From: Halalkalibacter suaedae
GTDB lineage: Bacteria; Bacillota; Bacilli; Bacillales; Bacillaceae_D
Direction: 5' to 3'
Length of the DNA stretch: 64,000 bases
Assembly: GCF_017939705.1 (NCBI RefSeq)
Contig: NZ_JAGKSQ010000002.1
Coordinates: 496,001-560,000, forward strand
This document shows, piece by piece, positions 1-64,000 of this stretch. The number at the start of each line of letters is the position of its first letter. Position 1 is the stretch's first letter. The notes below the pieces were generated by a model. It saw only the letters and a list, made by a program, of their open reading frames with translations, did no database searches and had not been told where the DNA came from. The translations under genes and the position numbers were made by a program.

Positions 1-1
1 C

Positions 2-355
2 ACGGCCTTATCGTATTGTTTAATCGTTTTAGCTACAATCAATTTGTTTCTCTGGGTTCGCAATACATATGGAATCCTATGGCTTATATGCTTTCTTTCA
101 CTTATGATATTTATTGAGTATAATCAGCTACTTACCTTTCGAATCCATTTTTTGACTCTTTTATCAAGTATACTATTGGTTCAATCACTATTAAGTTCTT
201 TTATAATATTTCGGTTAAGTATTGTTCATTCCAAAGGGGCTGGAGATGCAACAAGCCTGAACAAACTAACAGCAATCCCTACCCTACTTTGGGGTCTACT
301 ATTCTTTGTTCAAGCACTATATGGTACTTATTTTGTTATTACGAATTATCTATAG
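2..355 (+). CDS. M50B-like membrane metalloprotease family protein, C-terminal fragment
   Basis: The frame is open to the left window edge, so the true start lies outside; the first in-window start (TTG at 44) is probably not used. About 118 residues are visible, with three to four hydrophobic membrane segments separated by short basic loops. The C-terminal segment GDATSLNKLTAIPTLLW followed by a last hydrophobic helix resembles the tail of Peptidase_M50B-like integral membrane proteins, recalled from family knowledge. The zinc-binding HExxH part would be upstream and cannot be checked here. A hairpin follows directly. If the family assignment is wrong it is simply a polytopic membrane protein of unknown function. 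Confidence 0.5.
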   Translation, partial: TALSYCLIVLATINLFLWVRNTYGILWLICFLSLMIFIEYNQLLTFRIHFLTLLSSILLVQSLLSSFIIFRLSIVHSKGAGDATSLNKLTAIPTLLWGLLFFVQALYGTYFVITNYL

Positions 356-364
356 ATAAAACAG

Positions 365-407
365 AGGCCACTGAAAAAGATAAGGTTTTAATCTTTTTAG
401 CGGCCTT
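365..407 (+). terminator. Hairpin after the M50B-like gene
   Basis: Arms AGGCC-CT-AAAAAGAT and ATCTTTTT-AG-GGCCTT pair around a short loop ten bases after the stop codon. The 3' arm carries the T-run; there is no separate U-tract after the stem. Confidence 0.5.
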
Positions 408-965
408 CAAGCAACGAACGGAGCCGTTGCATTCTTTTAAGCCTGTGTTTTTTTCATAGCAAGCGCCATTACAACTTCCTCGATTCTGTTCAAAGAGACT
501 CTTTTAATGGCCTCATGCAAAAGCCGCAGGTGAGATTGCACACTGCAAAGGAGTCCCCTGATAAACGTAACTTTTGATTGGCGGCTGTTTTTCTTTTTTT
601 AGGTTTAGAATTTGTTTTGGATTAACTACTAAAATCTCAGCTACAATCTGAACTTGCAAGTCGAACTAGAGGATTTTTCATAGCAGTGTCTATGCTCTAA
701 CTCACCTTTTTACATTCTATTTGCTAGCCTTTTTAATTCTTCTGTATGCTAGAATACCTCTTGATCAAGGAGCTCGTTTGATTTTAGCGTGATTACTTCT
801 TTATAGTATCCGTCTCATAAAGGATAGACCTTAGATTCTTTACTGCGAAGAGTATTTCAACTAGTTGTTGAGATTTTGAACGAGTGATTTCATCAGTTTC
901 TTTGGCTGAAATTTTACTGTTCTATTGATATTTACTTATAAGAGCAGAAAAATTCCATCTTACCT
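408..965. other. Gene-free stretch with a possible decayed gene end
   Basis: No convincing gene is seen. On the minus strand a frame from about 590 down to the TAA at 437-439 encodes a plausible-looking C-terminus (…HLRLLHEAIKRV… ending MKKTQA) without a start or ribosome binding site, and a stop lies just upstream of it. It may be the tail of a lost gene, perhaps a transposase, but I cannot identify it. The rest (about 600-965) is AT-rich and shows nothing recognisable. Confidence 0.3.
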
Positions 966-1103
966 TTCATCAAAGCGGACGGGATGGGCGGGCCGACTCC
1001 TGCAGGAACAAAGGGCAGGTTGAAATCCACCGGCGTAGCCGGTTAGTTCAACGCCCTCCTGCGGAAAGCGTGCCCCCCATCCCGGTAGCGGTGTCGAAGC
1101 AAC
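966..1103 (+). repeat. Dispersed structured repeat, family A, copy 1
   Basis: About 138 bp, GC-rich against an AT-rich background, also present at 27252 and 39683 in the same orientation. It folds on itself: outer arms GGGATGGG / CCCATCCC, an inner stem GGGC..TTGAA / TTCAA..GCCC, and an apical hairpin ACCGGC-gta-GCCGGT. A minus-strand ORF (960-1181) across it is an artefact of the repeat. It lies just past the 3' end of the SLC13 permease gene. Confidence 0.8.
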
Positions 1104-1164
1104 TTTTACAGCCATCGCTGAATGTTTTACGATATACAACTTTCCACTAACCTTGCCTCTTATT

Positions 1165-2940
1165 TTAAATAATCCACACAAAATAAGTAATGGTTACAGT
1201 GACAATCATATAGAGTAAATTTAACGGAATCCCGACCTTAATAAAATCTGAAAAACGATAACCCCCTGGTCCGTATACAATTAAATTGGTTTGATAGCCA
1301 ATCGGTGTCGAGAAACTCGCGGAAGCACCAATAGCAACCGTCACAAAAAATGCCATTGGATCAAGAGATAACTGATTAGCCATTGCAAATGCAATTGGAA
1401 ACATGAGAACAGCAGCAGCGTTGTTAGTAATAATTTCAGTAAAAACCGTCGTCAATAAGTAAACACCTATTAAAGCACCTATTACCCCTGCCCCTTTCGT
1501 TAACTGAACAAAATGATCAGCAATAAAAGTAGCAGCCCCCGATTGATCCAAAGCGATACCGACACCGATCGCACAAGCGATTAGTAATAAAACATCGAAT
1601 TGAACATGTTTTTTTGAACTTTCAAATGTAATGGTTTTCGTCAAAAACAGTGTAATAACAGCTAATAAGGCTGCTTTAAACATAGACATGATCCCAAAAG
1701 ATGCGAGTATAATCATTGCAATTAGTGTGCACATTGCCATCGTTGATTTTTTGGTGTCAACAATTCCAGGCTCCTCAAGTGCTGATACAACATAAAAATC
1801 TCTCGTTAAGGAACCTCTTGTTATAAAATCCTTATTAGCCACTAGAAGGAGTGTATCCCCTGGCTTCAAGGCGATATCTCCAATTTTATTATGAATGCGT
1901 TCATCATTGCGATGAACAGCTACAACGCCTGCATCGTACTTATTCCTAAACTTACTTTCTTTCACTGTTAGATTGACTAAAGAGGATTGATGTGAAACTA
2001 CCGCTTCTACTAAATGAGCACTTCCTGTTTGTAATTCCTCTAGCTTGAAATCTGCTCCTGTTTCGATTCTTAGTCCCTTGATATTTTGCAATTCTACAAT
2101 CGTAGAGAGCAACCCTGTAAAGATCAGACGGTCCCCCGCTTTTAATTTGTGATAGGAGGGAACTGGTCCCGTTCTTTCTCCATTTCTAAAAATGGCAATT
2201 AAGTAAAGTCCCTGAAGGTTTCGAAGGCCAGCTTCCTCAATTGATTTCCCGACAATTGCCGAATTAGCTTCAACTAATACTTCTGACAAATACTCTCTTG
2301 ATGATTCATTAAAGGATTCTTCAGCTGTTTTTCGAGAAGGTAGTAATTTGTAGCCAATTGTTCCCATATACAGCATCCCAAGTATACTTGCAGGGAGACC
2401 AACAATCGCTAATTGAAACATTGAGAAACCTTCCATCCCCTGTTCCAACATAAATCCATGAACGACAAGATTGGTTGACGTTCCAATAAGAGTTAATGTT
2501 CCACCAAAGATCGCAGCATAAGACAATGGCATTAGAAATTTTGAAGGAGAAATATTTCGATCCTTACACCATTTTCGGATCACCGGCGTAAACATGACGA
2601 CGATTGGAGTATTATTTAAAAAAGCTGACATGCTAGATACCGGAAGCATCATTTGAATCAATGACCTTCTAGGATTTTTTCCGCTACCTAGTGCCTTCAT
2701 CATAAGATGATTGAGCATACCGCTCTGTTGCACAGCACCTGCAACAATAAATAAAAGAGCAATCGTTAACATTCCTTCATTAGCAAACCCTCTCAGTGCA
2801 TTAGAAGGTGACAGAATACCTGATAATAACAGCACCGCTAAAGCACAAAAAACAATAAATGCCGGCCTTGCCACCTCTTTAATTAAACAAACAAGCATAA
2901 CAAGGACGACAGAAATGACAAAAACTATTTCTATGGTCAT
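1165..2940 (-). CDS. SLC13/ArsB-NhaD superfamily permease with two RCK_C domains
   Basis: A polytopic inner-membrane transporter of the divalent anion:Na+ symporter (DASS, SLC13) / ion transporter superfamily. N-terminal membrane segments contain the family motif SxxxxNTPIVVMF and the SNT-type signature GTSTNLVVHG; a second matching half near the C-terminus has TEIITNNAAAVLMFP and SASFSTPIGYQTNLI. Between them (about residues 205-390) lie two soluble TrkA-C (RCK_C) domains, recognised by the repeated pattern GxxxxEAGLR…AIFRNGE…LKAGDRLIFTG and KF…VAVHRNDER…LKPGDTLLLVA. I chose the ATG at 2940, which has GAGGAG seven bases upstream, over the TTG five codons earlier that overlaps this site. The substrate is uncertain: sulfate, dicarboxylate or another anion. 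It is transcribed alone. Confidence 0.85.
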   Translation of the reverse strand: MTIEIVFVISVVLVMLVCLIKEVARPAFIVFCALAVLLLSGILSPSNALRGFANEGMLTIALLFIVAGAVQQSGMLNHLMMKALGSGKNPRRSLIQMMLPVSSMSAFLNNTPIVVMFTPVIRKWCKDRNISPSKFLMPLSYAAIFGGTLTLIGTSTNLVVHGFMLEQGMEGFSMFQLAIVGLPASILGMLYMGTIGYKLLPSRKTAEESFNESSREYLSEVLVEANSAIVGKSIEEAGLRNLQGLYLIAIFRNGERTGPVPSYHKLKAGDRLIFTGLLSTIVELQNIKGLRIETGADFKLEELQTGSAHLVEAVVSHQSSLVNLTVKESKFRNKYDAGVVAVHRNDERIHNKIGDIALKPGDTLLLVANKDFITRGSLTRDFYVVSALEEPGIVDTKKSTMAMCTLIAMIILASFGIMSMFKAALLAVITLFLTKTITFESSKKHVQFDVLLLIACAIGVGIALDQSGAATFIADHFVQLTKGAGVIGALIGVYLLTTVFTEIITNNAAAVLMFPIAFAMANQLSLDPMAFFVTVAIGASASFSTPIGYQTNLIVYGPGGYRFSDFIKVGIPLNLLYMIVTVTITYFVWII

Positions 2941-3094
2941 GAGAGTTCTCCTCAATTGATCTTTAATATTTTATTATATAAATAGTCTATTCTCACAAAA
3001 CATATGTGTCAACTTGGTTTTATGATTTTTGACACTTAAACGTTCAAAAGAATGGTATTATTATATAAAATTAAATATTTGATGGGGTGAACTT

Positions 3095-3424
3095 ATGTCA
3101 ACGATTGAAAACTTTTTGGAATTAGATATGCGTGTCGGTACTGTTATCAAGGCTCAACCTTTTCCAGAAGCGAAAAAACCGGCAATTAAATTACAGATTG
3201 ATTTTGGAAATTTAGGCATCAAGAACTCATCAGCACAAATTACCTATAGGTATAACCCTGACAATCTTGTTGGTCGTCAAGTAGTAGCGATAGTAAATTT
3301 ACCACCTAGAAGAATTGCTGGATTTAAGTCCGAGGTTTTAGTAATGGGTGGTGTACTTGGTCAAGAGGATGTTGTTCTACTTACAACAGACACAGCAGTA
3401 CCTAATGGTACAAAGGTCTCATAG
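3095..3424 (+). CDS. csaA: CsaA-type tRNA-binding chaperone
   Basis: A 109-residue stand-alone tRNA-binding OB-fold domain (EMAP-II/MetRS C-terminal type). The N-terminal motif LDMRVGTVIKAQPFPEAKKPA and the central SSAQITYRY and IVNLPPRRIAGFKSEVLVMG are those of CsaA, a cytosolic export-related chaperone first described in Bacillus subtilis. Length is the usual 105-112 residues, and all core motifs are present. A GGGGTG ribosome binding site precedes the ATG. It is monocistronic and followed at about 110 bases by a strong hairpin. Its molecular role (chaperone or tRNA-related) is not settled in the family. Confidence 0.93.
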   Translation: MSTIENFLELDMRVGTVIKAQPFPEAKKPAIKLQIDFGNLGIKNSSAQITYRYNPDNLVGRQVVAIVNLPPRRIAGFKSEVLVMGGVLGQEDVVLLTTDTAVPNGTKVS

Positions 3425-3532
3425 TATATAATTTCATCAAAAAATCAAAAATCCTTATCCAATGGTCTTAGCAGGTGAAAACCAAAAAGATTTTATTGTC
3501 GAAAATTGTAGTAAACACATAAAGAAATAGTA

Positions 3533-3587
3533 TATAATAATGACCATATAGTTCTATAGGACTATATGGTCATTATTATATTTTTTT
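3533..3587 (+). terminator. 20-bp perfect hairpin plus T7 directly in front of the GGDEF-EAL start
   Basis: Arms 3533-3552 and 3561-3580 are exact reverse complements (20 bp) around an 8-base loop, followed by seven Ts. It has the form of an intrinsic terminator for csaA, but its U-tract touches the start region of the next gene. A TATAAT occurs inside the left arm (3533-3538). It could therefore be an attenuator or an operator for the downstream cyclic-di-GMP gene rather than only a terminator. Confidence 0.75.
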
Positions 3588-3597
3588 GAAAGTTGGG

Positions 3598-6234
3598 ATG
3601 AGTGTGGAGCACGAACATCATCGAAAAACACTAATCTTCATTTTATTATACATAGTAATCTATTATACACTCATCTTGTTTGGCACAGGTAATGAACCAT
3701 TTTACATTATTAGTCGTAACTTAATGTCAACTTCCGCGGCGTTCATTGCTGCAATTTGGCTTACTCGAGCTTTTAAAACGACTGTTTCAATCGAAAGAAT
3801 TGTATGGTTTTGGCTATCACTAGGATGTTGGAGTTATTTTGCTGCAGAGTTAATTTGGATGTATTACGAAAGTTTTCTACGGACAGAAGTCCCTTTTCCA
3901 GGTTTAACCGATCTTTTTTACATGCTACAAATTCTATTTTATTTAATTGCATTCTCACGTTATCAATTTATCGTAAAAAGATTTTCTAGAATCTTACATC
4001 TTATTTTTGAAATTGTTATTGTGATGATTGTTATCGCAACATTTAGCTATTATTTCATTATCGAACATCAAATGAATAATCCAGAATTAACCGGTTTATT
4101 TTTATTTATATCAATTGGTTATCCTGTTGGTGATCTATTTTTAATATTTGCTGCAGTAACTCTATTTTGCACTGTAAAAGAAAGTGCAGTGAAAAGAGGA
4201 TTCTTAATTATATTAATTGCAGTAATCATTCAAACAGTAGCTGATTCGAGTTATATGTATCTTCTACTTAATAATAATTACCATACAGGAAGTTTAATTG
4301 ATCCATTATTTAGCCTATCACTTCTTTTAATTGGTTATTCAGGAATTCATGCAAATGGGTCTATCACAAATAAAAAGATTGATGCCTTATTTTTGAAGTT
4401 TGATACCCTTAGAATTTTGCTTCCATATGTCGGTTCATTAGGGTTGGTTCTGTATATTATTTTAATGGATCGAGAACATCAAATCCTTACAATTGGTGGC
4501 TTTCTCTCAATCCTTTTAATAATTGTAAAGCAAATCTCTGTTCTATATAACAACAAACAATTATTAGGCCATCTTAATCGTAGTAATGAACGATTTCAAT
4601 CACTTTTTGATCATCATCCAGATGCAGTCGTATCTATTAATCTAAAAGGCGAATTAACTAGAGTTAATAATACTGCTGCGAAAATGGCGAACTGTTCTAA
4701 TGAAGATCTTATCGGCCTGCAATTTGATTCCTTTTTCGAGGGCGAAGATCTGCTAAAGGTAAGGAAGCATTTTCATTTATCTTGTCAAGGTGATGATCAA
4801 CATTTCGAGGTGAAAATTAAGAAGCCTAATGGAAAAAGGCGAAACCTCCTACTGACGAATATTCCAATGTATGAAGATAATCAAATTGTGGGCATTTTTG
4901 GAATTACCAAGGATGTCACTGATATTAAGAGAAATGAAAAGAGAATTAATTACTTAGCGTATCATGACTCTCTAACAGGCTTAGCCAATCGTGCTTATTT
5001 CGAAAATTCATTAGACTTAATGATCGCTGAATCAAAACAGGATGGGATCGGTTTTGCAGTTATACTCATTGATTTTGATCGATTTAAAATTATTAATGAC
5101 ACACTTGGTCATGATGCCGGGGATCAATTACTTATTGCCATTGCAGAACGATTCATCTCTTTAACAGAGCATAAAGCACTTGTGGCAAGACAAGGTGGAG
5201 ATGAATTTTCTCTATTAGTTAAAGGCACGAAATCAGATGTAATTGAATTATTAGATAAAATAATGACTGGTTTAAACAAGCCACATAAAATCAAAGGAAA
5301 TATTTTTATTACAACCGCTAGTATAGGAGTTTCATATAGTTCAAATGGGATTGAAACTGCTGTAGATGTATTAAAAAAGGCTGACATCGCCATGTACGCT
5401 TCAAAGAAAAACGGCAAAAATCAATATACTTTTTACGAGGAAGGTTTGGCTCAAGAATCCGAGAATCAATTATGGATTGAAAATGACTTATACCATGCCA
5501 TCAATAACAAAGAATTTCTATTATATTATCAGCCACAAATCGATTCGACAAATAGTAGAATCTATGGAGTTGAAGCTTTATTACGCTGGAATCATCCGAA
5601 ATACGGTATTCTTGCACCAGGTCAGTTTATTACAATTGCCGAAGAAACAAATATGATCTTACCGATTGGCGAATGGGTTCTGAGACAGGCATGCCTAGAA
5701 GGGAACAAGTGGCATGAATCAGGAGAATTACTTGAAATAGCAGTAAACATTTCACCAAAACAATTCCAATCACCCCATTTGATCAAGATGGTCGCAAATA
5801 TAATAGCGGAAACTGATTTCAATCCTAATTATTTAGTACTAGAAATCACAGAAGCCGTTGCAATGAATAACATCGACGAAACGGTCATTAAATTAAAAGA
5901 ATTAAAGGCCATGGGTATTCATATCTCGATTGATGATTTTGGAACGGGACATTCATCATTGTCGTATTTAGCCCAGTTACCATTTGATGAATTAAAAATT
6001 CCACGTGAGTTAGTGAACGAGCTTGGAAAGGAAACGCATAATGCCATTGTTTCAACAATTATTACATTAGCAGATAATCTAAAATTAAAAATAATAGCTG
6101 AGGGTGTTGAAACAAACGAACAAAAATCTATACTACAGAACATGAATTGCACTAATATGCAGGGATATTTATTTAGTAAACCTGTTTCAAGAGAAGATAT
6201 TGAACATTACTTTCAACAATTTAGTACTAATTAG
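3598..6234 (+). CDS. Membrane-anchored PAS-GGDEF-EAL cyclic-di-GMP protein
   Basis: A bifunctional-looking cyclic-di-GMP turnover protein of about 878 residues. The first 320 residues form roughly nine membrane segments, resembling the DUF4084-type sensor module seen in Bacillus cyclic-di-GMP proteins (recalled, moderate certainty). A PAS domain follows (about 330-445, RFQSLFDHHPDAVVSIN), then GGDEF (about 455-615, intact QGGDEFSLL) and EAL (about 630-875) with intact VEALLRW, NISPKQF, DDFGTGHSSL and AEGVET. Both catalytic motifs are preserved, so synthase and phosphodiesterase activity are both possible. The ATG at 3598 is used here; TTG at 3586 lies in the U-tract of the upstream hairpin, and neither start has a strong ribosome binding site. 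A family B repeat follows the gene. Confidence 0.9.
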   Translation: MSVEHEHHRKTLIFILLYIVIYYTLILFGTGNEPFYIISRNLMSTSAAFIAAIWLTRAFKTTVSIERIVWFWLSLGCWSYFAAELIWMYYESFLRTEVPFPGLTDLFYMLQILFYLIAFSRYQFIVKRFSRILHLIFEIVIVMIVIATFSYYFIIEHQMNNPELTGLFLFISIGYPVGDLFLIFAAVTLFCTVKESAVKRGFLIILIAVIIQTVADSSYMYLLLNNNYHTGSLIDPLFSLSLLLIGYSGIHANGSITNKKIDALFLKFDTLRILLPYVGSLGLVLYIILMDREHQILTIGGFLSILLIIVKQISVLYNNKQLLGHLNRSNERFQSLFDHHPDAVVSINLKGELTRVNNTAAKMANCSNEDLIGLQFDSFFEGEDLLKVRKHFHLSCQGDDQHFEVKIKKPNGKRRNLLLTNIPMYEDNQIVGIFGITKDVTDIKRNEKRINYLAYHDSLTGLANRAYFENSLDLMIAESKQDGIGFAVILIDFDRFKIINDTLGHDAGDQLLIAIAERFISLTEHKALVARQGGDEFSLLVKGTKSDVIELLDKIMTGLNKPHKIKGNIFITTASIGVSYSSNGIETAVDVLKKADIAMYASKKNGKNQYTFYEEGLAQESENQLWIENDLYHAINNKEFLLYYQPQIDSTNSRIYGVEALLRWNHPKYGILAPGQFITIAEETNMILPIGEWVLRQACLEGNKWHESGELLEIAVNISPKQFQSPHLIKMVANIIAETDFNPNYLVLEITEAVAMNNIDETVIKLKELKAMGIHISIDDFGTGHSSLSYLAQLPFDELKIPRELVNELGKETHNAIVSTIITLADNLKLKIIAEGVETNEQKSILQNMNCTNMQGYLFSKPVSREDIEHYFQQFSTN

Positions 6235-6250
6235 TAGTTATTATCTAAAA

Positions 6251-6494
6251 GAAGAGGCTGGGACATAACTAAAGTGCCTAACTGAAATACCGAATAATGC
6301 AATCACATAGCGGATGAAATATACGTAGACTCCTGCGGGATGAAAAAGCCAAAGGTGAGACCCCACAGGCGTAGCCGAGGAGGCTCACCGGCTTCCCGCG
6401 GAAAGCGAAGTATATTTCAGGAGCGGTTTACATCCGCCAACCACCATTGTTCGGATTTTCTATTAGTTAAATCACTTTTGTCCCAGCCTCTTCT
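6251..6494 (+). repeat. Dispersed MITE-like repeat, family B, copy 1 (full length)
   Basis: About 244 bp bounded by inverted ends AAGAGGCTGGGACA / TGTCCCAGCCTCTT, with a further AAGTG / CACTT pairing inside. The core has nested arms TGAAATATAC / GTATATTTCA, GCGGGA / TCCCGC and GGTGAG / CTCACC, so the whole element is one long interrupted palindrome. Other copies are at 26893 (inverted, degraded ends) and 37531 (full length). No coding capacity. It sits between two convergent signalling genes and may also act as their terminator. Confidence 0.85.
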
Positions 6495-6526
6495 TTACGA
6501 TTTTACATTCTGACATATTTGAGCAA

Positions 6527-8026
6527 CTAACACCGATCAGCTGCTATTGGTAAAACAACCGTAACAGTTGTTCCTTCGTTAACAATACTAGCAAAACTAA
6601 TTGTACCATTATGTTCTTCGATAATTTTTCGAGAGATCATTAACCCAAGCCCAGTCCCTTTTTCTTTTGTCGTATAAAAAGGTTCCCCTAGTCGAGAGAG
6701 TCTCTCTTTTGAAATACCTATTCCCTCATCATCTACTATGACCACCAATTTTGTTCCTGTTTTTAAGATTGAAACTAATATATTGCCGCCCTTTGACATC
6801 ACATCGATTGAATTTTTGATAATATTTTTAAAAACCTGCTTAATTTGGTTACGATCACAACTAATCAGTGTTGTTGAAGTATTTACATCTATGCTTATCT
6901 TTACGTTTTTTAAAATCGCTTGTGTATTTAAGAGAACAATTACTTCTTTAATTAACTCGACCATATCATTTTTTTTGACTATTGGGATCTCAGGTTTAGC
7001 TAAATAAAGAAATTCATTAACGATTTCATTTACACGCTCTACTTCTGCCATAATAATATCATAGTAAAGATGATTCTCTTTAGCTGAACCCTTGAGCAAT
7101 TGAATAAATCCTTTAATGCCTGTTAATGGATTTCTAATCTCATGTGCTACCGCAGCTGCAAGCTGTCCAGCAAGTGAAAGCTTCTCTGAATTATGAATGA
7201 AATGCTCTACCTTTTTCTTATCAGTAACATCTCTAATTATGATTTGTTTTGCAGGTTCACCTCTATAAATCAAGGTCTGCTCCATTGCCTCAATATCAAG
7301 AAACTCTCCATTTTCCTGTTTCAATTTTCTTTCCATTACATTAACGGTATTCATCTGTTGACATGTCTTAATGATCTTTTGGTCATTATCAAATGTATCT
7401 TCAGAAACTAACAAACTAGAAATGTTCCTACCTATTAGATCTTGTTCATTGCTGACTCCGTGAAGAATGGCAGCTGCTGGATTAGCATAAAGCAGTTCCC
7501 CTTCTTTCTCAATAATGATACCATCAGGAGATTTTTCAACTAACTGACGATATAAGTTCTCCGAATTCTCTAACTCAATAAAATAGGAGAGAAATGTAGC
7601 CATTGATTGTAATAAGACAACCTCTTTATCTTGAAACGTATAAAGTGAAGTATCTATCGCACAAAGCGTCCCGAAAATTTCACCACTTTTTGTAATAATC
7701 GGTACTCCCAGAAAACTTTTTATATTTAATTCTTTTGTCACGTCCATTTTACTAGCAAGTGCGTGTTGAGATGTATCATTTATAATAACAGGGTCACGCC
7801 CTGTTCCAATTATACTTCAATAGGCATCCAAAAAATTCAACTGTGTTCCTGATTCAAACAATACCTCTTTACGGTGAAAAACACTATGTATCATACTCAT
7901 AACTTGGTTATTAGAAGCCACACAAAAGGTGTTGACATTCATTTGTTTGCTTAATACCTCTAAAATATGGTCAGCAGCTTCTTTAAGACTAGTATAAAAT
8001 TGATTTTCATTCTCAATTACTCTCAT
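6527..8026 (-). CDS. Selenocysteine-containing GAF-PAS sensor histidine kinase (UGA at 7817-7819 read as Sec70)
   Basis: A 499-residue soluble sensor kinase if the in-frame TGA at codon 70 is read through. The pieces on either side are in the same frame and together form one GAF domain (about 1-155): LDAY-U-SIIGTGRDPVIINDTSQ…, where related Bacillus GAF proteins have Cys at the U position (recalled alignment, DTYC). PAS follows (about 158-273), then a HisKA with H295 in VAHEIRNPL and a HATPase_c with N-box KNSIDVM and DDEGIGI. A perfect AGGAGGTG ribosome binding site lies before the ATG. A SECIS-like hairpin starts four bases after UGA. The gene lies downstream of bdbD-bdbC, a thiol-oxidation context. 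No partner response regulator is adjacent. The alternative, a nonsense mutation, is less likely because a paralogue at 61994 has UGA at the same residue. Confidence 0.85.
7782..7819 (-). promoter_or_regulatory. UGA codon plus SECIS-like hairpin of the Sec-GAF kinase
   Basis: On the minus strand the UGA (7819-7817) is followed by a hairpin with a 7-bp upper stem AACAGGG / CCCTGTT, loop CGTGA, and a lower ATAAT / ATTAT stem offset by a TGG bulge. The loop begins 19 bases after the UGA and has G as its second base, matching the general bacterial SECIS rules (short stem-loop directly 3' of UGA, G near the loop start). Confidence 0.75.
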
Positions 8027-8211
8027 TAAAATACACCTCCTTACAACTGATTTTAGTTAATTATACAGGAAATGACTGAATATTATAGTGATTATTCTTT
8101 TTCAGATTAAATAACACTCATTATGTTCATTTAGTGCAGCATTTTCTTAAACTTAACAGTCTTATTTCCGATTAGACAGTTTAATCAATTAACTTTAAAT
8201 TAACCAAAAAA

Positions 8212-8237
8212 AATAGCACATTAAAAAAAGTGCTATT
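8212..8237 (-). terminator. Terminator of bdbDC
   Basis: AATAGCAC / GTGCTATT stem with an AT-rich loop, overlapping the bdbC stop codon, followed on the minus strand by a run of Ts. Confidence 0.8.
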
Positions 8238-8661
8238 CTCTCGAGTTTTTTATAGTTGAACTGGCCAGAGACATGAAAAGTATGATTAGTGAGAATGCGA
8301 CAAGAGCTAGAAATGGTATCGTTATAAAACCAAAAAAGTTAATATATTGAGCATTGCATGGTACTCCACTAACACATGGTCTGATTGGTGCAAAACCAGG
8401 TATCTTCTGTATTAAATAATGATATAAGGAAATAATCCAACCAACCATTGCGAGTGGTAATACATATTTTCTTATTGTGAAATCACTTTTAAATGTAGCA
8501 ATCCCCAATATAAGTGACAAAGGATACATCAAGATCCGCTGATACCAACATAGATCACAAGGAACAAACCCTAGTATTTCACTAAAATACAAGCTTCCTA
8601 AGGTTGCTACAAGTGATACGAGCCAAGCGGAGTACAAAAATAATGGTTTGTTTATATTCAT
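8233..8661 (-). CDS. bdbC: Disulfide bond formation protein BdbC (DsbB family)
   Basis: A 142-residue quinone-linked membrane oxidase that reoxidises BdbD. Four membrane helices are visible. The first cysteine pair is CDLC in the first extracytoplasmic loop (VPCDLCWYQRILMYP is the family signature) and the second pair is in PCVSGVPC between helices 3 and 4. Length and motifs fit Gram-positive BdbC. The gene begins one base after the bdbD stop, so the two are translationally coupled. In Bacilli this pair makes disulfides in exported proteins, including competence and other surface proteins. Confidence 0.93.
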   Translation of the reverse strand: MNINKPLFLYSAWLVSLVATLGSLYFSEILGFVPCDLCWYQRILMYPLSLILGIATFKSDFTIRKYVLPLAMVGWIISLYHYLIQKIPGFAPIRPCVSGVPCNAQYINFFGFITIPFLALVAFSLIILFMSLASSTIKNSRE

Positions 8662-8662
8662 A

Positions 8663-9343
8663 TTACTCGTGTTCCTGTAATTCTTCTTCTATTATACTTT
8701 TAATCATCTCGTAATCAAAGGGATCTTCAACAACCTTTTCATTAATCATGACGGTCGGTGTTGACGTAACATTATATTCATTTACAAGCTGAGTATCTTT
8801 ATTAACCTCGGCAATCTCATCCTGCTGTTCAATGCTTTCTCTTAATAATGATGAATCTAATGATGGGATCCCATTGGCAATATCCACGACTGCATCAATT
8901 GTTAACCAAAGATTATCATGGTTTTGACTTTCAGGTTGTGCTTCAAATAATTGTTTATGGAATGTCCAATAATCAGAAGGTGATTGTTTTAAGACAGACT
9001 CCGCTGCTAATGACCCTATTTCAGATTCCTCACCGTGAAACAATACATTAACATATGAAAAGTTGACCGAACCATTATTAATATACTCTTCTTCTAAAAG
9101 TGGCAATACCGCTTCTCCCCAGGCTTTACAGCTTGGACATTTAAAGTCACCAAACTCGACTACAGATACAGGTGCATCGACATTTCCTAAAAGTGGCTGT
9201 CCACTAATCGGGGGTTGTTCATCAAAAACCACGGCTTCAGGTGTTGTAGAGTAATTTTTAAGTAAGATTAATAACGTTAAAATAATAATAATTCCTAATG
9301 TAAGGACTACAGCCATTTTCATAGGTGATGTTGTTTTATTCAT
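8663..9343 (-). CDS. bdbD: Thiol-disulfide oxidoreductase BdbD (DsbA-like)
   Basis: A 226-residue membrane-anchored thioredoxin-fold oxidase. An N-terminal anchor helix (about residues 9-29) is followed by an extracellular DsbA-like domain starting at QPLLGNVDAPVSVVEFGDFKCPSC, with active-site motif CPSC and the helical insert typical of DsbA proteins. The cis-proline loop is visible as TSTPTVMINEKVV. It is first in the bdbD-bdbC operon and oxidises exported proteins with BdbC as its electron acceptor. The sequence is complete. Confidence 0.93.
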   Translation of the reverse strand: MNKTTSPMKMAVVLTLGIIIILTLLILLKNYSTTPEAVVFDEQPPISGQPLLGNVDAPVSVVEFGDFKCPSCKAWGEAVLPLLEEEYINNGSVNFSYVNVLFHGEESEIGSLAAESVLKQSPSDYWTFHKQLFEAQPESQNHDNLWLTIDAVVDIANGIPSLDSSLLRESIEQQDEIAEVNKDTQLVNEYNVTSTPTVMINEKVVEDPFDYEMIKSIIEEELQEHE

Positions 9344-9446
9344 TCAATCTACCTCTTTTCAAATAATTACCTCTATTTTATACGATATCCAGTAAAAAAT
9401 CGTTAAAAAAATAATGAAAAATAAACAAACCTTCTTTCTCACCATT

Positions 9447-10715
9447 TCATCTGACAATTTTCAGTGTAATAGTAAATTCAGTTCCTTGATTCAATACACT
9501 TTTCACACCAATCAGACCACTCATTTCTTTCACTATTCGATAAGTAACCATAGTTCCGAGCCCTGTTCCGCTGTTTTTTGTTGATACATATGGTGATCCT
9601 AACTTTTCAATTTGTTCAGAGCTCATTCCAATCCCGTTGTCTCGAATTTTAATTATTGATTGGTTGCCAATTCCTTCTTGGAGAATTGTGAGAACCCCAC
9701 CAGATGTCATTGCCTCAATCCCATTTTTCATAATATTAATTAGACATTGATGGAATTTCTGTCTCTCCCCTAATACGTATATCCCTTCTGTGCCAATAAG
9801 TTTAATGTCGACATTATTAATCATCGCAAAAGGGGTAAGCACATTTATGACATAGGTAATTTCAGAATATACATCCAATTTTTCAATACGACCTAAAGTT
9901 GGTTTTGCAAAGCTTAAATAGTCATTTATTATTAATGATGCTCGTTGCAATTCCTCTATTGATAAGTCGATAAATTGCAGTCTTTTGTCCTCGGGAATAT
10001 TGGGTTCTCGTAAAAATTGAAGAAAACCTTGAGTCACTGTCAGCGGGTTTCTTACCTCGTGTGAAATACTTGCAGCAATAGCACTTACAATTTTCAATTT
10101 GTCTAGTTCTATTATTTCTGAGAGAATATCATCGTCTTCACGAGTTTTTTCAATAAAGTGAACAATAAATACAACACCTAGTATTTGAATGCAATATAAA
10201 ATAACGAAAATAAAAAATTGGAACCAATTACTTAATGGACTTAAAGAAAAAATAAATAATAAACTAAGAGCATCAACGCTCGCTGCAATAAAAGCAATCC
10301 TCACTTTTTTGTTTATTTTTGTTGTTGTTTTGAAAACAGGAATCATAAACCAAATGTATCCATAAATAATTAAGTATTCAATTAAAGTAACAAGAGCTCC
10401 CTCTCCACCTAGATAAAACCGGTACGAGCATAAGGTGATCAAAAGAATTAGCCCAGCTTTCCGTCCACCATATAACACACCAATGATGAATGGCACGATT
10501 CTCATATCAAGGATATATCCTTCCATCACTTCAACTGAGAAGCTCATACAAAGTAATATCGATATGCACGAAACCAAAATAATAAATAAATTAGTAGAAA
10601 AGTTTTTATACTTTCTAGCGAGAAATTGATGAAAAACAAAATAAAGAACAAAAACATATGATAGGTTCACCAATAGGAAAGCCGAAAATTGAATCAAATT
10701 GATTTTTGTTTCCAT
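9447..10715 (-). CDS. 5TMR-LYT-type membrane sensor histidine kinase (KinB-like)
   Basis: A 422-residue sensor kinase with about six N-terminal membrane segments of the 5TM-5TMR_LYT type (PFIIGVLYGGRKAGLILL is the characteristic part). The cytoplasmic half has HisKA with ISHEVRNPLTVTQGFL and a HATPase_c with N-box MKNGIEAM, G1 DNGIGM and G2 GTGLGTMV. This is the arrangement of KinB, a sporulation phosphorelay kinase, but such kinases are numerous in Bacilli and its partner is unknown. I chose the ATG at 10715 with AAGGA just upstream rather than the ATG sixteen codons earlier, which lacks a ribosome binding site. No response regulator is adjacent. Confidence 0.88.
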   Translation of the reverse strand: METKINLIQFSAFLLVNLSYVFVLYFVFHQFLARKYKNFSTNLFIILVSCISILLCMSFSVEVMEGYILDMRIVPFIIGVLYGGRKAGLILLITLCSYRFYLGGEGALVTLIEYLIIYGYIWFMIPVFKTTTKINKKVRIAFIAASVDALSLLFIFSLSPLSNWFQFFIFVILYCIQILGVVFIVHFIEKTREDDDILSEIIELDKLKIVSAIAASISHEVRNPLTVTQGFLQFLREPNIPEDKRLQFIDLSIEELQRASLIINDYLSFAKPTLGRIEKLDVYSEITYVINVLTPFAMINNVDIKLIGTEGIYVLGERQKFHQCLINIMKNGIEAMTSGGVLTILQEGIGNQSIIKIRDNGIGMSSEQIEKLGSPYVSTKNSGTGLGTMVTYRIVKEMSGLIGVKSVLNQGTEFTITLKIVR

Positions 10716-10877
10716 TTCATTCCTTCTTCCATCATACAATGATAAGAATAGATTCTCCCTCATTTTAGTAATCCCTGTATACTTTTGTCTTTTTTTATCG
10801 AAATTTACATTAAATTAACATAACCTTATAGGAAATCGGTGATACTATCCGATAATTAAACAAGCGAGGTGAACTAT

Positions 10878-11048
10878 ATGGGAAAATGGAATGAACAAGC
10901 TGCTCAAAATAATAATTTGCAACCAGATCTAAATTTGAAAAGTGAAGAGCTTGTTAACAAGAAGATTCAACTTAATGTTCAGGAGCAGATCGGGATGGAA
11001 GCCATTGGTCAAGATGAGAAGGATGTGAAACCCCAAGGTGGTCAATAA
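10878..11048 (+). CDS. Small hydrophilic protein, 56 residues
   Basis: ATG at 10878 with GCGAGGTG seven bases upstream, running to TAA at 11046. The product is charged and Asn/Gln-rich (MGKWNEQAAQNNN… ending KPQGGQ), has no cysteine and no membrane segment, and is rich in residues typical of small spore or stress proteins. I do not recognise a family. It stands alone, divergent from the KinB-like kinase and upstream of the exonuclease gene. The good ribosome binding site and codon use argue that it is real. Confidence 0.55.
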   Translation: MGKWNEQAAQNNNLQPDLNLKSEELVNKKIQLNVQEQIGMEAIGQDEKDVKPQGGQ

Positions 11049-11173
11049 ATTTGAACACTTAATTACTGTGTTTAATCATAAATTTTCGATCAAGTGATTT
11101 GTTGGATGTAATTGGTCCTTCCCTTTCCAAGAGAAATTTCTTATAATTCTCTGTTAGGAGAGGAGGACCTACA

Positions 11174-12100
11174 TTGGCTAAACTGAAACAATATATCTTT
11201 TTTGATTTTGAAATGCTTTGCTCTGATCAGGGAATGAGCTTTGATTCAATGGAAGCTATTCGCCTCGGTGCGGTTAAATATGATTTAGAGACTGAACAAA
11301 CCTCGACATTTGATCAATATATTAAACCCGAATCTACGAAACCATTAAGTTTATTTTGCAAGAATTTAACAGGGATTACTGATGAAGATCTTGAAAAAGC
11401 AAATTCATTTACAATCGTTTTTTCTGAGTTTTTATCATGGGTTGGCGGTGTGAAAAAGTCCCAATTTTTCTCATGGTCACAAAGTGATCTAATACGATTA
11501 AAACTAGATGCATCCGTTCATGATATTCCGAATTCTGTACTTGCTAAAATAGAGAAACGCTATATCGACTTCCAAGAAATCTTTACGAAAAGGGTCTCAA
11601 AAACGAACGCATCGGTTGAAACAGCCTTACAGCTATACGGATTGGATTTCATCGGCGAGAAACATAGTCCAATGTACGATTCTTTTAACACCTTACGAAT
11701 CTATCAGCAATTCTTACGATTTCCTATTGTGACAGATTTAATTATGGTAGAGAAATTTATATTTGATAATGATTCATATTTAATAGGTGAAATAAATGAA
11801 GAATTAGACAAGAAACTTAAATCTGATCTTTTACATGTAGTTGGCTATGACGATGTTTTTCAAATGAAAGAGGCTAAGAAACTTGTGAAGAAAACAAGGA
11901 ATTTGGTTAAAAAATACAATAATATACGGCTGAATCGCTCTGGCCTATTCAATGAAACGATTATACGCAATATCGAAAATCTTATTAGATTTCACCATCG
12001 ACTCGTGGCAGCATATGAAGAGCACGCAGCTTTTTCATCAAATGTACTAATTTTAGATGAGTATCTGTATCAACCACTTAATGCTTTTAAAATGAAGTGA
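11174..12100 (+). CDS. DEDD-family 3'-5' exonuclease-like protein
   Basis: A 308-residue protein whose first 190 residues form an RNase H-fold exonuclease domain: FDFEML supplies the first Asp-Glu pair, D in QSDLIRL the third acidic position, and HSPMYDSF the His/Asp of the last motif. The order matches the DnaQ/KapD-like DEDDh group. The C-terminal 110 residues are helical and Lys-rich, with no domain I recognise. The start is TTG, supported by GGAGAGGAGG eight bases upstream. A shorter relative is encoded at 55855. The substrate (DNA or RNA end) cannot be told from sequence. Confidence 0.75.
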   Translation: MAKLKQYIFFDFEMLCSDQGMSFDSMEAIRLGAVKYDLETEQTSTFDQYIKPESTKPLSLFCKNLTGITDEDLEKANSFTIVFSEFLSWVGGVKKSQFFSWSQSDLIRLKLDASVHDIPNSVLAKIEKRYIDFQEIFTKRVSKTNASVETALQLYGLDFIGEKHSPMYDSFNTLRIYQQFLRFPIVTDLIMVEKFIFDNDSYLIGEINEELDKKLKSDLLHVVGYDDVFQMKEAKKLVKKTRNLVKKYNNIRLNRSGLFNETIIRNIENLIRFHHRLVAAYEEHAAFSSNVLILDEYLYQPLNAFKMK

Positions 12101-12183
12101 GGATGAAGATCTTCCTTCATACATATCCCATTTAAATTTTAAGTTTTTCTTTTTATCTAAAATAATATAATTTTCGGAAAGGG

Positions 12184-12954
12184 ATGAGGATAGTGATTGA
12201 CTCACATATCCATCTAGATCAATATCTAGAACTAGATAAGCAAATAGAGAGTTGGCATGCAAATGGAATCACTCAAGTCATTGCTGTATCAAATGATCTC
12301 CCCTCTTCATATAGAACACTTGAACTTCAATTGAAACACCCCGAGATGATAAAAGCCTGTGTTGGGTTTCATCCAGAGTACCCACTTCCTACTGAACAAG
12401 ATGTTAAGGAATGGGAGCAGCTTGTTAAGATCGAAAGAAAACGAATTGTCGGCATTGGTGAAATTGGACTCCCCCATTACCAAATAAATAACTTATCACA
12501 TACCCTCACTGAATACATTGATAGACTAACTAGCTACTTACATATAGCGAAAATTCATTCCTTACCTGTAGCATTACATGCAGTTCATGACAAAGCTCAG
12601 GTGGTTCTTTCACTCCTACAAGAATTAGAGATAAAGAAAGCTCATTTCCACTGGCTTAAAGCATCAAGTCATGTATTAGAACAAATCAGTCGTGCAGGTT
12701 ATTTCATTTCAGTAACCCCAGAGGTTTGTTATCGAAGACGTGACCAACTACTAGCTCGAGCTATCCCACTGAATCAACTATTAATTGAAACAGATGGTCC
12801 TTGGAAATACACTGGACCATTTAAATCTAGACAAACAAGCCCTTTACTGTTGCAAGACATTATCACTCATTTATCCTCATTAAAAAATAAAACGATTGAG
12901 CAAATCCATACCGAAACGAATATAAATACTAAACGATGTTATTGTTTTAACTAA
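12184..12954 (+). CDS. TatD-family metal-dependent hydrolase
   Basis: A 256-residue TIM-barrel hydrolase of the TatD superfamily (amidohydrolase fold, DNase-like). Visible metal ligands are HIHLD at the N-terminus, GEIGL (Glu) at about residue 95, ALHAVHD (His), FHWLKA (His) and TDGPW (Asp) near residue 202, in the family order. It lacks some residues usual in TatD proper, so it is a divergent relative. ATG at 12184 and GTG at 12193 are both possible starts; the purine-rich GGAAAGGGATGAGG stretch serves either. It is followed after 97 bases by the glycerophosphodiesterase gene on the same strand. Confidence 0.8.
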   Translation: MRIVIDSHIHLDQYLELDKQIESWHANGITQVIAVSNDLPSSYRTLELQLKHPEMIKACVGFHPEYPLPTEQDVKEWEQLVKIERKRIVGIGEIGLPHYQINNLSHTLTEYIDRLTSYLHIAKIHSLPVALHAVHDKAQVVLSLLQELEIKKAHFHWLKASSHVLEQISRAGYFISVTPEVCYRRRDQLLARAIPLNQLLIETDGPWKYTGPFKSRQTSPLLLQDIITHLSSLKNKTIEQIHTETNINTKRCYCFN

Positions 12955-13051
12955 GATGTTAAGTTTATGTAAAGTCTTTAATAGTAAAAAGGGTGAGACT
13001 GTAAGTGCACCGAAATACACTGTAGATAATTTAAATCAGGAGTGATCACAA

Positions 13052-13798
13052 TTGCCTACTAATAAAACACTCATTTTTGCTCATCGAGGCTCGGCTGGGA
13101 CACACCCAGAGAATACAATGGTTGCTTTTCAAGCTGCCCAAGATTTAGGGGCAGAGGGCATTGAACTTGATGTTCAGCTAACAAAGGACCAAATACCTGT
13201 AATTATTCACGACGAAATGATTAATCGAACAACAAATGGAACAGGTTGGGTGAAGGATTTTACATATGAAGAAATAAGAGAATTTGACGCAGGAAGTTGG
13301 TTTTCTTCCTCTTTCAAACAAGCTTCAATCCCTTCTTTAGAAGAATTATTACAATGGGCTACATCATCTGATCTACTTCTGAATATCGAGCTTAAAACAG
13401 GGATAGTACGTTACCCTGGTATTGAGAAAATAGTTATTGATCTAGTAAAAAAGTATCATCTAGCAAATCGAGTTATACTATCTTCTTTCAATCATTATAG
13501 CCTTGTCGAAGTACGAAAATTTGATTCGAGTATAGAAACTGCTATTCTATTTATGGAAGGCCTATTCGAGCCATGGAATTATGCTAAGGTCGTTGGTGCA
13601 ACTAGCTTGCATTGTTATTTACCTGTTGCTACACCCGAACTACTAAAGGAAGCTAAGGCTGCTGGGGTTCGTGTTCGTCCTTTCACTGTAAATGAGGTGA
13701 ACGATATTCAGTCATTACTAGAAAATAATTGTTCAGCAATCATAACTGATTGGCCGGAAAAAGCACTTACTATTCGAGAAACTCTAGTTCAAGCATAA
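13052..13798 (+). CDS. Glycerophosphodiester phosphodiesterase (GDPD)
   Basis: A 248-residue cytosolic TIM-barrel enzyme that hydrolyses glycerophosphodiesters to glycerol-3-phosphate and an alcohol. The GDPD motifs are complete: FAHRGSAGTHPENT (catalytic His), EGIELDVQLTKDQIPVIIHDE (metal-binding Glu/Asp and second catalytic His, overlapping segments), NIELK and the C-terminal TVNE…ITDWP. There is no signal peptide, so it resembles the small intracellular Bacillus paralogues rather than exported GlpQ. The start is TTG with AGGAG nine bases upstream. Confidence 0.92.
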   Translation: MPTNKTLIFAHRGSAGTHPENTMVAFQAAQDLGAEGIELDVQLTKDQIPVIIHDEMINRTTNGTGWVKDFTYEEIREFDAGSWFSSSFKQASIPSLEELLQWATSSDLLLNIELKTGIVRYPGIEKIVIDLVKKYHLANRVILSSFNHYSLVEVRKFDSSIETAILFMEGLFEPWNYAKVVGATSLHCYLPVATPELLKEAKAAGVRVRPFTVNEVNDIQSLLENNCSAIITDWPEKALTIRETLVQA

Positions 13799-13818
13799 TA
13801 AATTTTTACATAGAAAAA

Positions 13819-13853
13819 ATGTCCCAAAAGATTAAACAAACCTTTTGGGACAT
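13819..13853 (-). terminator. Bidirectional terminator between GDPD and the 3,4-AHBA-like operon
   Basis: Twelve-base arms ATGTCCCAAAAG / CTTTTGGGACAT. On the minus strand the stem is followed by TTTTTT, so it ends the operon that reads leftward from 21.7 kb; it can also end the plus-strand GDPD transcript. Confidence 0.85.
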
Positions 13854-13895
13854 ACGAATCTATATTGGCATTTCAACCATCTTAATTATTGTCCT

Positions 13896-14072
13896 TTATT
13901 GTTGTTTCCCTTTCATCTTCTCCAAAATCTCTGGGGGAATATTCAACCCCATTTCTCCTAACATATCAAATACAGCCCCTTGGATGTCTTGACCACTTTT
14001 TCCTTCAGCCTTTAATTGCTGAATTTTACCTGATAGATTTTCAATTGCTTTACCTACGTCCTTATTATTCAT
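13896..14072 (-). CDS. Small protein (58 residues) at the end of the AHBA-like operon
   Basis: ATG at 14072 is preceded by AGGAGG with good spacing and lies ten bases after the aldolase stop, so it belongs to the operon as its last gene. The product (MNNKDVGKAIENLSGKIQQL… ending EKMKGKQQ) is helical, amphipathic and charged, with no cysteine, no membrane segment and no signal peptide. I know no family for it. Its position argues for an accessory role for the neighbouring enzymes, such as a small partner or carrier-like subunit, but no phosphopantetheine DSL motif is present. The next feature downstream is the operon terminator. Confidence 0.7.
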   Translation of the reverse strand: MNNKDVGKAIENLSGKIQQLKAEGKSGQDIQGAVFDMLGEMGLNIPPEILEKMKGKQQ

Positions 14073-14082
14073 TATAATCCTC

Positions 14083-14844
14083 CTATTTATCTAGTATCAT
14101 TCGTATTGATGAACATAGTTTACCTGGGTCTTCATTCTGAAAAATATTTCTTCCGACAGAAATTCCTTTTGCCCCTGCTTCAACAGCATCATTAATCATC
14201 GTCAGTAGATCATCACTTGTATTCAACTGCTCTCCTCCAGCAATTAAGACAGGGATTTTCACACCTGAGATTACTTCTTTAAAGGAATCTGTTGAACCGC
14301 TATAATTTACTTTGACAAGATCTGCTCCTAATTCCTCTGCAATACGTGCTGCATGGCGAATCCGCTTTGAATCAAACTCATCTTCCTTAGAACCATTTCG
14401 AACATACATCATCACAAGCAGTGGTAAGCCCCATTTGTCACATTCCTCAGCAATCATTCCTACATCTCTTAGTTGATCAGCTTCGAAATTGGAACCAAGG
14501 TTCACATGTGCCGAAATGGCAGTCGCACCCATTCTTACTGAATGCTCTACAGAGGAGACTATTTCCTTTCTTGTCGACTGCAACTCAGGAACAAGTGCAG
14601 TTGATGCAGATAGATGGATAATTAGTTCTCCGGCATTCGAACCAAGGATATCTGTTAAATAGCGAACCAGACCTTTATGAACAATAACTGCATCAGCCCC
14701 GCCATTTAAGACCTGTTCTACTGTGTTTTGAATCGTATCTAACCCTTTTACTGGACCGATCGTAATTCCGTGATCCATAGGAACAATTAATAGCTTGTCG
14801 GAATGATGATATAGTTTCTTCAAACGTAATTCTTTACCCGACAT
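14083..14844 (-). CDS. DhnA-type class I aldolase (ADH synthase / GriI-like)
   Basis: A 253-residue TIM-barrel Schiff-base aldolase of the DeoC/LacD (DhnA) group. Motifs match archaeal 2-amino-3,7-dideoxy-D-threo-hept-6-ulosonate synthase and Streptomyces GriI: PMDHG (D24), VMMYVRNG (Y147), DLVKVNYSG (predicted Schiff-base K178) and the phosphate loop IAGGE…SVGRNIF. GriI condenses L-aspartate-4-semialdehyde with dihydroxyacetone phosphate on the way to 3-amino-4-hydroxybenzoate; the archaeal enzyme starts the alternative shikimate route. Here the gene lies 23 bases after the DHQ-synthase-II-like gene, which is the GriI/GriH pairing. The phosphate donor actually used cannot be read from sequence. 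Confidence 0.88.
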   Translation of the reverse strand: MSGKELRLKKLYHHSDKLLIVPMDHGITIGPVKGLDTIQNTVEQVLNGGADAVIVHKGLVRYLTDILGSNAGELIIHLSASTALVPELQSTRKEIVSSVEHSVRMGATAISAHVNLGSNFEADQLRDVGMIAEECDKWGLPLLVMMYVRNGSKEDEFDSKRIRHAARIAEELGADLVKVNYSGSTDSFKEVISGVKIPVLIAGGEQLNTSDDLLTMINDAVEAGAKGISVGRNIFQNEDPGKLCSSIRMILDK

Positions 14845-14867
14845 ATCGTTTCACCTCTTTACTTTCT

Positions 14868-15977
14868 TTATCTCTCAATGATTGTTTCAGTCACTTTTAC
14901 GCCAACATGTCTTCCGGGTTCACAAATATACGCTAATAATTCATCTCCAGGTTTGATTGTTGACGCATTACGTGGCTTACCATCTGCACTCATAATTCTG
15001 ATATGCCAGTCATCTTGCACGATGACATTAATTTCACGGTCTCCAACAGTACCTTTAATGAGTAACATTGGTCGAACCTCCGTTTTCACTCGTCCAACAG
15101 TTAAAACACGAGTTTCCCCCTGCGTATTAACACATAACACCTTGTCTCCAGCCTTCAAATCACTTAAATATTCAGCAGCATCCTCTGGTTGCCAAACATA
15201 AGAATGGACGGCACCAGCATTAACTCGAAATGGTCGTAAATTCATATATGGTAAATGATGAGTTTCTGAACAAACGAATACACCACCACCTGAAGTTGAT
15301 CCGATAATCATCCCTTCATCTTGAGTCATAATCCCAGTTGTATCAATACAAGTTCGAACACCCATTCCCGCATGATGGACCTCGGTTACAACCATTGGAT
15401 GAAGATCAAGCTTTGGTAATGATTGCTTTGACATAAATGTTGTAAGTCTTTTGACCTCATCAGCATTGGCTGTAGCAAATAAGACACCATCGCTCCCTTT
15501 TTCTAATGTTCCATAAGCGATCTCAGTATCAATCGCTGTATTTACCGCACGTAATAACACGGTATTGCTTTCTTCTAATCTCGCAATAATTAATTCTAGT
15601 GGTATATTTGTTGGTAGATCGAAATCAACAGCAGCATAATCGTAGTCACTTGCTTCAAAAGAACAACGCTCTAACATTTCACGGTCATTTACTGCATAGA
15701 AAATGCATGTTTTTAATCCTAGCTTTTTAGCTTCAGCTAAAATTTCCTTATTATCAGAGAAAACAATATCTTCACTTGCGACTTCAGCTAATTGCTGAAG
15801 ATCTTGGACTTCTGTAATAAATGTCATTTTCTGCGGGAAGTACCCTTCTTGACGTTGCTGAATCGTCACAAGTACCTTATCAATCGGCGAATGATTAATC
15901 ATCTCCCAAACATCCATATTCTCTACTGAAATCCCTCTACCATCAAACCAAACCTGTCTATCTTTCTTTACTGTCAT
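14868..15977 (-). CDS. 3-dehydroquinate synthase II family enzyme (AroB'/GriH-like)
   Basis: A 369-residue member of the type II DHQ synthase family (COG1465), unrelated to canonical AroB. The archaeal-type enzyme oxidatively deaminates and cyclises the aldolase product; GriH instead turns it into 3-amino-4-hydroxybenzoic acid. Conserved parts are visible through the length: VWFDGRG at the start, TEVHHAGMGVRTCIDTTGIM, GSTSGGGVFVCSETHHLPYM, RPFRVNAGAVHSYV, and a C-terminal beta-rich segment with KPGDELLAYICEPGRH. It overlaps the preceding ligase by 20 bases. Bacilli normally use the standard shikimate route, so this copy next to two adenylating enzymes points to secondary metabolism. Confidence 0.9.
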   Translation of the reverse strand: MTVKKDRQVWFDGRGISVENMDVWEMINHSPIDKVLVTIQQRQEGYFPQKMTFITEVQDLQQLAEVASEDIVFSDNKEILAEAKKLGLKTCIFYAVNDREMLERCSFEASDYDYAAVDFDLPTNIPLELIIARLEESNTVLLRAVNTAIDTEIAYGTLEKGSDGVLFATANADEVKRLTTFMSKQSLPKLDLHPMVVTEVHHAGMGVRTCIDTTGIMTQDEGMIIGSTSGGGVFVCSETHHLPYMNLRPFRVNAGAVHSYVWQPEDAAEYLSDLKAGDKVLCVNTQGETRVLTVGRVKTEVRPMLLIKGTVGDREINVIVQDDWHIRIMSADGKPRNASTIKPGDELLAYICEPGRHVGVKVTETIIER

Positions 15978-17232
15978 CTAAAATACCCCTCTCGGCTAAT
16001 AAATTTTTCAGTTCAGTCCCTGTTAAAAAGTAACGTGGTTTTGCCTTCATTCCAAATGCTAATGGCTCACTTCTGTCATATAGTGTTCCTTTATCTAACA
16101 AATAAATGAAAAGATTAACTTTATAGTAGTCTTCCAAAACTTTAATATACTCATTACTCACTTGATCGCTATCATTTTCCTTTTCAATTAATAAATAGAG
16201 CTGATCATCTATTGTTCCTGCAACCCAAAAACGTTTCGCCGTTAATGGTGAGAGGATCGCTTCTAATTCATAAATATCAAAGATTTGATCTTGGATTAAT
16301 AAACTTTCTTCCTTCCTCCCCCTAATAACATAGGGGTGGCCTTTACCGCAAAGACATTTCTTTTCTTTTCGTTGAACAAGATCACCTGTAGCATACCGAA
16401 TGAGTGGGGTTGCTCGGTTACGAAGTGTTGTTATGACTAAGTTTCCAACCTCACCATCTTTCACTTCATTTTGAAGATCATCTTTTAGAATTTCGATATG
16501 AAACATTTCTTCAAAAAGATGCAGCTGCTGTTCCTGACAATCAACCATCGCTGTGCCGATCTCTGTCATCCCATAATTATCAAAGACAGGTACTTCCCAA
16601 ATCTCTTCAATTAGGTCTCGTTTATACGGGGTTAGTGGTTCACCAGCTGTACAAATCGCACGCAAATTAGGAAAATCAGTTCTCGGATCAAATCCAAGAA
16701 GTGTGGCCATTTCAGCAAGCATGATTGCTTGTAGTGGGATACAAGCCAGAACCGTCACTCTAAGTCTACTCAAAAGATCAATTACTTTAGGCATTGGCGT
16801 AATGGTTGTCCGACTATCAGCAGGGATCACACAGCCACCACATGTTTGAACAGCCTCATGCAAAAAATGTGAGATTGTCGATAAGGCATATGGAAAGCGA
16901 ATGAGGACAACATCTTGATTTGTCATTGTTACACCACTCGTTGCAATTTGATCTGTAATTTCCTTTAAGTCTTTTGCACTATACCAAATGGATACAGGCT
17001 GACCTGTTGTTCCAGATGATTCATGATACTGAGCTAATAGACTATTGTCAGTTGCAAGCAAACCATAAGGTGACTGCTCCCTCAAATCCTGTTTTGTTGT
17101 GATTGGAATTGTTTTTAAATCAGCTAAACTAGTTAGCTTGTTATTACCAATTCGGTTTGAGTAGAAAGGTGCTGTCTTTGCATAGGCAAGAACCTGATTA
17201 AGTGATTCTACTTTTTCTTCTTCATTAGTCAT
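15958..17232 (-). CDS. PaaK-like adenylate-forming ligase, second copy
   Basis: A 424-residue member of the phenylacetate-CoA ligase branch of the ANL superfamily. The ATP-binding loop is YHESSGTTGQPVS, the aromatic/Glu motif DNYGMTEIG, and the ATP-ribose Asp is in RYATGDLV; a CLCG…HPYVIRGRKEE segment precedes the short C-terminal domain, with the two cysteines typical of PaaK-like zinc sites. It would activate an aryl acid as its AMP ester, and possibly transfer it to CoA or directly to an amine or hydroxyl. It differs clearly from the other ligase of the operon (18013), so the two probably activate different acids or do different steps. Confidence 0.88.
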   Translation of the reverse strand: MTNEEEKVESLNQVLAYAKTAPFYSNRIGNNKLTSLADLKTIPITTKQDLREQSPYGLLATDNSLLAQYHESSGTTGQPVSIWYSAKDLKEITDQIATSGVTMTNQDVVLIRFPYALSTISHFLHEAVQTCGGCVIPADSRTTITPMPKVIDLLSRLRVTVLACIPLQAIMLAEMATLLGFDPRTDFPNLRAICTAGEPLTPYKRDLIEEIWEVPVFDNYGMTEIGTAMVDCQEQQLHLFEEMFHIEILKDDLQNEVKDGEVGNLVITTLRNRATPLIRYATGDLVQRKEKKCLCGKGHPYVIRGRKEESLLIQDQIFDIYELEAILSPLTAKRFWVAGTIDDQLYLLIEKENDSDQVSNEYIKVLEDYYKVNLFIYLLDKGTLYDRSEPLAFGMKAKPRYFLTGTELKNLLAERGILDDSKER

Positions 17233-17244
17233 AAAATACTCACC

Positions 17245-18000
17245 CTATTTCAATTGAAGAAGCTCTTTTATATTTCCACTCAAAATTTGATCACGTTGAT
17301 CATCTTTAATCGAAAGTCTCATTATTTTGTCAAGTTCATTTCCTGGATGTGCAAGAGGATATTCAGAACCGAAAATCACTTTTGAACCACCGATTTTCTT
17401 TACTGTCTCTTCAATATGAAGGAAATTAGCTGTTGATGTTTCAAGAAATACATTTTTAAATTTTCTTGCCGCTTCAACTGCTTCAAGATCTGCAGGTCCA
17501 AATCCCATATGACCGATAATGAAATTCGTTTTTGGAAATTGTTTAGCGAGTTGAACGAATTTACTCGTAGATGCGCCGGGATTATAGACAACATGTGAAT
17601 ACAAAGGGAAACCATAATCTCCACATAATGAAGCCAAGCTCGCCACACCTTTAGATCCAAATGAGAATTGGTGCGATAACGGAGAAAGCTTTAAGCCTTT
17701 AAATCCTTGCTTCTTACTATCTTCAAGCTGCTTGCTCACATCTTTGTCATGTGGATTTAAACAGACAAACCCACGAATTTGTTTATGATCTTTCATTGCT
17801 TTTTCTACATACTTATTATCAGGGATCGGATTGTCGGGCTTTGATTTCCCAGTAATATAGTCGGTCATTTTTCTAACATCTAACATGGCCCCAGGAACCG
17901 CAACTCCTTGGCTAATCCCTTCAGCCTTCAATATTTTCAAATACATTTCTGTGTTACCGTATTCTGTATTTGATAAATGTGCATGTGCATCGATAATCAT
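17245..18000 (-). CDS. Amidohydrolase-2 family protein, possible cyclase
   Basis: A 251-residue metal-dependent TIM-barrel protein of the amidohydrolase 2 family (Pfam PF04909 type). Visible ligands are DAHAH (H6, H8), K104 in GLKLSP, H136 in YSHVV, H164 in GHMGFGP and the GSEYP motif, in which Glu213 replaces the usual Asp of GSDxP. In nataxazole and closoxazole biosynthesis a protein of this family closes the oxazole ring after an ATP-dependent ligase (recalled literature). Its place between two PaaK-like ligases in an operon with a 3-amino-4-hydroxybenzoate-type enzyme pair suggests the same job here. Decarboxylase or hydrolase activity is the alternative. Confidence 0.85.
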   Translation of the reverse strand: MIIDAHAHLSNTEYGNTEMYLKILKAEGISQGVAVPGAMLDVRKMTDYITGKSKPDNPIPDNKYVEKAMKDHKQIRGFVCLNPHDKDVSKQLEDSKKQGFKGLKLSPLSHQFSFGSKGVASLASLCGDYGFPLYSHVVYNPGASTSKFVQLAKQFPKTNFIIGHMGFGPADLEAVEAARKFKNVFLETSTANFLHIEETVKKIGGSKVIFGSEYPLAHPGNELDKIMRLSIKDDQRDQILSGNIKELLQLK

Positions 18001-18012
18001 TTATTTTCACCT

Positions 18013-19347
18013 CTATTCATTTACAACACGAACCGTTTTGCCTTGTGGCCTTTCAAGCTTGTCAACAAACTCGAAAGTGAATGGAATTCCTGAAGAATAT
18101 TCTAGTTTACTAGCTAACGAATCTGCCAAATAAGCGGAGGCCTCGACATCATCTGCTAACTCACAACGAACTTTAATCGATTCATTATCTTCATCCTTTT
18201 TCACAACAAACTCAAACCAATCACCAATATCCGGTTCTCTCATTAGAAATTCCTCTAAATAAAATGGTGAAAGAGTCGTGCCATTATAGCGAATCTGATC
18301 GGAAACTCTTCCGCGGAGGTGGAATTTAGGAAGTGTTACACCACAGGAACATTGTTCGCTGTCAACATAACCAATATCCCCAGTTCTAAATCGAATGATT
18401 GGAGTGTCATAACGAAGCATACTTGTAACAACAATCTCTCCAATTTCACCCTCGTCGAGTACTTCTCCCGATTCAGGGTCGACAATTTCAATTAACGCAT
18501 GTGCTTGTGTGACGTGATAGCCATCATGATCATCGCACTCAATCCCAAGCACGCCACACTCGAGGCTTCCATAAAAGAAATTTGCTGTAGCACCCCAACG
18601 TTTTTCTAGTCTTTCACGAAAAGCTGGTGAACAGCCTTCCCCTGTTATCCACAGTTTTTTTAACTGCAATTCAGATAATTCGAAATTTTGACTTTCTGCC
18701 TCTTCCGCTAAAAGCATTGCCCAAGATGGTGTTGTAATCACGACATTAGGTCTTAAATCTCTTAAGAGCTTCACTGTCTTTTTCGGTGCTGAATATGCTC
18801 CACCTTTTCCTGCAGGAATAACTGTTGCCTCACAGCCTTCCATGAATGTTTTGTGAAAAGCTAAGCCAGCGGCACTCATTTCATATGGCAATGCATTTAA
18901 GCATACATCTCCAGGATCAACCTCAAATAAATCAGGATACCTCGGTGCAAGATCGTGCAAATAATAATCATTCCATGTGTACATCATATATATTTCTTCG
19001 CCACCGGAAGTACCCGTTGAGACCTGGACTAATGCAATATCCTTTTTGTCGCATGTTAGCAAGATATAAGGGTTTCCGCGCAATTCTTCCTTTGTTAGAA
19101 ATGGAAGTTTCGTTAAATCACTTAGTTGTTTAATGTCTCGTGGATGAACATTAACTCCATCTAATTTTTGTCTATACAACTCACTTTTCTCATACGCTTT
19201 TTTAACTATTTCCTTGATCGACGTTAATTGATATTGTTCAATTTGTTTTTCAGACATCTTATCTGGATGAACTGAACCGTTAAAAAAACGTTTTATCGTT
19301 AACGGAACTTTTACATTCTTTAATTTCTTTTCAAATAATGAACTCAC
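18013..19347 (-). CDS. PaaK-like adenylate-forming ligase, first copy
   Basis: A 444-residue ANL-superfamily enzyme with the PaaK layout: N-terminal helical part (KKAYEKSELYRQKL), ATP loop VSTGTSGGEE, FYGSLECGVLG as the A5-like motif, RFRTGDIGY for ribose binding, cysteines in CSCGVTLPKFHLRGR and a small C-terminal domain. The loop has Gly-Gly where most PaaK have GTTG-x-P, and the A5 motif has Leu-Glu-Cys, so substrate specificity should differ from a standard phenylacetate ligase. Its start overlaps the TPR-gene stop by four bases (ATGA), showing translational coupling. The probable substrate is an aryl acid, perhaps 3-amino-4-hydroxybenzoate itself. Confidence 0.87.
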   Translation of the reverse strand: MSSLFEKKLKNVKVPLTIKRFFNGSVHPDKMSEKQIEQYQLTSIKEIVKKAYEKSELYRQKLDGVNVHPRDIKQLSDLTKLPFLTKEELRGNPYILLTCDKKDIALVQVSTGTSGGEEIYMMYTWNDYYLHDLAPRYPDLFEVDPGDVCLNALPYEMSAAGLAFHKTFMEGCEATVIPAGKGGAYSAPKKTVKLLRDLRPNVVITTPSWAMLLAEEAESQNFELSELQLKKLWITGEGCSPAFRERLEKRWGATANFFYGSLECGVLGIECDDHDGYHVTQAHALIEIVDPESGEVLDEGEIGEIVVTSMLRYDTPIIRFRTGDIGYVDSEQCSCGVTLPKFHLRGRVSDQIRYNGTTLSPFYLEEFLMREPDIGDWFEFVVKKDEDNESIKVRCELADDVEASAYLADSLASKLEYSSGIPFTFEFVDKLERPQGKTVRVVNE

Positions 19348-21134
19348 CCGATCTCAACCCCTTGACTAGCAAGCTTATTTTGATACCTTAAATCTGTATC
19401 TTCCTCAATCAATTTTTTGCGTGTTCTGTTTGCTTGATCTAGCAAGCTCATCCTTTCATAAAGGAATCCTAAACGATAGAGTACTAGCAAATAATCATCT
19501 TTTGTTATACCTGAATGTTCAGTTCCTGTTTCATAGGAACTTCGAACAGACTGCAAATCTTTGATTGCTTTATCGGTTGTGTGAAAGAATCCTTCAGGTA
19601 ATGCATCATAAATTAACCCTCGTAAGAACAATAACTCTGGATTATCTGATTTAATCGATTCCTTTAAGAGCTTGAGTGCTTGAATCGTTTCCTTGAACAT
19701 TTCCTGTGGCTCACTTGCGTATTTTCCTTTTAAGGCAAGTGATGCGGCATAGTAGGAGTTTGCGATCTCACATTCAGGAAAGTCTTCAACCGCTTTCTGC
19801 CAAAGCACTAAGCTTTTTTCGGCTGCATCCTTATTTCCTAATGCACCCATTTTGTGGATCTCTTTGGCTGCTTTGTAATATTGATCTTTTTTAGCTATCA
19901 GTAGAGTCCTAGTTTCTTTTTGGTAGGATAGGATTTTTTGTTTTTCTTTAATTTGCTCACGTAAAGCACTTCTAGGTTTTTCTCTTAAGATCGAATCCCA
20001 TGTTTTTAACGCTTCTTTCACCATATCTAGTTTCTCGTAAGCAATCCCCAAATCATAAAGAAGCTGATGATATTTTTCTTTTTCTATTGAATACTTTTTT
20101 CTTTTTACCTGATCAACAACAAATTCAAAATCTTTAAGAGCTGTTGCCGCACGTCTAAAGAAGATTTCAGGTAAACGTAGGCTATGACGTGCACGGATAA
20201 GACGAAGCTCACATGAAGTTGGATTGTTTAGAATTAATTCATCCATTGCCTTCATTGCTTTGATGGCAGCACCAAACATTTCATACGTGTTAAGAGAATC
20301 TCTACCTTTCATTGATTGAACGTCAAGAGCGTACATCTGAACTTCAGGAGCAGTGTTAGTCAACACAAAGGTATCGAAAAATTCATTTGCATGTTTTACT
20401 TGGGCTACCCCACCATACAGTGCCTTTTCATACATTTCCCATGCTTCTTCAGTCATACCCTCTCCTGCTAAATCGCTAGATACATCCTCATCTCCCTCAA
20501 CAATCGATTTATTTAGACCTGCGGGTTTGCCGTTCCCTTTCAATTTCTTTAGTTTTTCTACAATTGGACTAATTTTCTCTTGCTGATTTAAACGCTTCAT
20601 TGCTTCGATTAAATTTTTCAGCACTTCTTCATACTCTGCATCTGACAGCACTTTTTCGTCCTTTTCATATGCCTCAACTAGAAACGAAAAATCCTCTATA
20701 GCGGTACTAGTTCGTTGAAAATAAAGTTCAGGCAGACGATATGAAACATTCCCACGTAAAAATCGTGCGACAATTAAAGAAGAATCCTTTTCAATGACAG
20801 AATCTAGTAGTTTTAACCCCTCTGATGCATATTTCATCTTATCTGTCACACTTGTAGCATCTCGACCGAGAAGAGCTGTGGCGCTCCCTAAATAGGCTTT
20901 TATCTCTTGGTCATTTGGATGTTTCTTAACTAATTCTTTTAATAACTGTATTGCCTTATTGACGGCAGCTTTTTCTCCCTTTATCCCATCCTGATGGAAA
21001 TTAATAGCTTGAACGCGGCTACTTTCTTTTTCTCCGCCGTTCAATTTTCTTTTCGATTCAGGAGCTTGTTTAATCTCTTTAGATTTTTTTGGGCGTAGGA
21101 GCGTTTTGTTCTTTTGAAGTAGTTTCCGATTCAC
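19344..21134 (-). CDS. Three-module TPR-like repeat protein
   Basis: A 596-residue soluble, helical protein with a basic N-terminal tail (about 1-45) and three copies of a module of about 170 residues. Each module reads: helix pair with Ala/Gly-rich SATALLG or YAASLALKG; then MKxAxxGLKLLD; then LRLIRAxxSLRLPExFFRRxxTALKDF; then a YxxLLxDLGxAYExL helix like a TPR. The motif R-LPE-x-x-F-x-R-T-x-TAI-x-DF is the clearest signature. The stand-alone gene just upstream is a single copy of the same module. I know no function. In an operon of small-molecule enzymes it could be a scaffold, a regulator or a partner for the enzymes. There is no signal peptide or membrane segment. Confidence 0.75.
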   Translation of the reverse strand: MNRKLLQKNKTLLRPKKSKEIKQAPESKRKLNGGEKESSRVQAINFHQDGIKGEKAAVNKAIQLLKELVKKHPNDQEIKAYLGSATALLGRDATSVTDKMKYASEGLKLLDSVIEKDSSLIVARFLRGNVSYRLPELYFQRTSTAIEDFSFLVEAYEKDEKVLSDAEYEEVLKNLIEAMKRLNQQEKISPIVEKLKKLKGNGKPAGLNKSIVEGDEDVSSDLAGEGMTEEAWEMYEKALYGGVAQVKHANEFFDTFVLTNTAPEVQMYALDVQSMKGRDSLNTYEMFGAAIKAMKAMDELILNNPTSCELRLIRARHSLRLPEIFFRRAATALKDFEFVVDQVKRKKYSIEKEKYHQLLYDLGIAYEKLDMVKEALKTWDSILREKPRSALREQIKEKQKILSYQKETRTLLIAKKDQYYKAAKEIHKMGALGNKDAAEKSLVLWQKAVEDFPECEIANSYYAASLALKGKYASEPQEMFKETIQALKLLKESIKSDNPELLFLRGLIYDALPEGFFHTTDKAIKDLQSVRSSYETGTEHSGITKDDYLLVLYRLGFLYERMSLLDQANRTRKKLIEEDTDLRYQNKLASQGVEIG

Positions 21135-21138
21135 TATC

Positions 21139-21681
21139 TCACCCCTTTTCGATTTGTTTTTTATACTTAGGATTTTTACTACTCAATTTGGTCCAAACAT
21201 CCTTTGCTTTTTGATCCTCATTACTATTTTTGTAGGCCTTACCTAATTTAAATAGAATATCTTCGTATTGATCTTTAGTTATCGTTCCTTTGCCTTTTTC
21301 TTTTTCATATGCAGCTATTAAATAGAGAAAATCCTCAATAGCTGTAGATGTGCGTTTGAAATGCATTTCTGGTAATCGAAAAGCGACATTTCCTCGCAGC
21401 ATTCGAATTTCCATATTTGAGGAATCTTTAGTAACGGCATGATCAAGTGCCTTCATCCCCCTTTTGGCATAATTCGTCTTTTCCATTAAATTAGCGTGAT
21501 CTCGAGCCACAAGAGCCGATGCACTTCCATAGTAAGCTTCAATTAATGGATCATTATGATTCATTAGCTTCAGCTCTTTAAGCTGTTTAAACGCTTTTTC
21601 GGCAGCTTTCTTATCACCATTGATTCCTTTTTGATGGAGAGTAATCGCTTCTTTAAATTCTGTATTATTTTCTTTTGACAT
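21139..21681 (-). CDS. Single-module TPR-like repeat protein
   Basis: About 180 residues forming one copy of the module found three times in the next gene: GSASALVARD, MKALDHAV, MLRGNVAFRLPEMHFKRTSTAIEDF, ILFKLGKAYKN. It is the first gene of the operon. Starts at 21687 (TTG), 21684 (ATG) and 21681 (ATG) are adjacent; AAAGGAGG is best spaced for 21681, which I use. The gap to the three-module gene is four bases. No known family name can be assigned with confidence. The duplication pattern suggests that the larger gene grew by internal triplication of this unit. Confidence 0.72.
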   Translation of the reverse strand: MSKENNTEFKEAITLHQKGINGDKKAAEKAFKQLKELKLMNHNDPLIEAYYGSASALVARDHANLMEKTNYAKRGMKALDHAVTKDSSNMEIRMLRGNVAFRLPEMHFKRTSTAIEDFLYLIAAYEKEKGKGTITKDQYEDILFKLGKAYKNSNEDQKAKDVWTKLSSKNPKYKKQIEKG

Positions 21682-21838
21682 CATCAAACCTCCTTTCTAT
21701 CACGAAGCCTATCGAAGTCCTATGCTTCATAGATTTTTTGAAGTACAATGTCACTTTATGTTAGAAAAGGATTCTGGTGATAGACTCTAATGGAGATTTC
21801 AGAATATTGATGATAGAAACCAGAATATGAAATAAAAA

Positions 21839-21877
21839 AAATACCAAAAGTCGTTATTTTCGACAATTGGTACTTTT
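21839..21877 (-). terminator. Terminator of the chemoreceptor gene
   Basis: ACCAA-AAGTCG / CGAC-AATTGGT stem around TTATTTT, with a run of Ts on the minus strand after the stem. Confidence 0.8.
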
Positions 21878-21931
21878 TATCTTTTCTATTTTTTATGAAT
21901 TATTGTTTGTTTCCAAAAATAATTAGATATT

Positions 21932-23410
21932 TCAAGCTTGATTTCTAGCTAGGTCTTGAGCTGTTCTAGTTGTTGTTTTCATGTATTGAGCAATTTCTTC
22001 GTTGCCTTCTTTTAATGTTTCAACAGTAGCACTCATTTGTTGTAAGCTAGCGGTGGCTTCTTGAATAATGGCAGCTAATTCCGTTGTAGATGCTTCAACA
22101 TTAACTGATTTACTTTGGGCTTTATCTGATAGGTGTTCGAATTCACTATACTCTTCATTAAGATTTTTCAAAGTTACTGTTATATCCTTAAAATTTTCTG
22201 TTACTATATTAGTAGATACTAATAATTCAGAAAATTGATGACTACTCATCTTAAGTTTTTGAACTGCAACTCCATTATTCTCATTCACTTCTTTTAAATT
22301 CGTCGTAATTTTTTCAGTTGTGCCGTTTGTTACTTCGGCTAATTTTCGGATTTCGTTTGCTACGACTGAAAATCCTTTACCTGCTTCACCAGCACGTGCT
22401 GCTTCAATTGATGCGTTTAGTGCTAATAAATTGGTTTGCTCTGTGATTTGTTTAATATCACCTGCGAATTTATTTGTCTCTTCAATTTTTGAAGTCAGAG
22501 TAACAAATGTAGAATTTAGTTCTCGAACGAATGTTTGAAGCTCATTCATATTATTGATTAGTCGATTAACCATTAATTCACCATTGTCTGCTTTTTCTGT
22601 TGCGGATCTAGTTTGACTTTTCAACATTTTTGTTTTAGTGTTCAATTGTTTCATCATTACTAATGTGTCTTGTGCATTATGAGATATATCAATCACTTGT
22701 TCACTTTGATTTTGACTACCAACTGAAATCTCATGTATTGCAATTGATATTTCTTTTTGCGAATCTAAACTATAGGTTACTTTTTCTGTTGCTTTTTCAA
22801 TATTAGCAGTAATTAATTCAATACCAGTTTGAAGAGAGTTTTTTTGATTTTCTTTTTCAGCATGTTCGAGTTGAGATGCTTTGAGAATTGTTTGCAGCGT
22901 TTTAAATTGTAAAATGTTTAAATGAAGCATTCCGTAAAGTATACATGATACTAATACAAAAATTAATAAAATTGATGATGAGACCTCTTTTAAAGCATCA
23001 TGTTGATTTACCCCGTAGTTCAATTCTAAAAATAAAGTAAAGAAACCTAATACTACTCCTGAGAAAAATACAATCCTCTTATAATGCAAAGCCGAAAACA
23101 ATAAATACATAAAAATAATCAATAAGGTAGTTAAACCACCACCAAACAATAATGTAGACGTAATTATGAAGATAGCGACATTAACAATAAAAAAGTAAGG
23201 AAATAATTGCTTTTTTTTTACTATCTTTTTAAAGAAAAATAATGCAAATACAATTATTCCAAACTCACTAGCATAATAGATAGCTTTATTTAGATCGCCT
23301 TGTATGTATGTCAAAAGTGCTCCTGCAATAAGTGATACGGAAAATACCAAAAGCATGATGAGATTCTTTTTTTCTAAATCTTTTTTTAATAAGTCTTGAA
23401 CAGCATTCAT
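21932..23410 (-). CDS. Methyl-accepting chemotaxis protein with a membrane-embedded sensor
   Basis: A 492-residue chemoreceptor. The first 185 residues hold about six closely packed membrane helices and no large extracellular loop or HAMP domain, so the ligand or signal is probably sensed in the membrane. The remaining 300 residues are the cytoplasmic coiled coil with the highly conserved hairpin tip ([19 protein letters not shown]) and flanking methylation-type helices ([18 protein letters not shown]). Signal output goes through CheW/CheA, which are not in this window. AAGGGGAG precedes the ATG. It is divergent from nothing nearby and has its own terminator. Confidence 0.92.
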
Positions 23411-23490
23411 TATAACTCCCCTTTTTATAATTATATGATCTTATTATATTTCTATTTTCGACACGAATCTACATTTATTTTACAAAAAAA

Positions 23491-23531
23491 AGAGTGGTTC
23501 AATGATTTGTAAGTAAATCATTGCATCACTC
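23491..23531 (-). terminator. Terminator of the RDD-protein gene
   Basis: GAGTGG..CAATGATTT / AAATCATTG..CACTC stem followed by seven Ts on the minus strand. Confidence 0.8.
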
Positions 23532-23542
23532 GGGCTTGTTGC

Positions 23543-24031
23543 TTATTTTAACAAATAAGTATTACTATACTTCTCATACAATGTGCGTTTTTCGGTTCCA
23601 AATGCGAGAAAAAAAGTTGGGAACAAAATAAGTTTAAGAAGTTCACGTTTGATATATTGTGATTTGGTTATTTCCTTACATTGTTCATTTACAACAGTTA
23701 AATCTGTAAATAACATTCCAAAAGTCTGTCTTTTAAACGTCGGATAAACATACTGATAAAACAAAAAAACAATCCCTAAAATAATCCAATTTATAATAAA
23801 AAGATGTGGTTCGTGCTCCATAATGTATTCACGGGCTAACTCAGGATTACCAATAAAGGGTGTATCGGTAGAGATCATCATCCATAACGTTGTTCCACCT
23901 GCAAACATAAATAAGAACATCGCTAATACAGCTAAATCATAGAACAAGGCAATGAGACGGATCCATCCACCTGCCCGCAGTTTCACCTCTACTCTCTTTT
24001 CTTCAATAGGTAACACTTTTTCAACCTGCAT
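23543..24031 (-). CDS. RDD family membrane protein
   Basis: A 162-residue membrane protein with the RDD domain: GGWIRLIALFYDLAVL (the Arg-Asp-Asp-like first helix), two further helices, and FKRQTFGMLFTDLTVV, the typical second motif, followed by a basic amphipathic tail. Its function is unknown in general; some RDD proteins are Na+/H+ antiporters or transport-related. The ATG at 24031 is preceded by AGGAGGGGG at good spacing, so the longer frame that starts 11 codons earlier is not used. It is divergent from ldh. Confidence 0.85.
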   Translation of the reverse strand: MQVEKVLPIEEKRVEVKLRAGGWIRLIALFYDLAVLAMFLFMFAGGTTLWMMISTDTPFIGNPELAREYIMEHEPHLFIINWIILGIVFLFYQYVYPTFKRQTFGMLFTDLTVVNEQCKEITKSQYIKRELLKLILFPTFFLAFGTEKRTLYEKYSNTYLLK

Positions 24032-24191
24032 CCAGTTTCCCCCTCCTACTTCGTTTTGAGACATCTATTTGAGACTATAATTGTTTATACGATTTTATCA
24101 GTAAATCGTTTCATACTATTTCGAAAATAATTGTGTTGAATTAATCATACTACACTAATTTTGCAAGTACACTTTGTTTTTGATAAGGTAT

Positions 24192-24204
24192 TGTACAGAG
24201 TACA
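24192..24204. promoter_or_regulatory. Palindrome TGTAC-AGA-GTACA upstream of ldh
   Basis: A perfect 5-bp inverted repeat with a 3-base centre, 45 bases before the ldh start. It could be an operator or chance. It does not match the Rex or Fnr consensus. Confidence 0.3.
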
Positions 24205-24225
24205 TGTTAATTTATTACAAAATAA

Positions 24226-25203
<978 letters not shown>

Positions 25204-25210
25204 TGAATAA

Positions 25211-25252
25211 AAGCTGTCATAACGGTTTAACCGTTTTGACAGCTTCTTTTTT
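25211..25252 (+). terminator. Terminator of ldh
   Basis: AAGCTGTCA..AACGG / CCGTT..TGACAGCTT stem followed by CTTTTTTG. Confidence 0.9.
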
Positions 25253-25279
25253 GTTTCTTTAAAGTGAGGAAATTTATTT

Positions 25280-26134
25280 TCACTTTTTATAAGGAATTGA
25301 CAGTAACTCTGGAACGGTTACGAATTCAAATCCTTGCTCTTGTAAAACAGGAATGATTTGCTTAAGTGACTCAATTGTTCCTGTCCGGTCAGCGTCCCAT
25401 TCTCCCCCATCATGCATCAATATAATTGAACCTGGTTCAATATTATTAATGACATTATACGCAATATTATCGGCTCCTAGCTCTCTCCAATCCAACGTAT
25501 CTAATGACCAACCAATGATCGTGTAATTTAGTTCTGCGACTTCTTCAACAAGCTCATTATATAAGAAGCCATAAGGTGGTCGGAATAATTTCGTCCTGTA
25601 GCCGACTAAATCAGCAATGACATCCTCTGTTTGTCTAATTTCTCTTTTAAGTGAAGCGATATTCTCTTGGACGAGGTTCGGATGCCAATATGTATGGTTT
25701 CCGATAATATGCCCTTCATTTGCCATTCTCTTTGTTATTTCAGGATACGCTTCAGCCCGTGCACCCATTACAAAGAAAGTTGCCGGTACATTAAATTTAC
25801 TTAATACATCTAATAGCTGCGGAGTGAAGCGCGGATCAGGACCATCATCAAAGGTCAGAGCCACTCGATTTTCTGTCATCGGTCCTCTAAGAACAACTGT
25901 TTCTGGGTAACGTTGCTGTAAAATAATATTAGAGACTGGTTGTCTAACCCGTCCATCGAATTCCGGACCACCTTCAGGTTGAGGAATCTCGTCTACCTGA
26001 CGATCATCTGGTTTTTTGTCTTTATTCCACCACCATTCCACACCAACTTCATTAATCGCTGCAGAAGCCACCGATTCTTCTGAAATAGTAACTGTGAATA
26101 AGACAGTCATAAGCAGTAATATTCTAAGCCACAT
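25280..26134 (-). CDS. Exported polysaccharide deacetylase (NodB domain)
   Basis: A 284-residue secreted or membrane-anchored deacetylase. An N-terminal signal sequence (hydrophobic residues 4-18, cleavage likely after SVASA) is followed by an acidic linker and a carbohydrate esterase 4 domain with all motifs: TFDDGPD (catalytic base and metal Asp), HTYWHP (metal His pair), RPPYG, DTLDW and LMHDGG. It would remove acetyl groups from peptidoglycan or another cell-wall glycan. Similar Bacillus enzymes work in sporulation or cell-wall maturation; which applies here is unknown. GGAGATG lies upstream of the ATG. It stands alone, convergent with ldh. Confidence 0.92.
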   Translation of the reverse strand: MWLRILLLMTVLFTVTISEESVASAAINEVGVEWWWNKDKKPDDRQVDEIPQPEGGPEFDGRVRQPVSNIILQQRYPETVVLRGPMTENRVALTFDDGPDPRFTPQLLDVLSKFNVPATFFVMGARAEAYPEITKRMANEGHIIGNHTYWHPNLVQENIASLKREIRQTEDVIADLVGYRTKLFRPPYGFLYNELVEEVAELNYTIIGWSLDTLDWRELGADNIAYNVINNIEPGSIILMHDGGEWDADRTGTIESLKQIIPVLQEQGFEFVTVPELLSIPYKK

Positions 26135-26210
26135 TCATTTCATCTCCTAATAAGCTTATTCGTTTCAACTATATTATTTACTTAATTTTGCATATCATTA
26201 AAATTAAAAA

Positions 26211-26238
26211 GAATGTTCAATCAATTATTTGAACATTC
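26211..26238 (-). terminator. Terminator of the coat-protein-like pair
   Basis: GAATGTTCAA / TTGAACATTC ten-base perfect stem downstream of 26250. Confidence 0.75.
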
Positions 26239-26249
26239 GTTACCTTATC

Positions 26250-26546
26250 CTATTTAAACTGCGAATCTGGGTGTAAATTATTTTGCATAAATTTTTCAAC
26301 TTGATTAATTTGCTCAATTGAAGCAATAGCTGTTTTGTACCATCCTTTTTGGTTCATTATTTCATACAGTTGATATTGGCTGTCAGTTGCATTTGTATAT
26401 AGCTGTTTGTAGATATCCCGTAATTCTTCATGACTCGTTTCTAATATAGTACTACTGATACTTCTAGCACGTCCTTTTTCTAATTCTAAACATAATTGAA
26501 TCATTTCTCGATCAGTTAATCCACGGTCTTTAATATTATTGGGCAT
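26250..26546 (-). CDS. CotF-family spore coat-like protein
   Basis: A 98-residue helical protein resembling the spore coat protein F family: LTDREMIQLCLELEKGRARSISSTILETSHEELRDIYKQL is replaced here by shorter matching segments, and Tyr/Gln-rich DSQYQLYEIMNQKGWY is characteristic. Coat F proteins carry a ferritin-like four-helix fold. AAAGAGGTG precedes the ATG. It is 17 bases downstream of another small helical gene, and the two look like an operon that ends at a hairpin. The role would be in the spore coat or in late-stage cells. Confidence 0.75.
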   Translation of the reverse strand: MPNNIKDRGLTDREMIQLCLELEKGRARSISSTILETSHEELRDIYKQLYTNATDSQYQLYEIMNQKGWYKTAIASIEQINQVEKFMQNNLHPDSQFK

Positions 26547-26563
26547 GTTGACACCTCTTTCAA

Positions 26564-26767
26564 TTATTGAATTAATCCCGTTTTATTAAAATATTTCGCT
26601 AAGTCGGCTACTTTCAACTGATGCCGTTCTGCCATTTGTTCTAACGATTTTCTAAGTAACTCATCCTCACATTGTGAAGCACACCAATTCATTGTCTTTG
26701 CGGTAATTTCCTCTGCTCTAATTTCATCTTCAATAAAAGCCAATTCTTTCGTTGTGAGCTCTTTCAT
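26564..26767 (-). CDS. Small coat-associated-like helical protein, 67 residues
   Basis: The product (MKELTTKELAFIEDEIRAEE…) is a two-helix acidic protein with a Cys pair in NWCASQCEDE, and resembles the short companions of CotF-like proteins in Bacilli. It lies immediately upstream of the CotF-like gene in the same direction, with GGGGTG before the ATG. No catalytic motif is visible. Confidence in the gene is good, in the coat assignment lower. Confidence 0.65.
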   Translation of the reverse strand: MKELTTKELAFIEDEIRAEEITAKTMNWCASQCEDELLRKSLEQMAERHQLKVADLAKYFNKTGLIQ

Positions 26768-26892
26768 TATGACACCCCACTCATATTTAATCTTTTTGTA
26801 GTATGGTTAATTTACCCTCTCTTTATCCAACGGCAATGTGACTCTACATAACAGAAAAAAAGAAGGTCAATTGTCTTCCAACTAAAAACTGA

Positions 26893-27073
26893 GTGTAGAA
26901 ACACCGCTCCTGAAATATACTTCGCTTTCCGCGGGAAGCCGGTGAGCCTCCTCGTCTACGCCTGCGGGGTCTCACCCTTGGCTTTACATCCCGCAGGAGT
27001 CTACGTATATTTCATCCGCTAAGTTCTAAATTTTTTTGGAATTTCAGTTAAACACCTTAATTATGTCCTAGTA
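26893..27073 (-). repeat. Dispersed repeat, family B, copy 2 (inverted, one end degraded)
   Basis: The conserved core (26903-27022) is the reverse complement of the copies at 6251 and 37531: TGAAATATAC..CGCTTTCCGCGGGAAG and the matching arm. The inner end GGACATAA…AAGGTG survives near 27070 in altered form; the AAGAGGCTGGGACA terminal arm is lost at the other side. It lies 180 bases from a family A copy. Confidence 0.8.
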
Positions 27074-27251
27074 TCGAGTCTATCCCAAAAGTTTCATAAA
27101 ATAAGATAGTCAATTTGTTTTTTATATTATAAAGTTCGCACAGTGGACGTTAATATCTCCACCTGTTGCTTGCTTCCGATGGTCGGTCGTCAGAATTCTA
27201 ACGTAGATGAATATAAAAGGTATTTGCAAAAGGAAGTACTTTCCTTCATCC

Positions 27252-27388
27252 TCTCATCAAAGCGGATGGGATTGGAGGGCCGACTCCTGCAGGACATAAG
27301 GGCAAATGGAAATCCACCGGCAAAGCAGGTTAGTTCCATGCCCTCCTGCGGAAAGCGTGCCCCCAATCCCAGTAGCGGAGTCGAAGCG
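27252..27388 (+). repeat. Dispersed structured repeat, family A, copy 2
   Basis: Same layout as at 966 but with paired base changes that keep the stems: outer arms GGGATTGG / CCAATCCC instead of GGGATGGG / CCCATCCC, and inner arms TGGAA / TTCCA instead of TTGAA / TTCAA. A plus-strand ORF over it (27143-27457) is not regarded as a gene. The surrounding 26768-27528 stretch holds only these two repeats and a hairpin. Confidence 0.8.
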
Positions 27389-27424
27389 TCTGTTTATAGC
27401 AGAAAGCTGTTCATTAATATAAAA

Positions 27425-27467
27425 AGCTTGTCGACTCTTCCTCTTTTCAAGGCTTAATCGACAAGCT
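27425..27467 (-). terminator. Terminator of the 62-residue gene
   Basis: AGCTTGTCGA / TCGACAAGCT ten-base stem, with TTTTT following on the minus strand. Confidence 0.75.
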
Positions 27468-27528
27468 AAAAGCTAAAAATAATTGTTTACTCATTATAAT
27501 AGTTATTAAATAACGAACTAAAAATTAG

Positions 27529-27717
27529 TTATCGTAAATCCGATGAATCGTCATAATCATATCGAAAGCCATCTTTTTGCGGGTCTTGATTCATATCATC
27601 TTGTTGGACTAGCTTTTGCATTAATTCCTTATACGATTTCTGTTCTTCGTGATCAGTGGATTGTTGAATTAAATTCTCTAACGCTTCTTTTGTATACTTA
27701 TCAGTATCTTTAGACAT
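27529..27717 (-). CDS. Small acidic hypothetical protein, 62 residues
   Basis: ATG at 27717 has GGAGG nine bases upstream, better than the longer frame starting at 27738. The product (MSKDTDKYTKEALENLIQQS…) is charged, Gln/Asp-rich and ends in DYDDSSDLR. There is no membrane segment or cysteine. It resembles small hydrophilic proteins common in Bacilli that are not functionally characterised. It sits between the family A repeat and the selenoprotein operon, with its own terminator. Confidence 0.65.
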   Translation of the reverse strand: MSKDTDKYTKEALENLIQQSTDHEEQKSYKELMQKLVQQDDMNQDPQKDGFRYDYDDSSDLR

Positions 27718-27793
27718 GGTCAAATCCTCCATAAACATAGTTGTAAGACAATACTAGTTTTTACGAGGTATCATTGAAGTATACAATAGAAAA

Positions 27794-27828
27794 GGGTGTC
27801 TCAAAAGGAACAACCTTTTGAGACACCC
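27794..27828 (-). terminator. Terminator of the selenoprotein operon
   Basis: GGGTGTCTCAAAAGG / CCTTTTGAGACACCC, a perfect 15-bp stem with a 5-base loop, followed by CTTTT on the minus strand, nine bases after the stop of the GrdB-like gene. Confidence 0.9.
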
Positions 27829-27836
27829 TCAACGTA

Positions 27837-28544
27837 TTACTTATTGTAGCTTGGGAAATCTACTTCATGAATATTCCCTGGCTCTTGTCTTTCCATTAGC
27901 TCAGCAAGAGCTACTTCAAGAACTTTAGCTTGTGTTGCCTTGTCATTTGGCTTTCCTAAAGAATGGCCAAATTTAAATGTTTTTGGATGAATCGCACGAG
28001 GCGGTCTTTGTAAACTTGATTGCTCTACATCAAGAGTAATCAATGTTGTCGGAATCCCCTGTGCTTCAATTCCACGTTGCACTGTAACTACAGTGCGATG
28101 ACAAAGAGGTCAGCCAGCTGTTAGTAAAACAGCATCCGCCTTTGAGCGAACAACTTCTTTTACTAAAGCAGGAATCGTTTCTTTGTTAATTTTGTTTAAA
28201 CGCATTGAATATCCCATCATCGTGATATGCTTTTCAGCAACGCCACCTAGATCTCCATCCTCAACCATTTCACGTAATCGGTCAATTGGAAATACAGTGT
28301 TGATATCCTCTTTTGGGAAATCCGTATTGTAATGATCCTTTGGAGCTGCATGCGTAACAGTTAGATCCTTGGAATCTACATCGCCAGGAATCACGCGGTA
28401 CGTCGCGTCCCCTTCAGCTGGATCAGTATTATATGGTTCTTGACTTAGTAAGTGAACACCAGAAGTTGAAACAATCATAATAGTCATTTCATGTAATGGC
28501 TTATCTACAGGAGTATACGGGATTGCTTTTCTTGATAATTCCAT
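27837..28544 (-). CDS. GrdB-like selenoprotein (UGA at 28110-28112 read as Sec145)
   Basis: A 235-residue protein of the glycine/sarcosine/betaine/D-proline reductase selenoprotein B family, much shorter than true GrdB (about 435). Residues 1-144 (DKPLHEMTIMIVSTSGVHL…VVRSKADAVLLTAG) and 146-235 (PLCHRTVVTVQRGIEAQGIPT…) are in one frame, split only by TGA. The resulting motif Sec145-x-x-Cys148 (U-PLC) is the redox pair of the family. A SECIS-like hairpin follows the UGA. The start has AGGAGGG nine bases before ATG, and the peroxiredoxin stop is 12 bases upstream. Without GrdA, GrdC or GrdE nearby, and being short, it is unlikely to reduce glycine; a thiol/selenol redox role linked to the peroxiredoxin is more plausible. 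Confidence 0.9.
28079..28112 (-). promoter_or_regulatory. UGA codon plus SECIS-like hairpin of the GrdB-like gene
   Basis: After UGA (28112-28110) the minus strand has arms GCACTGT / ACAGTGC (7 bp) with loop AGTT. The loop starts 21 bases after the UGA and its second base is G, as in known bacterial SECIS elements. Confidence 0.75.
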
Positions 28545-28556
28545 ATGATTTCCCTC

Positions 28557-29054
28557 CTATAACTTACGTAAGACATCAAATAATTCTTCATTATCTGGTT
28601 GTCTTTCAATTGGGTGAACATCAATAAATTGAACAATACCTTCTTTATCAATAATAAATAAAGCACGTTCCGATGCCCCGTAAGCAGGCTCGTCCTTATT
28701 TGTACGAAGAACGCCGAATTTTTGTGCAACTTCTCCATGTGGATAGAAGTCAGCACATAGTGGATATGAAAGTCCACCAACTGATTTTGCCCATGCATCA
28801 TGACTGTGAACACTATCTACGCTAATACCCAAAACTTGGGTATCAAAGTCTTCAAAACGAGGTAAATCATCCTCGTATGAAGGCATCTGTGCGCCTCAAA
28901 CAGGTGTCCAATCTAGAGGATAAAAGCAAATAAATACATTTTGACCACGGTAGTCACTTAAAGAAACTTCGCGTCCACCATGTGCCGGTAGTGTAAAGTC
29001 AGGTGCTTTATCACCGACTTTTAGCGTACTTGTAACAGTAGCTCCTTGTGGCAT
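28557..29054 (-). CDS. Selenocysteine peroxiredoxin (UGA at 28896-28898 read as Sec53)
   Basis: A 165-residue AhpC/TSA-type peroxidase that reduces hydroperoxides. Residues [13 protein letters not shown]…FYPLDWTPV lead up to the peroxidatic position, which is a [18 protein letters not shown], where Cys-type homologues have TPVC. The frame continues without break to LFDVLRKL. C100 (YPLCADF) is a candidate resolving residue. The start at 29054 (ATG with AAGGAGAG) is preferred over the frame beginning 15 codons earlier. A SECIS-like stem follows the UGA. Selenocysteine peroxiredoxins are known, for example PrxU of Eubacterium acidaminophilum. It forms a two-gene operon with the GrdB-like selenoprotein. 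Confidence 0.92.
28857..28898 (-). promoter_or_regulatory. UGA codon plus SECIS-like hairpin of the peroxiredoxin gene
   Basis: The minus strand after UGA (28898-28896) carries arms ACGAGG / CCTCGT (6 bp) around an 8-base loop ATGATTTA starting 26 bases after the UGA. The G is third in the loop, slightly off the usual rule, so this is the weakest of the four. Confidence 0.6.
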
Positions 29055-29283
29055 TACAATCTCTCCTTCCAACTCTATCCGATTATTTTCAAACAACATT
29101 TATTCTCGTCCATTTTCAGACGATTTAATCTCATAGAGAAAATCATAATAAAAATAGAACAGTTTGTTATGTATCTATCTATGTTGTTCCCAAACAATAA
29201 ATAAATGCTGTTTGAATGTTATATTTTAGCATACTTCTTAGTGGAAAAGAAAGTTTTGTCGATATTAATCACTATTTGTTCAC

Positions 29284-30132
29284 TTATTTGTAATAAATAA
29301 ATCGTTCTCCTGCAACCATCATATGGTGCTTTTGAGTAGGATACGTGTGAAATAAATAATCAACGAAATAAGCCGGGTTTTCTCTATTATTCGGAAACAT
29401 GTCAAAGTGAATCGGAACAATTAAATTAGTTTTAATGACATTAGCAAAATCAGCCGCTTCTCTAAAATTCATGTTACCAGCAATGTCACGTGCCGTTCGA
29501 AAATAATCTCGACCATTGATAGGAAGAAAAGAAACATCTGGTTGAAAAGCCTTTGCCCTTTCAATTAGTCTATCTGTAATAACGGTATCGCCACAGTGAA
29601 AGAGTTTGACACCGTTTACTTCAATGAAATAGCCAAGATAACGATCAAATCCATTCGAATCGTATTCATAATCTGTATGTGCTGCTGAAATAGGAGTTAT
29701 TCGGAAGCCTTTAATGTTGATTGTCTGATCGTTAACTGCCTTAACAACCTTACATTCTTCAATACCCATTTCTACTAAATCATTCGTATTTTCAGGCGGA
29801 ACAACATACGTTATTTGGCTTTGCACTTGAGCTAATTTGCTGATTGTTTCACGATCTAAATGATCACCATGATCATGTGTTATTAACATACCATCAACAT
29901 CTTTAAGTGACTTTGGTTTGACCAAAGGTTGAAATGCTCTAACAAATTCGGTATTTGGATCGAGCTTTTCAATACTGTTAGTTAAATACGGGTCAATACA
30001 AATGAATCCATCCTCATCTTTCCCTTTTAACAAAATACTAGCTTGTCCTAAGCTCCAGAATGCAACAGCATTGGTAGGTAATTTTGTATCTCTCCACTCG
30101 ATTTTCATTTTATTCTCTAGTGATTCTTCCAT
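29284..30132 (-). CDS. Metallo-beta-lactamase-fold hydrolase, UlaG-like
   Basis: A 282-residue cytosolic MBL-fold protein resembling UlaG (L-ascorbate-6-phosphate lactonase). Motifs are THDHGDHLD for the di-metal site, SAAHTDYEYD, FHCGDT and PIHFDMFPNN near the end, as in UlaG-type lactonases. No other ascorbate genes are adjacent, so the substrate may be another lactone or phosphoester. The ATG at 30132 has AGGAG nine bases upstream; the GTG at 30141 overlaps that site. It lies 27 bases downstream of nsrR on the same strand and may be co-transcribed with it. Confidence 0.85.
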   Translation of the reverse strand: MEESLENKMKIEWRDTKLPTNAVAFWSLGQASILLKGKDEDGFICIDPYLTNSIEKLDPNTEFVRAFQPLVKPKSLKDVDGMLITHDHGDHLDRETISKLAQVQSQITYVVPPENTNDLVEMGIEECKVVKAVNDQTINIKGFRITPISAAHTDYEYDSNGFDRYLGYFIEVNGVKLFHCGDTVITDRLIERAKAFQPDVSFLPINGRDYFRTARDIAGNMNFREAADFANVIKTNLIVPIHFDMFPNNRENPAYFVDYLFHTYPTQKHHMMVAGERFIYYK

Positions 30133-30159
30133 TTGAGACACTCCTAATTGAAAGATAAT

Positions 30160-30597
30160 TTAGGTAGACTTAAAATAATCCAGTAACGATTCCTGATTCT
30201 TTACTAAATCTTCTAATGTATAGCCATCAAGTACGTCTAAATAAGCAGAAACAGCTTTTTGTAATACATGCTTTAAACCACAAACTGGGGAAATAATGCA
30301 GCTATTTTTATCTTCGTCAAAGCACTCGACAATATGAAAATCATCCTCTGTTTTTCGAATAAGTTCGCCGATATTAATATCAGCTGGAGAATGTGCTAAT
30401 CGAATTCCTCCATTTCTCCCTCTTATTGTTTCAATAATACCTATTTTCCCAAGATCATAAATGACTTTCATTAGATGGTTTTTAGAAATTCCATACGTTT
30501 CAGCAATATCTTTAATATTAGACAATTCATTAGAATTCTTCGTTGCTAAATAGATCAAAACCCTTAAGGAATAATCAGTATAACTAGTTAGCTTCAT
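30160..30597 (-). CDS. nsrR: Nitric-oxide-sensing transcriptional repressor NsrR (Rrf2 family)
   Basis: A 145-residue Rrf2-type winged-helix regulator with an iron-sulfur cluster that reacts with NO. The N-terminal HTH (MKLTSYTDYSLRVLIYLA, ISKNHLMKVIYDLG, RNGGIRLA) is standard. The cluster ligands C92, C100 and C106 (CX7CX5C) have the same spacing and numbering as B. subtilis NsrR. The start at 30597 has GAGG close upstream and gives the family length. It is divergent from hmp, its classical target, with a palindromic site in the intergenic region. Confidence 0.93.
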   Translation of the reverse strand: MKLTSYTDYSLRVLIYLATKNSNELSNIKDIAETYGISKNHLMKVIYDLGKIGIIETIRGRNGGIRLAHSPADINIGELIRKTEDDFHIVECFDEDKNSCIISPVCGLKHVLQKAVSAYLDVLDGYTLEDLVKNQESLLDYFKST

Positions 30598-30726
30598 AGT
30601 AACCTCATTCATTTTTAAGTATATTCTCTCTTAAACTATTCCATAATCACATACTACTTTAATTGTGACAAATGCGCAAAAGTTGTATTTTAAATATTGC
30701 TTTAATCGGTCATTTCAGTTACGTTA

Positions 30727-30749
30727 AAGATGTATTTATAATACTTCTT
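30727..30749 (+). promoter_or_regulatory. Putative NsrR operator in front of hmp
   Basis: Arms AAGATGTATT and AATACTTCTT around TAT form a near-perfect palindrome (one mismatch), of the AT-rich dyad type bound by Bacillus NsrR. It overlaps the likely -10 region and lies 17 bases before the hmp start. Confidence 0.7.
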
Positions 30750-30765
30750 TAGGAGGAATAATACT

Positions 30766-32001
30766 ATGCTATCAGATCAAACGATTACCATTGTAAAATC
30801 AACCGCACCCGTTCTAGCAGAAAAGGGTGTTGATATTACGACCTGCTTCTACAAACGTTTATTTGAAAATTACCCAGAATTATTAAACATTTTCAATCAT
30901 GCGAATCAAAAGAAAGTACGTCAACAAACTGCACTTGCAAATACAATTTATGCAGCAGCTCTTCATATTGATCAACTTGAGGTTTTGTTACCCACTGTTA
31001 AACAAATTGCACATAAGCACCGGAGCCTTGGAGTAAAAGCAGAGCATTATCCAGTTGTAGGTACATATTTACTGAAAGCAATTAAAGAGGTACTTGGTGA
31101 GGGAGCTACAGAGGAGGTTCTACACGCTTGGGGTGAAGCGTACGGGGTCATCGCACAAGTATTTATCGATATTGAATCAGAAATGTATGAGGAAACAGCT
31201 TCACAATACGGAGGTTGGCAAAACTTTAAAGCATTCAAAGTAACGGGAAAGGTAAAAGAAAGCTCAATCATTACCTCCTTTTACCTAGAGCCAGTTGACG
31301 GGGCACCTCTTCCTGCTTTTAAAGCTGGACAATACTGTACGGTTCGCTTAGCTCTTCCTGGAGACAAGTACTTATCCAATCGTCAATACAGCCTTTCAAG
31401 TGAAGCCGGTAAGCCATATTTCCGAATTTCTGTTAAACGAGAAAATCAATCGGTACCTAATGGAAAAATATCAAACTACTTACATGACCATATCGATGTC
31501 GGTGATGAAATTGAGTTAACAGCTCCTGCTGGTGATTTCACTCTCGATCCAACAGTAGAAAGTCCACTCCTCCTTCTTAGTGCAGGAGTTGGTATTACAC
31601 CAATGATTGCTATGCTTAAATCAGTTATCAATCATAATCCGACTCGACATATTACATTTCTTCATGCAACAAAAAATAGTGAAACACATGCATTTCATGA
31701 TGAATTGAATGATCTGATTTCTTCTGCGAAGCATGCAAATCTGACCGTGATTTATAGTGCTCCAACCGAAAAGGACCAATCAAATCGTTTGTATGATTGG
31801 AATGGGTACTTAAGAGAAGAAATTCTTGAATCGCTAACAATTGATTCGAAAACTGATTGCTATTTATGTGGACCTTCTGGTTTTATGAAATCAGCTATTG
31901 AAGGTCTTAAGCAATTAGGATTTCCCGATAACCAAATCCACTATGAATTCTTTGGCCCTAAAATTGATTTAGAATCATACCACGAACAAAAGATGCACTA
32001 A
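30766..32001 (+). CDS. hmp: Flavohemoprotein (nitric oxide dioxygenase)
   Basis: A 411-residue three-domain enzyme converting NO and O2 to nitrate, or reducing NO when anaerobic. The globin domain (about 1-140) has the heme pocket TCFYKRLFENYPELL and proximal His in AHKHRSLGVKAEHYPVVG. The FAD domain (150-260) has RQYSLSSEAGKPYFRISVKRE; its RxYS motif is complete. The NAD domain (265-405) has LLSAGVGITPMIAML and LCGPSGFM. Length and motifs are those of Hmp. GGAGGAA lies before the ATG. The nsrR-hmp divergent layout and the operator support NO-induced expression. Confidence 0.95.
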   Translation: MLSDQTITIVKSTAPVLAEKGVDITTCFYKRLFENYPELLNIFNHANQKKVRQQTALANTIYAAALHIDQLEVLLPTVKQIAHKHRSLGVKAEHYPVVGTYLLKAIKEVLGEGATEEVLHAWGEAYGVIAQVFIDIESEMYEETASQYGGWQNFKAFKVTGKVKESSIITSFYLEPVDGAPLPAFKAGQYCTVRLALPGDKYLSNRQYSLSSEAGKPYFRISVKRENQSVPNGKISNYLHDHIDVGDEIELTAPAGDFTLDPTVESPLLLLSAGVGITPMIAMLKSVINHNPTRHITFLHATKNSETHAFHDELNDLISSAKHANLTVIYSAPTEKDQSNRLYDWNGYLREEILESLTIDSKTDCYLCGPSGFMKSAIEGLKQLGFPDNQIHYEFFGPKIDLESYHEQKMH

Positions 32002-32013
32002 TCAAAATAAAGA

Positions 32014-32051
32014 AAGGATGATTCAAGGTGCACCCTTAAATCATCCTTTTT
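32014..32051. terminator. Bidirectional terminator between hmp and fnr
   Basis: AAAGGATGATT / AATCATCCTTT stem followed by TTT for hmp; the 3' end of the minus-strand fnr gene overlaps it. Confidence 0.85.
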
Positions 32052-32760
32052 AAATTGTGCAGATTTCAACAGGACAATCTCCACATTGGAGAAAATCTTT
32101 TAAGAACTTCATATTTTGGATGATGATTTTATGATTTTCATATACAATGATTTTTTCTTTTTTTAATTCATTCATCATTCGATTGACACCTTCACGTGTC
32201 GTGCCAATATATGTGGCAATTTCTTCATTCGTTAGCTGCACGTCAATTAGAATCCCTTGATCATGCTGAACCCCATATGAATTACTAAATCGTATTAAGG
32301 TTGAATATAATCCACCTTTCTTACCACATAGAATAAGATCACGAAACTTTGATTGTGTTGATTGTGTTTGAATTGCATTCCATTTCATAAAAGCAACAGC
32401 AAGCTCGCCGTTCTTTTTAAATAGTTCCTCTAATACCTTCCCTTCAAAGCGGAAAAGGACTGCTTTTTCTTCTACCGTAGCAGTTATACTAAGTGCTAAT
32501 TCATTAAAGAGGGAAATCTCCCCGACAAGCTCATCCTGTTGACATAAGCTTATTGAGAATTCCTTTCCATCTGACGTCATTTTACTGATTCGAACTTTAC
32601 CAGAAATAATCAAGTAGATATAGGTAGGTGATTCACCTTCAGTAAAGAGAACCGTGCCTGCTTCTTCTTGAATCTGTGTTCCTTCTTTAAGGAGTAATTG
32701 TTGATTCTCACTAGAAAGCTGCTTGAAAAAACGAACTAAATTAATTTCTTTTTTTGGCAA
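32050..32760 (-). CDS. fnr: Bacillus-type Fnr anaerobic regulator, copy 1
   Basis: A 236-residue Crp/Fnr-family activator that senses oxygen through a [4Fe-4S] cluster. The cyclic-nucleotide-fold domain (GEISLFNE), the dimer helix and the HTH (TNEEIATYIGTTREGVNRMMNELKK, split segments) are followed by the C-terminal cluster motif C226-GD-C229-PVEI-C234, the B. subtilis Fnr arrangement and numbering within one residue. I chose TTG at 32760 with GAGGG upstream, which gives the family length; ATG at 32793 has a poor site. It lies downstream of nirBD behind a terminator. A second Fnr is at 38589. Confidence 0.9.
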   Translation of the reverse strand: MPKKEINLVRFFKQLSSENQQLLLKEGTQIQEEAGTVLFTEGESPTYIYLIISGKVRISKMTSDGKEFSISLCQQDELVGEISLFNELALSITATVEEKAVLFRFEGKVLEELFKKNGELAVAFMKWNAIQTQSTQSKFRDLILCGKKGGLYSTLIRFSNSYGVQHDQGILIDVQLTNEEIATYIGTTREGVNRMMNELKKEKIIVYENHKIIIQNMKFLKDFLQCGDCPVEICTI

Positions 32761-32878
32761 GACATACCCTCTTTTCACCAGTGTAATTGTCATAATCCTA
32801 CCATCTAAAACAGAGTAAGTAAACGTCAATCAGAAGATACGGGCAGCAACGATCTGTTACAAATAAACATAAAAATAG

Positions 32879-32906
32879 AAGAATCGGTAGATATTAGCCG
32901 ATTCTT
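32879..32906 (-). terminator. Terminator after nirD
   Basis: AAGAATCGG / CCGATTCTT nine-base perfect stem, followed on the minus strand by CTATTTTTATG. Confidence 0.85.
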
Positions 32907-32915
32907 CGTTCATTG

Positions 32916-33236
32916 TTAAATATGGATATAAACTTGATCATTTAAATGTTCAACCTTAAACGTTCTTACTTCCCCTTTATCTGGTGCTTGAACCTTGCCA
33001 TCCTTCAATGAAATTTTCCAATCGTGTAATGGACAATATAAATATCCTCCACTGACAAGACCGTCTGACAGACGTCCTCCTTTTGGATGAGGGCTTTTAT
33101 TCTCAATTGCATAGATCTCTCCAGTCGATAATTTAAAAACAGCAATTTCAATCTCTTTAATTTTATAGACCGTGCCAATTCCAACTGGAAAATCATCATA
33201 GCGACTCAATTTTACTTCTTTTTGAGCTGTATTCAT
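32916..33236 (-). CDS. nirD: Nitrite reductase small subunit NirD, Rieske-like with one Cys replaced
   Basis: A 106-residue Rieske-fold subunit of the NADH-dependent assimilatory/ammonifying nitrite reductase. The second Rieske motif is intact (C68-PL-H71 in YCPLHDW), but the first reads S48-P-H50 (NKSPHPKGG) where Cys-type NirD has NxCPH. The codon is AGC, so a single-base change from TGC. A normal [2Fe-2S] Rieske cluster should then not form with full Cys ligation; several NirD proteins, including E. coli, lack the cluster altogether. It follows nirB by 13 bases with AGGAGG before the ATG. Confidence 0.92.
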   Translation of the reverse strand: MNTAQKEVKLSRYDDFPVGIGTVYKIKEIEIAVFKLSTGEIYAIENKSPHPKGGRLSDGLVSGGYLYCPLHDWKISLKDGKVQAPDKGEVRTFKVEHLNDQVYIHI

Positions 33237-33249
33237 TATTTAGACCTCC

Positions 33250-35667
33250 TTATTTCTCAAGTGTTACTTCACGAGTACGATAATACGTATTTTGAATCGC
33301 CTCATCATTAATTGCTTGCTCCCATGGTTCCTGATAACGGTTTAGAGTATCAGCTAATCTACTATTTAACGCATTAACCTTCTCCAAGTCTGCAACTAAC
33401 TCTTTCACATGGTCTAAGCCCAAGCGTTCTATCCACTGTGAAGTTCTTTCTAGATAAAGAGCTGTTTCACGGTAATATTGTATATATGCACCTGTTATGT
33501 CTAATACCTCTTTCTCGGTGGCAACCTTACACAATAAATCACCAGCACGAAGATCCGTTCCTCCATTACCACCTACATAGATTTCCCAGCCTCCATCTAA
33601 GCCGACAACCCCAACATCTTTAATGCCTGATTCAGCACAGTTTCTTGGACAAGCCGAAACACCCATTTTCACCTTATGTGGTGTGTCAAGTCTCTCGAAA
33701 CGCTTTTCAAGTTCAATACCAAGACTCATAGAATCTTGGGTTCCGAAGCGACAGAAGCTAGAACCAACACATGTTTTGACAGTACGAAGTGTCTTTCCGT
33801 ATGCATATCCTGAAGGCATTCCGAGATCATTCCATACATCAGGAAGCTGCTCTTTCTTTAATCCATATAAACCAATGCGTTGACCTCCCGTAAGCTTGAC
33901 TAGCGGGACATTATATTTCTTTGCGACGTTTGCTATTGTCAATAAGTCTTCGGCTGATGTTACACCTCCATACATTCTTGGTATGACAGAATAGGTGCCA
34001 TCCTTTTGAATATTGGCATGCATTTTTTCATTCACTAAACGTGAATTTCGTTCATCTATATAATCGATGTGAATCATACCTAAGAAGTAATTAAGAGCAG
34101 GCCGGCACTTTGAACATCCTTCCTCTTGCTTCCATTCCAATACATTCATCACTTCTTTAATTGATGTTAAACCCTTTTCTTTAATTTCCGCGACAACCTC
34201 ATCACGATCTAGTGTTGTACAGCCACAAAGTGTTTTCTTCTTAGGTGCATCATCAAAGCTATCCCCAAGAGTATAAGCCAGAATATCTTGAATGACTGGC
34301 TTACAGCGCCCACATGACCGACCTGCATTCGTACACCCACCGACTGCCTCGACACTTGTTAGCTCATGCTCTTGGATGGCATCGACAATTTCTTTCTTAT
34401 TGATCCCATTACAACCGCAAACGATCTCGTCATCAGCCATTGCTTCTACACTTAGTGTTTCTTCTGCCCCATTTGGTTGAATGAAAGGAATGCTTGTTAA
34501 ATCAGCAATATCCTGTTTATCGTTCAACATTTTAAATAATCGATTACTATCCCTTGTATCACCATATAATACAATCCCAACGATCCGATTTTCTCTAATA
34601 AGAACCTTCTTGTACACTCCTTCAAAATAGTTCTGAACAATAATTGGCTTCGTTGTTGAATCATCATAGATTTCTCCTGCAGAAAATAAATCTATCCCTG
34701 AAACCTTTAGTTGTGTACCTGTAATTGAACCTTCGTACGCTTTCGTTTCTAATCCACACAACCTCGCAGCAAGTACCTTCCCCTGTTCATATAAAGGAGC
34801 AACTAATCCGTAGACAACTTCACGATGCTCTGCACATTCACCAATGGCATACACATTATCTACATTCGTTTCCATAAAATCATTCACGACAATTCCTCGA
34901 TTTACTTCAATCTCTGTTCCATTCACTACTTGAATATTAGCCTTGATCCCAGCTGCCATAACAACCAAATCTGTAGTTGTTTCTGTTCCATCCTTAAAAC
35001 GTATACCCTCTACTCTATCGCTACCAGTAATCTCAACTGTTTGTTTTTCCATTAGGAAATTCATTCCTTGTGCTTCAAGCTCACTCTTTAACATTCCAGA
35101 AGCAACTGGGTCTAGCTGTCTTTCCATCAAGTGAGGCATTAAATGTACAACATCTACTTCCATGCCTAAATGCATAAGTCCTTTCGCAGCTTCTAGTCCC
35201 AACAATCCACCACCAATGACAACTGCTTTTTTATAATGTTTAGAAGCTTTGATCATCATTTCACAATCATTAATATCACGGAAACCAATAACTCCAATTT
35301 TGTCAGCACCCTTTACAGGAAGTATAAAAGGAACCGATCCAGTAGCAATAACCAATTTGTCATAAGAGACTTCCAATCCCTTGTCAGAAAGAACCGTTTG
35401 CTTTTCTATATCTATATTAATAATCGCTTCTCCAACAAATAATTCAATATTATTCTCCGCATACCATTCCCATTCGTTAATAATCGTTTCTTCGAAATGG
35501 GTTTTTCCTTGTAGAATATTTGATAATTGAATGCGATTATAGTTTGGATGTGGTTCAGCTCCGAAGATTGTAATATCATAAATGTCTTTATTAATCTTCA
35601 ATACTTCTTCAATCAGTCGAACTCCAGCCATTCCATTTCCAATCATAACTAAACGTTGTTTGTTCAT
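33250..35667 (-). CDS. nirB: Nitrite reductase [NAD(P)H] large subunit NirB
   Basis: An 805-residue cytosolic siroheme/FAD/iron-sulfur enzyme reducing nitrite to ammonium. Domains in order: FAD/NAD-binding oxidoreductase (about 1-300, MIGNGMAGVRLIEEV and VVIGGGLLGLEAAKGL); two BFD-like [2Fe-2S] domains (about 415-530, CGCNGINKKEI…GGCTNAGRSCGRC and CGCTTLDRDEV…GCSKC); siroheme [4Fe-4S] sulfite/nitrite reductase domain with TCVGSSFCRFG and SACPRNCAESG. All cluster cysteines are present. The Fnr box 62 bases upstream of the start suggests anaerobic induction. It is first in a nirB-nirD operon, divergent from narK. Confidence 0.96.
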   Translation of the reverse strand: MNKQRLVMIGNGMAGVRLIEEVLKINKDIYDITIFGAEPHPNYNRIQLSNILQGKTHFEETIINEWEWYAENNIELFVGEAIINIDIEKQTVLSDKGLEVSYDKLVIATGSVPFILPVKGADKIGVIGFRDINDCEMMIKASKHYKKAVVIGGGLLGLEAAKGLMHLGMEVDVVHLMPHLMERQLDPVASGMLKSELEAQGMNFLMEKQTVEITGSDRVEGIRFKDGTETTTDLVVMAAGIKANIQVVNGTEIEVNRGIVVNDFMETNVDNVYAIGECAEHREVVYGLVAPLYEQGKVLAARLCGLETKAYEGSITGTQLKVSGIDLFSAGEIYDDSTTKPIIVQNYFEGVYKKVLIRENRIVGIVLYGDTRDSNRLFKMLNDKQDIADLTSIPFIQPNGAEETLSVEAMADDEIVCGCNGINKKEIVDAIQEHELTSVEAVGGCTNAGRSCGRCKPVIQDILAYTLGDSFDDAPKKKTLCGCTTLDRDEVVAEIKEKGLTSIKEVMNVLEWKQEEGCSKCRPALNYFLGMIHIDYIDERNSRLVNEKMHANIQKDGTYSVIPRMYGGVTSAEDLLTIANVAKKYNVPLVKLTGGQRIGLYGLKKEQLPDVWNDLGMPSGYAYGKTLRTVKTCVGSSFCRFGTQDSMSLGIELEKRFERLDTPHKVKMGVSACPRNCAESGIKDVGVVGLDGGWEIYVGGNGGTDLRAGDLLCKVATEKEVLDITGAYIQYYRETALYLERTSQWIERLGLDHVKELVADLEKVNALNSRLADTLNRYQEPWEQAINDEAIQNTYYRTREVTLEK

Positions 35668-35729
35668 TGATTTTTCCTCCTAGTCTTTGTCTTCATGTAC
35701 ACATTGTAAAACGAATATAGGATTTTTAT

Positions 35730-35745
35730 TGTGATGCATATCACA
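35730..35745. promoter_or_regulatory. Fnr box in front of nirBD
   Basis: TGTGA-TGCATA-TCACA, a perfect match to the Bacillus Fnr consensus TGTGA-N6-TCACA, centred about 70 bases before the nirB start. Confidence 0.88.
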
Positions 35746-35864
35746 CTAAATTTATTTTTTATAAATTGTCACATAGAAAAGTTTTATAAAAAATCAATAG
35801 TTTAATTCTAGCTTTCTTCCATACAAATGTTTCTGTTAAAACAATCATTATTCAATTCTTTTTA

Positions 35865-35880
35865 AGTGATATAGATCACA
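35865..35880. promoter_or_regulatory. Fnr box in front of narK
   Basis: AGTGA-TATAGA-TCACA, one mismatch to the consensus, 64 bases before the narK start. Together with the nirBD box it makes both sides of the divergent region Fnr-dependent. Confidence 0.85.
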
Positions 35881-35944
35881 TTCAATAACCGCATATGTTT
35901 GTATGATTTAGCCATAAGACATTTACTATATTGGAGGAATAATC

Positions 35945-37231
35945 ATGGCTAGAATTCAAGAATGGAATCCTGAAAATGAGGAGTTTTGGAAAAAGGAAGG
36001 AAAGCGGCATGCACGTAGAAATCTATGGATTTCAGTACCTACCTTAATGCTTGCTTTTATTGTTTGGCAGATCTGGTCAGTTGTTGCAGTGAGACTTAAT
36101 GATATCGGGTTTGAATTTACTGAGGCACAGTTATTTACTCTAGCCGCAACACCAGGCTTAGTAGGGGCAACAATGCGCTTTGTTTATACATTTGCAGTAG
36201 GAAAGTTCGGCGGTCGTAATTGGATCGTATTCTCGACAGCTATCTTGGCGTTCCCTACTATTGGAATTGGATTTGCTGTTCAAAATCCAGACACTCCATA
36301 CTGGATTATGGTTACATTAGCAGCACTATGTGGAGTTGGTGGGGGGAACTTTTCTTCATCCTCTGCAAATATGAGCTTCTTTTTCCCGAAAAAGGAAAAA
36401 GGAACTGCTCTAGGGATTAATGGTGGCTTAGGAAACATGGGTGTATCTGTCGTTCAGTTTATAACACCTCTAATTATTACAGTAGGTACATTTTCATTTA
36501 TTGGAGGTGAAGGACAGGTATTGCCTGATGGATCAGAGATTTGGCTACAAAATGCTGCTTTTGTCTGGGTCATTCCTATTATTATCTTAACTGTTATTGC
36601 CTATTTCGGAATGGATAATCTACCTAATACAAAACAATCAATTGGTGCACAGTTTATCATAGTAAAACGTAAACACACATGGATCATGACATTATTATAT
36701 GTAGCTACATTTGGTTCTTTTATTGGGTACGGTGCAGCATTCCCACTCCTACTGCGTTCACAGTTTCCAGATTACGTTTCTTTAGCTTTTCTCGGAGCTT
36801 TTTTAGCAGCGGTTTTCAGACCAATTGGAGGTTGGTGTGCTGATAAGTTCGGTGGTGCAAAAGTAACAGGAATCGTACTAATAATGATGATGTTTGGTGC
36901 TCTGTCAGTCATTTATTTCATTAAGCTAGAAAGCTTTATCGGATTTCTTCTCTCATTCTTGATTTTATTTATCGCAGCAGGGATGGGATCTGGATCAACA
37001 TTTCAAATGATCCCAATTATATTCCCACTTAAGGAGGCCGCACCAGTTCTAGGTTTCACAGCTGCATTTGCAGCATACGGATCATTTTTTATCCCAAAAC
37101 TATTTGGCTGGTCTGTTTCAACCACAGGTACTCCTATCTCAGCACTATATGTTTTTATATGTTTTTATATAGTATCAATTGGATTTAATTGGTATTACTA
37201 TCAAAGAAAGAACGCTGAGATGAAGTGTTAA
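35945..37231 (+). CDS. narK: Nitrate/nitrite transporter NarK (MFS)
   Basis: A 428-residue, 12-helix major facilitator of the nitrate-nitrite porter family. The signature GGGNFSSSSANMSFFFP and GLGNMGVSVVQ in the N-terminal half, and RPIGGWCADKFGG plus GMGSGSTFQMIP in the second half, are the NarK nitrate signature motifs; the Arg residues of the substrate path are visible (MRFVYTF, FRPIGG). In Bacilli it imports nitrate and exports nitrite. GGAGGAAT precedes the ATG. It stands divergent to nirBD, and no nitrate reductase (narGHJI) is in the window. Its own terminator follows. Confidence 0.94.
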   Translation: MARIQEWNPENEEFWKKEGKRHARRNLWISVPTLMLAFIVWQIWSVVAVRLNDIGFEFTEAQLFTLAATPGLVGATMRFVYTFAVGKFGGRNWIVFSTAILAFPTIGIGFAVQNPDTPYWIMVTLAALCGVGGGNFSSSSANMSFFFPKKEKGTALGINGGLGNMGVSVVQFITPLIITVGTFSFIGGEGQVLPDGSEIWLQNAAFVWVIPIIILTVIAYFGMDNLPNTKQSIGAQFIIVKRKHTWIMTLLYVATFGSFIGYGAAFPLLLRSQFPDYVSLAFLGAFLAAVFRPIGGWCADKFGGAKVTGIVLIMMMFGALSVIYFIKLESFIGFLLSFLILFIAAGMGSGSTFQMIPIIFPLKEAAPVLGFTAAFAAYGSFFIPKLFGWSVSTTGTPISALYVFICFYIVSIGFNWYYYQRKNAEMKC

Positions 37232-37238
37232 ATTATTA

Positions 37239-37284
37239 AAGGTGCTACTTTAGAGGCATTACTCCTCTTAGTGGCACCTTTTTC
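37239..37284 (+). terminator. Terminator of narK
   Basis: AGGTGC-ACT-AGAGG / CCTCT-AGT-GCACCT arms followed by TTTTT. Confidence 0.9.
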
Positions 37285-37430
37285 ATTCTAAAAAAGATAG
37301 TTAGTCCCGTCATATTTATTACCAATCTGTGCAAAAAAACTTGTTATATTTCCTATCACGATTACTTTCGAATTAACTCTAGAGTGATATAGTTGGATTA
37401 TTCAAATAATTCATTTGGGAGGAACGTAAA

Positions 37431-37505
37431 ATGGAAAATAAAAAACTTAAAAATCCAGGATTCCTAACACTTCTTTTCTTAACTTTCACCATTTTCTTTC
37501 AGTAG
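37431..37505 (+). pseudogene. Remnant of a gene: 24-residue start of a membrane protein
   Basis: A very good ribosome binding site (GGGAGGAA) is followed by ATG and 24 codons (MENKKLKNPGFLTLLFLTF…) that look like the N-terminus of a polytopic protein, but a TAG comes 25 codons in and no open frame continues. A full-length family B repeat begins 26 bases later. The rest of the gene seems lost, possibly with the repeat's arrival. A functional 24-residue membrane peptide is the alternative. Confidence 0.4.
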
Positions 37506-37530
37506 ACCGATTTAATCCAGTTGCATATAA

Positions 37531-37775
37531 AAAGAGGCTGGGACATAACTAAAGTGACTAACTGAAATGCCGAACAAAGCAATGAAGTAGCGGTTGAAAT
37601 ATACGTAGACTCCTGCGGGATCAAAAGCCAAAGGTGAGACCCAAAAGTAGCAGGCACGAGGAGGCTCAACGGCTTCCCGCGGCAAGCGAAGTATATTTCA
37701 GGAGCGGTATTATGTCCGCCACCTATCATTTTTCGGATTTTCTATTAGTTAAATCACTTTTGTCCCAGCCTCTTT
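37531..37775 (+). repeat. Dispersed MITE-like repeat, family B, copy 3 (full length)
   Basis: Same terminal arms (AAGAGGCTGGGACA / TGTCCCAGCCTCTT) and length (245 bp) as the copy at 6251, with changes in the middle (the GGTGAG / CTCACC stem is weakened to CTCAAC). A minus-strand ORF (37499-37729) over it is not a gene. It separates the truncated gene from the MobA-like gene. Confidence 0.85.
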
Positions 37776-37783
37776 GCTTTCTT

Positions 37784-38404
37784 CTAAATTGAAATAACAG
37801 AATCATTTTGACTATTATCTATCATCTTATTGTACTCTGCTGCATTTCTAATTCGTAGTGAAAACGGTTGAGTTATCAATTGTTCTTTAAACACCTCTTG
37901 GCCAACAATACTAAACGATATCCTCTCTATTAAAGACATCATACTTGCCTTGTCTTGCTCAAGAAGCTGTGTTGTTACATCAATACATGAGCGTGAATAG
38001 AGACTATGAAATAACTGCAGGCTTCCGTTACACTCAGGAATGATTAACTGACCATCTTGTTTTTTGACACGAAACATTACCTCAATAACCGCTGACGACA
38101 GAAACGGCATGTCTGGAGTAACAATCCATAAATAATCATTTTTCGCTAATGAGAGTGCGGCATGGACAGCACTGAGCGTCTCTGAACCCTTAAAATAATT
38201 CGTAATAATTCTTATCGAATTACCCAACACTGGCAAATAACTTGATGGGCGATCTGTCACAAGAATTATTTCCTCACAGATCCTTTTCATCTCCCTAACT
38301 TGCTTTTCTATTAATGTTTCATCATTAAGTCTAATTAATCCTGTAATGATCTGATCTCTTAAGCGACTATCATTACTATCGAGAATCACGCCTGTTACGT
38401 TCAT
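37784..38404 (-). CDS. Degenerate MobA-like nucleotidyltransferase
   Basis: A 206-residue protein with the fold order of MobA (molybdenum cofactor guanylyltransferase): Rossmann start MNVTGVILDSNDSR, LNDETLIEKQ, IIPECNGSLQLFHSLYSRSC in the second half, and TPDMPFL with the metal-binding Asp. The nucleotide-binding loop that should read LAGGxSxRMGxxK is replaced by LDSNDSRLRDQI, lacking the glycines and the lysine, so activity as a MobA is doubtful. AGGAGGTG precedes the ATG. It is divergent from the second fnr gene, near nitrite and formate metabolism, and may have taken another role or be decaying. Confidence 0.65.
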   Translation of the reverse strand: MNVTGVILDSNDSRLRDQIITGLIRLNDETLIEKQVREMKRICEEIILVTDRPSSYLPVLGNSIRIITNYFKGSETLSAVHAALSLAKNDYLWIVTPDMPFLSSAVIEVMFRVKKQDGQLIIPECNGSLQLFHSLYSRSCIDVTTQLLEQDKASMMSLIERISFSIVGQEVFKEQLITQPFSLRIRNAAEYNKMIDNSQNDSVISI

Positions 38405-38514
38405 CGTTTCACCTCCTCATTCTTCTTCTCTTCTTACTATATCTGGATTCTTATATTCAATCTGTTAACTTGATCACACCTGTTTATTAAAAATAAAAAA
38501 TTAAATGATGTTAG

Positions 38515-38530
38515 TGTGATTTTTATCACA
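38515..38530. promoter_or_regulatory. Fnr box in front of the second fnr gene
   Basis: TGTGA-TTTTTA-TCACA, a perfect consensus match 58 bases before the start, suggesting auto-regulation or activation by the other Fnr. Confidence 0.88.
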
Positions 38531-38588
38531 TTTTTATTCAGAATGATCTTTTATACTCAAGGAGAAGAAAGTTTAGGAGGGGTATTAA

Positions 38589-39305
38589 ATGGAAACCGTA
38601 GCATTTGAACGTAATATCCATCAAAATACGTATCATTTAACAGAAAAAACACTATTTGCACTAACAGATATTATGTATGAACAAAAAGTTGAAGCTGGTA
38701 CGTTTTTATTTCGTGAAGGGGATACAGCTAATAAACTGTTTTATATTAAAGAAGGCCACGTTAAAATGTTAAAAGGAACATCTGATGGAAAAGAATATAT
38801 ACTTAATATGTTTAATTCAGGTGACCTATTTGGGGAAATGAGCAGCTTTATGGCAATTTCATATAGTTACAATGCCCGTGCAGAAACTGATTGTGTTGTT
38901 GGAGTCATTCAACAAAAGGACTTAGAAATCCTCTTATGGCAGCACGGTGAAATCGCTGTAGAATTTCTTAAATGGACGTCACTACTTAATCAAATTACAC
39001 AGTCAAAACTTCGTGATTTAACGTTTCACGGTAAGCTTGGTGCCCTTGCTTCGACACTTATTCGAATGAGTCATTCATACGGCGAAGAATATAAAGGTTC
39101 AATTCGCATTACTAAAAAAATGAAGAATGGCGAGCTCGGCGAATATATTGGGGCAACAAGAGAAAGCGTGAACCGAATGTTATCCGATCTAAAAACAAAA
39201 GGGGTTATCGAGCAAAGCAAAGGTTTTCTCATCATTCATGATCTTGACCACCTGAAAACTATTTGCCAATGTGAAAATTGCCCTCTAGAAATATGTCGAA
39301 TGTAA
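38589..39305 (+). CDS. Bacillus-type Fnr anaerobic regulator, copy 2
   Basis: A 238-residue Crp/Fnr-family activator closely related to the protein at 32050. The effector domain reads FREGDTANKLFYIKEGHVKM and GDLFGEMSSF; the HTH GEYIGATRESVNRMLSDLK; the C-terminal cluster C228-EN-C231-PLEI-C236 is preceded by an extra Cys at 226. TTAGGAGGGG lies before the ATG. Its own Fnr box is upstream. Two full Fnr copies in one region imply either redundancy or different oxygen thresholds or targets. Which copy corresponds to B. subtilis fnr cannot be decided from sequence alone. Confidence 0.9.
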   Translation: METVAFERNIHQNTYHLTEKTLFALTDIMYEQKVEAGTFLFREGDTANKLFYIKEGHVKMLKGTSDGKEYILNMFNSGDLFGEMSSFMAISYSYNARAETDCVVGVIQQKDLEILLWQHGEIAVEFLKWTSLLNQITQSKLRDLTFHGKLGALASTLIRMSHSYGEEYKGSIRITKKMKNGELGEYIGATRESVNRMLSDLKTKGVIEQSKGFLIIHDLDHLKTICQCENCPLEICRM

Positions 39306-39337
39306 AAAAAACTTCAGTAAATGTTTCAAAACCTTAG

Positions 39338-39375
39338 AAAAGCGCCTTGAGAAATAACTCTTAAAGGCGTTTTTA
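39338..39375 (+). terminator. Terminator of the second fnr gene
   Basis: AAAAGCGCCTT / AAAGGCGTTTTT arms around an AT-rich loop. Confidence 0.85.
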
Positions 39376-39682
39376 CATATTTTCTTCTTCTTCACATTCT
39401 GTGAAGACCCCATATTTATAGTGTAATAGTAATTCCATTAAGATGATGAACCTACTTAGACGTTTTTAATAGAAAAAAATAGTCACTAAATCTAAATGTT
39501 TATTTTATATATAATATGGTCTTCAGAATATATTTTCTAATCGAAACCAGCTCCATGTTGTGCATTCTTAGATTTCTAACTTATATGCCACTATAATCCG
39601 TATACTTATTCTTCTCTTAATATAAAAATACAGAAAAAACTGTGAGCTGTTTAATAGCCAAAAGAAGCATATTCCCATCTTC
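39376..39682. other. Gene-free AT-rich stretch
   Basis: No ORF with a ribosome binding site, no strong hairpin and no recognisable RNA. The following 39819-39953 stretch is likewise empty apart from the family A repeat between them. Confidence 0.6.
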
Positions 39683-39818
39683 CCTCAAACAAAGCGGCCG
39701 GGATGGGAGGGCCGACTCCTGCAGGAAGAAAGGGCAGGTTGAAATCCACCGGCAGAGCCGGTTAGTTCAACGCCCGCCGGCGGGTGCGTGCCCCCCATCC
39801 CGGTAGCGAAGGCGAAGC
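39683..39818 (+). repeat. Dispersed structured repeat, family A, copy 3
   Basis: Nearly identical to the copy at 966 in both stems (GGGATGGG / CCCATCCC, TTGAA / TTCAA, ACCGGC-aga-GCCGGT) with a changed right shoulder (CCGGCGGGTGCG instead of CTGCGGAAAGCG). It lies downstream of pflA, in an intergenic region, in the same orientation as the other copies. Confidence 0.8.
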
Positions 39819-39953
39819 ATCTAACCTTAGTAAATCTCCCCAGCACAAAACTTATTTGCAAGACCTTAGAAATTTCACTGAATACGAAACACTCAGAAGG
39901 CTTTATTTGGTTTAAACAAAATACAAATATGCTAAAGGAATAAAACTAGCCCT

Positions 39954-40679
39954 TTAGCATTGTAATATCGTTTTAGCATTATCAATTCGCTCCTGCGTTG
40001 GTGGCTCGACATCCTCTAATTGATAAGTGATTCCTAATTCCTTCCATTTATAAACACCTAATTTATGATAAGGTAGAACCTCTATTTTTTTCACGTTAGT
40101 AAGCTGATCAATAAATTGCCTTAATGAAGTTAAATCCCCATCAATATCAGTTATACCTGGTACCAATACGTGCCGAATCCAGACCGGGATCTCCTTCATT
40201 GAAAGGTACTGAGCAAATGAGAGAATATGTTCATTTTTCATTCCTGTTAAGCGATGATGCTTCCTTGAATCAATTTGCTTAAGATCTAGAAGAACCAGAT
40301 CGGTTACCGCTAATAAATGATCTAATTTTCTTAGGAACTCAGGATGTTCCTGAAAACAACCTCCACAAGAGTCAATTGTCGTATGAATATTTAGCTCCTT
40401 ACATTTTGTAAATAACTCAGTTAAAAATTCTAATTGTAATAAAGGCTCTCCTCCTGAAACAGTAATCCCACCACCACTGCTTTCAAAATAAGGAAGATAA
40501 TCCTTTAAATCATCAATAATTTCTTCAACCGTTATTTCCTTCCCGTCACCGATCTTCCACGTATCTGGATTATGGCAGTATTGGCAACGCAATAAACACC
40601 CCTGCATAAAGACAATATAGCGTAATCCTGGTCCATCTACTGTGCCACACGTCTCAATTGAATGAATCCGACCTTTCAT
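39954..40679 (-). CDS. pflA: Pyruvate formate-lyase-activating enzyme (radical SAM)
   Basis: A 241-residue radical SAM enzyme that installs the glycyl radical in PflB. The cluster motif [12 protein letters not shown] (CX3CX2C), the Gly-rich SAM motif [15 protein letters not shown] and the C-terminal HKLGVYKW are intact. I chose ATG at 40679, whose ribosome binding site GAGGGG is five bases upstream; the frame can begin 12 codons earlier, but that region forms a hairpin. It follows pflB by 75 bases in the same direction, the usual pflBA order. Confidence 0.95.
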
Positions 40680-40681
40680 AG

Positions 40682-40710
40682 AAACCCCTCTTTTAACCGA
40701 GTAGGGGTTT
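40682..40710 (-). promoter_or_regulatory. Hairpin covering the pflA ribosome binding site
   Basis: Arms AAACCCCT and AGGGGTTT (8 bp) enclose ACTCGGTTAAAAG; the 3' arm is the pflA Shine-Dalgarno (GAGGGG). The stem would hide the site unless opened by ribosomes coming from pflB or by another factor. Confidence 0.5.
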
Positions 40711-40754
40711 ATCAAAGGACTTTTGCCTTTTTACACCCCTTGCACGATTTATAT

Positions 40755-42980
40755 TTATAGTGATTCGTGGAATGTCCGGTTAATCACATCGATTTGCTGT
40801 TCTCTCGTCAATTTAATAAAGTTAACAGCATAACCAGATACACGAATGGTTAATTGTGGATATTCTTCCGGGTGCTCCATCGCGTCAATTAAAGTATCCC
40901 GATTAAATACGTTAATATTTAAGTGATGCCCCCCTTGAATAGCGTATCCATCTAAAATTCCGACTAAATTCTTTGTTTGATCAGCGTCTTCTTTACCTAA
41001 AGCTTTTGGGACAATGCTAAAGGTGTTAGACACTCCATCTAATGAGTGATCATAAGGAATCTTTGCAACTGATGTCAATGAAGCAAGTGCTCCTTTCTTG
41101 TCTCGACCATGCAATGGGTTCGCTCCTGGTGCAAATGGCTCACCTGCTTTTCTTCCATCAGGTGTATTTCCAGTCTTTTTACCGTATACGACATTACTAG
41201 TGATTGTTAATACAGACATTGTCGGCAATGACTGACGGTACGTTGGATGCTTTCTCAGCTTTTCCATAAATGTCTTCACAAGCCATACGGCAATGTCATC
41301 AACACGATCGTCATTGTTTCCGTATTGTGGGTATTCTCCTTCAATTTCAAAGTCTACTACGACACCATTTTCATCACGAATGGTTTTAACCTTCGTATGC
41401 TTGATCGCACTTAGACTGTCTGCAGCCACAGATAATCCGGCAATACCACACGCCATTGTTCGAAGTATTTCCTTATCGTGCAATGCCATTTCAATCCGCT
41501 CATAAGAATATTTATCATGCATATAGTGGATTACATTTAATGTGTTAACATACAACTCAGCAAGCCATTCCATCATCTTGTCAAAATTAGCTAGCACCTC
41601 TTCGTAATCAAGAAATTCTGAGGTGATCGGTGTTAATGTTGGTCCAACCTGTATTTTTAATTTCTCATCGACACCACCATTAATTGCATATAAGAGAGCT
41701 TTGGCAAGGTTAGCACGTGCTCCAAAAAACTGCATTTGCTTCCCTATTTTCATCGCACTCACGCAACATGCAATTCCGTAATCATCACCAAATTGTGGTC
41801 TCATACTATCATCATTTTCATATTGAATTGAACTTGTTTTAATTGACATTTGTGCACAATAATTTTTAAAATTCTGAGGCAATTTTTTAGACCATAAGAT
41901 AGTTAAATTCGGTTCAGGAGCTGGGCCTAAATTATCAAGAGTGTGGAGAAAACGGAAAGAGCTTTTCGTAACAAGGGCTCTACCATCAACACCGACGCCG
42001 GCTATTGATTCAGTGACCCAAGTTGGATCACCACTGAATAATTCATTGTAATCCGGTGTCCGAGCAAATTTAACAAGTCTTAGTTTCATAACGAAGTGAT
42101 CAACTAGCTCCTGTGCACTTCTTTCCGTTAATGTACCTTCTTTTAAATCTCTCTCAATGTAAACATCTAAGAATGTAGATACACGTCCCAAACTCATCGC
42201 TGCTCCATTTTGTTCCTTGATTGCAGCCAAATAACCAAAATATAACCATTGAAACGCTTCTTGTGCATTTGCAGCTGGCTCTGAAAGATCAAAACCATAA
42301 GAACTAGCCATTTTCTTAAGTTCGTGTAATGCTTTGAGTTGTTCTGAGATTTCTTCACGGTCTCGAATAAGATCCTCAGTCATTGTCATGCTAGTTGCTG
42401 CTAATTCCTTCTGCTTTTGATTAATAAGAAAATCAACTCCGTATAATGCAACCCGTCGATAATCACCAATAATTCTACCGCGACCGTAGGCGTCTGGTAA
42501 GCCGGTTATAATCCCAGCCTTTCGTGCTAACCTCATGTCAGAAGTATAAGCATCAAATACACCTTGATTATGGGTTTTTCGGTACTTTGTGAATGTCTCT
42601 ACAACCTCTGGTGCGACCTCAAAACCATAAGAAATGCAAGCATCCTGAGCCATTCTAATCCCACCGAACGGTTGCAATGAGCGTTTGAATGGCACATCTG
42701 TCTGGAGACCTACAATTTGTTCTAGCTCCTTATTCAAATATCCTGGTCCGTGCGACACAATTGTCGATACGATCTCAGTATCCATATCTAAAACCCCGCC
42801 ATTTTCACGCTCCTTCCTTGTTAGTTCCATGATCTGTTTCCAGAGTTGATTTGTTTGATCCGTTGCTTCTTCTAAAAATGAATCCTTTCCTTCATAAAGA
42901 GTGTAGTTTTGTTGAATAAAGTTGCGAACATTGACTTCATCTTGCCATACACCTTTTTTAAACGTTCTCCAATAATTCAT
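40755..42980 (-). CDS. pflB: Formate C-acetyltransferase (pyruvate formate-lyase)
   Basis: A 741-residue glycyl radical enzyme converting pyruvate and CoA to acetyl-CoA and formate under anaerobiosis. The catalytic Cys pair is in [14 protein letters not shown] and the glycyl radical loop in [13 protein letters not shown] near the C-terminus. Length is that of PflB. I chose ATG at 42980 ([10 protein letters not shown], with AGAGGGAC upstream); the open frame reaches back 43 codons to 43109 but that extension is hydrophobic, lacks a ribosome binding site and overlaps the Fnr box. It forms pflB-pflA and is preceded by an Fnr box. Confidence 0.96.
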
Positions 42981-43094
42981 CGTTAAGTCCCTCTCTTTCA
43001 ACAACTTTTTTGTGAATCGTTTCACAAATATAATTCCATCCATGACAGTTATGTTCCTTACACTTATAGAATAGTTGATTTCCATCAATGAAAA

Positions 43095-43110
43095 AGTGAT
43101 TAAAATCACA
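43095..43110. promoter_or_regulatory. Fnr box in front of pflBA
   Basis: AGTGA-TTAAAA-TCACA, one mismatch to consensus, about 115 bases before the pflB start, implying anaerobic induction. Confidence 0.82.
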
Positions 43111-43180
43111 ATTAAGCAGTTAATTTTTTGACGTATTTTTGAACAGAATTAATTAGTGCGATTGCTCTCTAGCTTGAAAA

Positions 43181-43212
43181 AGAGTGTCCCAATTTAGTCT
43201 TGAGACACTCTA
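43181..43212 (-). terminator. Terminator of adhE
   Basis: AGAGTGTC / GACACTCT arms with extended pairing, followed by TTTTTC on the minus strand, 13 bases after the adhE stop. Confidence 0.85.
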
Positions 43213-43224
43213 CAAGATTATTAA

Positions 43225-45828
43225 TTAGACTCCTTTATAGGCAGCTCGGTACACATCAGCTAATTCACTTACTAACGGTAGCTTAGGATTAGCCGTCGTA
43301 CACTGATCCTCAAATGCACGCTCAGCTAAATACTCAACTTTACTTTCAAATACCTTTGCATCGACACCATTATCTTTAATACTCATCGGTATATCCATTT
43401 CTTTAGCTAGCTTAATAATCGCTTGTACTAAACTTTCCACACCCTCTTCGGTTGTCCGAGCAGGAAGACCTAATACTTTTGCAATCTCCGCATAACGCTT
43501 ATCAGCAATAAAATGTTCATACTTCGGAAATGCTGTAAACTTCGTTGGCTTTAGGGCATTATAGCGAATGACATGTGGCATCAAGATCGTATTAGAGCGA
43601 CCATGAGCAATATGGAATTCGGCACCTAATTTATGGGCAAGACTGTGATTAATACCGAGGAATGCATTTGCAAAAGCCATCCCCGCAATCGTTGAAGCAT
43701 TATGCATCTTCTCCCTAGCCACCTCATCCATCCCATTTCTGTAGGCTCTAGGTAAATACTCAAATACTAATTGAATTGCTTTTATCGCGAGTCCATCTGT
43801 ATAGTCATTAGCCATATTAGAGACATAGGCCTCAATCGCATGGGTCAGAACATCCATTCCTGTATCTGCTGTTACATGCTTAGGAACTGTCATAACAAAC
43901 TGTGGATCGATGATCGCAACGTCTGGTGTTAACTCATAATCAGCTAACGGATATTTAATGTTCTGTTTCTTATCTGTAATAACAGCAAATGAAGTCACTT
44001 CAGAACCAGTTCCAGATGTTGTTGGAATCGCAACAAATTGAGCTTGCTTCCCGAGCATCGGATATTTAAAAATTCGCTTACGAATATCTAAGAACTTTTG
44101 CTTTAACCCAGAAAAATCGGTATCAGGGTGTTCATAGAACAGCCACATTCCTTTTGCTGCGTCCATTGCAGATCCCCCACCAAGTGCAATAATACAATCG
44201 GGTTGGAAATTCCTCATCATTTCCGCACCTTTTTCAACTGTTTCAATTGATGGATCTGGTTCAACATCAGAGAAAATTTCGCAATGAACATAGTCAGCAC
44301 GCTTTCTCAAATAATAAAGTACTTTATCGACATAGCCGAGCTTAACCATTCCTTCATCAGTTACAATAATAGCTTTTGAGATATTCGGCATTTTAGCTAA
44401 ATATTGAACTGAATTCTTTTCAAAGTAAATTTTAGGTGGAATCTTGAACCATTGCATATTGACATTTCTCCGTGCTAATTTTTTGATATTTAATAAATGT
44501 ACGGTACCTACATTTGTAGAGATTGAATTTTTACCATAAGAACCGCAACCTAAGGTTAATGAAGGCAAATATGCGTTATAAATGTCACCAATTGCCCCTT
44601 GTGAAGATGGAGCGTTTGAAATGATCCGACTTGCTTTCATTCTCGTACCAAATTGTGTTATCACATTCTGATCTTCAGAATGGATAACGGCAGAGTGACC
44701 TAGTCCGCCAAATTCAAGCATTTCTTCAGCTCGTGTAAGTCCTTCTTCAGTTGTCTTCACACGGAAGCAAGCGAGAACAGGACTTAATTTTTCGCGAGAT
44801 AGTGGATATTCAGGACCGACTCCTTTAATTTCTGCAATTAAGATTTTCGTGTCCTCAGGCACCTTAACACCCGCAAGCTTTGCGATGAATGCAGCTGATT
44901 TTCCGACAATATCAGGATTAACCGCACATTTTTCCTCATTAATAACAAGCTTTTCAACTTTTGCCTTTTCTGCCTCACTTAAAAAATAGCACTTATTATA
45001 TATGAGTTCACTTTTTACTTCCTCATAAATAACGTCATCAATAATTACTGCTTGTTCAGATGCACATATCATGCCATTATCAAACGTCTTAGATAAAATT
45101 AAGTCATTAACAGAGCGCTTAATATTAGCCGTTTTTTCAATATAGCACGGGACATTACCTGGTCCGACACCTAGTGCAGGTTTTCCTGTGCTGTAAGCCG
45201 ATTTCACCATTCCAGCTCCTCCTGTCGCAAGAACTAGAGCAATGCCTTCGTGATTCATTAATGCTTGTGTTGCCGCAATACTTGGAGTTTCTACCCACTG
45301 GATACAATGCTCAGGTGCCCCAGCGAGAATTGCTGCATCCCTTAGTGTACGAGCAGCTTCACTACTACTCTTTTGGGCTGAAGGATGAAACGCAAACACA
45401 ATTGGATTTCTTGTTTTTATCGCGATCAATGCTTTAAACATTGTCGTAGATGTCGGATTTGTCACAGGAGTAACACCCGCTACTACTCCTACCGGCTCAG
45501 CAATCTCAACTAAACCATCCTGTTGATTTTCATTAATAACGCCAACCGTTTTATCATACTTAATGTTATGGTAGACGTATTCTGTTGAGAAAAGGTTTTT
45601 AATAATTTTGTCTTCATATACCCCACGGTTTGTTTCTTCAACAGCTAATTTCGCTAAGTCCATATGTCGTTCAAGTCCTGCAAGAGCCATTGCCTTTACA
45701 ATTTCATCAACTTGTTCTTGATTAAGAGCCATAAATTCCTTTAATGCAAGTTGACCATTTTCAACAAGCTTTCCAATTGATTTTAAGACATTCGCTTGCT
45801 CATCAACCTTTTTTTGATCTACTGCCAT
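43225..45828 (-). CDS. adhE: Bifunctional acetaldehyde-CoA/alcohol dehydrogenase
   Basis: An 867-residue fermentation enzyme turning acetyl-CoA into ethanol in two NADH steps. The N-terminal aldehyde dehydrogenase (about 1-440) has catalytic Cys in FDNGMICASEQAV and GVGPGNVPCYIE for NAD/CoA. The C-terminal iron-type alcohol dehydrogenase (about 450-867) has GGGSAMDAAK, the metal ligands in DTGMDVLTHAIEAY and NAFLGINHSLAHKLG with AHGRSNTILMPHVIRYN (separate segments). All parts are present at full family length. A small gene and an Fnr box lie upstream, and pflBA follows beyond the terminator. AGGAGGAAT precedes the ATG. Confidence 0.96.
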   Translation of the reverse strand: MAVDQKKVDEQANVLKSIGKLVENGQLALKEFMALNQEQVDEIVKAMALAGLERHMDLAKLAVEETNRGVYEDKIIKNLFSTEYVYHNIKYDKTVGVINENQQDGLVEIAEPVGVVAGVTPVTNPTSTTMFKALIAIKTRNPIVFAFHPSAQKSSSEAARTLRDAAILAGAPEHCIQWVETPSIAATQALMNHEGIALVLATGGAGMVKSAYSTGKPALGVGPGNVPCYIEKTANIKRSVNDLILSKTFDNGMICASEQAVIIDDVIYEEVKSELIYNKCYFLSEAEKAKVEKLVINEEKCAVNPDIVGKSAAFIAKLAGVKVPEDTKILIAEIKGVGPEYPLSREKLSPVLACFRVKTTEEGLTRAEEMLEFGGLGHSAVIHSEDQNVITQFGTRMKASRIISNAPSSQGAIGDIYNAYLPSLTLGCGSYGKNSISTNVGTVHLLNIKKLARRNVNMQWFKIPPKIYFEKNSVQYLAKMPNISKAIIVTDEGMVKLGYVDKVLYYLRKRADYVHCEIFSDVEPDPSIETVEKGAEMMRNFQPDCIIALGGGSAMDAAKGMWLFYEHPDTDFSGLKQKFLDIRKRIFKYPMLGKQAQFVAIPTTSGTGSEVTSFAVITDKKQNIKYPLADYELTPDVAIIDPQFVMTVPKHVTADTGMDVLTHAIEAYVSNMANDYTDGLAIKAIQLVFEYLPRAYRNGMDEVAREKMHNASTIAGMAFANAFLGINHSLAHKLGAEFHIAHGRSNTILMPHVIRYNALKPTKFTAFPKYEHFIADKRYAEIAKVLGLPARTTEEGVESLVQAIIKLAKEMDIPMSIKDNGVDAKVFESKVEYLAERAFEDQCTTANPKLPLVSELADVYRAAYKGV

Positions 45829-45874
45829 GATTATTCCTCCTCAGTTTTCTAATTCTTTATTTATGTTTAGATCA

Positions 45875-46096
45875 TTAGGCACAAACCGGATTTCTTGGGA
45901 TTTTCGTAATTGAAATTTCATCAATCATTCGCGTACTTCTCTGAATGACACATACATAGTTAGTTGTCCAAATGTAGGCTGGGATCTCATCATTTAAAAA
46001 CATCATAGCGACAAACTCATCATTGACTAATGCTTCAAAATCTTGTTTGCTATAACTTTCACTATCCGTTGAAAAATCTCTCCATTCATGAAACAT
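45875..46096 (-). CDS. Hypothetical protein (73 residues) in front of adhE
   Basis: ATG at 46096 with GGAGG upstream; ends 46 bases before adhE. The product (MFHEWRDFSTDSESYSKQDF…) is acidic at the start and has Phe/Trp-rich and Cys-containing segments (AYIWTTNYVCVI, NPVCA at the end) with a beta-rich look. I know no family for it. It lies between an Fnr box and adhE, so it should be made in the same anaerobic transcript. It may be a small redox-linked or regulatory partner of the fermentative enzyme, but that is only context. Confidence 0.6.
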   Translation of the reverse strand: MFHEWRDFSTDSESYSKQDFEALVNDEFVAMMFLNDEIPAYIWTTNYVCVIQRSTRMIDEISITKIPRNPVCA

Positions 46097-46168
46097 CTCG
46101 TTTCATCCTCCATTCCCACTTCATCTCTCTCTTACAACTCAAATATACTTTTTAAGAAACCTGAAAGA

Positions 46169-46184
46169 AGTGATGTTGATCACA
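46169..46184. promoter_or_regulatory. Fnr box in front of the 73-residue gene and adhE
   Basis: AGTGA-TGTTGA-TCACA, one mismatch to consensus, 73 bases before the start of the small gene. Confidence 0.83.
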
Positions 46185-46221
46185 AATAGGAAAAATTTTC
46201 ATATAATTTTTTTATAAAAAA

Positions 46222-46266
46222 ATGGCTCACTTTAAAGGTGTGTATATCCTTTAAAGTGAGCCACTT
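46222..46266 (-). terminator. Terminator of the aminotransferase operon
   Basis: GTGGCTCACTTTAAAG-type arms (TGGCTCACTTTAAAGG / CCTTTAAAGTGAGCCA) followed on the minus strand by TTTTTTTATAAA. Confidence 0.9.
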
Positions 46267-46279
46267 TTTCAGTATGAAC

Positions 46280-46561
46280 TTAAACTAGATGATCCTGACA
46301 GTATTCTTTAATTAATTGTAGTTCATCATCCTCTAATTCAAAATCCAATTGTTCTTCCGTATCATATTCAACTATTTGGTACTGCTTAATATGTAGATCC
46401 TGATTATTAACTGCAAGAATAACTCGGATGTAAATCCCCTTTTCTGAGTAGAGGTCATCTTCTTCATCAACCTCAATCGATAAAAAGAATTCATAACGAT
46501 CTCCAACGATAATACCTACTGGATCCTGTACCTTCTCGACCGTGTGCTCAATAATATTCAT
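46280..46561 (-). CDS. DUF6509-like acidic protein
   Basis: A 93-residue, strongly acidic cytosolic protein (EEDDLYSEKGIYIRV, YDTEEQLDFELEDDELQL). The pattern GDRYEFFLSIEVDEEDDLYS resembles a small Bacillus family listed as DUF6509 and sometimes misannotated as pullulanase; this is recall, not a search. No catalytic motif. It begins three bases after the aminotransferase stop and is probably co-transcribed with it. Function unknown. Confidence 0.6.
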   Translation of the reverse strand: MNIIEHTVEKVQDPVGIIVGDRYEFFLSIEVDEEDDLYSEKGIYIRVILAVNNQDLHIKQYQIVEYDTEEQLDFELEDDELQLIKEYCQDHLV

Positions 46562-46564
46562 GTC

Positions 46565-47749
46565 TTACCCCTTTCTATTGAAAAGACCACTATGTTTTAA
46601 TTGATTTACTGCTTGTTGTAGTTGATCTTCATTTTGAACAAGTGCAATCCTCATATAACCTTCACCACCGCTACCAAATGCATTTCCGGGTATCATGACA
46701 ACACCTGCTTGATCCATTACCTTATATGCAAATTCTGTTGAGGTATCTGTAGTAGGAACTTTCGCCCAGACAAACATCGATGCCTTGGGACAATCCACTT
46801 CCCAGCCAATCGAGTGAAGACCATCCACCAACACATCTCTTCTTCTTTTGTAGGTTGTCCTCAATTCATCACTAAATGTTGATGTATCATTAAGGGCACA
46901 TGTCGCCGCTTGTTGAATTGGAAGGAACACACCAAAATCCAAATTCGATTTCAAGCGATTTAGTGCAGCAAGGATGTCAGGATTCCCGACAACGTATCCA
47001 ATCCGACAACCAGCCATATTAAAGCTTTTTGAAAGCGAGTTAAATTCAACCCCGATCTCTTTTGCTCCATCAATTGATAAAAAACTGATTGGCTTGTCTT
47101 CATAATACAATTCAGAATAAGCAAAATCATGAAGAACAATAATATCGTATTTTTTTGCAAACTCAACTACCTCTTTAAAGAATTGACTTGAGGCCATAGC
47201 TGGGACTGGATTACCGGGGAAGTTTAAAATCATCATTTTTGCTTTATGACGTATTTCTTCCGGAATTTGCTCTAAATCAGGTAAAAAATGATTTTCTGCC
47301 TGTAATGGCATTGAATAAGCAGTTGCCTCCGCTAATGCGATTCCGGCAGCATAGGCAGTATAGCCAGGGTTCGGCACTAAAATAACGTCTCCAGGGTTTG
47401 TAATAACACTTGGTAAATGCACCAACCCATCCTGTGAACCCATTACCATTAATACTTCTTCAGAGTTTAATGAGACTTGATACTTCCTTAAGTAATAACT
47501 TGCAACCGCTTCTAGAAATTCACTACTTCCTGATAAAGAATAGTTATAAGAAGTAGGATCAGTCACAGTAGTTTTTAATGTCTCAATGATGAAAGAAGGA
47601 GGTGGTAAATCTGGACTTCCGATGCTTAGGTCAATCATAGTATGTCCAGCATTCAGTTTATTTTTTTTATATGTTGAAAGCTCATTAAAGATACTTGTTT
47701 GAAAAGCATTCATTTTAGTAGAAAATAACAATATTATCAAATCCCCCAT
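46565..47749 (-). CDS. PLP-dependent class I/II aminotransferase
   Basis: A fold-type I aminotransferase of about 385-394 residues, of the LL-diaminopimelate/aspartate-like group (PatA-type in Bacilli). The PLP Lys is in NSLSKSFNMAGCRIG; NPGYTAYAAG, LNFPGNPVP (slightly unusual: NPT is usual) and MRIALVQNE near the end (substrate carboxylate Arg) are visible. Possible starts are ATG 47749, TTG 47731 (GGGGGA ten bases upstream) and ATG 47713; the coordinate given is the longest. Operon partner is the DUF6509-like gene. The amino donor and acceptor are unknown. Confidence 0.85.
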   Translation of the reverse strand: MGDLIILLFSTKMNAFQTSIFNELSTYKKNKLNAGHTMIDLSIGSPDLPPPSFIIETLKTTVTDPTSYNYSLSGSSEFLEAVASYYLRKYQVSLNSEEVLMVMGSQDGLVHLPSVITNPGDVILVPNPGYTAYAAGIALAEATAYSMPLQAENHFLPDLEQIPEEIRHKAKMMILNFPGNPVPAMASSQFFKEVVEFAKKYDIIVLHDFAYSELYYEDKPISFLSIDGAKEIGVEFNSLSKSFNMAGCRIGYVVGNPDILAALNRLKSNLDFGVFLPIQQAATCALNDTSTFSDELRTTYKRRRDVLVDGLHSIGWEVDCPKASMFVWAKVPTTDTSTEFAYKVMDQAGVVMIPGNAFGSGGEGYMRIALVQNEDQLQQAVNQLKHSGLFNRKG

Positions 47750-47775
47750 AGCTCATGTCACAATATTATAACAAG

Positions 47776-47809
47776 AAAGTAACCCAAGGAAAATACCTTG
47801 GGTTACTTT
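47776..47809 (-). terminator. Terminator of the Gly/Tyr-rich gene
   Basis: AAAGTAACCCAAGG / CCTTGGGTTACTTT perfect 14-bp stem. Confidence 0.9.
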
Positions 47810-47822
47810 AGTGAGCGATTCA

Positions 47823-48116
47823 TTAGATGAAAGGACGTGGACGTGGGCGCGGACCATAGCCAGGGAATCCACCGTAGCCATAACCGCCGTAGCCGCCATA
47901 GCCATAACCTGGGTAACCATAACCGCCACCGAAACCTCCGTAACCACCATAGCCGCCATAGCCACCTGGATAACCATAACCGCCACCAAATCCAGGGCCA
48001 GATAATAAGCCTCCACCTAAGAAGCCTAAGCCTGCTCCTAATAATCCAGCTCCAACTGGACTAAGTCCATCATGACCAAATCTTGTATCTGCTCCTCTAT
48101 ATCCATAACCGTACAT
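47823..48116 (-). CDS. Gly/Tyr-rich coat-like protein
   Basis: A 97-residue low-complexity protein: a 30-residue head (MYGYGYRGADTRFGHDG…) then a Gly/Leu stretch, then repeats of GGYGYPGG / GGYGGYGG and a basic Pro-Arg tail (PRPRPRPF). Such Gly/Tyr-rich proteins in Bacilli are often spore coat or exosporium components that can be cross-linked through Tyr; the assignment here rests only on composition. GGGAGGCG precedes the ATG. Other frames over it are artefacts of the repeat. Own terminator downstream. Confidence 0.75.
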   Translation of the reverse strand: MYGYGYRGADTRFGHDGLSPVGAGLLGAGLGFLGGGLLSGPGFGGGYGYPGGYGGYGGYGGFGGGYGYPGYGYGGYGGYGYGGFPGYGPRPRPRPFI

Positions 48117-48452
48117 ATAAGTCGCCTCCCTTTTTTAACGCTACATTGTAGCCTATGGTGGTATCGTCTATTTTGTATGGGCTTATGTCTATTATTGAGT
48201 AAAAAAAATTTAAAAAGTTTTATCTCACGATTATGAGTAATATTTTGATTCATGGTTATCCTATTTATTGAGGCAGCAAATGCTCCTCAACTCGTCCCAC
48301 AATTACAAGGAAAGTTTCGATTAACCTTTAAAGAGGTGGTTGCATTGTACAGTAGCCGAGGATTTCAAGATTGTTTCTAACATGAATGAAAAATGAGGTG
48401 TCTGTAAAAGACAATTATCGTTACGACCGCAGATTGTAGTTGGGATTAGAAA
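48117..48452. other. Gene-free stretch with a possible short remnant frame
   Basis: Only a 42-codon plus-strand frame (48252-48380, ending …RLTFKEVVALYSSRGFQDCF without the usual ribosome binding site) is seen. It might be the end of a decayed gene; no family is recognised. The rest is AT-rich with no feature. Confidence 0.35.
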
Positions 48453-48483
48453 GAGAAGATGGTCACTTTCGTGGCCATCTTCT
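48453..48483 (-). terminator. Terminator of dbpA
   Basis: AGAAGATGG / CCATCTTCT nine-base stem close to the dbpA stop. Confidence 0.85.
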
Positions 48484-48484
48484 C

Positions 48485-49927
48485 TTATTTCTTCGCCTTA
48501 TGGACTTTTAACAACTTACCTTTTACTGTCGTATTCTTCATTTCTTTTAATACAGTTGGACCTTTTCCATTTAGAATATCAACATAGGAAACATTTTCCT
48601 GTATCGTTATAATACCTATATCATCAGAAGTGATTCCGGCAATTTTCGTGATTGTTCCAACAAAATCAATGGCACGAATTTTCTTCTTTTTGCCTCCATT
48701 AAAATAAAGCTTCATAATATCTTCATTTAGTGATTCACTTTTATCTTTGATTAATTTAGGTCTCACCTCAAGTTTCTTTTCGAATGACTCTCGCTTTCTT
48801 GACACTTCAACTTGAGAAGGCTGGATCACTTTTGGAATCTCTGTTCCGATAAATTGTTCAATTTCTTCTAAATCTTTATGCTCTGATGGTGTTACAAATG
48901 AAATGGCCTTACCTGTTCTTCCCGCGCGACCTGTTCGTCCTGTCCGGTGAACATAGCTTTCCTTTTCATTTGGAAGATCATAATTAATCACAAGACTAAT
49001 ATTATCGATATCTATTCCCCTTGCAGCAACATCTGTAGCAACAAGATAACGGAATCTCCCTCTCTTAAAATCAGCCATTACATCAAATCGATCTTCCTGT
49101 CTCATGCCACCATGAATTTTATCACATGGATATCCCTCATCATCTAATTGATTAAATACTTTGTTGACTTGCTCTTGTGTACCGCAAAAAATAATACAGC
49201 TGTCAGGATTTTCAACTATTGTGATGTTTTTTAGTACATCATCTTTTTCATGATCTCTCACATCGATGGCTGTATGAGTAATTTTCTCTCTCAATACATC
49301 TGTTTTTTTAATATCAATTGTCACAGGATCATTAAGATACTTTTCACTCAGTAACGCTATATCGTCAGGGAGTGTAGCAGAAAAAAACATTGATACCCTA
49401 GGTTGTGGGAGCTTTTGGATGATCGATTCCACTTGATCAATAAACCCCATATTTAGCATTTCATCTGCTTCATCCAAAACTAAACATGTAAGTTTTCCTA
49501 CATCAAGAGTTCCTTTCTCTAAATGATCAAGTACGCGTCCTGGTGTTCCTACAACGACATGAGATTTTTGTTTAAGTTCATGCTTTTGCTTTTCAAACGA
49601 GCTTTTCCCATATACAGCCGTTGCCTTAATTCTTTTAAATCTACCGATATTCGTGATTTCCTCTTTAATCTGTGCAGCAAGTTCCCTCGTCGGCGTTAAG
49701 ATTAATGCCTGCGGCTTATTCTCTTCCCATTCAACTAGTTGACAAATGGGTATGACAAACGCAGCTGTTTTGCCACTGCCAGTTTGAGATTTCACAACTA
49801 AATCACGTTTATTTAATGCAATTGGTATGACTTCTGACTGGACTTCAGTTGGATGTTTATAATTCAACTTATCGAGGGCGAGTGTTAATTCTTGTTTTAA
49901 TTGAAAATCAGAAAAATGCAAAGTCAT
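48485..49927 (-). CDS. dbpA: ATP-dependent RNA helicase DbpA (YxiN type)
   Basis: A 480-residue DEAD-box helicase. Core motifs: [11 protein letters not shown] (I), PTRELAAQI (Ia), [11 protein letters not shown] (II), SAT (III), [11 protein letters not shown] (V) and [12 protein letters not shown] (VI). The last 75 residues ([20 protein letters not shown]…) form the RNA-recognition-motif-like DbpA domain that binds hairpin 92 of 23S rRNA, acting in 50S ribosome assembly. AAGGAGTA precedes the ATG. Monocistronic. Confidence 0.95.
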
Positions 49928-50113
49928 AATTACTCCTTACTAACGCTAGTATTTTAAATAGTACCTTTATAGTTATCTTATTATACATGAAATTCAAGAC
50001 CTTGTTCTAACAGCTTAGTTTTTACAATTATTGATTGTAATATTCCATTTATCCTTTATAATTGTCTATGGTATTCATCTAGAACGACATACATAAAAGG
50101 ACGGGTTGCTACT

Positions 50114-50758
50114 TTGGTTTGGGATGTATTAAATATAATTGGGACCATTGCATTTGCCCTTAGTGGAGCAATGGTTGCTCTTGATAAAGAAATTGAATAT
50201 GATCTACTAGGCGTATATACACTTGGCTTCTGCTGTGCTTTTGGGGGAGGAGCCGTTCGAAATCTCCTTATAGGGGTTCCTATTTCTGCTGTTTGGGAAC
50301 AAGGGGAACTGTTTATTATTGCTTTTCTTGCAATTACTGTTCTTTTTTTCTTTCCTTCCCTCCTGCTACGTCATTGGACTAAATGGGGTCAATCTTTTGA
50401 TGCATTAGGTCTCGCTGCATTTGCAATTCAGGGTGCACTTTACGCGAAAGCAGCTGGGCTGCCTCTGATTGCAGTTATTACTGCCGGAGCTCTTACAGGA
50501 ACAGGTGGTGGTGTCATTCGTGACCTTTTAGCTAGAAGACAGCCAATGATATTTCGAAGTGAAATTTATGCACTTTGGGCGATGCTAGCAGGATTACTCA
50601 TCGGATTGAATGTATTCCAATCGGACTTAGGATTATATACTCTTTTTGCTATTATCGTTGTACTTAGACTTATTTCAGTCAGATACAATTGGTCATTGCC
50701 AAGGACCCCCTTCCGTTCAAGTAAACCTCATCAACCATACAGTAAACAAACTTCATAA
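50114..50758 (+). CDS. TRIC-type (UPF0126/YicG) trimeric cation channel family membrane protein
   Basis: A 214-residue membrane protein with two related halves of three helices plus one, the UPF0126/TRIC arrangement. Signature segments occur twice: GAMVALDKEIEYDLLGVYTLGFCCAFGGGAVRNLL in the first half and GLPLIAVITAGALTGTGGGVIRDLL in the second (given as parts), each ending in a Gly-Gly-Gly-x-x-Arg-Asp/Asn turn. Prokaryotic TRIC proteins conduct K+; glycine uptake was suggested for some. The start is TTG at 50114 with AAAGGA some distance upstream, so the start is uncertain. Its terminator follows. Confidence 0.87.
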   Translation: MVWDVLNIIGTIAFALSGAMVALDKEIEYDLLGVYTLGFCCAFGGGAVRNLLIGVPISAVWEQGELFIIAFLAITVLFFFPSLLLRHWTKWGQSFDALGLAAFAIQGALYAKAAGLPLIAVITAGALTGTGGGVIRDLLARRQPMIFRSEIYALWAMLAGLLIGLNVFQSDLGLYTLFAIIVVLRLISVRYNWSLPRTPFRSSKPHQPYSKQTS

Positions 50759-50783
50759 TAAGTAGAGGATATAAGAAAATGAA

Positions 50784-50812
50784 GAAGGCAGATCCAAAAG
50801 GATCTGCCTTTC
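50784..50812. terminator. Bidirectional terminator
   Basis: AGGCAGATCC / GGATCTGCCT ten-base stem between the convergent TRIC and CotF-like genes, with T-rich flanks. Confidence 0.85.
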
Positions 50813-50815
50813 TTA

Positions 50816-51499
50816 CTACTGACGGTACTGTCCAGCAATTGGCATTTGTGGTTGCATAGACATTGTTGTATATGCATTTGACATCGCATTCATGTCTTGT
50901 TGTGCTAATTGTGGAACTTGATATTGATGCTGCTTATTTTCGTACAAGAAAATCTCATAAGCCATTTCAATATAGTTTGGTACCGAGTCAGCAAGCACAC
51001 GTCTAACGACAGGGTTTGTGACTTCAAGTGCTGACATTGCAAGCATTGATGCAGATGATTTGATTAGCCCAAGCATATGACAAGCAATACCAGAATCTTT
51101 AATGTCATTTACTGATTGGATCGGTTTTTTAGGCTGACTTGGCTTGAGACCATATATCACATCATTACTTTGTTTCATCATATACTTTTTCGTATGATGT
51201 GATGGATCTTGGCCAGTTGAAAAACATTCACAAGTAATATTGTATTGATCCAGAATAAACGAATACTGTCGTTCAAGTATATCCATTAATTCAGGATCCT
51301 TTACAAATGAACGGAACATCATATAAGAATCAAGAACATTTGTTGTAGATGATAATACTTCATGAACATCAAACATTTCGTGACCACCATGATTTAATTG
51401 GTGACCAACTTGTTCTGATTGTGCAATCATTCCGCGAGTAGCAGCCATATTAAACGAACCATTCTGATTGTGCATTGATGACATTGTTTGGTTTTGCAA
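50816..51499 (-). CDS. CotF-family spore coat protein
   Basis: A 227-residue spore coat protein of the CotF family. A low-complexity Gln/Asn/Met-rich head precedes two helical parts with NHGGHEMFDVHEVLSSTTNVLDSY and DIKDSGIACHMLGLIKSSASMLAM (given as parts); the tail MNAMSNAYTTMSMQPQMP is Met/Gln-rich, typical of coat proteins. It stands alone. Expression is probably in the mother cell late in sporulation, but no promoter could be fixed. Confidence 0.85.
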   Translation of the reverse strand: MQNQTMSSMHNQNGSFNMAATRGMIAQSEQVGHQLNHGGHEMFDVHEVLSSTTNVLDSYMMFRSFVKDPELMDILERQYSFILDQYNITCECFSTGQDPSHHTKKYMMKQSNDVIYGLKPSQPKKPIQSVNDIKDSGIACHMLGLIKSSASMLAMSALEVTNPVVRRVLADSVPNYIEMAYEIFLYENKQHQYQVPQLAQQDMNAMSNAYTTMSMQPQMPIAGQYRQ

Positions 51500-51652
51500 G
51501 TGTCATTCCCCCATGTGTGTTTGTGTGGTACGCCAGTTATTATGATCAAAAACTTCAACTTCTATTTACAAAGACCAGATGGAAGTATTTTGAATTTATC
51601 TTATTTTAGGTCATTTAATAAGTACAGTTAAACAAACCTATTTTGTCATCTT

Positions 51653-52510
51653 TTATTCAAACAAGTTGTTAATCTCACCTGATTTTTTATTAACGTTATA
51701 CCATCCAACCGTTGCAGTATGTGAGCCTTGATTATTTTCATGCTCAATCACGTCATATACATGTACAACATAATGACCATTTTCATTCAAATGATCCATT
51801 TCAACAATAGTATCCGATTCTTCAGTGATTTCAAGGTGATCTCTAACATTGGAAACTGCTGTTTCTTCTGTTATCCCCTCGGGCTCCGACTGATTTTCTA
51901 GGTTCACTTCTTCTGATTGAACATCATCAACAATCCAATTTTCTTGATCTATAGTTAGGATATAAATCATGTTACGATGCCCTAGAAGCTCATTATTTCT
52001 TTCCTGGGTTATCTTCCATTTTTGATTGGCCATTTCTTCAAGACGAAACGACTGATCTGCATCAAGCCATGTCGGTGCATCCATCGCTTTCAAGATGATC
52101 GCCCCGGCTTCACTTTTTCGAAAATAAGTGTCTACAAACATTTGTGCCAAATCATCAGACATCGCCGTTTGTAAATACTCCCGCAACTCTTCAAATGATT
52201 GAAATTGCTCAAGTCGACCACCTTCACTAGCTCGATCAATCAATTCAGTAAATGTATCTTTATAGTTTGTTAAAACATCTCTAGCAACGGATTTATTCAT
52301 CTCGACTTCGCTTTGTTCAGCATTTTCTTGAACCGTTTCGTTCCCTTGCTGTTCTTGCTCTGTTCCCGTAGATGAATCTTGTTCAACTTGTTGCTCCTCA
52401 CTCTCTAGATTTGTATTAGTCACATTATCTTCTTCAATTGAGTTACTCTGGTTTGAAGAACAAGCAACCAAGAATAAATGAATGAAAATTAAAATAAGAA
52501 TTTTTTTCAT
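51653..52510 (-). CDS. Lipoprotein of unknown function
   Basis: A 285-residue secreted lipoprotein. The signal peptide (MKKILILIFIHLFLVAC) ends in lipobox LVAC. A 60-residue Glu/Gln/Ser/Thr-rich linker is followed by a domain of about 125 residues (ARDVLTNYKDTFTELIDRA…) and a second one (ENQSEPEGITEETAVSNVRDHL… ending VGWYNVNKKSGEINNLFE) that resembles PepSY-like or cystatin-type beta-sheet domains seen in Bacillus lipoproteins. I give no function. GGAGGGAT precedes the ATG. Confidence 0.8.
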   Translation of the reverse strand: MKKILILIFIHLFLVACSSNQSNSIEEDNVTNTNLESEEQQVEQDSSTGTEQEQQGNETVQENAEQSEVEMNKSVARDVLTNYKDTFTELIDRASEGGRLEQFQSFEELREYLQTAMSDDLAQMFVDTYFRKSEAGAIILKAMDAPTWLDADQSFRLEEMANQKWKITQERNNELLGHRNMIYILTIDQENWIVDDVQSEEVNLENQSEPEGITEETAVSNVRDHLEITEESDTIVEMDHLNENGHYVVHVYDVIEHENNQGSHTATVGWYNVNKKSGEINNLFE

Positions 52511-52716
52511 GATGAATCCCTCCTATTTGTGCATATTTCCTCAATTCACTTCTCCCAAACCATCAAATGAATTAGCACATATTAATACAATAATCGATTA
52601 TTAACTTAGCCAAAAGTCTCTACAATAAGATGATTAATAACAAACTACCATGAAGATCTTCGCCATTTACCAGCAAAGTGCGGGTACGCATTCCTTTGAA
52701 GATAAGATTACAAAAA

Positions 52717-52753
52717 AACCGCCCTTGAGAATGTAATTCTCAAGGGCGGTTTG
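52717..52753 (-). terminator. Terminator of ppc
   Basis: AAACCGCCCTTGAGAAT / ATTCTCAAGGGCGGTTT perfect 17-bp stem, 42 bases after the ppc stop codon. Confidence 0.9.
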
Positions 52754-52794
52754 CATAAGGTCGGAACATCATTATTGCTAATGAATGATTTAGA

Positions 52795-55548
52795 TCAACC
52801 CGTATTCACGAGTCCTGCAGCAACTCCAGAAATAGTTAACAGTACTTCTGTCAAAAATTCCTCTGATTGCTCTTCAGACGTACGCATCTTATGGATTAAA
52901 TCAACTTGTAAGAAGTTAAGTGGATCAACATACGGATTACGTCTGTGAATAGATTCTTGGATGTTCGGAGTATGATCAAGTAATTCATCACTACCGGTAA
53001 TCGCAAGTAAAATCTGGCGTGTTCGATTGTATTCATCAGCAATATTATTGAAGATTCGCTCACCAATCGCTTGATCTTCAACTAAACTAATGTATTCTTT
53101 CGCTGCTGTTAAATCAGCTTTCATTAAAGCTAATTGCAGGTTATTAATAGTTGACTGGAAGAACGGCCATTTTTCATACATTGTCTGTAACAACTTGAGA
53201 TTTTCTTCACTTTTAGAAGCGAAAGAATCAAGACCTGTACCTGCTGCATACCAAGCTGGGATCATCTGTCTAGACTGAGTCCATGCAAATACCCAAGGAA
53301 TGGCACGAAGATCTTCAAAACGCTCACTACCTTTACGACTCATTGGTCTAGAACCAATATTTAAAGCTCCTAATTCACGTAAAGGTGTTGCTTGTTTAAA
53401 GTAAGTTAAAAAGTCTTTATCTTCAAATACAAGTGACTGGTATTTCGTTAATGATTCTTTTGAAACTTCCTCAAGTGCATCTTCCCATGATGTTTCACGG
53501 AAATGACCCTGCTCTGAATTCTTAGATACTTTTGCAGATGCTTCAATTAGAGCAGAAGCGGCTTGTTCAAGGTTACGGTATGCGATGTCTGTTAACAAGT
53601 AACGTGATGACAGCACTTCCCCTTGCTCTGTAATCTTAACACCATCATTTAACGTTTCAGCTGGTTGAGAAAGAATACTACGATTAAGTGGACCGCCCCC
53701 ACGACCTAGTGAACCACCACGTCCATGGAAGAATTTTAAGCCAATGTTAAATTCCTTTGCCATATCATGAATCTCTTGTTGGGCTTTGAAGAGCTTCCAG
53801 TTCGCAGTTAACGTACCACCGTCTTTACTACCATCTGAGTACCCGAGCATGATTTCTTGATGATTCCCACGTTCGCTGATGTGGTTGCGGTATATATCCA
53901 TTTTAAATAATGTTTTCATAATATTCGGTCCAGCGATAAGGTCATCAACGGTTTCAAGTAATGGAGCAACATTTAAATTACTCTGTACTTCTCCATCAGC
54001 ATACAGACGATAGATCCCTGCTTCCTTAGCTAAGACAAGAACTTCAAGTAAGTCACTTGAATCTTGTGTCATACTAACTAAGTAAACTTCGATTGAACGC
54101 TTACCGAATTCACCGTGAGCATCCTTAATCATTTTAAACACTTTCAGTACTTCTTGTGTTTCCTTTGAATAATCCTCTTCTAATAATAAAACAGGACGAG
54201 GCTCATTCAATACTTCTTCTAGAAGCTTTAACTTCTCTTCTTCAGAAAGACTCTTATAATCTGGAGTGATATTAACAACTTTTAATAGCTCAGCAATGGC
54301 AGACTCATGTTCACCACTATGATTACGGATATCTAGAGTGACTAAATGAAAGCCAAATAATTCAACCTGACGAATCAATTTGCGAATTGACTTTAACTTA
54401 CGATTTGCAGGCTGATGAATTTCAGCACTTTCTTTAATTAATAAAAGGTCATTTAGAAGCTCTTGGGCATCTGTATATCCAACTTCAGATTTCCCTACTT
54501 CTTCGAGACGCTTTGTAATAACCGCGAATTTACGACGATAGACCTCTGATTCAACAGGCCATGCTTCGCTCTTCTCTAGATAAATTTCCTCGTCTTCTTC
54601 AACTGACTTAATTAACTCAGCACTGATTGCAACACGGTATGTAGAGTGACTATATCGCTTCATTAAATCAACAATCGATTCCTTATACTTCTTTAATACG
54701 AGTTGTCTTTGAAGATTTAGGGTTTCCCATGTGATTTCTGGAGTTACGTTAGGATTACCATCACGGTCGCCACCAATCCACGAACCAAACTTTAAGAAGT
54801 TAGGCACTGACCATTTACTATCAGGAAAATACCCTTCAAGCTGGTCTTCTAATTCCTGGTGAATATCAGGTAATACATCAAATAATGTTTGGTCAAAATA
54901 ATATAAACCATTCTTCACTTCATCGATTACTGTTGGCTTACGATGACGAAGCTCGTCTGTTTGCCAAAGGGCTGTGACTTCATTAAATAATTCCTCATCA
55001 AGCTCTTTACGTTTTTGTTTAGATAATTGAGGGTTATCACATTCTTGAAGGATAATTGAAATTCTTTTTTGAATCTCAAGTACAGTTCGTTTAGTTGCCT
55101 CAGTCGGATGAGCTGTAATAATTAGCTCGATTGATAAGTCATCAATAACTTGTTGAACATATTCCTGTGAGAAGCCATGTTCTTTAATTGCTGCAACTGC
55201 ACTTTCGATCGATACAGGTTGAACAACACCGTTTTCTTGAAGCTGATATTGTCTACGACGGCGAATTCGATGATTTTGTTCAGCAATATTAACGAGATGA
55301 AAATAAACAGAAAATGCACGAATGACATTTTGTCTTACTGGAGGTTGTAATGTACCAATTTCTTGTTTTAGCTTTTTATAAACATCTTCGTCATGATTTT
55401 TTCGTAAATTTTTGGTCATCTCTCTAATTGATTCAACTTTGTTAAAAAGCGAAATCCCACCATGATGAACAAGTATTTCCCCTAAGATATTTCCAAGCTT
55501 CTTAACATCACTTCTTAATAGCGAATTACTATCTGCTACATCAATCAT
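52795..55548 (-). CDS. ppc: Phosphoenolpyruvate carboxylase
   Basis: A 917-residue anaplerotic enzyme making oxaloacetate from phosphoenolpyruvate and bicarbonate. Conserved motifs: TAHPTEATKRT with the catalytic His, GGDRDGNPNVT, SDGSKDGG, FHGRGGSLGRGGGP and the C-terminal NTG. Full family length. I chose ATG at 55548 with GGAGATG upstream; the frame begins 12 codons earlier at 55584, but that start has no site. PEP carboxylase is uncommon among well-studied Bacilli, which use pyruvate carboxylase, but is present in several alkaliphilic relatives. Confidence 0.96.
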   Translation of the reverse strand: MIDVADSNSLLRSDVKKLGNILGEILVHHGGISLFNKVESIREMTKNLRKNHDEDVYKKLKQEIGTLQPPVRQNVIRAFSVYFHLVNIAEQNHRIRRRRQYQLQENGVVQPVSIESAVAAIKEHGFSQEYVQQVIDDLSIELIITAHPTEATKRTVLEIQKRISIILQECDNPQLSKQKRKELDEELFNEVTALWQTDELRHRKPTVIDEVKNGLYYFDQTLFDVLPDIHQELEDQLEGYFPDSKWSVPNFLKFGSWIGGDRDGNPNVTPEITWETLNLQRQLVLKKYKESIVDLMKRYSHSTYRVAISAELIKSVEEDEEIYLEKSEAWPVESEVYRRKFAVITKRLEEVGKSEVGYTDAQELLNDLLLIKESAEIHQPANRKLKSIRKLIRQVELFGFHLVTLDIRNHSGEHESAIAELLKVVNITPDYKSLSEEEKLKLLEEVLNEPRPVLLLEEDYSKETQEVLKVFKMIKDAHGEFGKRSIEVYLVSMTQDSSDLLEVLVLAKEAGIYRLYADGEVQSNLNVAPLLETVDDLIAGPNIMKTLFKMDIYRNHISERGNHQEIMLGYSDGSKDGGTLTANWKLFKAQQEIHDMAKEFNIGLKFFHGRGGSLGRGGGPLNRSILSQPAETLNDGVKITEQGEVLSSRYLLTDIAYRNLEQAASALIEASAKVSKNSEQGHFRETSWEDALEEVSKESLTKYQSLVFEDKDFLTYFKQATPLRELGALNIGSRPMSRKGSERFEDLRAIPWVFAWTQSRQMIPAWYAAGTGLDSFASKSEENLKLLQTMYEKWPFFQSTINNLQLALMKADLTAAKEYISLVEDQAIGERIFNNIADEYNRTRQILLAITGSDELLDHTPNIQESIHRRNPYVDPLNFLQVDLIHKMRTSEEQSEEFLTEVLLTISGVAAGLVNTG

Positions 55549-55854
55549 GTACTCATCTCCTTTTAAAAAACTCCTAAATAACATATACCCTATTTTTCAG
55601 TTTCTCAAACAAACACAGTGAAACAGGGACAACTGGTGACCTTTATGGACAAATAACGTCCCTATAGTAAAGAAATGTCACAAAGTTATAGGTACTTACT
55701 ATAGTATCATAGTGTAAAGAAAACAATCAAATATTATCTGACTATTTGGTATATACCGCTTTCTTTTCTCAGTTTTTTCATCTGATTTTCGACATTTTCT
55801 ACAATGTGTTAGGATAGTAGATAGTACCCTACGAGTGAGAAAGGATGACTAGAT

Positions 55855-56502
55855 TTGGATGCTGTTATTTTTGATCTAGAATTAATTAAACGATTTAGAA
55901 AAGGACAATTAAGTGAGATAGTAGAGATAGGTGCCTGCAAGGTTAATCTAAAACAAATGAAGATTGTTGATCAGTTTCAACAATACGTCCTTCCAAAGCA
56001 TGGCCATATATCTAAAAGCACGAGAAAATTTATCAAAATGACTGAAGAGGATATAAATAATGCCATTCCATTTGACGAAGCCATTCAGCAATTTGCCGAT
56101 TGGCTAGCTGAGGATTATTTCTTATGTTCGTGGGGGAAAGATGATCGTATGCATATCATTGACGAATCCATTCGTAAGAAAGTAGATTTGGGCTGGTTTA
56201 AGAACTACAATGACATTCAAAAAGTAATTGGTGCTGCGTTGACTACTGAAGGAACAAATCAAATAGGATTAAAGAATGCATTAATGCTTGCTGGCATCGA
56301 ACCGGTTGGAAAAGCACATCGAGGAATTGATGATGCCATTAACACAGCCTACTTATTTATTAAATTTAATGATAAAATACAGCTCCAAACAAATACATTA
56401 ACCGAGAAAGATATTAAATCGTATGAATTAAAATTTAAAAAGGCCAGATTAAAAAGTAAGATACAGCTTGGAAAACAGAAACTTACAACTAAAGAGAAAT
56501 AG
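55855..56502 (+). CDS. KapD-like 3'-5' exonuclease family protein
   Basis: A 215-residue DEDDh exonuclease-like protein: VIFDLELI (Asp and Glu of motif I), SWGKDD (Asp of motif II) and HRGIDDAINT (His and Asp of motif III), in the order of RNase T/KapD proteins. KapD is a late sporulation-associated inhibitor-pathway exonuclease homologue in B. subtilis. The last 45 residues are Lys-rich. The start is TTG with AAAGGATG upstream. A related but longer protein is at 11174. Catalytic residues appear complete. Confidence 0.8.
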   Translation: MDAVIFDLELIKRFRKGQLSEIVEIGACKVNLKQMKIVDQFQQYVLPKHGHISKSTRKFIKMTEEDINNAIPFDEAIQQFADWLAEDYFLCSWGKDDRMHIIDESIRKKVDLGWFKNYNDIQKVIGAALTTEGTNQIGLKNALMLAGIEPVGKAHRGIDDAINTAYLFIKFNDKIQLQTNTLTEKDIKSYELKFKKARLKSKIQLGKQKLTTKEK

Positions 56503-56526
56503 TTCTAAAAGCAAAAACACAAAAAA

Positions 56527-56549
56527 AGTGCCTCGATTAAAGAGACACT
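56527..56549 (-). terminator. Terminator of the AgcS transporter gene
   Basis: AGTG-CTC / GAG-CACT imperfect stem followed by TTTTTTTGTG on the minus strand. Confidence 0.6.
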
Positions 56550-56560
56550 TCGTAAAAAAA

Positions 56561-58027
56561 TTATTGTTCTTTTTTTGTTTTTTGGTCTTTTTCGTACTCA
56601 TTTTCCCAGTAATCTGCATTTTTGATTCCTAGCTTTTTAGGATCAAATACAGGGTCAATCCCCTGCTTACTTTGCTTTTCAAAATCTTTCAATACGCGTA
56701 GGGCAGGTTTAGCTAAAATTAAGATCGCAATTAAATTTAACCATACCATAATCCCGAGACCGATATCCCCTAAGTGCCATGCGATATCCGATTTCCCAAC
56801 CGATCCATAAAAGACCGATATAAGTAATATGATCTTTAGAATAAACATGGCTGCTTTGCTATACTTTCCTCGTATTAAGTAAGTGATATTCGTTTCAGCG
56901 ATATAGTAATAAGCCATAATTGTTGTGAAGGCAAAGAAGAATAAGGCAACAGCAACGAAAGAAGCTCCAAAGCCAGGAATAGCCGATTCAATTGCAGCTT
57001 GAGTATACTCAGCTCCAGCTGGAATTTCACCAATATAGTTGACTAGATATTCTCCTTCATTATTTGGGTCAGCCACATTATACATCCCTGTAAATAAGAT
57101 CATGAAAGCTGTCGCAGAACAGACTAGTAAAGTATCGATATATACAGAAAAAGATTGCACAAGACCTTGTTTTGCTGGATGGGATACTTCAGCCGCTGCA
57201 GCTGCGTGCGGTCCTGTTCCTTGTCCTGCTTCATTCGAATAGATTCCTCGCTTAACACCCCATGTAATAGCAAGACCGATGATTCCACCGAAGGCTGCGT
57301 CAGCACCAAAAGCACTACTGACAATTAAACCAATGACAGCTGGTAGCTCGGTAATATTAAATAAAATAATAATAATTGACAGAACAATGTAAGCTACAGC
57401 CATGAATGGAACTATGACTTGTGCTACATTTGCAATTCGTTTAACTCCACCAATAATAATAATACCAATAATAAGAACTAAGATGGAGGCAGTCACATAC
57501 GTATTAATACTGAAAGCATTGTCCATTGCAATCGCAATTGAATTTGCTTGAATCCCAGGCATCAACAATGCCATTGCCAGTAATGCTGCTATCGCAAAAA
57601 GGATTGCATACCATTTCCAGCCAATTCCTTTTTCAATATAATAAGCTGGTCCCCCACGGTAAAGACCATCCTGCTTCTGCTTATACATTTGAGCTAATGT
57701 AGACTCAATAAAAGCACTGGATGCACCAATAAATGCAATCGTCCACATCCAAAAGACAGCACCAGGTCCTCCAAACGCAATAGCCGTTGCTGTTCCAGCT
57801 ATATTACCGGTTCCAACACGTCCTGATAACGATAACGCAAGTGCTTGGAATGAAGAAATTCCGGCAGCTGAGCTTTCTCCACTAAATGTAAGTTTCAGCA
57901 TATTTTTAAGATGCCTCACTTGGACAAAACGGGTCAAAATTGAGAATAATAGGCCAACACCAAGACAGAAATAAATCATCGGTGTACTCCATAGAGTACC
58001 ATTGAGCCATTCTAAAAATACTTCCAT
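56561..58027 (-). CDS. Alanine/glycine:cation symporter (AgcS family)
   Basis: A 488-residue sodium-coupled amino-acid symporter with about 11 membrane helices and the AgcS motifs: SGRVGTGNIAGTATAIAFGGPGAVFWMW (given as parts), GGPAYYIEKGIGWKWYA, GVKRGIYSNEAGQGTGPHAAAAAE, and a basic, Glu-rich C-terminal tail. It belongs with AlsT/DagA proteins importing alanine or glycine. No riboswitch or T-box is visible upstream. GAGGGGGAT precedes the ATG. It is monocistronic. Confidence 0.93.
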   Translation of the reverse strand: MEVFLEWLNGTLWSTPMIYFCLGVGLLFSILTRFVQVRHLKNMLKLTFSGESSAAGISSFQALALSLSGRVGTGNIAGTATAIAFGGPGAVFWMWTIAFIGASSAFIESTLAQMYKQKQDGLYRGGPAYYIEKGIGWKWYAILFAIAALLAMALLMPGIQANSIAIAMDNAFSINTYVTASILVLIIGIIIIGGVKRIANVAQVIVPFMAVAYIVLSIIIILFNITELPAVIGLIVSSAFGADAAFGGIIGLAITWGVKRGIYSNEAGQGTGPHAAAAAEVSHPAKQGLVQSFSVYIDTLLVCSATAFMILFTGMYNVADPNNEGEYLVNYIGEIPAGAEYTQAAIESAIPGFGASFVAVALFFFAFTTIMAYYYIAETNITYLIRGKYSKAAMFILKIILLISVFYGSVGKSDIAWHLGDIGLGIMVWLNLIAILILAKPALRVLKDFEKQSKQGIDPVFDPKKLGIKNADYWENEYEKDQKTKKEQ

Positions 58028-58244
58028 TTCCAGATCCCCCTCGAAAGATAATTTTTCAAATATTGTAATAGTATAATGAAAGTTTTTGACTATGGCAATC
58101 TAATAATGTCTTAAATGAGCTGCATCCCGCCGGCAAGTTTGCAAAACTCACAACTAATTTATGTAAGCACTTTCATGTTCATTCTTTAAATTTAATAAAT
58201 CCCCTATTCTCGGTAATACTAATCATAATGAGGAGGAGATATAC

Positions 58245-58379
58245 TTGACTAATAATAAAACATCCACAGGAACCAATATTGATGAGGTGAAGCGATTAAA
58301 TGCCGAATCTGGCTTAAGCTACAATGAGGCAAAAATACTCCTTGCACAGAAGTATCAAAAACAAAAGCAACGTCCGTAA
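58245..58379 (+). CDS. Small protein with gamma-type SASP-like N-terminus, 44 residues
   Basis: TTG at 58245 has AGGAGGAG seven bases upstream and runs to TAA at 58377. The product begins MTNNKTSTGTNIDEVKRLNAE, close to the N-terminal repeat of gamma-type small acid-soluble spore proteins (NKTxxGTNxxEVxxxN), then continues SGLSYNEAKILLAQK… instead of the usual repeats. It is therefore either a short relative of gamma-SASP or an independent small spore protein. A terminator follows at once. Confidence 0.65.
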   Translation: MTNNKTSTGTNIDEVKRLNAESGLSYNEAKILLAQKYQKQKQRP

Positions 58380-58384
58380 ACGTT

Positions 58385-58417
58385 AAAAGCCAGAATCATA
58401 GTTGATTCAGGCTTTTT
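58385..58417. terminator. Bidirectional terminator
   Basis: AAAAGCC-GAATCA / TGATTC-GGCTTTTT arms between the convergent small gene and the luciferase-like gene, whose stop overlaps it. Confidence 0.85.
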
Positions 58418-59348
58418 GTAAGTCTGCGATTAACTGATATGACTTTAAACGCGATTCAAAACAATCAACATTCGTATTAATCATCAGCTCATCACAGCAA
58501 TAATCATGTTGTAATTGAGTTAGCTTTTCGCCCACTTCCTCACGATTTCCAATCACCATTTTTTTGTTCATTTTACTAAGTAGTGCTTTATCATCCTTCA
58601 ATTCCTGTTCATTTAAATGAGTTTTTTTGTACCAGTCAAGTGCCAGTTCCTCAGCTTTTTCTGTTCTTTCTGCACAGATGACAGAAACTGCAACGATTGT
58701 TTCCATTGTTCCAAGTCGTTGCTTATAATTTTCTCGGTAATTGCTAACAATACTTGGCCCATCTACATCACTCATGAAATGAGCAAATGCATAGGCCATT
58801 CCATTTTCAGCAGCTAGCTTGGCACTTTTCCGGCTCGTTCCAAGTAACCAGGGACGAGGTGAATCAACGGGTCTAGGTGATGCTTGTAGATTTGAGAATT
58901 GGTGGTCTTGAGGAAAGTCATGATTCAAAAAATGTAGTAATTCTTCCAAGGAATGAGGTAGATTCCAAACGCCTTTTAAATAATGGTCTGAAAGGGCCAA
59001 TGAAGCTTCAGCCGGTCCACCGGGTGCACGTCCAATTCCTAAATCAATTCTGCCTGGAAATAAGGTCTCAAGCATATTAAAAACTTCTGCAATCTTGTAA
59101 GGCTTATAGTAAGGTAGTAATATTGCCCCTGCTCCAATCCGAATCGTTGCTGTTTGCGAGCCAATATGTGCTAGCATAATCTCCGGTGCAGAACAGGCCA
59201 AATTGTTTAAATCATGATGCTCTGCAATCCAATACCTTGAGTAGCCTAACTCCTCTCCTTTTTGAGCAAGTAAAACTGATTGCTGTAATGCCTCCTGTGC
59301 ATTCATCCCTGATAAAATAGGAGCTTGATCTAATATGCTAAGCTTCAT
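58407..59348 (-). CDS. Luciferase-like flavin monooxygenase (MsnO8-type LLM)
   Basis: A 313-residue member of the bacterial luciferase-like TIM-barrel family that uses reduced FMN and O2. The start MKLSILDQAPILSGMNAQEALQQS and AEHHDLNNLACSAPEIMLAHIG (parts) are typical of the MsnO8/YhbW-like subgroup; RIDLGIGRAPGG and LLGTSRKSAKLAAENGMAYAFAHF follow. The substrate is unknown. It overlaps the preceding DUF3219-like gene by four bases (ATGA), so the two are coupled. Confidence 0.9.
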   Translation of the reverse strand: MKLSILDQAPILSGMNAQEALQQSVLLAQKGEELGYSRYWIAEHHDLNNLACSAPEIMLAHIGSQTATIRIGAGAILLPYYKPYKIAEVFNMLETLFPGRIDLGIGRAPGGPAEASLALSDHYLKGVWNLPHSLEELLHFLNHDFPQDHQFSNLQASPRPVDSPRPWLLGTSRKSAKLAAENGMAYAFAHFMSDVDGPSIVSNYRENYKQRLGTMETIVAVSVICAERTEKAEELALDWYKKTHLNEQELKDDKALLSKMNKKMVIGNREEVGEKLTQLQHDYCCDELMINTNVDCFESRLKSYQLIADLQKA

Positions 59349-59623
59349 TCCTCCTGTTCCCTCAATTCTAAGTGAAATAACCCAATTTGATTTTCAATAT
59401 ATAAATTTGTTATTGAGGTTGAATACTGAGAAATCTTTGCTTGAAAATGAAGCTGTTTAGACGGAACTCTTACGGTGAACGTTTCGTTGTACAAGAGAGT
59501 TGTTATGTGATGGTACTCTTCACTACTCACTTGAAATGAAAAGGAGATCTTACGCGTACCCGCCTCACTTTTCTCTTGAAAATCATTTGTAATTAATTTA
59601 GTTTCATCTAGGTAAACATCCAT
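59345..59623 (-). CDS. DUF3219/YkvR-like small protein
   Basis: A 92-residue beta-rich protein (FSFQVSSEEYHHITTLLYNETFTVRVP, ISQYSTSITNLYIENQIG in parts). The pattern resembles the YkvR/DUF3219 family of Bacilli from recall. It has no known function. It is coupled to the luciferase-like gene by a four-base overlap, which suggests a shared role. Confidence 0.6.
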   Translation of the reverse strand: MDVYLDETKLITNDFQEKSEAGTRKISFSFQVSSEEYHHITTLLYNETFTVRVPSKQLHFQAKISQYSTSITNLYIENQIGLFHLELREQEE

Positions 59624-59706
59624 ATAAGTCCTCCTCTATCTTCTTCCAAGAAATCATAGCATCCAACTAAACCTCTTTACAAATTATTGATTTCACAAAA
59701 GAAAAA

Positions 59707-59733
59707 AGTCTAAAGGCTTTCTAACCCTTAGAC
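59707..59733 (-). terminator. Terminator of the 149-residue membrane protein gene
   Basis: AGTCTAA / TTAGACT seven-base stem followed by TTTTTTC on the minus strand. Confidence 0.8.
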
Positions 59734-59742
59734 TGTTCATTC

Positions 59743-60192
59743 CTATGACATTGATAAAATACCAACTATAGCGATGATAGGAAATGCATTAATAACTGCC
59801 ATCCCAATGAACACACTAGTATTAACTAGTTTTTTTGTTTGTTCAGGGATGTCCTCGTTCGATAATAATTGCCTTCTTGAAATAACGATCGACCAAATGC
59901 CGAAAAATGCAATGATAATAACGATAGCTAACGGAAGCACGATCTCAGTTTGCGTTGCGACTTCATAGGTTGCTAGTTGCGTAAATCCGAGAACGACAAA
60001 CAAAATTGGAATAATTTCAACTAGTGCGATTTTAAGAAAAAATTTTGATTGCTCTTTTTGAAAACTCTCAGCAGTAACCATTTGTTTTTCAATGATTCCT
60101 TCTTCCAAAGTCGACATCATCTTCCTAAAAACAAATCCAATTCCTACCACAGCTATTACTGTTGCTAGTACAAATAACCAAGCTGGACTCAA
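59743..60192 (-). CDS. Small membrane protein of unknown function
   Basis: A 149-residue protein with four membrane helices: one at the N-terminus, a pair around residues 50-110 and one at the end (VNTSVFIGMAVINAFPIIAIVG). The last pair resembles the hairpin of ATP-synthase c-like proteolipids, but without the carboxylate pattern I would expect. Function not recognised. GGGGGTGAT precedes the ATG. It has its own terminator. Confidence 0.75.
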   Translation of the reverse strand: MSPAWLFVLATVIAVVGIGFVFRKMMSTLEEGIIEKQMVTAESFQKEQSKFFLKIALVEIIPILFVVLGFTQLATYEVATQTEIVLPLAIVIIIAFFGIWSIVISRRQLLSNEDIPEQTKKLVNTSVFIGMAVINAFPIIAIVGILSMS

Positions 60193-60261
60193 ACCATCAC
60201 CCCCTATATTAGGAAATATCTTCTATTTTAATTGATACTAAACTTTGCCGTCAACTAAATT

Positions 60262-60304
60262 AGGTCACTGTGACTAGGTTTATTCAACCAAATCACAGTG
60301 ACCT
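60262..60304 (-). terminator. Terminator of the BCCT transporter gene
   Basis: AGGTCACTGTGA / TCACAGTGACCT perfect 12-bp stem. Confidence 0.9.
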
Positions 60305-60324
60305 TTTCATTTACACAAAGCGAT

Positions 60325-61833
60325 TTATTTAGGTAGTTTCTTTTGTTTAAAATATAGCCCTAATTCTTTCTTCTCTTTCGCTAACGATTTGTACAGCGAG
60401 AGCATCATCAGTAGCATAATAAAAGAAAACGGAAATGCTGCTGCAATTAAGGCATTCTGTAATGCTTGAAGCCCACCGCTATATAACAAAATTAAAGCAA
60501 CTGCAGATTGGGCAACACCCCATGTTAGCTTAACGGAATTAGGTGGGGTTAATGAACCATTTGTCGTTTGCATCCCGAGCACAAAAGTCGCCGAATCTGC
60601 TGATGTAATAAAGAATGTACTAATTAACGTGACAGCAACAATTGAAAGCAATGCCGACCATGGAAACTCATTAAAGATCGCAAATAACACTTCTTCAGTC
60701 GCAAATTGTGTCAAATCAACTCCTGAATTTTGAACCTCAATCGCAGCCGTACCAAAGACAGCAAACCATAGAAAGCTGACAAGTGCCGGAAGCAGCAGTA
60801 CACCAATTATGAATTCACGAATCGTTCGGCCTCGTGAAACACGTGCAATGAAAATCCCGACAAATGGTGACCACGAAATCCACCAAGCCCAATAGAAAAT
60901 CGTCCAACCATTGATCCAAGATCGATGCCCTTCATCTAATGGAGCAATTCGGAAACTCATTCTTGCTAAGCTTTGTAGATAAGTTCCTATTGTATCTGTG
61001 AACATATTTAAACTAAGAATTGTTGGTCCAGCAAAGAAAACGAGTAAAAATAAGGCGATAGCCAAAACCATATTTGTATTACTTAAGTACTTGATTCCTT
61101 TTCCTAACCCTGACCATGCAGAAATCATGAATAAAACAGTGACAACAGCTATGATAATAAATTGAACAGTGAAATTATTAGGTACACCTAATAAATATGA
61201 AAGTCCACCATTTATTTGTGCAGCACCAAAACCAAGTGTTGTAGCGACCCCAACGACTGTTGCAAATACAGCAATGACATCAACGACAACACCAAGAGGT
61301 CCCTCCATGCTTTTTCCGAGTACAGGCTTTAATGTTGCTGAGATGAGGCCAGGTTCACCTTTACGAAATTTAAAATAAGCTAGTGCTAATGCAACAAGAG
61401 CATAAATACCCCAAGCATGAATACCCCAATGGAAAAAGGTATATCTCATCGCTTCCTTATATGCTTCATTCGTTCCACCTTCGGCTAAGGGAGGTGTCAT
61501 AAAATGAGAAAGCGGCTCAGCAGCACCCCAAAAGACAAGTCCAATCCCCATACCCGCACTAAATAACATCGCGAACCAGGTCCGCTTTGTATATTCAGGT
61601 TCTTCATCTGGTTTCCCTAATTTAATCGCACCTACAGGACTAAAAATCAGGAAAATACAGAAAATAACAATCGTTGTAACTAAGATAAGATAATACCAAC
61701 CAAATGAAGTCGTAATAAACCCTTGTAGATTACCAGTCAGATCTTCAAAGCCTTGAGGTGCAATAACCCCAAAGATTACAGCAATCGCCACAAGGACAAT
61801 AGTAATCCAAAACACATTAGATACTTTATTCAT
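60325..61833 (-). CDS. BCCT-family glycine betaine/choline-type transporter (OpuD-like)
   Basis: A 502-residue betaine-carnitine-choline transporter with 12 helices. The compatible-solute signature is clear: [29 protein letters not shown] (parts), [18 protein letters not shown] and [13 protein letters not shown]. It imports a trimethylammonium osmolyte with Na+ for osmoprotection. The Trp-rich helix supports betaine-type substrate. AGGGAGTG precedes the ATG. Closest in type to OpuD of Bacillus; exact substrate uncertain. Confidence 0.93.
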
Positions 61834-61947
61834 CTAATCACTCCCTACTTAATTTGTTCCTATGTACTCTTAAAGTCTTCCCTAAATCCGACAAAAAAAA
61901 CGCAACTCCTTTATGCTAACAGATTTTAAAGAATACTACAAAAAAGA

Positions 61948-61970
61948 AGCTGTGATTAATCCTAACAGCT
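61948..61970 (-). terminator. Terminator of the Sec-GAF-GGDEF-EAL gene
   Basis: AGCTGT / ACAGCT six-base stem followed by TCTTTTTT on the minus strand, downstream of the stop at 61994. Confidence 0.7.
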
Positions 61971-61993
61971 CCTCCCCTTCATAGTCTAACTTA

Positions 61994-63727
61994 CTACTGC
62001 TGATTGGCTAACTCTAAAATATCTGCAAATGGCATCGGTCTTCCAAGTAAAAACCCTTGAAATTCATCACAACCTAGTTCTTCTAAGAACCTCATCTGTT
62101 CATTTGTCTCAATGCCTTCACCAACGACTTGAAGCTCAAGAGCATGTGCCATCATAATGACAGCACCGACAATCGTTGCCTGTTTCTTATCTGCTGTCAA
62201 GTCTGTTGTAAAGGAGCGATCAAGTTTAACACTATCCATTGGTAATGTTCGTAAATAACTTAAAGACGAGTACCCCGTACCAAAATCATCAATGGCTATT
62301 TGCACACCTAATGACTTCATTTGCTCTAGTATTGAAATTGTATCAGCTATATCAAGAATCGCAATATTTTCTGTGATTTCAAGAGTAAGCATTGAAGGTG
62401 CTAGATTCGTGACTTCTAATATTTTCTTGACCTTCTCAACCAGATGATTTTCCTCAAATTGCCTCACCGACAAATTAACTGCTACTTTAACATCGGTTAT
62501 CCCACGATTCATAAGTTCTTTCACATCCCGACAAGCAGTCTCTAGGACAAATTGGCCAATTTCTAGAATCAATCCGTTTTCCTCTGCCATCGGAATGAAT
62601 TCAGCAGGTGGAATGGGGCCATTAATAGGATCATTCCAGCGGACTAACGCTTCCATTCCAATGAATTTCTTCTGCATATTAAATTGGGGCTGGTAATAAA
62701 CCTCCAATGCCTTATCTTCCACTGCTCTTGATAAATCGTTCGTCAAAGCACATTTTCTATTCACTTCAACATTCATGTTCTGATTAAAATATTGATAATT
62801 ATTCCTACCATTTGCCTTCGCTTCATACATAGCAATCTCTGCATGTTTGATTAAATCATTGAAGTCACTTCCGTCATCAGGGTAAAAGCTTATACCAATA
62901 CTCGCCTTCGTAAACAACGCCTGCCCGTTCACATGGAATGGTTTTGTAAAGCGATTCATCAATGAAGCAAGACTTATTTCTAGATTCTTAGAAGCTCTTT
63001 CAAAAGGAAGTACAAGCACAAACTCATCACCGCCATACCTAGCAATGACCCCATCCTCGCCAATCTCCTTTTTGATATGCTCCCCAATTGTAGCAAGTAA
63101 TTGGTTTCCGACTGAATAACCTAAGGTATCATTAATATATTTAAATTGGTCTAAATCAAAATAAATGACTGAAAATGAAGATCGTTCTTCTTTTACTAAC
63201 TCACCTATATAGGTCGAGGTAAATGCATTATTATAAAGTCCTGTTGCCACATCATGGATCGACGTGTATTCTAAGTCGATTAAATATCCCAGAAACGAAG
63301 CCATATTTGTAATTGTTTCAATATCATCACTTGAAAAAGGAAAAGTCTCTTGTTTTAAAACACATAACGTCCCAAAGATCATCCCATTTTTCAGAACAAT
63401 CGGCACACCTAAATAAGCACCGATCCCTAAATAAGTAATCGGAAGGTTTGATACAAACTCATGCTGCGATGTATTTTCTATAATTAATGGCTCACGGCCA
63501 TCTGGATAGAGAAGCTGTCAATAAGCATCTCGCAAAGGCTTTCGCTCTCTCTCAACAAAATTAACCTGATTTTCTCCATAAACTTTTAAAACAGAGAACC
63601 ATTCTTCATCAATATGCGAGACAAAATACGTGCCATGTCCAATCATTTTGCTAAGTGTTTTCAACATATTTGTAGCTGCTTGATCAAACATCTTGTAATA
63701 CGCTATGTCAGAATACGAAATATACAA
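61994..63727 (-). CDS. Selenocysteine-containing GAF-GGDEF-EAL cyclic-di-GMP protein (UGA at 63518-63520 read as Sec70)
   Basis: A soluble protein of about 577 residues if the TGA is read through. The GAF domain spans the UGA: LRDAY-U-QLLYPDGREPLIIENTSQH…GAYLGVPIVLKNGMIFGTLC. It matches the GAF of the kinase at 6527, where UGA is also residue 70 (DAY-U). GGDEF follows (about 165-325, intact ARYGGDEFVLV, no RxxD inhibitory site seen) and EAL (about 335-575, MEALVRW, DDFGTGYSSL, GEGIET intact). I chose TTG at 63727, with GGAGAG upstream, because it gives the same N-terminal length as the kinase; ATG at 63757 is possible but lacks a site. A hairpin follows the UGA. A frameshift or dead gene is disfavoured by the matching position. 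Confidence 0.85.
63487..63520 (-). promoter_or_regulatory. UGA codon plus SECIS-like hairpin of the GAF-GGDEF-EAL gene
   Basis: On the minus strand the UGA (63520-63518) is followed by arms ATGGC / GCCAT (5 bp, plus a G-T pair) with loop CGTGA, the same loop as at 7794-7798. The loop starts 22 bases after the UGA. Confidence 0.7.
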
Positions 63728-63775
63728 AAATACTCTCCTACTTTCGATCACTATCATCTAGTTGTTTTATTCATT

Positions 63776-64000
63776 TTATGCATGGGTTGTAATGGGGAAT
63801 AGAATCTCATTTGGAAATACTGATTTGTTCATTTTTACAAATAAGACATCGTCAATCCCTTTTATTTTAGGCTTTATACATACATTAATATCATCAAAGT
63901 CAGGAATGAAATAAAAAGAAATTTCATTAAATATTCCCGGTATAAAAGCAATCAGTTCCTCAAATAACAATGGTTTCTCACTAATCACTTCATATAGCTG
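63776..64000 (-). CDS. Protein of unknown function, 5' end cut by the window
   Basis: The frame is open to the right window edge (…QLYEVISEKPLLFEELIAFIPG… ending NEILFPITTHA), so only the last 74 residues are visible. They are mixed alpha/beta, with no membrane segment or catalytic motif, and no family is recognised. It lies 48 bases upstream of the Sec-GAF-GGDEF-EAL gene in the same direction, so the two may share an operon. Confidence 0.6.
   Translation of the reverse strand, partial: QLYEVISEKPLLFEELIAFIPGIFNEISFYFIPDFDDINVCIKPKIKGIDDVLFVKMNKSVFPNEILFPITTHA

Follow-up and report, generated by a model that had tools for sequence, protein, structure and literature searches.

We hold with high confidence that the GAF-GGDEF-EAL gene near one end of the window (the whole stretch of 64,000 nucleotides of Halalkalibacter suaedae DNA analyzed here) encodes a selenoprotein whose in-frame UGA is decoded through SelB, and that the resulting selenocysteine (Sec) is most likely the signal-meeting residue of a GAF domain that steers a cyclic-di-GMP (c-di-GMP) output. 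Judged from sequence, the TGA-bearing GAF proteins as a class are very probably selenoproteins, because the TGA aligns with Cys in TGA-less relatives, the hairpin that follows it covaries, the coding sequence is constrained and SelB co-occurs with the TGA form. Sec at this codon had been proposed in a first-pass annotation of the window, and hairpin covariation, SelB, the Sec machinery of the genome and the retention of the TGA support that proposal well. We also lean towards a wider view, in which selenium would be a general signaling element in Bacillaceae-type bacteria: one Sec-GAF module would feed two-component, c-di-GMP and partner-switching (SpoIIE/STAS) outputs, with repeated Sec-Cys swaps, and would constitute, as far as our searches reach, the first selenoprotein class with a sensing Sec.

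The interrupted gene and its paralogues

The frame 63760-61994 on the reverse strand contains exactly one TGA and translates as RKPLRDAY-U-QLLYPDGREPLII when that TGA is taken as a residue, with the motifs RYGGDEF, MEALVRW and DDFGTG further downstream. Motifs of this type matter for diguanylate cyclase and phosphodiesterase activity, and both activities are predicted for the product from its GGDEF and EAL sequence motifs. The Pfam matches to GAF_2 (34.2 bits), GAF (33.6 bits), GGDEF (138.4 bits) and EAL (244.8 bits) are all above cut-off, in agreement with the earlier suggestion that a single frame runs from GAF through a TGA after DAY into GGDEF and EAL. The GAF domain modeled with AlphaFold2, with Cys replacing Sec, gave a pLDDT of 85.6 and a pTM of 0.83, and its assignment is supported by the Pfam scores, by the GAF fold of the model and by best PDB matches that are GAF proteins; single-sequence structure prediction of the full-length protein reached a pLDDT of only 37.3. 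The TGA is codon 70, because a TTG start is preceded by AGGAGAG (reported previously as GGAGAG) and ATG occupies this position in the relative L027. A mechanical list of open reading frames begins the gene only past the TGA, at GTG 63406, as a 470-aa ORF, which may show how such genes escape annotation. Gene callers seem to cut such sensors in two, so that mis-annotation may be widespread among the GAF sensors of Sec-using Bacillaceae. The features of the target gene, its sister gene in the window and the further copies in the genome are given below.

61994..63727, reverse strand: Sec-GAF gene (GAF-GGDEF-EAL, 577 residues) with a single in-frame TGA at codon 70 and GGDEF and EAL motifs
63733..63739, reverse strand: ribosome-binding site AGGAGAG, ahead of the TTG start at 63727-63725 (ATG there in L027)
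63278..63685, reverse strand: GAF domain, Pfam GAF_2 match and AlphaFold2 domain model
63518..63520, reverse strand: TGA codon 70, probably read as selenocysteine, aligned with Cys of TGA-less relatives
63486..63502, reverse strand: SECIS-type hairpin GATGGC-CGTGA-GCCATT, 6 bp, loop 21 nt past the TGA, MFE −9.8 kcal/mol
63362..63364, reverse strand: second conserved Cys, residue 122, in FGTLC, a possible partner of Sec
62798..63259, reverse strand: GGDEF domain (Pfam)
62036..62740, reverse strand: EAL domain (Pfam)
6527..8026, reverse strand: sister Sec-GAF gene, GAF-PAS-HisKA-HATPase (Pfam), single frame with one TGA
7817..7819, reverse strand: TGA codon 70 of the sister gene, in the frame from ATG 8026
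7787..7805, reverse strand: SECIS-type hairpin of the sister gene, AACAGGG-CGTGA-CCCTGTT, with its loop 18 nt past the TGA, MFE −12.1 kcal/mol
C25:3716, elsewhere in the genome: GAF-GGDEF-GAF-GGDEF with one TGA (Pfam, up to the end of the stretch examined)
C11:633604, elsewhere in the genome: GAF-kinase with one TGA (Pfam)
C22:447201, elsewhere in the genome: GAF-SpoIIE without TGA, Cys at the site (Pfam)

The sister gene in 8026-6527 starts at an ATG with AAGGAGG upstream and confirms the claim that an independent second gene has a like structure with UGA at codon 70 in both. The homologous position of the two UGA codons stands, as they occupy the same alignment column, while their equal codon number owes something to where the two starts happen to lie. 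With the target GAF stretch as query against the whole genome, five matches were found, four of them with one TGA each; the small family of Sec-GAF sensors that had been envisaged is a family with different outputs, but it comprises four genes in this genome rather than two and is large overall.

Genes resembling those for DsbB and DsbA lie directly upstream of the sister kinase gene on the same strand (window 8233-9343, reverse strand), and a PAS-GGDEF-EAL gene with an uninterrupted frame lies near it (window 3586-6234, forward strand). Conserved neighborhood was considered as a clue to the signal and rejected, the DsbA/DsbB-like genes being found by tblastn only at the copies of this genome among loci L013-L148, a set in which short flanks are common. 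A BCCT transporter gene adjoins the target gene (window 60325-61833, reverse strand) and is also present in the flanks of closely related Sec-GAF loci (L076-L078, L080-L082, L084, L127, L128, L138, L140 and L145); most of the BCCT-flanked Sec-GAF frames are ~280-310 aa long, which is also the size range of the GAF-STAS proteins scanned.

Sec insertion is available in this genome, because SelA (562 bits), SelB (358.8 bits, cut-off 242.25), tRNA-Sec (anticodon tca) and SelD (407.4 bits) are all there. SelD (L157, G000:C29:98676-99605) has one in-frame TGA within a UGCK motif, and the fold after this TGA is unlike the hairpins of the GAF genes. Formate dehydrogenase was considered as a further selenoprotein and rejected, its sole match being without TGA and below cut-off. 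Downstream, selB is followed by a glycosyltransferase-like gene and then by a PhnDEC-type ABC transporter (L150, 10007-12522, G000:C29) that may import selenium oxyanions; its binding protein scored 166.2 bits against a model for a putative selenate transporter, under the cut-off of 250 bits.

The residue at the TGA site and the hairpin that follows

We compared 96 distinct loci, 65 bearing a TGA and 31 TGA-less, after five duplicate copies of own-genome loci had been dropped ahead of counting; the 65 are all TGA rows among the matches listed (18 plus 47 further), and the 31 are a sample. An unrelated residue at this site in homologues had been named beforehand as the observation that would speak against Sec. 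The TGA site is aligned with Cys in all 31 TGA-less rows (called by a script that accepts a Cys up to 14 positions away from the column, with aligned rows checked by eye), and Gly is found at the site in the broken copy L171, which lies outside this set. A second Cys in an FGTLC-type motif is present in 64 of the 65 TGA rows, L095 being the exception, and in 31/31 TGA-less rows.

The motif GR[ED]P follows the site in 63/65 TGA rows versus 0/31 TGA-less rows. All 64 TGA rows with R[ED] use CGG or CGT for the Arg, and six of the eight TGA-less rows with R[ED] use AGA or AGG, codons that would destroy the CG(G/T)GA loop of the hairpin. In the innermost pair of the hairpin, the third bases of the Gly and Glu/Asp codons are joined, and for this reason the protein reads GREP or GRDP. 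The RNA hairpin thereby accounts for a motif that would otherwise pass as a functional protein signature.

In section 5 of PMC13188914 the bSECIS rule is given as a loop of 3-9 nt with G in the first two positions, a stem of at least 4 bp, a distance of 16-37 nt from the UGA and an MFE of −7.5 or lower. The four TGA-bearing genes of this genome have a CGTGA or CGGGA loop, spaced 21 nt from the TGA in three and 18 nt in the sister gene, and MFE values of −9.8, −12.1, −10.0 and −7.3 kcal/mol; by the rule of that section, the target hairpin falls within the limits and L040 (−7.3) just misses the MFE limit. When the rows were folded under the same rule, a conforming hairpin was found in 49/65 TGA rows (41/65 with the MFE limit) against 6/31 TGA-less rows (2/31 with the limit). 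Taken singly the hairpins are modest: for the two in the window, z against dinucleotide shuffles ranges from −0.6 to −2.1 depending on the length folded, and in 5000 trials of random synonymous coding for the four own genes, a stem as long arose in 0.7-4.9% and an MFE as low in 1.8-22.8%. It is the family-wide evidence that counts.

Across the family, CG(G/T)GA with three or more complementary bases on either side follows the TGA in 64/65 TGA rows, 32 with each form of the loop, at a spacing of 21 nt in 58 rows, 18 nt in four and 24 nt in two. L089, which has no CG(G/T)GA loop, was left out of the stem counts. The three innermost pairs are Watson-Crick in 64/64 anchored rows, and for the innermost pair (47 T-A, 9 C-G, 5 G-C and 3 A-T) the 64 matches compare with 36.3 on average, and never more than 45, in 2000 shuffles. 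After removal of repeated hairpins, 44 of the 64 were kept, and in these 44 different hairpins 96.6% of the cells of the six-pair helix are paired, with a covariation score of 0.631 versus 0.219 when shuffled and 52 double-change cells versus 11.4. The observed values for pairing, double-changed pairs, double-changed cells and covariation score were each reached by 0/500 shuffles, in tests that kinship among the rows inflates, although this hairpin also turns up in genes outside the order (L166-L169); the remaining one of the five covariation measures, further pair types, was not raised (12 versus 11.3, reached by 214/500 shuffles). Sliding the partner strand by 1-3 columns lowers pairing to 29-65%. 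In L095, AAC-CGTGA-GTT replaces GGN-CGNGA-NCC, so that the protein reads NREL and the stem is kept by double changes.

A D-x-Y-TGA-hairpin pattern, built from these genes and missing the sister gene, whose hairpin sits 3 nt nearer to the TGA, has one match in the window and none in 100 shuffles. Rfam at gathering thresholds gave no match in the window. L089 itself (G166:C53) encodes a GAF-GGDEF-EAL protein and has the TGA but not the common loop; its GGCGACGGTCAGCC stretch could form another type of hairpin.

Distribution, selection and the decoding of the TGA

In a sample of 299 genomes of the order, the family was matched in 136 and the TGA form was found in at least 41, and SelB scored above cut-off in 137 of the 299. 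Among the matches listed, SelB is above cut-off in 40/41 TGA genomes versus 26/95 other family-bearing genomes (Fisher p 1.5e-15), where the TGA counts are minima and further TGA forms may be present among the 95. In the remaining TGA genome, G213, SelB is represented by a 67-bit fragment in a frame that runs off the contig end. At least five Sec-GAF copies are present in G098. Within the genus of the target, SelB is not above cut-off in G003 and the family is not matched there; G007 and G011 have SelB and no family match at E ≤ 1e-8; and in G008 the SelB match is in two pieces with a TGA inside (G008:C1:627104-628961), possibly a loss in progress or an assembly error, and the GAF matches are TGA-less only. 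Four genomes outside the order carry TGA forms in a class sample of 398 genomes, 88 of which gave a match; in a phylum sample, likewise of 398 genomes but with 7 matching at E ≤ 1e-20, the TGA is found only in the H. suaedae genome itself. The D-x-Y-TGA-hairpin pattern gave 24 matches in a named-genome collection, all 24 being TGA-bearing GAF genes, in records of Alkalihalobacillus, Alkalihalobacterium, Halalkalibacter, Rossellomorea, Pseudalkalibacillus, Salibacterium, Alkalicoccus, Aquibacillus, Sutcliffiella and Bacillus sp. The module occurs in Bacillaceae-type bacteria, whose names in many cases point to alkaliphiles or halophiles.

The TGA is retained in 14/14 pairs of relatives, which were hand-picked with one locus used twice. 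In these pairs dN/dS is 0.06-0.16 after the TGA (12/14 pairs computable) and 0.01-0.24 before it (11/14 computable, the rest saturated), so that an in-frame UGA is flanked on both sides by coding sequence under selection, as is characteristic of a selenoprotein. On a tree of 96 GAF rows (149 columns, 20 of 92 inner branches open) Sec and Cys switch 10 times, with at least seven switches forced by well-supported branches. Pfam scans of 19 of the 65 TGA-bearing proteins gave histidine kinase (3), PAS-kinase (2), GGDEF-EAL (4), GGDEF (3), GAF-GGDEF (2), GAF-GGDEF-GAF-GGDEF (1), SpoIIE (2) and STAS (2) outputs. The idea that a Sec-GAF module is joined to different outputs therefore holds, with at least seven architectures among the proteins scanned.

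These data bear on whether the UGA is read as Sec at all. Were it a true stop, the upstream part would be dead or encode a short peptide and the product would be the 470-aa ORF from GTG 63406, and it is only this post-TGA part that the mechanical ORF list gives. We find that reading very improbable, since dN is well under dS upstream of the TGA as well (11 computable pairs), the hairpin covaries, and the internal stops in the listed rows of the TGA search are every one TGA; in-frame TAA stops were seen in L170, L171 and L172 of the class sample, at three different positions and none at the TGA site, and these are ordinary broken genes. Such broken relatives are also what can be cited for a pseudogene, a nonsense mutation or a sequencing error, with nothing in its favor for the target gene itself. 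This explanation has a negligible probability and was ruled out by the TGA shared at the same site by 65 loci in SelB-bearing genomes, by a frame that stays open beyond the GAF domain and is constrained downstream, and by the covarying RNA stem, in accord with the original argument that a shared UGA position speaks against random nonsense mutation. Near-cognate readthrough of UGA occurs in Bacillus, and the codon might in that way be read as Trp or Cys; against this, SelB co-occurs with the TGA form, the SECIS-type hairpin covaries and SelD of the same genome uses TGA too, which together make it extremely improbable.

Proposed mechanism and comparison with known systems

In the mechanism that we propose, SelB on the hairpin just after the UGA would deliver Sec-tRNA(Sec), and translation would run on through GAF into GGDEF and EAL. 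The selenolate would most likely be the reactive residue of the GAF domain that meets the signal, which could be an oxidant or electrophile, for example peroxide, persulfide or a metalloid. Modification of Sec, perhaps through a Se-S bond to Cys122, the conserved Cys on the GTLC strand, would shift the GAF fold, and the altered fold would change the output, in the target protein c-di-GMP synthesis or breakdown. A Se-S bond is not specifically indicated, because the partner Cys is equally conserved without TGA and is missing in L095, and the link of Cys122 to Sec is accordingly weak. Selenol-dependent control of c-di-GMP turnover is plausible, and Sec may act as an oxidant or electrophile sensor that tunes c-di-GMP.

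Two other roles for the residue leave Sec insertion in place. The codon could report selenium status, low selenium leading to a stop after 69 codons and no output protein, so that Sec itself need not sense anything; this property holds in principle for every UGA-Sec gene, and the output domain does lie downstream of the UGA in the 19 scanned proteins. The TGA is, however, at a Cys site within the GAF domain and not just anywhere upstream, and a TGA-less form with SpoIIE output, which some TGA forms share, exists in the same genome. We regard this account as unlikely, and such gating can operate alongside Sec sensing. Alternatively, Sec could be a ligand to a metal, a metalloid or a small molecule, the GAF domain sensing that ligand and not redox state, which is possible if doubtful. 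Heme and bilin binders (DosS/DosT and cyanobacteriochromes) are among the solved GAF neighbors in the fold search, and section 7 of PMC13188914 reports metal contacts predicted for a share of selenoproteins; on the other side, a metal- or metalloid-resistance Pfam name was found for 0/17 ORFs scanned near the own-genome genes.

The reading favored here, a Sec that meets the signal, would add signal-transduction proteins to selenium biology and would make Sec and Cys comparable in a sensor. The benefit of Sec over Cys is testable, because GAF paralogues of either kind coexist in one genome.

Table 1 of PMC13188914 (2026) covers 119 bacterial selenoprotein families or subfamilies and has no GAF, histidine-kinase, GGDEF, EAL, SpoIIE or STAS entry, the nearest entries being an FmdB-family protein with a putative regulatory role and a protein resembling selenoprotein O. 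Like the selenoproteins cataloged in that table, the GAF proteins carry an in-frame UGA in the place of a Cys, followed by a bSECIS-like hairpin, in a genome that encodes the Sec machinery; the text of the article nowhere uses the terms 'gaf', 'sensor', 'ggdef' or 'histidine kinase'. Redox control of c-di-GMP turnover is described for PdeC, CdgF and HmsCD, which, unlike Sec-GAF, use periplasmic disulfides or flavin-PAS domains, and no word beginning with 'selen' occurs in the review that describes them (PMC8846402). In the literature searched, with most subscription papers outside its scope, no report was recognized on selenoproteins with GAF, histidine-kinase, diguanylate-cyclase or other signal-transduction roles, in Bacillaceae or elsewhere. 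Among the best 25 matches per protein in NCBIfam release 20.0 there was no selenoprotein model, and only a GGDEF domain model was above cut-off.

Free methionine-R-sulfoxide reductase has a redox-active Cys and is a stand-alone enzyme without an output domain, unlike the Sec-GAF proteins; it has a GAF fold (PDB 4mmn) and ranked 38 in the fold search, and it is not among the 25 profile matches. The best solved match is the GAF domain of Dcsbis, a diguanylate cyclase from Pseudomonas aeruginosa (PDB 4zmu; profile E 1.2e-7, fold E 1.2e-8), in which a Cys (SFCGHAI) is aligned with the Sec of the target and a GTLC motif is present, so that it differs from the target at this site by Cys for Sec.
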